From positions 1 through 24,292 of the IMG/VR virus record IMGVR_UViG_3300025168_000648: a stretch of 24,292 bases of DNA; one strand, 5' to 3'. Both the position numbers and the translations under genes were made by a program. Below are positions 1 through 24,292 of the stretch, in pieces. Source of the stretch: a virus. Each line of letters opens with the position of its first letter. The first letter of the stretch is position 1. Under the pieces are notes generated by a model, which was not told the DNA's origin, ran no database searches, and saw nothing but the letters and a program-made list of their open reading frames with translations.

Positions 1-456
1 TATTATGAATATATAACTTCCATAAACAGAATTATCTACCCATGAACCATTACCATCTATTGATATTGTAGAGGCTGCTGAAACATTAACTGTTGCTAGT
101 TTTACTACATCTCCACCTGATACTGCTGCCCACTCTGGATCGTTAGCACCTTGTTTAAGATAATAACCAGCTGTACCTTTTGGTAGTCTAGTTAATGCAC
201 TTGCACCTTTAAAGACAATATCTCCTCTAGCTGAAAGTGTTGATGTTAAGTCAGTTCCATTAGTACCATTAGTACCTGCTGAACTCATTATATTCCAGTA
301 AGCTGTTGCGTTGCCTACTGCTTGATTTGAATGGGCTTGAATACAAACATAACTATTTCCACTTGATGAAACTACGTCATCAATAGCGTAGGTTGTGCTA
401 CTATTGTAAGCACCTTTCCAGTTAAATTTTATTGCGCCTAAATTTATTGTTGCCAT
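1..456 (-). CDS. Second tail fibre / appendage protein, N-terminal part (cut by window edge)
   Basis: An open frame runs from the ATG at 456 to the left edge without a stop, giving 152 codons. The ATG is preceded by a good Shine-Dalgarno site (AAAAGGAGAACAAT). The N-terminus, about residues 10-55, contains an aromatic module of the form FNWKGAYNSSTTYAIDDVV followed by a closing W near residue 54. This resembles the small carbohydrate-binding (CBM5/12-like) modules often found in phage fibres. A short Gly/Thr/Asn turn (GTNGTNGTD) follows, then a beta-rich region with 'RLPKGTAGYYLKQG', a sequence style common in marine phage fibre proteins. It lies directly downstream of the gp17-like fibre and in the same direction, so I infer a distal fibre or receptor-binding subunit. 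The related module in the upstream fibre (residues near 170-215) supports a shared origin. The C-terminus, and so any receptor domain, is outside the window. Confidence 0.75.
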   Translation of the reverse strand, partial: MATINLGAIKFNWKGAYNSSTTYAIDDVVSSSGNSYVCIQAHSNQAVGNATAYWNIMSSAGTNGTNGTDLTSTLSARGDIVFKGASALTRLPKGTAGYYLKQGANDPEWAAVSGGDVVKLATVNVSAASTISIDGNGSWVDNSVYGSYIFII

Positions 457-494
457 ATTGTTCTCCTTTTATCCTATTTCTATATTAATATCAA

Positions 495-2744
495 TTATAT
501 TGTTGCAATTAAATTACCATTACTAATACTAAAAACAAAGCCAGAAGCACTAAATAATACATCATCAAATCCAGCATAACTTGCTGCATCTATATTATCT
601 GCACCTTGATTAGTTGTAATATATCTAGCTGCATTATTTGCAGGTGTTGGTGTGTTTGCTTGTCCACCCATATTTGAGTGTGATGAGCAATAATAATAAA
701 GTGTAGGTGCATTAGATGCCACTACGATTGTAACTTGTGTTGTAGAATTTACAGTTACACCAGTAGTGTAAGCACTTGAGTTTCCACTATCTGTAGAAAA
801 TCTAAATGGGTGTGCTGACGGGTGGTTAAATATGTAAGTATTACCCTCGTATAAATCTAAAGTATCTTGTTGAACACCATCTATAAAATATTTATTAGAA
901 CCACCAACTGAAACTACTGTTACTGTTTTTACTAAAGTAGATGGATTGTAATATTTATTAAAACCATAAATTTCTGCAGAAGAAGCATTAGAAAATTCTA
1001 AAGCGTTAGCACCAGCATTAACTACTAAAGCCTGTCCTGCTGATCCTAATGCTGCTGGTACATCATTTGCGGCTGTAATACTAAAATTTGATAAACTAAA
1101 AGTACCAAAGGCAACAACCATTAAAATATCGTTTACTGCAGCACCAGTACCAAGAACTACAGAAGTTCCATTAGTTGCAGTAAAATCTGCATTAGCTAAT
1201 TTTACCCCATTCAAATAACAATCAATAAATCCTGCATCATAAGCCATTGTTGCAGAATTAGTGTCTGCACCAGTAAATGTTGTTTGACCTGCTGTTGCAG
1301 TATATTCAAATCTATTAGCTGTTCCATTTACCGCAGAACCTGCAGCAATCCATCCACCAGAAGAATAAACCTTCATAGTGTTTGAGGCTGTATCAAAATA
1401 TAAATCTCCTAAATCTAATGCCGAACCATCTGGGTCTGCAGTTGGTGCTGTACCACTTGGGCCAAGATATATATTTGCAAAAGCATTTATGTCTGCAAGG
1501 TTAGTTGCTGCAGTTGTAATTGCAGCTATGTTTGTACCTACATTTGTAACATTAGTATTGTTAGTTGCTACTAAATTTATATTTGTTGAATTAGAATTTA
1601 CTGTACCAATCGCTGAACTTAAACCTGCTACTGTTGTTACATTTGCTGAAATTCCTGCAACTGTGTTTATTTTATTTTGATTTGTAACTGTTGGTGTAAG
1701 TTGTAACCATGTAGTGCTAGCAAGATTATAAACTTTCATTACATCATTGGTAGTATCAAAATACAATGCACCATCTGCTAATGCGTTACCGTCATTATCT
1801 ACTGATGGATTGCTTGACTTTGCGCCTAAATACGCATCATCAAATAAATCAAATGTTGTTGCTGCTGCACTAGCACTTCCTGCTGCTGCAGTTGCGCTTG
1901 ATGCTGCTGCTGTTGCTTGATTAGTAGAAGTTGTTGCAGAGTTAGAGGCATTAGTTGCACTTGTTGCAGCATTACTTGCAGAAGTTGATACAGAACTTGC
2001 ACTAGCTGCTGCTTCACCAGCTTTTGTAGTTGCTATTCCTGCTTGTGTTGTAGCAGTTGTTGCTGCAGTTGTCGCACTAGCTGCATCTACTAATAAATCC
2101 CATTTAGCACTATCTGTATTAGTTGTTAAAGGTTGAGAGCCACTTGAAGTGTGAACCGTGTTAGCCATAAAAATATTATTAGTAGAAGTATCTTTAACAA
2201 TATCTCTATTTGCATAAGTTGTTGAAGCAGACCAATTTCCTTTATTAATTCCAATTTCATTTGTAACAGCTAACTCTCCAGCATTATCAAAACCTAAAAC
2301 TTTACCTGCTCTACTAACTGCGTCAACCGTAAATTCAGTTGATGTCATAGTATTTGTTCTTGATAGTTTTAATGATCTATCTGCTTCTTCTTGAATTTCT
2401 TGTACTAATGATACTGATTTATCAAATCCACCTTCTACTGTTTCAGCAGAAAAAGGATCGTTTTCAACAAGATCAATATTTTGAGTTTGTACTGTAGCAC
2501 GTCTAATAACAAGTGTTTCACCGCTTGCTGGTGCAACACCCATAGTAACATTACCACCACTTGCATTTCCTGCACCACTAACTGAATAATCAGATGATAT
2601 TGATTTAACTGTTTCTGTTCCTGTAGCTGATCTTAAAATAACTTGTATATCAGCATTTACACTTATCTTAAAAGTGTAAGGAAATACTGTTTGAGAAGCA
2701 TTACCAGAGTAAGAATTTTTTATAATTGTTGTACTAATAGTCAT
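495..2744 (-). CDS. T7 gp17-like tail fibre with C-terminal cupredoxin-like domain
   Basis: This 749-aa protein has five visible parts. Residues 1 to about 135 match the T7 tail-fibre N-terminal (tail-binding) domain in style, including 'NDPFSAETVEGGFDKSV' and 'QEIQEEADRSLKLSR'. Residues near 170-215 hold a WSASTTYANRD module like that of the next fibre gene. Residues about 220-300 are an Ala/Ser/Thr-rich low-complexity rod. Two copies of a module follow, with 'LADGALYFDTTNDVMKVY' near residue 320 and 'DLGDLYFDTASNTMKVY' near 440. The C-terminal part, about 603-700, reads as a cupredoxin fold with H641/H645, C686, H689 and M692 as possible copper ligands. The gene starts one base after the stop of the giant ejection protein, which matches the T7 gp16-gp17 order. 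Role: host recognition and attachment at the tail. The fibre call is firm; metal binding is inference. Confidence 0.9.
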   Translation of the reverse strand: MTISTTIIKNSYSGNASQTVFPYTFKISVNADIQVILRSATGTETVKSISSDYSVSGAGNASGGNVTMGVAPASGETLVIRRATVQTQNIDLVENDPFSAETVEGGFDKSVSLVQEIQEEADRSLKLSRTNTMTSTEFTVDAVSRAGKVLGFDNAGELAVTNEIGINKGNWSASTTYANRDIVKDTSTNNIFMANTVHTSSGSQPLTTNTDSAKWDLLVDAASATTAATTATTQAGIATTKAGEAAASASSVSTSASNAATSATNASNSATTSTNQATAAASSATAAAGSASAAATTFDLFDDAYLGAKSSNPSVDNDGNALADGALYFDTTNDVMKVYNLASTTWLQLTPTVTNQNKINTVAGISANVTTVAGLSSAIGTVNSNSTNINLVATNNTNVTNVGTNIAAITTAATNLADINAFANIYLGPSGTAPTADPDGSALDLGDLYFDTASNTMKVYSSGGWIAAGSAVNGTANRFEYTATAGQTTFTGADTNSATMAYDAGFIDCYLNGVKLANADFTATNGTSVVLGTGAAVNDILMVVAFGTFSLSNFSITAANDVPAALGSAGQALVVNAGANALEFSNASSAEIYGFNKYYNPSTLVKTVTVVSVGGSNKYFIDGVQQDTLDLYEGNTYIFNHPSAHPFRFSTDSGNSSAYTTGVTVNSTTQVTIVVASNAPTLYYYCSSHSNMGGQANTPTPANNAARYITTNQGADNIDAASYAGFDDVLFSASGFVFSISNGNLIATI

Positions 2745-2745
2745 A

Positions 2746-5700
2746 TTATTCTTCTATTTTATCAGATTTTTCCTTTTTAATAAAGTTAATAGGATACTCA
2801 TTATCAGTTTTTTCAATAAATTCAATCAACTTCATTATCTTAATAGCTAGTTTTTTACTGTCATTTTCACTTAATATTTCTTGTAATAATACAGTACCAC
2901 CAGCTTGAGCAGATAATCTTTCTATTAACAATTTATTTGTTTTTAATCTTTCACCTCTAACCATTAAGGCCAATTTATGTTTATCTGTTAAAGGTTCTCC
3001 TGTAACTAAATTTGCTACAGCCTCTTTATAATCAAGTGTAATTTGTGCATTTTCTTTTTCAAATTGCTCTATACCACCTTCTGATTTTTCCATAAATCCT
3101 ATAGCTGGATGTTGTCCTATTTTAATCCATCTATTTATTACTCTACCTATTACTGGTATATCTAATACTTTTTCTAATTCATTTGTTATTTCTTTTAAAT
3201 CATTACTTTTAAATTTATATACACCTTGACCAGAATAAGTATTAAAAAACCATTTTAATATTTCTTTATTTTTTCTAGCATCATCTGCTTTATCAGTTGT
3301 TTTATCAATTGCAGTTGTACCTCTAAAATCATCATATGGTGTAGTACCATTCATCCATCCTATTAAATCAGCAAATAAACTAAATACAGGGTTCATAGAA
3401 GGTAATCCAGACGATCCTACATAACCAAATAAATCAGCAGGTGTTTCCAATGTTCCAGCTTTACCATCATCACCAATACTCATTGCTTTATAAAGTACAC
3501 CATTAATTATTCTTGATGTTTCATCTTGTGGTATTCTTAAATATATCGGTCTGCCATCTGGAGTTTCACCTAATACTATTGGAATGTAATTTATTTTATC
3601 CCAATCAGAAATACCATATTTATAAACAGCACCTAAACCAACACCAAACAATCCTATTTCCATAGCTTTTTGTAATATTTTAGGAATTACATTGTATGCT
3701 ATAAATTTACTACCAACAGAAAAAGGTGCTTCTTTGGCTCTAGTTATATCTGCTCTCCAACCTTCTTTAAATGCGTTAGAATATAAATATAGATTATTAG
3801 TTAATGCATTTAATTTACCTTGTCTTAAAAAGTTTGGTGATCCTACTTCTGATTGAACTCTTAACATCATTTCTTTATCAGACATTTTTAATTCACCTCT
3901 TTTAATTTGATCTTTTAAAAACATTGTTCCTGCAATTTTAGGTGTTCTTTCAAACATTCTTGCAAAGTTACCAAGACTTTCAAACAAGTACCCAAATGTT
4001 GAACTCCAATATTTGTCAAAACCTTTTTTCTTATTTAGATCACCTAGTAATTTTTCAAGCGCATAAGTGTCTGGGTCTTTATCTCTTAATAATGCTTTAT
4101 TACCTGCCTGTCCTCTATAACCTTCATTCATAGATATTAAAAAACCTTCGTTTTCCATCCATTTAGTTAGTTCAGTACCATCTTTAAAAATAGATTTATA
4201 AGCAGGTTTTATTGCTTTAAAATAATATTTAAGTAATGAGTTTTTACCCATACCAGCTATATCTACATATCTAGCACCTTTTAATAATTTAACTGATCTG
4301 TTTAAATCTCTACCCAAGTTGATTGGCCAGAAAGCAGGATTATATTCAGTAAATAATTTTCTAAAAACATCACCAGTTTGTGTCATTAATTTATACATAT
4401 AGAACGTACCATTAGGATTTTCTTTAAATGATTGTGCAACAAATTTATTAACGTGCCAATGCACCATTTTACCATCTTTCATGTAACTAAATTGTTCCAT
4501 GCCTTTAGCGGGTTTTTCTAATCTACCTTCTCCAACAAATTTAGGTTTATAAATAATTCTATCAGATGGTTCTCCAACCTTTTTACTATATCGTTCCATC
4601 CAATTTTTATTTTGTTTTAACCATTGGATAGTTAATGCCATTGTTCTATGTCTTTTAGCTTCAACTAATAACAACATATCTTTTTCAAGTGTTGCGTTAA
4701 ATACATTCATAATGTCATCAAATGAACCTTTAGAACCTTTTAAAAATTTTGTAGCACTTGAATTTGGCCCATATTTTTCTATACGTTCTAATAAATATTT
4801 TCTTACGTTAAATGTAATATATTCTTTATTATTTTCTAATTTAGCTATTAATTCTGCACTATACATTCCACTTTCTTTTAATTCTGGAATAACCATTTCT
4901 TGTCTTACTTTGTAAAATTCGTTTGTTAAATTTATTAAATCTGGATGCATTTTTGCATAATAATCATAAACTTCTTTAGCAGTTCTATCTCCTAATTTTT
5001 TAGCTAATTCTGGATTAACTTTCATAATACCCAATGCATTTACTAATTTATTTCTTTGAGAACTTTCAGCTATGTTTCTTAAAAATAATGCAGTACCAAT
5101 ATCAATTGAGTTGTATCCCAATTCTTCTGCTGGTTTGACAACCTTGTTAATCATATCTTCTGTATATCTTTTTAATTTAGCATGACGGTATCTGTAATTT
5201 TCAATAGACCAGTTTAAGTCTTTTGCTAATGGACTATGCCATCTTTCATTACCAGTTCCTCTAAATCTTCTGTATATCCAATAAAAGTTATCTATTGCTT
5301 CTGTACCTAGAATATCTGCTTTAGAAGGTGTGTAATCTTTTTCTATTCTCTCAATCATTAAGTCATTAGTTTCTCTAAACATATTACTTATATCTGATAC
5401 TACTTTACCTAATCTTTTGTCTGATCCAGATTTTAAATCTATTTGTATTCTTTCCCAATTTGCTTTTACTTCTGGTCTAGCGTGCATATAATGCATCCAC
5501 ATTTCCCAAGTTCTAGGTGCATTGTTTTTAACCCATTGTGGTCGTAACATAAACGCCATCATAAAATCAGCCATTAATTCTCTTGGGCCATCTCTATATG
5601 CTGTATATTTTACGCTAGCACTTCTATCAAATGGTTTCCATTTAGCTGATAAACTTTTAAGTTCTGATGTAATCCATTCTTTGTTTACTAGGTTTCTTTC

Positions 5701-8700
5701 TTTTAAATTTCTTTCAAAGTTTTTAGCAAAGATTTTGTATGCTTCATTAGTTAATCTACTATCACTAGGTTTACCGTTAATTTTGTCTGCAATAGCTTTT
5801 AGATGATTTGACATTAATCCTTTTAATGCATCTCTAACTACTAATTTTTTAACAGCACCATCTAACTTAACAAATGCATTATAAAAATCTGGATTAATTT
5901 TTTCTCTAGCACCAGCATCTCTAAATATTTGTAATACTGTTTCTGGTGTAATTTCTAATTTTTCTAAATCTACTTTAACTTCACCTTCTTTTTCTTTAGC
6001 CTCTTTTATAGCGGCTTTTTTCATTCCCTCTATTTCTTTTGCACTAAAAGGTTTTGCACCTTCATTTTTACCGTCAATCCATTTGTTCATATAACCTTTT
6101 AAAGTAGCTATTGAACCTAATATGTTTCCTCTACTTAAAGTACCGTTAGGTAAATAATCAATTAGATGACCCAATTCATGCGCAAACGTCATCATAAATT
6201 GTTCTGGGTTTTTTTGTAATGCTTCGTTTATAACTATTCTAGGTGATTTTTTTCCTTTAAACTGAAAATAACCATTTAAACCTTCTGGTAAATTTTTAAG
6301 TTCTGGTGATTTTTTAACAAATACTTTGTATAATTCTACAAGATCAATCATGTCTAACCCTCTTGATGAGTTAAACAATCCTTTCCATGCTGCTGCATTA
6401 GTAGAATAATCTGCTGGTAAATTTTTTGTTGATGTAAATATATCGTTAGGTATTCCCCAGTTATCACCACTTTTACTATTATTTAATTTATCATAAAATA
6501 CACCTTCTTTTTCTTTAAAGTTTTCAAAGTAATTATTTGCTTGTGCATTAATTTCGCCATTTTGTATTTTTTCTGGTTTTATTGTAGCTAAAATTTTATT
6601 AGTTTCTGGATGTAAAAATAGTATAGGGCTATCTTTACCTGCACCCATAACTTGAGCAGTTTTAACTTGACCATTTTCTGTAAATTTAATTAGTTGTTCA
6701 TAAGCTGATCTATTAATTGCTACATTTTCATTACCAACTCTAACAATTAAAGTAGCTACTTCAAACCTAGATTTACCACCTGCTTCTAATGCAAATAATA
6801 TTTCTGCTTTTTTATTTCTACTTGATATTTGACTTCTTTCATTATTAATAAAATCTTTAGCATTTTTGTATTCTGTTTTTTTAGTTTGATTTTTATTAAA
6901 CAGTTTAGTTAGTTCTGGGTAAAATTTACTTTGGATTGTAATACTTTCATTAGCAATAGTTTTACCATCTAATGTAACCACTTTAGTAGATGATCCAGTT
7001 TCTCTTACAACTGCTTCTGGTGAAGATTTAAAATTAGTTTCTTTAAATACTCCATCTACATCTTTTACTAACTCAACTATATCTGCTGCAAATTCACCGT
7101 TTTCTTTTCTTTCTTTAAATGAATTATCTTTAGCAATTTTTATAGATAGTTTATCACCTTCTACTATTACTTCTATTGGTTTAATTGGTGCTTTTCTTAC
7201 TTGACTTTCTAATACGGGAATTGTTGAACCATTAGCTTTTTCAACAATAATTACTTGTTCTGAACCTATTGTTTCTTTACCTTTTACTTTAGCAACTTCT
7301 GTTGAAGATGTAGATATATTTACAATTTCATTATTTTTATATTTTGGTGGTGGTAATAATTTAATATCAGCTTGTTTTTCTAATCCTTTAATAACAGTTT
7401 CTGCACCTTGTTTATAAACAGATGGTATTTCACCGTTTTCTATTGCAACTCTTATACTAATATCACTTTCCATGTCTTTAATAACATCTCTAGGGTGTCT
7501 TGAGTATTGAGTATAAATTTCTTTAAACGTACTCATACCTCTTATTGATCCGTGTATTCCAAAAACCAAGACCGTAGCATGAGCAAAATCTTTTAAAGTA
7601 GGTACGTGGCCTTCCATAGCTGCCCCTAGAGTAGTCATAACAGTTATTTCTGATGCTAATCTAGCTGTTGTACTTCCTGTAACTGCTTTTACTTTAGCAC
7701 CAACACCAAATGTAGCACCACCAATAACTGCTGCTTTACCAGCAACTACTGCTGTTTTTTTATCCATGTAATGACTTAAAAATTCTGGAAATGATCCAAC
7801 ATAATTATCTTCTATTGCTCTCATGTATGCTGATCTCATAACTTCTGGTAATGCAAAACCACCAGCACCACATATAACAGGTGTAGCAGGTGCAGAAGTA
7901 CCTAAACTACCAACTAATGCTGTTCCTGCTGCAGCAAAACAACCTGCTGCCATATAAGGTAAATCATTGACTAATGTTGCAGCAGCCGAAATAATATCTT
8001 TATCAAATCTTTGATCTTGATACATAAATACTTTTTGTATTGCTTCATATGGATCAGCATTTGGGTCATTAATAAATATTTGGTAATATCTATCCATTAC
8101 ACCATTTACAGATTGTTCATATCCATTTGTAAATACGTTGTAATAACCTTTACCACCAAAAGCATTTAATAATTTATCTCCTGCGTTAGCGGGTAATTTT
8201 TCTAATGCTTTAGTAACTATATTATCGTTACCCCAATAAGCTAATTGTGCTGTTTGATATTCATAATTATCAGTACCCCATTTAGAAAAATATTTATCAG
8301 TTCTATCTTTTAATGCTTCATTATCTACAAGTCTAAATTCTTGACCATCACCTGCTTGTATATCTGGTACTTTTTCGTAATCAGCATGATGATATTTTAT
8401 GTATAATTCTTTCATTGCATCAACATCACCGTCAGCAATTGCTTTTAATAAAGCATCTGAACCAGCACGATTAAATTTTGTACTTGCTGGCATTTCTAAA
8501 AAGTTAGCTAATGCTAATGCTTTTTGTTCATCTGGTGATAATCTTGTAGGGTCTTGGTGTACCAATGCATCTTGAACCCAATTAGGTAATTGATAATTAG
8601 GGTTCATTCTAGTCATAATATTGTTAAATCTGTTTATTGCAGTTCTAAAACCAGATTTTCTAAATTGAAATAAACCTGCTGCACTACCATCTGCATTATA

Positions 8701-9513
8701 AATATTTTTATTATCACTTTCTAATGCTGAAACAAATGACATAAATTCATTAAGATACATATTTTGCATATCGTTAAATCCATAATTTTGTTTTGTGTAC
8801 TCTAATAATGCTAAAGTGTTTTGGCCTGTTGAAAATGCTGTATGTAATACATTTATCTTTTCATTAAATTTTCTTTCTTTTTCAGCTTCTACAAAATTTT
8901 TATCAAATACATATCTACCTTCTTCTTTAATAAAACCTAAATTACCAGATATTTTGTCTTTAGCTGTTAAACCATCTAACATTTTAACTTGTGCATCATT
9001 TAATGCACTTTCCGCTAAACTTAAATCTGGGTTAAGCATAAAGTTTTTCTTTTCATAAGCAATATTTGGATAATAGTTTTCCATCCAATTATCTATAAAA
9101 CCAACTCTACCTTCATCATCTTCTTTAAATAATTTGTATGCCTCACCTATTTTATCTACAATTTTAGCTTGATCTTCGTTTTTAAGTAAATCAAATGTAG
9201 TATTTTTTAGATTATATTTTGCATCACTTGTTTTGCTAGTATTTATAGTGTCAGCATTTTCTATATCTTGACTTACCATTAAGCTATTTTTTTTACCTAA
9301 TGTTATACTATTATCTGTAACAGCAGTAGTATCTTCCTGCATATCATAATCATGTAATGGAGTATCTTGTACTTTTATAATACCGTAAGATTTATATATT
9401 TCGTTTTTACTAAATCCTGCTTTTTCTAGTAAAGGTAATTGGTTATCAACATACGACTTAATTGTGTCGTTATCAAAACCAGCTTGTGATAATTGTAAAG
9501 CTGTTATTTTCAT
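2746..9513 (-). CDS. Giant internal virion (ejection) protein: lytic transglycosylase plus zincin-like and polyvalent-type domains
   Basis: At 2255 aa this is much longer than T7 gp16 (1318 aa), whose position it occupies. Around residues 255-390 there is a soluble lytic transglycosylase (SLT) domain: catalytic Glu265 in 'SALESDNK', then 'AAGLFQF' at 278-284. Residues about 505-640 hold Ala/Gly-rich hydrophobic stretches that could insert in a membrane. A zincin signature 'FAHELGHLIDY' puts HELGH at 1112-1116, and 'RELMADFMMAF' (E1312, D1316) could supply the third zinc ligand. Residues about 1660-1970 contain 'SYMKDGKMVHWHV' and 'YNPAFWPINLGRDLNRS', in the style of the LPD38-type domains of phage polyvalent proteins, followed by another hydrophobic helix near 1935-1965. 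Likely role: carried in the capsid, ejected first, cuts peptidoglycan and helps form the DNA channel. A protease function is inference. The C-terminus is Lys/Glu-rich. Confidence 0.88.
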   Translation of the reverse strand: MKITALQLSQAGFDNDTIKSYVDNQLPLLEKAGFSKNEIYKSYGIIKVQDTPLHDYDMQEDTTAVTDNSITLGKKNSLMVSQDIENADTINTSKTSDAKYNLKNTTFDLLKNEDQAKIVDKIGEAYKLFKEDDEGRVGFIDNWMENYYPNIAYEKKNFMLNPDLSLAESALNDAQVKMLDGLTAKDKISGNLGFIKEEGRYVFDKNFVEAEKERKFNEKINVLHTAFSTGQNTLALLEYTKQNYGFNDMQNMYLNEFMSFVSALESDNKNIYNADGSAAGLFQFRKSGFRTAINRFNNIMTRMNPNYQLPNWVQDALVHQDPTRLSPDEQKALALANFLEMPASTKFNRAGSDALLKAIADGDVDAMKELYIKYHHADYEKVPDIQAGDGQEFRLVDNEALKDRTDKYFSKWGTDNYEYQTAQLAYWGNDNIVTKALEKLPANAGDKLLNAFGGKGYYNVFTNGYEQSVNGVMDRYYQIFINDPNADPYEAIQKVFMYQDQRFDKDIISAAATLVNDLPYMAAGCFAAAGTALVGSLGTSAPATPVICGAGGFALPEVMRSAYMRAIEDNYVGSFPEFLSHYMDKKTAVVAGKAAVIGGATFGVGAKVKAVTGSTTARLASEITVMTTLGAAMEGHVPTLKDFAHATVLVFGIHGSIRGMSTFKEIYTQYSRHPRDVIKDMESDISIRVAIENGEIPSVYKQGAETVIKGLEKQADIKLLPPPKYKNNEIVNISTSSTEVAKVKGKETIGSEQVIIVEKANGSTIPVLESQVRKAPIKPIEVIVEGDKLSIKIAKDNSFKERKENGEFAADIVELVKDVDGVFKETNFKSSPEAVVRETGSSTKVVTLDGKTIANESITIQSKFYPELTKLFNKNQTKKTEYKNAKDFINNERSQISSRNKKAEILFALEAGGKSRFEVATLIVRVGNENVAINRSAYEQLIKFTENGQVKTAQVMGAGKDSPILFLHPETNKILATIKPEKIQNGEINAQANNYFENFKEKEGVFYDKLNNSKSGDNWGIPNDIFTSTKNLPADYSTNAAAWKGLFNSSRGLDMIDLVELYKVFVKKSPELKNLPEGLNGYFQFKGKKSPRIVINEALQKNPEQFMMTFAHELGHLIDYLPNGTLSRGNILGSIATLKGYMNKWIDGKNEGAKPFSAKEIEGMKKAAIKEAKEKEGEVKVDLEKLEITPETVLQIFRDAGAREKINPDFYNAFVKLDGAVKKLVVRDALKGLMSNHLKAIADKINGKPSDSRLTNEAYKIFAKNFERNLKERNLVNKEWITSELKSLSAKWKPFDRSASVKYTAYRDGPRELMADFMMAFMLRPQWVKNNAPRTWEMWMHYMHARPEVKANWERIQIDLKSGSDKRLGKVVSDISNMFRETNDLMIERIEKDYTPSKADILGTEAIDNFYWIYRRFRGTGNERWHSPLAKDLNWSIENYRYRHAKLKRYTEDMINKVVKPAEELGYNSIDIGTALFLRNIAESSQRNKLVNALGIMKVNPELAKKLGDRTAKEVYDYYAKMHPDLINLTNEFYKVRQEMVIPELKESGMYSAELIAKLENNKEYITFNVRKYLLERIEKYGPNSSATKFLKGSKGSFDDIMNVFNATLEKDMLLLVEAKRHRTMALTIQWLKQNKNWMERYSKKVGEPSDRIIYKPKFVGEGRLEKPAKGMEQFSYMKDGKMVHWHVNKFVAQSFKENPNGTFYMYKLMTQTGDVFRKLFTEYNPAFWPINLGRDLNRSVKLLKGARYVDIAGMGKNSLLKYYFKAIKPAYKSIFKDGTELTKWMENEGFLISMNEGYRGQAGNKALLRDKDPDTYALEKLLGDLNKKKGFDKYWSSTFGYLFESLGNFARMFERTPKIAGTMFLKDQIKRGELKMSDKEMMLRVQSEVGSPNFLRQGKLNALTNNLYLYSNAFKEGWRADITRAKEAPFSVGSKFIAYNVIPKILQKAMEIGLFGVGLGAVYKYGISDWDKINYIPIVLGETPDGRPIYLRIPQDETSRIINGVLYKAMSIGDDGKAGTLETPADLFGYVGSSGLPSMNPVFSLFADLIGWMNGTTPYDDFRGTTAIDKTTDKADDARKNKEILKWFFNTYSGQGVYKFKSNDLKEITNELEKVLDIPVIGRVINRWIKIGQHPAIGFMEKSEGGIEQFEKENAQITLDYKEAVANLVTGEPLTDKHKLALMVRGERLKTNKLLIERLSAQAGGTVLLQEILSENDSKKLAIKIMKLIEFIEKTDNEYPINFIKKEKSDKIEE

Positions 9514-9515
9514 AT

Positions 9516-11348
9516 TTATTCAAAGTCTGGCATTATAAACAAATCTGATATATCTAATGTTTCTATATTATCACCTGTTATAACACTTGGTAAGTTATCA
9601 TTTCTTTTAATTAATTTTTTAGCACGTTTAACGTATTCTAATACACCTTCTCCTTCAAGTCTTTGAGGTACAACCATATTAGCATTAGAAGGTGTTTTGT
9701 TTGTAAAATAATCTGTAGGCATAATATAAAAAGTTTTATCTGTTGCTGTTGTACCTACAATGCCATCAATTTTAGTTTGTAATTCTTTTAATCTAGCGTC
9801 ATTCATAGAACCTTTATATGTTGAAATTAAATCATTTAAAATGTAATTAGGGTGTCTTTGATTGACTAACATATTTTCATATGTAAATCCTTTTCTTTCA
9901 CCTTGAGCAAGTAAGCTAAACATATTATTCATAGCGTTATATGCTTCTTGTGTCATTCTACCACTACTTAATGCTTGAGTTAGCATTGCTGTTCTTTGTT
10001 CTGGTGGTACATTTTGTATATTATCTAATAAACTTAAAACACCATCACCTGCGCCTATTTCTTTCATAAGCATAGATGTTGCTCTTGTAGTTAAATCTTT
10101 TTTAAATGCATTTCTATTTTTAGTTAATGAAATACTTTTATCATATAAACTTAATGCAGTTTCTGGTTTTAATAATCCATTAGCCATTAAATCAAAAATA
10201 ACTTGTCTTTCTGCTTCTGTGTCCATTGCACCAGAACCTACCATATAAGTTACTAAACTTAATGCTTGCGTTCCTTGTACAGAGTTCCAACTATTTTTAC
10301 CATTTTTCATATTGTTTAGAGAAGCATTGTATGCAGTTCTTAAAGTTAATTTCATTGAAGGTTCTAAATTAGATTTTTCTAAATCAGCCATAAAGTTTTT
10401 AGCACCTTCTGCACCTTCTTTTGATCCAGTTTCAAGACTAATTATTCTGTTAGTAAAATCTTTTTTATCTGTTTTATCATTATCTTCTTTTTGTTTTGTG
10501 TGTAATCCATTTTGAGTGTTAAATAATTCAGTTGCTTCTTTAATTAAAATTTGTCTTAAATCATCATCTACAGTAATTTCATTACCTTCAATATCTACCA
10601 TACTAAAATTTTTATTTTTTAATCTTGATGTAACGCTATTCCAATCTATTTCTTTACTACCATTTGGTGATTGAATATTTAAACCTTGTGTAGCTTGAAA
10701 CATACCGTATTTTACATTTGTATATTGTTTAGTTTCATCTTTAACTTTGTTAAATTTATCAGTATCAAATAAATTAGTTTTAACATTATCTGCTAAATGT
10801 ATTTCAGTATATAATTCATATGCTGTTTCCATTTCTCTTAATGATGTAGCATTTTCTAATGTTTTATTATAAGTATTAAGTGATTCATTAAAAGCATGAC
10901 CTGCATTTTTAAGTTTTTGATTATTTATTGCTGTAACAACTTTGTTTCTACTTTCAAAAAATTTTTGATAATATAAAGGTTGATATTCTGTCCAAGTTTG
11001 CTCATCTAAACCTGTTTTAAATTCTTTTTCCCATCCTTTTGCTTGAGTGTCATAATCTAACAACCAATTATCTGGAGTTAAAAAATCTTCTCTATTCATT
11101 AAAGAGTTTTCAAATTCAGAAGTTTTACCAAACATCATACTGTCTGATAAAGATTTATTAGTATTAATATCTAATCTTCTTAATTTAGCTTCATGGTTAT
11201 TTTTCATTGCACCATATTCAGCAACTTTACTTAAAGCTAATGCACCTATATCAGCAATAGCACCACCAGTTGCAACACCAGTTGTTAATGATCTATTACT
11301 AGCAACAACATTAGAAGAAGCACTATCTTTATATCTAGGCAGTTTCAT
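9516..11348 (-). CDS. Internal virion protein, T7 gp15-like by position
   Basis: This 610-aa, largely helical and hydrophilic protein lies between the gp14-like and transglycosylase genes, which is the position of T7 gp15 (747 aa). No catalytic motif is visible. The N-terminus has a short Ala/Gly-rich segment (TGVATGGAIADIGALALSK, about residues 23-41). The remainder is charged, with many Asn/Lys/Glu residues and no signal peptide. The stop lies two bases before the start of the giant ejection protein, and the start overlaps the 58-aa gene by 14 bases, so the four ejection genes look like one translation-coupled string. The expected role is an ejected core protein forming part of the trans-envelope conduit. 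The call rests on gene order and size rather than on sequence similarity I can demonstrate. Confidence 0.75.
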   Translation of the reverse strand: MKLPRYKDSASSNVVASNRSLTTGVATGGAIADIGALALSKVAEYGAMKNNHEAKLRRLDINTNKSLSDSMMFGKTSEFENSLMNREDFLTPDNWLLDYDTQAKGWEKEFKTGLDEQTWTEYQPLYYQKFFESRNKVVTAINNQKLKNAGHAFNESLNTYNKTLENATSLREMETAYELYTEIHLADNVKTNLFDTDKFNKVKDETKQYTNVKYGMFQATQGLNIQSPNGSKEIDWNSVTSRLKNKNFSMVDIEGNEITVDDDLRQILIKEATELFNTQNGLHTKQKEDNDKTDKKDFTNRIISLETGSKEGAEGAKNFMADLEKSNLEPSMKLTLRTAYNASLNNMKNGKNSWNSVQGTQALSLVTYMVGSGAMDTEAERQVIFDLMANGLLKPETALSLYDKSISLTKNRNAFKKDLTTRATSMLMKEIGAGDGVLSLLDNIQNVPPEQRTAMLTQALSSGRMTQEAYNAMNNMFSLLAQGERKGFTYENMLVNQRHPNYILNDLISTYKGSMNDARLKELQTKIDGIVGTTATDKTFYIMPTDYFTNKTPSNANMVVPQRLEGEGVLEYVKRAKKLIKRNDNLPSVITGDNIETLDISDLFIMPDFE

Positions 11349-11511
11349 ATGTAATCCTATATCTAGCAGGTGTAAAATTTACCTTTATTGTTGTTCCTTT
11401 TTCATTTGTTTTATCTGTCCATGCATTAAATTCTTTAGTAGAAGGTTCTGTTCTTGAAAATCCTTCAAATATTTTTTCCATGCCATCCCAGACTTTAATT
11501 AAATAAATCAT
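11335..11511 (-). CDS. 58-aa unknown protein between the gp14-like and gp15-like genes
   Basis: The ATG at 11511 shares its A with the TAA stop of the upstream gp14-like gene (TAATG overlap). The frame then stays open for 58 codons to a TAG at 11335-11337, overlapping the start of the gp15-like gene by 14 bases. The product begins MIYLIKVWDGMEKIFEG and has two Trp and a balanced charge. It has no membrane segment and no motif I recognise. The tight overlaps on both sides, and the fact that it fills an otherwise empty 162-bp gap, argue that it is a real gene. Position suggests a minor virion or assembly factor for the ejection core, but no function can be assigned from sequence. Confidence 0.72.
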   Translation of the reverse strand: MIYLIKVWDGMEKIFEGFSRTEPSTKEFNAWTDKTNEKGTTIKVNFTPARYRITYETA

Positions 11512-11954
11512 TATCCACCAGTTCCTGTAGTATTTGCAGCTTTATTATTATATTTATAATTAGTTGCACTACTTGCGCCAGACAATAATGTTTGACCCAT
11601 TTTGTATTTTTGTGCTGTAAGTAATCCTGTTAGTTCAGCATCTCTTGCTGCACTTTGAACAAAAAATCTTTTTTCCATATACCATAAATCACTTTCAAAT
11701 TCTTCAAAATCTGAATTAGCTACAATTAATGGTGAACCAGTAAATTGTGCGCCAGATGCACCTATAGCGGCTCTTTGTTTGCTCATTAATTTAGTTTGTG
11801 CTTTTAATGTTTTTTGTTTTTCGTATTGAAATGAAAGTTCATTTTCATAGTTTTGCCAAGCAGCGTTTGCTTTCATAGTTTTCATTTGTTGACGTTGACC
11901 CATCAACGTAACTGCTGTGCTTGCCGCCATTGCGGCTAATACTTGCCATGCCAT
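11511..11954 (-). CDS. Internal virion protein, T7 gp14-like
   Basis: This 147-aa protein opens with a hydrophobic Ala-rich segment (AWQVLAAMAASTAVTLMG, residues 2-19). A long amphipathic, Lys/Gln-rich helix follows, then 'RAAIGASGAQFTGSPLIV' near residues 61-78 and 'AARDAELTGLLTAQKYKMG' near 102-120. This architecture of N-terminal hydrophobic anchor plus long helix, with the 'G..F.GSP' turn, is typical of the small internal core / ejection proteins of T7-like and marine podoviruses (T7 gp14 is 196 aa). It is the first of the ejection set downstream of tail tubular protein B, with a short spacer carrying a GGAT-type ribosome site. Expected role: ejected into the outer membrane as the first portal of the DNA conduit. 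Confidence 0.82.
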   Translation of the reverse strand: MAWQVLAAMAASTAVTLMGQRQQMKTMKANAAWQNYENELSFQYEKQKTLKAQTKLMSKQRAAIGASGAQFTGSPLIVANSDFEEFESDLWYMEKRFFVQSAARDAELTGLLTAQKYKMGQTLLSGASSATNYKYNNKAANTTGTGG

Positions 11955-11964
11955 AATTTAATCC

Positions 11965-14184
11965 TTAATCACTTGTTACTAATGTTCCTGTTATTCCTAA
12001 AATAGTCATAGGTAATGGTTGTTCTTGTTTTATAATTATTTGTCCATCTCTATCCCATCCTAAATTAATTACTCTTTTATCTCCAGTAAATTCTTTAATA
12101 TTTTGACCCATTGGAGTAGATGATGTTCTAAATGGTAATTGATCTCCATTTATATTAATACCAACTGTTTCATGTAATCTTACCATAACTTCATTATATC
12201 TTTTTTTTCTACCTTGTGCAGTACCAGCAGCAGCACCAGCTTCTACTCGCATAGTTTTTAATTGTGATACAAAACCAAGACCAACTTCTAAAGATTTAAA
12301 ACCTGTATTTGGTGATAAACTAACAGATATTTGTCCACTTGATACTGTCTGGTTAGGATATACAGCATCACCAATAAGTATTTGTACACTTTCACCTTCT
12401 AAATGATTTAATCCTGTTATTGTTGTACTACTAGCATTTACAGTTGTAGATAAAGAACTATCCATATTTACAGTTTTATCTAAATATTCAACATATTTTA
12501 CTATGCTACCATTTACTTTTCTTTCAACAATAATCCATGTTTGGTTTTCTAATTCTTCTGAAATAGTACAAATAGATTTAACTTTAGCTTGTGATTGTAT
12601 GCTTTGTGTACCAACACCAGCACTTATTTGTATTACAGTTCTATCTTTTGCTTGTTGATATGTTTCTGCAAATTCAATGTTGTTAGCATCTTTTGCTATA
12701 ACATGATAAAAACTATTATCTTGTAAACCACCAATTTTAGTACCACCATTTGAACTATATAAAACTTTATCACCTGTAACAAAACCATGATTAGATATTG
12801 TAATAAAACCATTAAAGAGAGAATCACTTGTTTTAGATGTTACAGCAGTTGCGGCATTAAAAGTTTGTTTAAAAGAACCACCAATAATATGTCTATGCCA
12901 AGCAATAACATCTTCTTCTCTTTGATATGTCATACCTAATAAAGTACCATCTTCTCTTACTGCCCAATAAATACTTTCTGGTTCTTGTGCATAATCAACA
13001 TCAACAATTCCATTACCTGTAATATGTTCAGCAAGTAATGTCATGTCTGGTGCAAGGTATGCATCATCTTCAAATCTGTAAGAAAATTCTCTAATTTTTT
13101 TTCTTTGTCTTTGTAAAAATAATACAGCGTTACCAATTTGAATAGGTTGTGTTGTATAACCGCCATAAGTAGTTTGTTGTGTAATTTGTACGTTATCGGG
13201 TTGTAAAGGCTCACCAGCAGGTTTTCCAACTTTAAATTCACCACCAGCAGTACCTACAATTAAATCTCTAGCGGGTGCTAACCATCTTATAGTGTTTACT
13301 TTGTTAGCAGCAATAGTATAAATAAATGCATCTGCAGGATCACCTGCACCTGTATCAAATTTTTCATAAAAACCACTTTCAGATGCCCATATAGTTTGTG
13401 GATAAAATGTACTACCACCAAATACTAATCTTTGTTCAAAAAATGAAACTGTTTTAGGGTATCCTTTTGCAGAACACCATGCACCTAAATACCAATCAGC
13501 ATTAGCACTTGTATTTGCAAAATCTGTAGTAGTTGTTGCTGATACTGATGTAGTGGAACTAAATCCAGTAATTTTAGCATGACCATCTCCTATTCTAACT
13601 AATCTTCCTACATCTGTTGAAACAAACGTACCTGTTGATGATGTAATAGTTATACTACCAGATGTACCACTAGGTGTCATAGTTGTTGATGAAGTATTTT
13701 TATCTAAATATGGGCCATTTTTAAAATCTACTGTTGCAAGTGTCCAGCTAGTATGACCTAATCTTGATAATTTTTGTACGGGTAAACTTTCATGTACAAT
13801 ATACATAACGTCTGCTGATTGTGTAAATTGTATTTCATATAATTTATCTTCTGTAATATTTGTAGATATTTCATATGGAGAACCACTAGAAACTATTTGA
13901 CCATCATCTTTATAAAATCTAATATATTGATGTCCAAATTCTAATACATATGATTGTTCAACATTAAATTCAAAAGGAATTAATCTAGTTACTTTAGAAC
14001 TATCCTTAACTGGTGCTACATATCTAGTACCATATCTTCTTGATGCACCGCCTTGTGGAAATACTGTCATATTTTCCATTATCTCAACGCCATTATTGTA
14101 TTTTTTAAAATCAATTTGACCTGCAAGTTTTGGTGTTAATTCACCAGCAGTAAAATTTGTTTGAAAAGGATGTACTCTAGCCAT
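11965..14184 (-). CDS. Tail tubular protein B (T7 gp12-like, tail nozzle)
   Basis: The 739-aa product has the hallmark opening of this family: 'TNFTAGELTPKLAGQIDF' at residues 9-26, then 'FPQGGASRRYGTRYVAPV' near 41-58. The rest is beta-rich, with repeated WxA and surface-loop segments, and ends in 'GDKRVINLGWDRDGQIIIKQ' and a short hydrophobic tail. T7 gp12 is 794 aa, so the length fits. It forms the hexameric nozzle below the gatekeeper and carries fibre attachment points. The ATG shares one base with the TAA of the gp11-like gene (TAATG at 14184), so the two tail tube proteins are translation-coupled. I consider this call secure. Confidence 0.93.
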   Translation of the reverse strand: MARVHPFQTNFTAGELTPKLAGQIDFKKYNNGVEIMENMTVFPQGGASRRYGTRYVAPVKDSSKVTRLIPFEFNVEQSYVLEFGHQYIRFYKDDGQIVSSGSPYEISTNITEDKLYEIQFTQSADVMYIVHESLPVQKLSRLGHTSWTLATVDFKNGPYLDKNTSSTTMTPSGTSGSITITSSTGTFVSTDVGRLVRIGDGHAKITGFSSTTSVSATTTTDFANTSANADWYLGAWCSAKGYPKTVSFFEQRLVFGGSTFYPQTIWASESGFYEKFDTGAGDPADAFIYTIAANKVNTIRWLAPARDLIVGTAGGEFKVGKPAGEPLQPDNVQITQQTTYGGYTTQPIQIGNAVLFLQRQRKKIREFSYRFEDDAYLAPDMTLLAEHITGNGIVDVDYAQEPESIYWAVREDGTLLGMTYQREEDVIAWHRHIIGGSFKQTFNAATAVTSKTSDSLFNGFITISNHGFVTGDKVLYSSNGGTKIGGLQDNSFYHVIAKDANNIEFAETYQQAKDRTVIQISAGVGTQSIQSQAKVKSICTISEELENQTWIIVERKVNGSIVKYVEYLDKTVNMDSSLSTTVNASSTTITGLNHLEGESVQILIGDAVYPNQTVSSGQISVSLSPNTGFKSLEVGLGFVSQLKTMRVEAGAAAGTAQGRKKRYNEVMVRLHETVGININGDQLPFRTSSTPMGQNIKEFTGDKRVINLGWDRDGQIIIKQEQPLPMTILGITGTLVTSD

Positions 14185-14756
14185 TATCTTCGGAAAGTTG
14201 TAAATGTGTCAGAAACAAGATCATCAATAAATCCTTCTTGTCCATCCACACTACGGGCTTCCGAAAGTTTATATTCATAGAGTTTCTGCATTTGAGTTTG
14301 TAATTGTACAGAGTTTGTTACTGGATAAGATAAATCTGTAGCTAATTTTGCAGTAAGTGTATCAACAAACATACTATCCATTAATGTAGTATTAGTAATT
14401 CTTGCAACATACATAATATTTGCTGTGCCTTCATTTGTTAATAATACTCTACCGTGAGTAGCTACGTTTTCTATTTTAAAAATAAAATGAGGTTCTTCCA
14501 TTTGTAATACTCTTAAACAATCAGAAGGAAGTGAATATTGGTATGTAAACCCATAAGCGGGTGCTGCTGCTAATTGTGCTAATGATGCTCTTGTAACTGC
14601 AAAGTTCCAAGTATGTAATCTTAAAACTGCATCTCTTGCATCTGAATAAAATGAATTACAAAGTCTTGCTCTTTCAGTATCATCTGTAAGTGACGTAATA
14701 GGATCATCTCCTAATCTTCTTAATGCGTTTGAACAAATTGAAACTTCTGTAGCCAT
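14184..14756 (-). CDS. Tail tubular protein A (T7 gp11-like, gatekeeper)
   Basis: The 190-aa product begins 'ATEVSICSNALRRLGDDPI' and continues with 'SFYSDARDAVLRLHTWNFA' near residues 36-54. Both are characteristic of the gp11-like gatekeeper family: an N-terminal helical pair, then 'W.FA..RA.LA'. T7 gp11 is 196 aa. It forms the ring that joins the portal to the nozzle. Its ribosome site (AAAAGGATAT) lies just downstream of the capsid-gene hairpin terminator, and its stop overlaps the start of the gp12-like gene by one base. No oddities are seen. Confidence 0.93.
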   Translation of the reverse strand: MATEVSICSNALRRLGDDPITSLTDDTERARLCNSFYSDARDAVLRLHTWNFAVTRASLAQLAAAPAYGFTYQYSLPSDCLRVLQMEEPHFIFKIENVATHGRVLLTNEGTANIMYVARITNTTLMDSMFVDTLTAKLATDLSYPVTNSVQLQTQMQKLYEYKLSEARSVDGQEGFIDDLVSDTFTTFRR

Positions 14757-14776
14757 ATATCCTTTTAAATATTATA

Positions 14777-14800
14777 TGGGGCGTGTATTTCAACGCCCCA
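14777..14800 (-). terminator. Hairpin terminator (attenuator) after the major capsid gene
   Basis: A perfect 8-bp stem, TGGGGCGT / ACGCCCCA, with an 8-base loop lies 30 bases downstream of the capsid stop and upstream of the gp11-like gene. On the minus strand the stem is followed by ATATAATATTT, a weak U-rich tail, so it probably terminates only partly. A partial terminator directly after the capsid gene is also found in T7 (T-phi after gene 10), where it raises capsid mRNA over tail genes. The stem is seen directly; efficiency is inferred. Confidence 0.72.
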
Positions 14801-14829
14801 CTTTGTAAAAAATTGTAAGTATAAGTATA

Positions 14830-15687
14830 TTATACGTTACAAGCTATTTCTACAACTTTTTCATCTTCAACTCTAGTTGCACCAATCGTCATAGATAGGA
14901 ATACTTGAGTTGCATAGTTCTTGTCATCTCTTTCAGATATTCTTGTATTAATATCTCTACCTAATGCAAGACCCATAGCAGAACCAGTAAATGCAAGTGC
15001 TAGATGATCGCCACCAACAGTTGCAACTCTTTCAGTTCTGATAAAGTTAAAGCCCATGAAACTATCAATTTGGCCTGCAACAAGTGCTTTTACATTATTG
15101 TAATCAGCAGAAGTTACTTTTTCATCACCTAATAGAGAAGTAATCTCTTTAGCTGAACAAACCAAGTATTTAGTTTCATCTGGATCAACGTCAGAAGCAT
15201 CTATAATCTCTTTAGCAGCAATAAGTTTTGCAACTGTTAGAGAAGTACTGCCTACTGCAATTTTTTGACCAGCAGGTAATGCAACAGAAGTAGCACCAGC
15301 TACTCCACCAAATGCATTGCCAGAAGCGGCCGCAATAATTGCGTCATCCATTGCTCTACCCATAGCGTAAGCACCAGCTTTCGCATATTCAGATTGAGGT
15401 GATATTAACATTCTAACTTTATCCTCTTGGTCAATTAAATCAGCCCAATCGTAGTCAGCCAATGTAACTTTTCTTCTTGAGTGAGGTGTATTCACTTGAG
15501 GAGTGTTTTGATGTCTTGTTGTTCTTACAAGTGCTGCAGTTGCACCAATTCTTTCAAAGTAGTGAGATGTACCAGTTACCGTTTCAGATTTAACCGCACC
15601 TCTTAACCTTGAACCTTTTTGCTGTGCAAGATGAAACACATTACTTTTGTATTGTTCTACAAAAGCTGTTGTTATTTGTGTACTCAT
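14830..15687 (-). CDS. Major capsid protein
   Basis: This 285-aa protein lies between the scaffold and the terminator/tail genes, the standard position of a podovirus coat gene. Features include 'RTTRHQNTPQVNTPHSRRKV' near residues 56-75, 'DYDWADLIDQEDKVRML' near 78-94, and a C-terminal 'RISERDDKNYATQVFLSM', all typical of the Phage_capsid_2-type coat family (HK97-like fold) of short-tailed phages, which differs from T7 gp10. It is shorter than T7 gp10A (345 aa). Codon choice looks richer in G and C than in its neighbours, which would suit a highly expressed gene. The ribosome site AAGGACTAAATAAT precedes the ATG. Upstream it has a 205-bp gap, unlike the packed genes around it, suggesting its own transcription or mRNA-processing signals. 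Confidence 0.88.
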   Translation of the reverse strand: MSTQITTAFVEQYKSNVFHLAQQKGSRLRGAVKSETVTGTSHYFERIGATAALVRTTRHQNTPQVNTPHSRRKVTLADYDWADLIDQEDKVRMLISPQSEYAKAGAYAMGRAMDDAIIAAASGNAFGGVAGATSVALPAGQKIAVGSTSLTVAKLIAAKEIIDASDVDPDETKYLVCSAKEITSLLGDEKVTSADYNNVKALVAGQIDSFMGFNFIRTERVATVGGDHLALAFTGSAMGLALGRDINTRISERDDKNYATQVFLSMTIGATRVEDEKVVEIACNV

Positions 15688-15892
15688 ATTATTTAGTCCT
15701 TATTTAAAAGTTAAGAATAGAGAGCATAATACAAATGTATTAAACCATATTCCAATTAATCGGTCTTTGTCCATTACTGGGAAACCTTATTGTAATAACG
15801 CTACAATCACTACGGTTTTATAGTCAACATGACTTATACATTTGTTGTCCTTTCGGGCAAATATATTGTTGTAATAATATCACACTTGTGAC
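15688..15892 (-). promoter_or_regulatory. 205-bp gap between scaffold and capsid genes with palindromes and a possible promoter
   Basis: On the minus strand this gap holds several short symmetrical elements: TCACA-CT-TGTGA at 15880-15891; an imperfect hairpin at 15845-15860 with a GAAA loop closed by C-G; and ATTGTA-N7-TACAAT at 15789-15807. The 9-mer TTGTAATAA occurs twice (15790-15798 and 15869-15877). A weak promoter-like pair, TTGCCC (15860-15855) and TATAAG (15838-15833) with a 16-base spacer, points toward the capsid gene. Nothing here is strong alone. The gap stands out because almost every other junction in the late block is under 15 bases. Confidence 0.4.
15700..15774 (-). CDS. Possible 24-aa single-pass membrane peptide upstream of capsid gene
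   Basis: In the gap before the capsid gene, an ATG at 15774 opens 24 codons to a TAA ending 12 bases before the capsid ATG. The peptide starts MDKDRLIGIW and then has a hydrophobic run of about 14-16 residues, ending in a single Lys. A weak ribosome site (TAAGG, 10 bases upstream) is present. The charge-then-hydrophobic pattern is that of a tiny membrane peptide, but 24 codons is short enough to arise by chance in AT-rich DNA. It may be only an upstream reading frame. Confidence 0.3.
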   Translation of the reverse strand: MDKDRLIGIWFNTFVLCSLFLTFK

Positions 15893-16741
15893 TTATTTAC
15901 CATACACTTTTTCATGTAATTGTCGCATTTTTTCTACAGCAATTTCATGGTTTGGGTGTGATGGATTAAAATAAGCATGACTTGTATCAGCCATAACATT
16001 ATTAATTTCTTCTTTAGCATCTAACGGAGATGTAGCTAATCTATTATTAGTAGTATTTTGAGCCATATCTTCTGTTACTTCTTTACCAATAGTTGCTAAA
16101 AATTTTACTACAGCAGGATTATTACCAGCAGATGTTTCATTTAAAAGTTGTTGTAATTCTGCATCACCATAAACATTTAATGCTCTTTGTGCTGCTCTAA
16201 CATTTTTATCATAATCATAACCCCATTCTTTTTTAAGGGCTTCTGTTGATTGTTCTTTTTCTTGTTTAAGAACATTGCCTTCATTATCTATAGCATTTTT
16301 AGTTGCACTAACTTGAAATTCCATTAATGCATTTACTTGTTCATTATTTAATCCAATTTTATGAGCAACATTTTTAAATTGTGAAATATCTTCTTTAGGC
16401 ATAAAATGTTCCATATCATTTGGAATAGTAACTTCATATTTATCTGCAGTTTCTGGTCTGCCTAATTTAGTATAAAGTTCATTACGTTCTTCATCTGTTT
16501 TAGGTAATGGTATTTTACTACCTAATAACTTTTGTTGATGTACTACAGTTTTAGCAAGACTTTCTACATCTTTAAAGTTTGATAAAGTTGGATCATTTTT
16601 TAAATCTTCTGAAAGTGTTGATCTCCAATCATTTTGATTATCACCTTCTGATCCAAGAACTGTATTAACTGTGTTTTGTGCTACATCAGTTGTTTGAGTT
16701 TCTACTGGATTGTCATTAGTGGTCGTTTGTTCATCAGACAT
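15893..16741 (-). CDS. Scaffolding / capsid assembly protein
   Basis: A 282-aa, strongly hydrophilic protein directly upstream of the capsid gene. The first 40 residues are Asn/Thr/Gln/Asp-rich and acidic. The middle contains 'KDVESLAKTVVHQQKLLGSK' near residues 57-76 and 'LPKTDEERNELYTKLGRPE' near 79-97, the typical pattern of T7 gp9-like scaffolds. A helical C-terminal half follows. T7 gp9 is 307 aa. It should direct procapsid assembly and leave before packaging. The start overlaps the end of the Bbp19-like gene by 8 bases, with an AGGAGAA ribosome site inside that gene. Confidence 0.87.
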   Translation of the reverse strand: MSDEQTTTNDNPVETQTTDVAQNTVNTVLGSEGDNQNDWRSTLSEDLKNDPTLSNFKDVESLAKTVVHQQKLLGSKIPLPKTDEERNELYTKLGRPETADKYEVTIPNDMEHFMPKEDISQFKNVAHKIGLNNEQVNALMEFQVSATKNAIDNEGNVLKQEKEQSTEALKKEWGYDYDKNVRAAQRALNVYGDAELQQLLNETSAGNNPAVVKFLATIGKEVTEDMAQNTTNNRLATSPLDAKEEINNVMADTSHAYFNPSHPNHEIAVEKMRQLHEKVYGK

Positions 16742-16949
16742 TTTTATTCTCCTTTATTAGATTGATTATTCTGATTAATACCGATCGTTGTCCTTCACGA
16801 AAGGCTGTTTCATATGGGTTCTCTTTAAATGAACTTCTATGATAATAAGCAGACGTTAAATCTGCTAATACTTTTTCACCTTCTTTAGATGAAAATGTAA
16901 TTTTGTATTGTTGCTTTAATTGTTTTAGATCAGTATCTTGATCTGCCAT
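16734..16949 (-). CDS. Bbp19-like small head protein
   Basis: The 71-aa product has the pattern 'YKITFSSKEGEKVLADL' at about residues 15-31 and 'AFREGQRSVLIRIINLI' at about 49-65. This matches the arrangement of Bbp19-type domains (F.t..G..VL.DL ... EG.R.....I) named after Bordetella phage BPP-1. Such genes sit between portal and scaffold in many podoviruses and are thought to be structural or assembly factors. It begins one base after the portal stop (TAATATG) and ends inside the scaffold start. The family call is from pattern memory and moderately sure; the exact role is unknown. Confidence 0.75.
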   Translation of the reverse strand: MADQDTDLKQLKQQYKITFSSKEGEKVLADLTSAYYHRSSFKENPYETAFREGQRSVLIRIINLIKENKNV

Positions 16950-16950
16950 A

Positions 16951-18615
16951 TTATCCCATCATATCAGACATACCCATATCATCTGCCATATCTCCCATAG
17001 CGGATTGTACATTAGGGTCTGATAATTTTTTAGTTGCGTCAGCTTGTGTATTGGCTACTTGCGCTTCTTGTTGTGCTTGTTGTGCCATTGCAGCTTGTTG
17101 TTGTGCTTCTGCTTGTGCGGCTCTCATTTCATCAACTTGATCTTTACCTCTTAAAACAGTTTTAGGTACACCTAATAATTTTGCTCTCATTCTAATTGCG
17201 TTATCGTGATCTATATTATCCATAATAGCAGGATCAACTTGTGCAATATTCATTGCTAGTGTGTATAATCTTTCAATAGCAACTGCTTCTTCCATTCTTT
17301 GTGATCTAGCTAATGGCCCAACATATTCTACATCAATTGTAGTATCTTGAATAACATCTGGTGCAGGTAATAAAGCACCTGCTCTAAACATAATTCCAAA
17401 TACTCTTTCAATTAATGGATTTAAAAATTCAGTTTGAAAACGACCTAATGTTGGCCCAAGTAATCTTTGCATAAGTTCATATCTAACTTGAACTTCTGTT
17501 GCTGTCATTTGTGGCCCATCTTGTAATTGTAGTTGGTCTGAATAAAATGCTTGTCTAATAGCAGTTCTTAATTGGTTTTCTTTCATGTCAGTTATTTGCC
17601 AATTAGAACCAATTTGTAATGGTTTAACAGCACCGTCATTTCTAACAACTGTAATACCAGCAGGTGTCATTCTAACTCTACCAATTACACCGTCATCTTG
17701 AACAAGTAATGGTGGATCAATTGCTTTAGCCCATGCTTTTAATCCAATTTCAACTGCTTTGTTTAAAGTTTTAATATCTGGTAACGCATTAAATGATGGT
17801 GATCTTCCAAATATTTCACCAGTTGCTTTTGACCAACGTGGTACTAAATATGGAAACTCATTATAACCACCTGTTCTAACAACCATTTTATCTTCTTCAC
17901 AAACATGACATGAATGAAATGGTAATTTAGTTGCAGATTTTCCTATTGCTCTTTCGTAATCTTCTTTTGGTTCTACAGCGTGAATAAATGTAAATTTTTT
18001 TTCTGGTTTTTCTCTTGATGCTTTTAAAATTTTTTCACCTAAATTTTCTTCACCAAATTCTTGTACAGCTTGTCTAGCTGTTAATTTATATTTTCTATAA
18101 AGTGTATCTACTTTTCCATTTATATTTTCTTGAATATAGTATTCTGCAATATGCAAACAATTAAAATGAATACCATCTGTATCAAATCCTTTTTGTGCTT
18201 CTTCAACAAAAATTGCACCTGTACCTATTGAGCATAGATCAAGATATAATTCATGTACTTCTGTATTAAAATTTGTTTCGTTAAAAGTATCATACATTCT
18301 TTTTGCAGTATCTTCTAACCATAAAGCAACTTCTCTATTTTGATTTAGATTTTCATCTCTTAATTTAATTGAAAACCATGCTAATGATGGAGATGTAAGT
18401 GTACCTTGTAATGATGCTGCTAATAAATTGTTAGCAGTAATAGCTGTACTATCATAAAGAACTTCTGTTCTTTTTTCACCCCGAGTTTTTAATGTAATAA
18501 CATCTGCTTTTCTTGGCATAACATAATCAAGAATTTCTTGCCAATGACTTTCCCAAGACCCTCTATCTTCTTCCATAGAGCCTAGACGTTTTTTTACATA
18601 TTCAAAAGATGCCAT
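16951..18615 (-). CDS. Portal (head-tail connector) protein, T7 gp8-like
   Basis: The 554-aa product begins with 'EEDRGSWESHWQEILDYVMP' (residues 15-34), a strong signature of the T7-type head-tail connector family. 'LYDSTAITANNLLAASLQG' follows near 52-70. The C-terminal 60 residues are Ala/Gln-rich (about 498-525), then Asp/Met-rich, a probable flexible tail inside the head. T7 gp8 is 536 aa, so the length fits. It forms the dodecameric ring through which DNA is packaged and ejected. It starts one base after the 42-aa gene and leads the portal-Bbp19-scaffold string of near-touching genes. Confidence 0.94.
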   Translation of the reverse strand: MASFEYVKKRLGSMEEDRGSWESHWQEILDYVMPRKADVITLKTRGEKRTEVLYDSTAITANNLLAASLQGTLTSPSLAWFSIKLRDENLNQNREVALWLEDTAKRMYDTFNETNFNTEVHELYLDLCSIGTGAIFVEEAQKGFDTDGIHFNCLHIAEYYIQENINGKVDTLYRKYKLTARQAVQEFGEENLGEKILKASREKPEKKFTFIHAVEPKEDYERAIGKSATKLPFHSCHVCEEDKMVVRTGGYNEFPYLVPRWSKATGEIFGRSPSFNALPDIKTLNKAVEIGLKAWAKAIDPPLLVQDDGVIGRVRMTPAGITVVRNDGAVKPLQIGSNWQITDMKENQLRTAIRQAFYSDQLQLQDGPQMTATEVQVRYELMQRLLGPTLGRFQTEFLNPLIERVFGIMFRAGALLPAPDVIQDTTIDVEYVGPLARSQRMEEAVAIERLYTLAMNIAQVDPAIMDNIDHDNAIRMRAKLLGVPKTVLRGKDQVDEMRAAQAEAQQQAAMAQQAQQEAQVANTQADATKKLSDPNVQSAMGDMADDMGMSDMMG

Positions 18616-18616
18616 A

Positions 18617-18745
18617 CTAACTTTTTTTTGTATTCTTCCAACCAGACTTCATTGCTTTATATGCTTTTGCAGATACTGTTGATTTACTTTTTGGTCTTGA
18701 AGTACCAGCTTTTTTTCTAGCATTAATATTTTTTACCAATGACAT
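18617..18745 (-). CDS. Basic 42-aa microprotein upstream of portal
   Basis: The ATG at 18745 shares a base with the stop of the previous gene (TAATG) and is preceded by an exceptionally strong ribosome site, AGGAGGAGGAG. The frame runs 42 codons to a TAG one base before the portal ATG. About 13 of 42 residues are Lys or Arg, with no acidic residues; it also contains 'SKSTVSAKAYKAMKSGWKN'. It fills a 129-bp gap exactly and is coupled on both sides, so it is very likely translated. A small basic protein by the portal could be a minor virion or DNA-binding factor; the function is unknown. Confidence 0.78.
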   Translation of the reverse strand: MSLVKNINARKKAGTSRPKSKSTVSAKAYKAMKSGWKNTKKS

Positions 18746-18954
18746 TATACTCCTCCTCCTAATACTGTTTTACTTGTTTCCGCTTCTGTTTCATCACCTA
18801 CACCAGAAGTTAAAATTGTTCCACGCATTCCTTTTTTCTTTGTACCTAACATTTTTTCTTTTTCAGCCGCAAGTTTTGCTTCTGCAGCATCTGTTTTATC
18901 ATAGACCGATTGATCTACTGGTGGTGGCATTTGTGGTTGTGGTTTTCCGCCCAT
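18745..18954 (-). CDS. Small Gly-tailed virion-type protein (gp6.7/gp7.3-like), copy 2
   Basis: The 69-aa product has a Pro/Gln-rich start (KPQPQMPPPVD), a short charged helix (DAAEAKLAAEKEKMLG), and a C-terminal tail 'RGTILTSGVGDETEAETSKT' followed by VLGGGV. The 'GTILTS' and 'KT.LGG' elements recur in small proteins near the portal of many short-tailed phages. They recall the basic, Gly-ended T7 proteins gp6.7 and gp7.3, which are minor virion components needed for adsorption or ejection. The tail matches that of the 84-aa gene two positions upstream. Its last codons (GGA GGA GGA) also form the ribosome site of the next gene. The gp6.7/7.3 comparison is an inference from position and composition. 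Confidence 0.72.
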   Translation of the reverse strand: MGGKPQPQMPPPVDQSVYDKTDAAEAKLAAEKEKMLGTKKKGMRGTILTSGVGDETEAETSKTVLGGGV

Positions 18955-18964
18955 AATTATTCTC

Positions 18965-19393
18965 CTAAATCCATTTACATTCTTCTTTTAACATACCGTA
19001 TATAGCCGCATCAACAAAATTATTATCTATTTTCATAACTTGTCTAACTACGCCTTCTTTTTTCCAACCTGTTCCAGATAAAATACGTTCATTACGTTCA
19101 TATCCGTTTTTACAAACTGCTGTCATACGACCACAGCCGATTTGTTTAAAACCGTAGTCAAAGACGTATCTTATATGTTTTCTTGTAAATAATCTAGGAC
19201 TTTCTATAGCTAGATGAACGTAGATGTTATGACCATCATAATCAGTAAATAAAAATCCACCTAATATTTTATCATTTTCTATAAAACCAATGTAAGAAAA
19301 TTCATCTTTTATGTCAGCAGATATATGACAATTTTTTTTTAAATAATTACCAATTGGTTTTCTCCACTTGTCGTTTGTTACGACTTCAACCAT
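18965..19393 (-). CDS. GNAT-type acetyltransferase-like protein
   Basis: A 142-aa protein with the beta-alpha pattern of GNAT enzymes: 'FSYIGFIENDKILGGFLFTD' near residues 32-51, 'NIYVHLAIESPRLFTRKHIR' near 56-75, 'GFKQIGCGRMTAVC' near 81-94 and 'NERILSGTGWKKEGVVRQ' near 101-118. The usual Q/R-x-x-G-x-G/A acetyl-CoA loop is not clear; 'RLFTRKHIR' takes its place, so it may be divergent. Similar proteins occur between terminase and portal in many marine podoviruses. Here it lies between the two Gly-tailed small proteins. The substrate is unknown: either a virion protein or a host factor is possible. Confidence 0.75.
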   Translation of the reverse strand: MVEVVTNDKWRKPIGNYLKKNCHISADIKDEFSYIGFIENDKILGGFLFTDYDGHNIYVHLAIESPRLFTRKHIRYVFDYGFKQIGCGRMTAVCKNGYERNERILSGTGWKKEGVVRQVMKIDNNFVDAAIYGMLKEECKWI

Positions 19394-19396
19394 AAA

Positions 19397-19651
19397 TTAT
19401 GCTTTGATTTTTTTCTTTTTTCCGCCACCTAAAATAGTTTTAGAAACATTTGCTTCTTCTGTATCACCACCAGCCATTACTGTCTGTCCACTTGTACCAT
19501 AACCAGAACCTAATGCTGCTTTTTTTTGTGCCGCAACATCTACTGGTGCAGTTTGTGCTGCTACAGGTGCTTGTACAGGTGCTTGTACTTGTGCTACAGG
19601 TGGTTGTACTGTTTGAGTAATTGTTCTTATAATTCTTCTTACAAATCCCAT
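19397..19651 (-). CDS. Small Gly-tailed virion-type protein, copy 1
   Basis: The 84-aa product starts with a basic amphipathic stretch (MGFVRRIIRTITQTV), then a Val/Gln/Ala/Pro linker with a repeated 'VQAPV' unit (residues about 22-32). It ends in 'TVMAGGDTEEANVSKTILGG' plus a very basic Lys-rich tip. The segment before the tip matches the tail of the 69-aa protein (SKT-V/I-LGGG). Upstream is the terminase, with a 12-base spacer bearing AAGGAAAAAA as ribosome site. Position and composition resemble T7 gp6.7/gp7.3, so a minor virion role is plausible but unproven. Confidence 0.72.
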   Translation of the reverse strand: MGFVRRIIRTITQTVQPPVAQVQAPVQAPVAAQTAPVDVAAQKKAALGSGYGTSGQTVMAGGDTEEANVSKTILGGGKKKKIKA

Positions 19652-19663
19652 TTTTTTTCCTTG

Positions 19664-21085
19664 TTAATTAAATATATTAAACTCATGTTCTGATTGCACT
19701 TGTAATCTTTCATACGATTTTGTTCTAGCTTTTCTTAACGACATAACTGCATATCTCATTGCAGATATTACGTCATCATTAGCTGGTACAATCTTACCAT
19801 CTTTTCTATGATACATACGCAATTCTTCTAGTAGTTTACCTTGATTTTTAAAAATTTTCAACCTTTGTGTTTTAAATCTAGTATATATTTCTTGAACACC
19901 TGCTTCTACAGAGTTACCTCCAGAACCTTCTTTTTGTCCATTTGCAGGTGCATTACTAAAATGTTCTCTACTCATGTTTACACCTTCTTCTTTGTATTGT
20001 TGTGTTAGACTTTTTCCAGACCCTTTATCAGCTTGCCTACCATCCATAGGCCAAATTACAGGAATATGTTTACCTCTCATTTTTATAGCAGATGCATGAA
20101 TAGGTACTGCTTCTTGCCTCATAGAATAACAATCATAAACATAAGCTGTATCTGTATCTCTATCCCAAGCAATCCATACTGCGGCTGTTGGGTGATCCCA
20201 ACCAAAATCCAGCCCACAAATTTTTGGCCAATGATCTGGTAATTCAATTTCTTTACATACAATTTCTTCTTCTGCTACAGGAAATACTAAACCAGTACCT
20301 AATTGTGGTATTCCACGTTCTCTCATTTTTCTTTCGTGTGGCGGTAATGCGGCTAAAATTTGATCTCTAACTTCTTTTGTCATATGAGGTGCATCATCCC
20401 ATCCTGCTGTTATTAATGCTTGGCCTGCTCTTAAATTATTTACAAATTGTGCAACTGTTTGTGTCATACCGCTTTCTGGTGTAAACGTCATATATACTAC
20501 ACCACCTTTATCGGCTGTCCGTGTTAGTGATTGAGTATATATTGGAGTAGGTGGTTCTTCATCTAACCAGATCACATCTACACTTTCACCCATCCATTTT
20601 TCTTTACCCATATCATAAGATTTAAAACCTAACCTAGAATGGCCTCCAGAAACGTGTTTTATAATAACAGAGTTTAATGCGTTAGGTACGCCAGCTTTTC
20701 TAATAGTTTCTACTATGTATTTTAAAGGTATTGAACCTGTGCCTTTAGCAGACGGGTCATCTGGTTGACCGATAAGTTCTTTTTGGCAAACATCCCTAGT
20801 GGTTTCGTTAGAAACACCCCCAGCCCAAGCACGAATTGGTCTGTTAAACCGTTTACCTTCCCACCACGTTGGGTATAGACCCGTCACATGGTACGCCATT
20901 TCCATAGCCCCACTAAAAGACTTACCGATCCTATTTCCAGCCATAAGCAATCTTTGTTGCGCTTTTGCATTATGGAATTTCATTTGGTATTTGTATGGTT
21001 TATATTCACTCATACGATTAGTAGCTTTTCTTTGCTCTAATATTTTGGCTATCTTAACAGCTTGTTCTAGGTCGTCACTTGTCAT
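19664..21085 (-). CDS. terL: Terminase large subunit (packaging ATPase-nuclease)
   Basis: This 473-aa protein carries the full terminase motif set. The Walker A variant is AGNRIGKS at residues 49-56. Walker B is VIWLDEE at 171-177, with the catalytic acid pair D176/E177. The coupling motif 'VYMTFTPESG' lies near 197-206. The C-terminal RNase H-fold nuclease has acidic residues D293 and D297 in 'GLDFGWDHPT', D348 in 'WPMDG', and the D437/D438 pair in 'ANDDVISAMRY'. It is a little shorter than T7 gp19 (586 aa). It pumps genomic DNA through the portal and cuts it. Its start overlaps the end of the 75-aa gene by 11 bases. Unusually, the small subunit is not adjacent but separated by that gene and a 364-bp gap. 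Confidence 0.96.
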   Translation of the reverse strand: MTSDDLEQAVKIAKILEQRKATNRMSEYKPYKYQMKFHNAKAQQRLLMAGNRIGKSFSGAMEMAYHVTGLYPTWWEGKRFNRPIRAWAGGVSNETTRDVCQKELIGQPDDPSAKGTGSIPLKYIVETIRKAGVPNALNSVIIKHVSGGHSRLGFKSYDMGKEKWMGESVDVIWLDEEPPTPIYTQSLTRTADKGGVVYMTFTPESGMTQTVAQFVNNLRAGQALITAGWDDAPHMTKEVRDQILAALPPHERKMRERGIPQLGTGLVFPVAEEEIVCKEIELPDHWPKICGLDFGWDHPTAAVWIAWDRDTDTAYVYDCYSMRQEAVPIHASAIKMRGKHIPVIWPMDGRQADKGSGKSLTQQYKEEGVNMSREHFSNAPANGQKEGSGGNSVEAGVQEIYTRFKTQRLKIFKNQGKLLEELRMYHRKDGKIVPANDDVISAMRYAVMSLRKARTKSYERLQVQSEHEFNIFN

Positions 21086-21302
21086 TTTTTATAATATATT
21101 TTCTACGTATTTTACGTGGTGTTGCTAACTCAAAAATTTCTTCGGTAGTCATATGCGTCTTATCATCAAACCCATAATGTTGTGTAGCAGTATAAGGAAC
21201 TCTATCAACAAGAACATATCTATAGATATACGTACTATTCTGAAAATGCAATAAAGTTTGAGGTTTTTTTATCTGTAGAAATTTACGTGCCATATAAGCC
21301 AT
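21075..21302 (-). CDS. 75-aa unknown protein coupled to large terminase
   Basis: The frame opens at 21302 (a second ATG at 21293 is three codons later) and overlaps the large terminase start by 11 bases. This coupling, and the absence of any other gene in the space, support it. The product is basic at both ends and aromatic in the middle (FQNSTYIYRYVLVDRVPY), with 'MTTEEIFELATPRKIRRKY' near the C-terminus. I recognise no family. No Shine-Dalgarno site precedes either ATG. It could be a terminase partner, since it lies where a small subunit would normally be, but that is speculation. Confidence 0.65.
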   Translation of the reverse strand: MAYMARKFLQIKKPQTLLHFQNSTYIYRYVLVDRVPYTATQHYGFDDKTHMTTEEIFELATPRKIRRKYIIKNDK

Positions 21303-21330
21303 ATAGTTTAAAAATTTTATATATGCAAGC

Positions 21331-21348
21331 TATTAACATAGGTTAATA
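21331..21348. promoter_or_regulatory. Palindrome (operator candidate) upstream of the 75-aa/large terminase genes
   Basis: TATTAAC-ATAG-GTTAATA is a perfect inverted repeat with 7-base arms and a 4-base centre, 29 bases upstream of the 75-aa start. Its core ATTAAC-N4-GTTAAT is shared with 22178-22193. The spacing fits a dimeric helix-turn-helix regulator; the core is close to sites of the CRP/FNR superfamily (for example the PrfA box TTAACANNTGTTAA, one mismatch). A poor promoter-like series (TTAACC then TATATA/TATAAA, minus strand) overlaps it. Confidence 0.5.
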
Positions 21349-21375
21349 TTTAATAATTACCCATGAGTTTGCGGA

Positions 21376-21441
21376 GGCATCCATTGTATAGTGACACAAA
21401 TATCGTTTTGGGGGGGTGGGGGTCAAATCACGGGCATCCAT
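21376..21441 (+). repeat. Direct repeat GGCATCCAT, two copies 57 bp apart
   Basis: The 9-mer GGCATCCAT occurs at 21376-21384 and 21433-21441, flanking the G-run. Shorter CATCC copies follow at 21571-21575 and 21616-21620, all in the same orientation. Such iterated short motifs are typical of binding sites for small terminase or for a replication/regulatory protein; which one is unknown. Confidence 0.45.
21410..21422 (+). other. Homopolymeric G run (G7-T-G5)
   Basis: Twelve of thirteen bases are G, in a genome of about 30% GC. It provides three GGG runs at most, so a four-tract intramolecular quadruplex would need more distant G runs (near 21496-21500 or 21538-21543). It could mark a nicking or packaging-pause site, or alter local duplex structure. 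Its length also makes it prone to sequencing error. Confidence 0.55.
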
Positions 21442-21442
21442 C

Positions 21443-21468
21443 CACACAAAGAAGCCCTTGTTTGTGTG
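21443..21468. other. Hairpin CACACAAA / TTTGTGTG
   Basis: An exact 8-bp inverted repeat with a 10-base loop (GAAGCCCTTG) whose inner AAG/CTT bases can partly pair. The left arm can alternatively pair with the later GT tract (TCCACACA at 21441-21448 with TGTGTGGA at 21556-21563), so two competing folds are possible. No U-rich tail follows on either strand, so it is not a simple terminator. Confidence 0.55.
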
Positions 21469-21666
21469 TGTATGTAGGAGAGGAATAGAACAAAGCAGGG
21501 GTAATATCTACCAGACCGCAGCACTTGAGGCAGCAGCAGGGGGAAGGCGTGTGTGTGTGTGGACACCGATCATCCAGCCATCTTACGCAGGTAATCAGAG
21601 TGATGAGGCTTGTGTCATCCTTTAGGTGTTATGCTTATGTATGATGAGATATGGAGGAGTAACGAC

Positions 21667-22095
21667 CTAGTTTAAGCTAGACCCGCCATCATTAGGATCA
21701 GTAAGTTTAACGATCTTCATGTTTGATAGTAAGTGATCTAGTTCGGCCTTAAGTTCCTCGTCTGTTTTCTTACCCGTTATATCTTCAAATTTGGTTGTAG
21801 TTTGGTAGCCCGTACGATCTAGCAATGAATTGATTGCACCTAGTTGAACGCTTGGAGTAGTCTTGTCGTTCTCTATCAATTTTTTAAGTTTATCTACCGC
21901 CATTGGTACAGCAGACCCGAGCAGCTTTTTAGTGGCCGCCTCAATTTGGTTTTGTAGTTTGTTTTTAAGTTCGTAGCCTTGCTGTTCAGCAGTCTTTTCA
22001 GAGTATCCCGCCTTGATTGCGGATTGTGTAGCGTTGCCCGTCTGACTAAAGTATTCAACGAACATTTTTTGTTTGTCTGTAAGGGTTTGTGACAT
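21667..22095 (-). CDS. terS: Terminase small subunit
   Basis: The 142-aa product has the classic small-terminase opening 'LTDKQKMFVEYF' (residues 5-16), then 'GNATQSAIKAGYSEKTA' (20-36). This is the helix-turn-helix of the Terminase_2 family that recognises the packaging site. A helical oligomerisation region follows, and an acidic/Gly tail probably contacts the large subunit. The gene is noticeably richer in G and C (about 40-48% in lines I counted) than the other late genes, and together with the adjacent GC-rich gap looks like a separately acquired packaging-initiation module. There is no Shine-Dalgarno site; its promoter places the transcript start about 2-4 bases before the ATG, so it may be translated from a leaderless mRNA. 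Confidence 0.93.
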   Translation of the reverse strand: MSQTLTDKQKMFVEYFSQTGNATQSAIKAGYSEKTAEQQGYELKNKLQNQIEAATKKLLGSAVPMAVDKLKKLIENDKTTPSVQLGAINSLLDRTGYQTTTKFEDITGKKTDEELKAELDHLLSNMKIVKLTDPNDGGSSLN

Positions 22096-22104
22096 ATTTG
22101 CAAC

Positions 22105-22133
22105 ATTATAAACTAAAGTTTTTTTTTATGCAA
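22105..22133 (-). promoter_or_regulatory. Sigma70-type promoter for small terminase
   Basis: On the minus strand TTGCAT (22133-22128) is followed by exactly 17 bases and a perfect TATAAT (22110-22105). The spacer contains a 9-base A tract. Transcription would begin near 22097-22099, just before the terS ATG at 22095. This is the best promoter in the window by consensus match. Confidence 0.72.
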
Positions 22134-22149
22134 ATTGTTATTTTATGGG

Positions 22150-22176
22150 TTGACGGGTTTTATCAAATGAAATAAT
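22150..22176 (+). promoter_or_regulatory. Probable early promoter, rightward
   Basis: TTGACG (22150-22155) is followed after 15 bases by AATAAT (22171-22176); each is a 5/6 match to consensus, though the spacer is shorter than ideal. The expected start near 22183 falls inside the palindrome at 22178-22193. It would drive the DUF3846-like gene and the coupled early genes. Confidence 0.5.
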
Positions 22177-22177
22177 T

Positions 22178-22193
22178 ATTAACTTATGTTAAT
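22178..22193. promoter_or_regulatory. Palindrome (operator candidate) over the early start site
   Basis: ATTAAC-TTAT-GTTAAT is a perfect inverted repeat with 6-base arms. It shares both arms and the 4-base spacing with 21331-21348. It lies between the rightward -10 element and the ribosome site of the first early gene, where a bound protein would block transcription. A repressor or host CRP/FNR-like regulator is plausible; neither gene is seen in the window. Confidence 0.55.
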
Positions 22194-22211
22194 TAAAATA
22201 GGAGAGAAAAC

Positions 22212-22514
22212 ATGGAAACAGTAAGCGTAATTAATAATAACTTTGAAGGCAGATTAACTGTTTATGATGGTGTTGAGCCTACATTAGAGGAGGCTCAAAA
22301 ACACGTTGGCGGTTATGTTGAGAGAATTGATCTTGAAAGTTATGGTTGTTTATTAGTTGATGAGAATGGCAAACTAAAACAAAAAGATGAAAAAGGTCAA
22401 TGGAGGCTTAAACCTATCAATGTTGAGGCTACCAAACTTTATAACAAATTATTTGATGGTGAAATTTTTGGTAATGTTATCCATATTTTGCCAGAAACTA
22501 GGAAGGAGTGGTAA
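22212..22514 (+). CDS. DUF3846-like early protein
   Basis: This 100-aa acidic protein contains 'EAQKHVGGYVERIDL' near residues 27-41, 'GCLLVDENGKL' near 45-55, 'KPINVEATKLYNKL' near 67-80 and 'IFGNVIHI' near 85-92. That is the signature of the DUF3846 family of phage and plasmid proteins (GGyIE..l....LvvnEeGk...pvN..At.ly...iiGd.l). Its function is unknown. It is the first rightward gene, with a strong GGAGAG ribosome site 6 bases before the ATG, and probably one of the earliest proteins made. Its stop overlaps the next ATG (TAATG). Confidence 0.82.
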   Translation: METVSVINNNFEGRLTVYDGVEPTLEEAQKHVGGYVERIDLESYGCLLVDENGKLKQKDEKGQWRLKPINVEATKLYNKLFDGEIFGNVIHILPETRKEW

Positions 22515-22579
22515 TGGAATACTTTTTATTGGCTCTAATTTGTTCCCTTATAATCGTTAGATTATGGGGGGATGAATAA
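22514..22579 (+). CDS. 21-aa micro-membrane protein
   Basis: The ATG shares a base with the preceding stop, and its own TAA shares a base with the next ATG, so it sits exactly between two genes in two TAATG joints. The GGAAGGAGTGGTA before it is a clear ribosome site. The peptide is one hydrophobic helix (FLLALICSLIIV) with a short RLWGDE tail. It could act in the host membrane, or its translation may only couple its neighbours. Confidence 0.62.
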   Translation: MEYFLLALICSLIIVRLWGDE

Positions 22580-22734
22580 TGAATATTTATTTATCAGCAA
22601 TTGCGTTTGCGCTTTGTTTTGCGCTTATGTTTTTAGGAGTAATTATAGCCATACATTTAAGCGTGTGGCTTGGTCTATCATTAACCGCAGTAGCAGGGAT
22701 TAAATTTTGGTCTTATCTACCGCAATTAAACTAG
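22579..22734 (+). CDS. 51-aa protein with two hydrophobic segments
   Basis: Starting on the TAATG joint, this product is almost wholly hydrophobic: one segment covers about residues 5-26 and a second about 28-41, separated by His-Leu-Ser, with a short polar end (KFWSYLPQLN). The TAG overlaps the AGGAGG-type ribosome site of the next gene. Small two-helix proteins in phage early regions may be holin-like or modify the host membrane, but no lysis gene is nearby and I assign no function. Confidence 0.65.
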   Translation: MNIYLSAIAFALCFALMFLGVIIAIHLSVWLGLSLTAVAGIKFWSYLPQLN

Positions 22735-22741
22735 GAGGAAT

Positions 22742-22870
22742 ATGAATTGGGCAGAATATATAAAACAAGCAATTGAGGCAGGGCTTAACAGCCCTACGCC
22801 TTATAAGGTTATCCCGTATAAAAATGGGATAGGTATTAAAAAAATAGTATTAATCAATAAATCAAACTAG
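22742..22870 (+). CDS. 42-aa unknown early protein
   Basis: A strong TAGGAGGAATATG start is seen, and the same TAGGAGGAAA motif follows its stop, so the stop codon and ribosome site of the next gene are fused. The product begins MNWAEYIKQAIEAGL, a short amphipathic helix, then a basic beta-like region (YKVIPYKNGIGIKKIVLI). It is soluble in appearance, with no recognised family. Confidence 0.65.
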   Translation: MNWAEYIKQAIEAGLNSPTPYKVIPYKNGIGIKKIVLINKSN

Positions 22871-22878
22871 GAGGAAAA

Positions 22879-23478
22879 ATGGGATATACTAACTACTTTA
22901 CACAACCGACAGATTTTACCGCAGATGAGTGGGTTGCTGTTATGAATGAAGCAAAATACTTAAAAAGCATTGGTAAAAATTTCAACGTAGGGATTTACCC
23001 AGATGAAATTATTATTAATGGTAATTATGAAAGTTGTGAAAGTTTTTCATTGATGAAAAAAGCTAAAACTGTACCAGACTACGAGGGGCAGGATGTGGAA
23101 ACTCATTACTGTAAAACTAGGGAATTGCCTTACGATCTACCTGTTTGGCATTTACTTACATTTTGCCAAATGATTAAAAAAGACTTTGAATGTTGTCGTG
23201 ATGCTTGGTCTTGGAAGAAAAACCCACAGCCCGCAGATGAGCCATTATCTGTAAAGTTTATACGCAACGATCAAGTTGAGGATAATAAATTACCTATGTC
23301 AGATATTAAATATTATCAGATGTTTGATGAAGATAATGAGGACAAGACTAAAACAACTTGGGTAAGGTTTAAAATTAAAAAAGGGTCTAAATGTAAAGCC
23401 TCTGGTTTTATTACCGCTACCAAAAACATTTTAAACTTGGCTCAAGTAAAAGATAATTTAGTTAGAAAGTCAGCTTAA
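22879..23478 (+). CDS. 199-aa 'MGYT' family early protein, function unknown
   Basis: The N-terminus 'MGYTNYFTQPTDFTADEW' matches a widespread family of uncharacterised proteins beginning MGYTHYW/F, common in phages and mobile elements. It continues with 'SCESFSLMKKA' near residues 52-62, 'THYCKTRELPYDLPVWHLL' near 80-98 and two neighbouring Cys in 'FECCRDAW'. The last third is charged, with an acidic patch (DEDNEDKTK) and a basic C-terminus. It is the largest early gene in the window, has an AGGAGGAAAA ribosome site, and ends in a TAATG joint. Family membership is fairly sure; function is not known. Confidence 0.75.
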   Translation: MGYTNYFTQPTDFTADEWVAVMNEAKYLKSIGKNFNVGIYPDEIIINGNYESCESFSLMKKAKTVPDYEGQDVETHYCKTRELPYDLPVWHLLTFCQMIKKDFECCRDAWSWKKNPQPADEPLSVKFIRNDQVEDNKLPMSDIKYYQMFDEDNEDKTKTTWVRFKIKKGSKCKASGFITATKNILNLAQVKDNLVRKSA

Positions 23479-23615
23479 TGATTAAAATGAGAATAAAGGG
23501 AAAATTGTACACGGGTAAAACCGTGTATGATTGTTTGTGTCAAGCTATTAAGCAGCCTATTGATATAAACGCTAAATTAATAACTATTACAAATAAATTA
23601 GAAGGTAAAAAATGA
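23478..23615 (+). CDS. 45-aa basic unknown protein
   Basis: Starts on a TAATG joint with the 199-aa gene and ends in an ATGA joint with the next. The product is Lys-rich with one 'YDCLCQAI' segment (two Cys two apart) and a beta-like 'NAKLITITNK' end. An internal ATG three codons in is an alternative start. No family is recognised. Confidence 0.62.
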   Translation: MIKMRIKGKLYTGKTVYDCLCQAIKQPIDINAKLITITNKLEGKK

Positions 23616-23764
23616 ATAAATATATTTTAATAACGGGAGGATTTATGTTTTTTTTTGGCGTTGTTTTTGCTTTTACAATTGAATTTGTATTTGGCACTAT
23701 TATTGGAGGTGGTGGATTTTTAATTTTACACAATCACTATAAAGAACATAAAGGAGGTAAATAA
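23612..23764 (+). CDS. 50-aa membrane protein
   Basis: The ATG overlaps the previous TGA (ATGA) and the stop overlaps the next ATG (TAATG). The product has a long hydrophobic core, about residues 4-39, broken by one Glu (FTIEFVFG) and a Gly4 run, so one bent or two short membrane helices are possible. It ends in a His/Lys-rich tail (HNHYKEHKGGK) whose GGAGGTAAATA codons form the next ribosome site. Function unknown. Confidence 0.65.
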   Translation: MNKYILITGGFMFFFGVVFAFTIEFVFGTIIGGGGFLILHNHYKEHKGGK

Positions 23765-23946
23765 TGGCTAAAAAAAAAATAAGTTTAGAAAATGAATTTG
23801 CATTAATAACTGTAACGGAGGTTTATAGACATCCTCTTTGTGATTGTTGTTGTGATCATCCAGATGATGTTTTAAATTTTGTTTCTTATGACAAAGAAAG
23901 TTTAGTTAGTGAAAAAACAGTTGTAACAATAGAAGGGGAAAAATAA
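23764..23946 (+). CDS. 60-aa Cys/His-rich protein, possible metal-binding
   Basis: The product contains 'YRHPLCDCCCDHPDD' with H23, C26, C28, C29, C30 and H32: six possible metal ligands within ten residues. The rest is acidic-to-neutral (ESLVSEKTVVTIEGE). It is joined by TAATG overlaps on both sides. A zinc- or copper-binding mini-domain is a reasonable reading but it fits no standard zinc-finger spacing that I recognise. Confidence 0.7.
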   Translation: MAKKKISLENEFALITVTEVYRHPLCDCCCDHPDDVLNFVSYDKESLVSEKTVVTIEGEK

Positions 23947-24167
23947 TGGCAATAGACTTTGACGCATTGGATTTAGTAAGAAGTAAAAACAAAGCTAAAA
24001 TGCATGAAAAGAAAAAAGCAATGAGTAAAAAACCAGAAGGTTGGGCAGTTGTTGTAACTTGGGAAAGAGAAGATAAAACGTGGTACACAGAAACTATAAC
24101 TGAATTGCCAGAAACTATATCAATTGATATACATGATTGGTTAAATAAAAGAGCAAAGGAGGATTAA
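23946..24167 (+). CDS. 73-aa unknown protein
   Basis: The first 30 residues are a charged helix (KNKAKMHEKKKAMSKK). The second half is beta-like with three Trp: 'GWAVVVTWEREDKTWYTETI', then 'IDIHDWLNKRAKED'. It is TAATG-coupled on both sides, with the AGGAGG site for the next gene inside its end. No family recognised. Confidence 0.7.
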   Translation: MAIDFDALDLVRSKNKAKMHEKKKAMSKKPEGWAVVVTWEREDKTWYTETITELPETISIDIHDWLNKRAKED

Positions 24168-24277
24168 TGATTATTTTTGGTAAAACTAAAAGTGATTGGA
24201 AAGTATTAGAATTACATTACAGACGTGAATGGGTTTGTTTTGTAATTGGTTTTATACTTGGTTCAATTATATTTTAA
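24167..24277 (+). CDS. 36-aa C-terminally anchored membrane peptide
   Basis: Begins on a TAATG joint after a strong GGAGGA ribosome site. A basic/aromatic first half (KTKSDWKVLELHYRREW) is followed by a hydrophobic helix (VCFVIGFILGSIIF) that ends at the stop codon, so it looks tail-anchored. Function unknown. It is the last complete gene before the right edge. Confidence 0.62.
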   Translation: MIIFGKTKSDWKVLELHYRREWVCFVIGFILGSIIF

Positions 24278-24292
24278 TTAACATATGATTAA
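24277..24292. promoter_or_regulatory. Partial third copy of the TTAAC palindrome at the right edge
   Basis: ATTAAC-ATAT-GATTAA resembles the two palindromes at 21331 and 22178, but its right arm has an extra base, and the window ends here. It may be a degenerate operator before the next transcription unit, or chance in AT-rich DNA. Confidence 0.25.

Follow-up and report, generated by a model that had tools for sequence, protein, structure and literature searches.

The window, that is, the whole 24.3-kb stretch of DNA analysed here, is a fragment of a podophage related to the phages of SAR11 (Pelagibacter). Its late genes run leftward in the order TerS, a 75-aa open reading frame, TerL, portal, major head protein and tail genes, and its early genes run rightward from position 22212. 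The small terminase subunit TerS (21667–22095, minus strand; Terminase_2, Pfam PF03592, PHROG 51) is separated from the large subunit TerL (19664–21085, minus strand; Terminase_6, Pfam PF03237/PF17289) by a non-coding island at 21349–21666 and by the 75-aa frame (21075–21302, minus strand), which has no assigned function, probably has its true start at 21293, and is the first gene past the predicted genome junction. Among named phages the closest is Pelagibacter phage EXVC032P Baldr (TerL 79.6%, TerS 66%), with whose genes those of the window are collinear. The next-closest TerL proteins belong to Vibrio phages of the KIT05 group (55–57%; 57% for KIT05 itself), and those of the PaP3/LUZ24-type Pseudomonas phages stand at about 48% to the window, a relatedness that is expected of phages with short direct terminal repeats (DTRs) of the LUZ24/KIT05 type. 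A distant nucleotide search among named phages returned only short and weak matches to Bacillus phages. In the Baldr record TerS is present without annotation (OQ414636, 39008–39445, corresponding to L083 19009–19446), the small gene past the junction is likewise unannotated, and the locus tags carry the name of another phage (EXVC031PHodr).

Positions 21349–21666 constitute the GC-richest non-coding stretch of the window. The preliminary description, made from the letters of the sequence, had put the GC content of the island at about 49%; the computed value is 47.5%, versus 32.0% for the whole window, and no 318-bp segment elsewhere attains the value of the island, the maximum (49.4%) being reached by the segment starting at 21370. 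The G7-T-G5 run that it pointed out lies at 21410–21422 and is the sole one in the window, paired runs of at least five G (or C) having appeared in 0 of 300 order-1 Markov simulations of the window. Also confined to the island are the only GT tracts with at least four units (21464 and 21549–21561), and the window has exactly the two copies of GGCATCCAT that were described, at 21376 and 21433. CATCC was correctly said to occur in one direction only, never in reverse, its copies numbering five rather than four. The 8-bp hairpin exists as well, CACACAAA at 21443 pairing with TTTGTGTG at 21461. The absence of a gene from the island is borne out by the relatives, which carry indels that are not multiples of three; for this reason a 69-aa open frame on the plus strand (21416–21625) was ruled out as a gene.

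Conservation among relatives, to which the preliminary description had looked, is found at the level of the DNA, the island being kept as a module in dozens of them. Scans of IMG/VR with TerS and TerL yielded about 160 loci, and even in distant members the interval separating TerS from the next gene contains the same features in the same order. Read on the minus strand, i.e., in the sense of the late genes, as are all module sequences given here, these are a CACACACACGC tract, about 160–200 bp (counted from the start of the CACACACACGC tract to ATGG), ACCCCCCAAA, 22 bp, ATGG/C, 37–38 bp and TTAAC; beyond the TTAAC box there follow a dyad, TTAACNNNNGTTAA, and a sigma70-like promoter. The spacer measures 22 bp in 50 of 52 distinct copies of the module, and the two exceptions (21 bp with C7 and 23 bp with C5) leave the total nearly constant; one extra match to the regular expression was discarded as chance. 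TTAAC is situated 37–38 bp past ATGG in all but two of the listed copies. The spacer is free to vary in sequence and fixed in length, which points to DNA contacts at the two boxes rather than to a constraint on RNA or protein.

In the window, the right-hand part of the module carries the C5-A-C7 tract (21410–21422, minus strand), the complement of the G-rich run mentioned above. The right half of this tract, ACCCCCC, is the invariant box, as its columns do not change in 19 diverse relatives; the left half is unconserved. The box is followed by the 22-bp spacer between CCCCCCAAA and ATGG (21385–21406, minus strand; the length kept in 50 of 52 copies) and by the right-junction box ATGGATGCCTCCGCAAACTCATGGG (21360–21384, minus strand), in which ATG is invariant among 19 diverse relatives and which aligns with the mapped right edges of the DTRs of KIT05, IME271, BA6, Phriendly, LUZ24 and tf. 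The C-tract and the ATGG box were also considered as a −35 and a −10 element, a reading that was rejected because the hexamer before GG is too variable, and the 16-base C-tract was discarded as a probe on its own, as it gave many unrelated chance matches.

The module is exclusively linked to this terminase. All viral contigs with the full module, retrieved by the search with the 22-bp pattern, carry this terminase in the locus, and all high-scoring pattern matches in viral contigs adjoin it. Where a terminase was lacking, no pattern match reached 3 of 3; two such matches with a score of 2 are located in bacterial genome contigs and look like chance. Satellites borrowing the site were also considered, in a module search of bacterial genomes, and rejected, the matches examined being due to chance save for one contig from a metagenome bin, which bears the phage itself. 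This contig, L442 (NHDJ01000141.1), is binned as Verrucomicrobia TMED56, has the TerS, junction module and TerL of this phage, and is probably a mis-binned phage.

The dyad TTAACNNNNGTTAA is present in two exact copies, the sole ones in the window, at 21333–21346 and 22179–22192, flanking TerS. The first, a probable operator, lies just outside the predicted repeat and just upstream of the TerL promoter, a sigma70-like TTGCAT-17-TATATG (21300–21328, minus strand) that is predicted from its sequence and its conserved position in relatives and would serve the 75-aa gene and TerL. The second follows closely on the −10 of a probable early promoter (22150–22178). Since copies of the dyad stand at both late and early promoters, a single regulator could turn the early genes off and the late genes on. 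A further putative late promoter, TTGCAT-17-TATAAT, lies by the TerS start (22105–22133, minus strand). Transcription from these two late promoters would begin at, or right beside, the start codon of TerS and that of the 75-aa gene, which suggests that the late mRNAs may be leaderless.

The genome ends of several relatives have been mapped or recorded. The linear record of KIT05 has the same 130 bp at both ends as an exact repeat, those of IME271 and BA6 have exact 115-bp repeats at both ends, and the 105-bp DTR of Phriendly was called from its reads by PhageTerm. The DTR of LUZ24 is 184 bp long; that of tf, whose ends were mapped at the bench, is 186 bp (PMC3517423), and that of Delta, a phage of the same species as PaP3 that was shown to have no cohesive ends, is 182 bp (PMC8540360). 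In KIT05, IME271 and BA6 the DTR starts on the left, on the late strand, with CTTCCCC followed by CACAC. On the right, the distance from the start of the ACCCC box to the DTR edge is 28 bp in each of KIT05, IME271, BA6 and Phriendly and 31 bp in each of LUZ24 and tf; in the pelagiphages the box starts 32 bp before ATGG (33 bp in the window, which has C7). In the window the box lies at the predicted junction upstream of TerL, about 32 bp before ATGG, in agreement with the 28–32 bp to the right cut that are expected of a DTR of the LUZ24/KIT05 type. In addition, GGAGG is found 19–20 bp past the right edge in KIT05, IME271, BA6 and LUZ24 and is missing from tf and Phriendly, and several pelagiphage members (L270, L263 and L272) have it 19 bp past the predicted cut. 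The pattern ACCCC-N43-46-GGAGG, searched for in a set that left out tf, picks out the recorded right edge of four phages (KIT05, IME271, BA6 and LUZ24) and the corresponding position in three others (JB8, PaP3 and Ph19S9E2); it fails in Phriendly, and it has other, chance-like matches in LUZ24 and PaP3. As phages of the same genus are not independent, this evidence comes from about three lineages and not from ten phages.

From the homology of its landmarks to the DTR flanks of KIT05, IME271, BA6, Phriendly, LUZ24 and tf, a DTR of 182 bp and 51% GC is predicted in this phage at 21385–21566, where the assembly holds a single copy of it; the predicted length compares with 182–186 bp in LUZ24-type phages (PMC8540360, PMC3517423). 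The right cut is predicted between 21385 and 21384, immediately before ATGG. The predicted left end (21546–21566, minus strand) reads GTGTCC and then a CA tract ending in CGCC; in the alignment it corresponds to base 1 of Baldr and to the CTTCCCC and CACAC with which KIT05, IME271 and BA6 start, and it is placed only to about ±5 nt, near 21566. The left-end motif, expected about 105–190 bp before the right cut, is weaker than the right-end one: the window has the CA tract and a partial form (GTGTCC) of TTCCCC, and elsewhere the motif is CTTTCAC in Baldr, CTTCCCA in L050 and YTTCCC in the others. The Baldr record starts with CTTTCACGCACACACACACGC, within the island and exactly at the predicted left end, and its ATGG at 195 leads to a predicted repeat of 194 bp. 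Because this record was deposited as circular and without a repeat, its start could be a coincidence or the choice of a curator, and we treat it as a coincidence worth noting and not as a measurement. In the closest mapped relatives, the Vibrio phages (TerL about 57%), the repeats are shorter (105–130 bp) than the 182–194 bp predicted here.

Metagenome contigs were also inspected. Their ends do not pile up sharply where the cuts are predicted, and contig-end statistics were set aside as evidence of physical ends, the excess around TerS being only mild and broad. None of the 15 IMG/VR records checked was in the end-repeat class. Genome contigs that are nearly complete continue across the island and have their ends at other places, which is what a repeat assembled as one copy would give; headful packaging would fit this behavior too.

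In view of the landmarks shared with the recorded DTR edges of relatives, it is highly probable that the island is the genome-end region of a short-DTR podophage, comprising the terminal repeat and the cut sites of the terminase. Most likely, this is a known kind of site in an unusual place, predicted almost to the base, and comparison appears to position it convincingly in a group whose ends are seldom known. The proposal of a cos or pac site in the preliminary description would therefore hold as to the kind of site, one for packaging, since the landmarks flank the mapped terminal repeats of relatives, and would fail as to the two types that it named. According to the DTR model, the terminase would recognize the conserved module on concatemeric DNA, presumably through binding by TerS, and would make two cuts about 182 bp apart. 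The cut on the side of the CA tract, near 21566, would generate the left end of the packaged DNA, and the cut about 32 bp past the start of the ACCCCCC box, at 21385/21384, would generate the right end. As the DNA between the cuts would be present at both ends of each virion genome, it would have to be duplicated during processing, as occurs in T7- and LUZ24-type phages. The linear genome would start with the DTR, the 75-aa gene, TerL, portal and head genes and would finish with TerS and the DTR, TerS being the last gene at the right end, so that the two terminase subunits would be encoded at opposite ends.

Other explanations of the island were weighed. Cos sites produce cohesive single-stranded ends of about 7–20 nt. 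A site of this type, with staggered nicks, short cohesive ends and no repeat, would suit a GC-rich island beside terS, and for PaP3, a member of the wider family, the original description gave a 20-nt cos end (PMC7672466). However, the mapped relatives have repeats of 105–186 bp, Delta, from the very species of PaP3, has a 182-bp DTR in place of cohesive ends (PMC8540360), and PaP3 itself (L282, NC_004466) holds the LUZ24 DTR edges at 837–1090, some 0.84–1.07 kb inside its record and away from the claimed cos, all of which renders a cos site quite improbable. A published study of TerS binding used the cos 20-mer at base 1 of PaP3; the true end of the genome may not lie there, in agreement with the Delta paper (PMC8540360).

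Headful packaging, in which one sequence-specific first cut at a pac site is followed by permuted genomes, is very unlikely. The Terminase_6 domains of TerL are of the T4/P22 kind and the assemblies are circularly permuted, but a permuted assembly is equally expected for a DTR, and neither the two separate conserved landmarks, which stand a roughly constant distance apart, nor the two fixed ends of all mapped relatives conform to a single initiation cut. A similarly slight probability attaches to the island being a late-promoter control region devoid of any packaging role, whose boxes would bind an activator driving the TerL operon. The module always precedes the operator-like dyad and the sigma70-like promoter, in both gene orders; this view, however, leaves unexplained why the same boxes occur at the DTR edges of Vibrio and Pseudomonas phages. 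In addition, the distance from the dyad to the −35 differs by 4 bp between clades whereas the box-to-box spacing is rigid, and at the TerS promoter a dyad is present without the module. Since the module abuts the promoter and operator, part of its conservation may be regulatory. Finally, a structured plus-strand RNA, for packaging or otherwise, which the preliminary description had also allowed for, can practically be dismissed, for although the plus strand is G-rich and this phage has one perfect 8-bp hairpin, the hairpin is not kept in the alignment of relatives, in close relatives neither strand folds more stably than its shuffles (z about −0.4 to +2.4; for the plus strand of one more distant member, L036, −2.9), the minus-strand alignment, the only strand so tested, contains no covarying pair, and there is no Rfam match.

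A replication origin at the island is less likely, relatives offering a better candidate in a different stretch rich in repeats. Close relatives have direct repeats such as TATAGCAATGCC in non-coding DNA near their replication genes (L287 at about 13050–13300, which is G001 32050–32300, and L288 at 8120–8400), a candidate replication origin.

The placement of the module relative to the terminase genes bears on the unusual position of the predicted site. In every one of the 94 loci with a recognizable module, TerL lies downstream of it. TerS precedes the module in 69 of these loci, lies between the module and TerL in 10 and beyond TerL in 1, and was not seen in 14. The L068–L081 group apparently has no island between TerS and TerL, and the module is instead found upstream of TerS, about 118 bp before its start. 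This apparent mobility of TerS across the site is unusual. It can be proposed, tentatively and with somewhat less than even confidence, that one ruler, with the ACCCC box 28–32 bp from the cut and read by length and not by sequence, has been retained in SAR11-type podophages as well as in those of Vibrio and Pseudomonas, and that TerS, its presumed reader, has crossed the cut site at least twice. In the clade of the window, one terminase subunit would therefore be encoded at each end of the virion DNA.

SAR11 phages rank with the most abundant viruses of the sea, and most of them are known only as metagenome contigs whose ends are unknown. With a sequence rule for genome ends, such contigs could be oriented, completed and assigned to a packaging class without reads. 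The module would also provide a DNA target, short and testable, for the small terminase of a marine phage, as well as a case of a TerS gene changing sides of its own presumed site.

Among known systems, the repeats of KIT05, IME271, BA6 and Phriendly share with the predicted one a CA-rich left end, a C-tract box and a cut about 28 bp past ACCCC, and the KIT05 group also has a related TerL (55–57%) and the same divergent plan of early and late genes. Unlike the window, this group has repeats of 105–130 bp and carries TerS and lysis genes between the junction and TerL. The LUZ24-type phages (LUZ24, 184 bp; tf, 186 bp; Delta, 182 bp) resemble the window in the length of the repeat and in its location between the early and late gene sets, and LUZ24 and tf also in the ACCCC box 31 bp before the right edge; they differ in lacking the CA tract and in having TerS and TerL on the same side of the junction, and tf possesses a 3′-protruding left end of its own. 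In Baldr, whose record has no annotated terminal repeat, the predicted repeat is longer (194 bp) and extra genes lie between the junction and TerL, but the module is the same, the start of the record coincides with the predicted left end, and, as in the window, TerS is upstream of the junction and TerL downstream of it.
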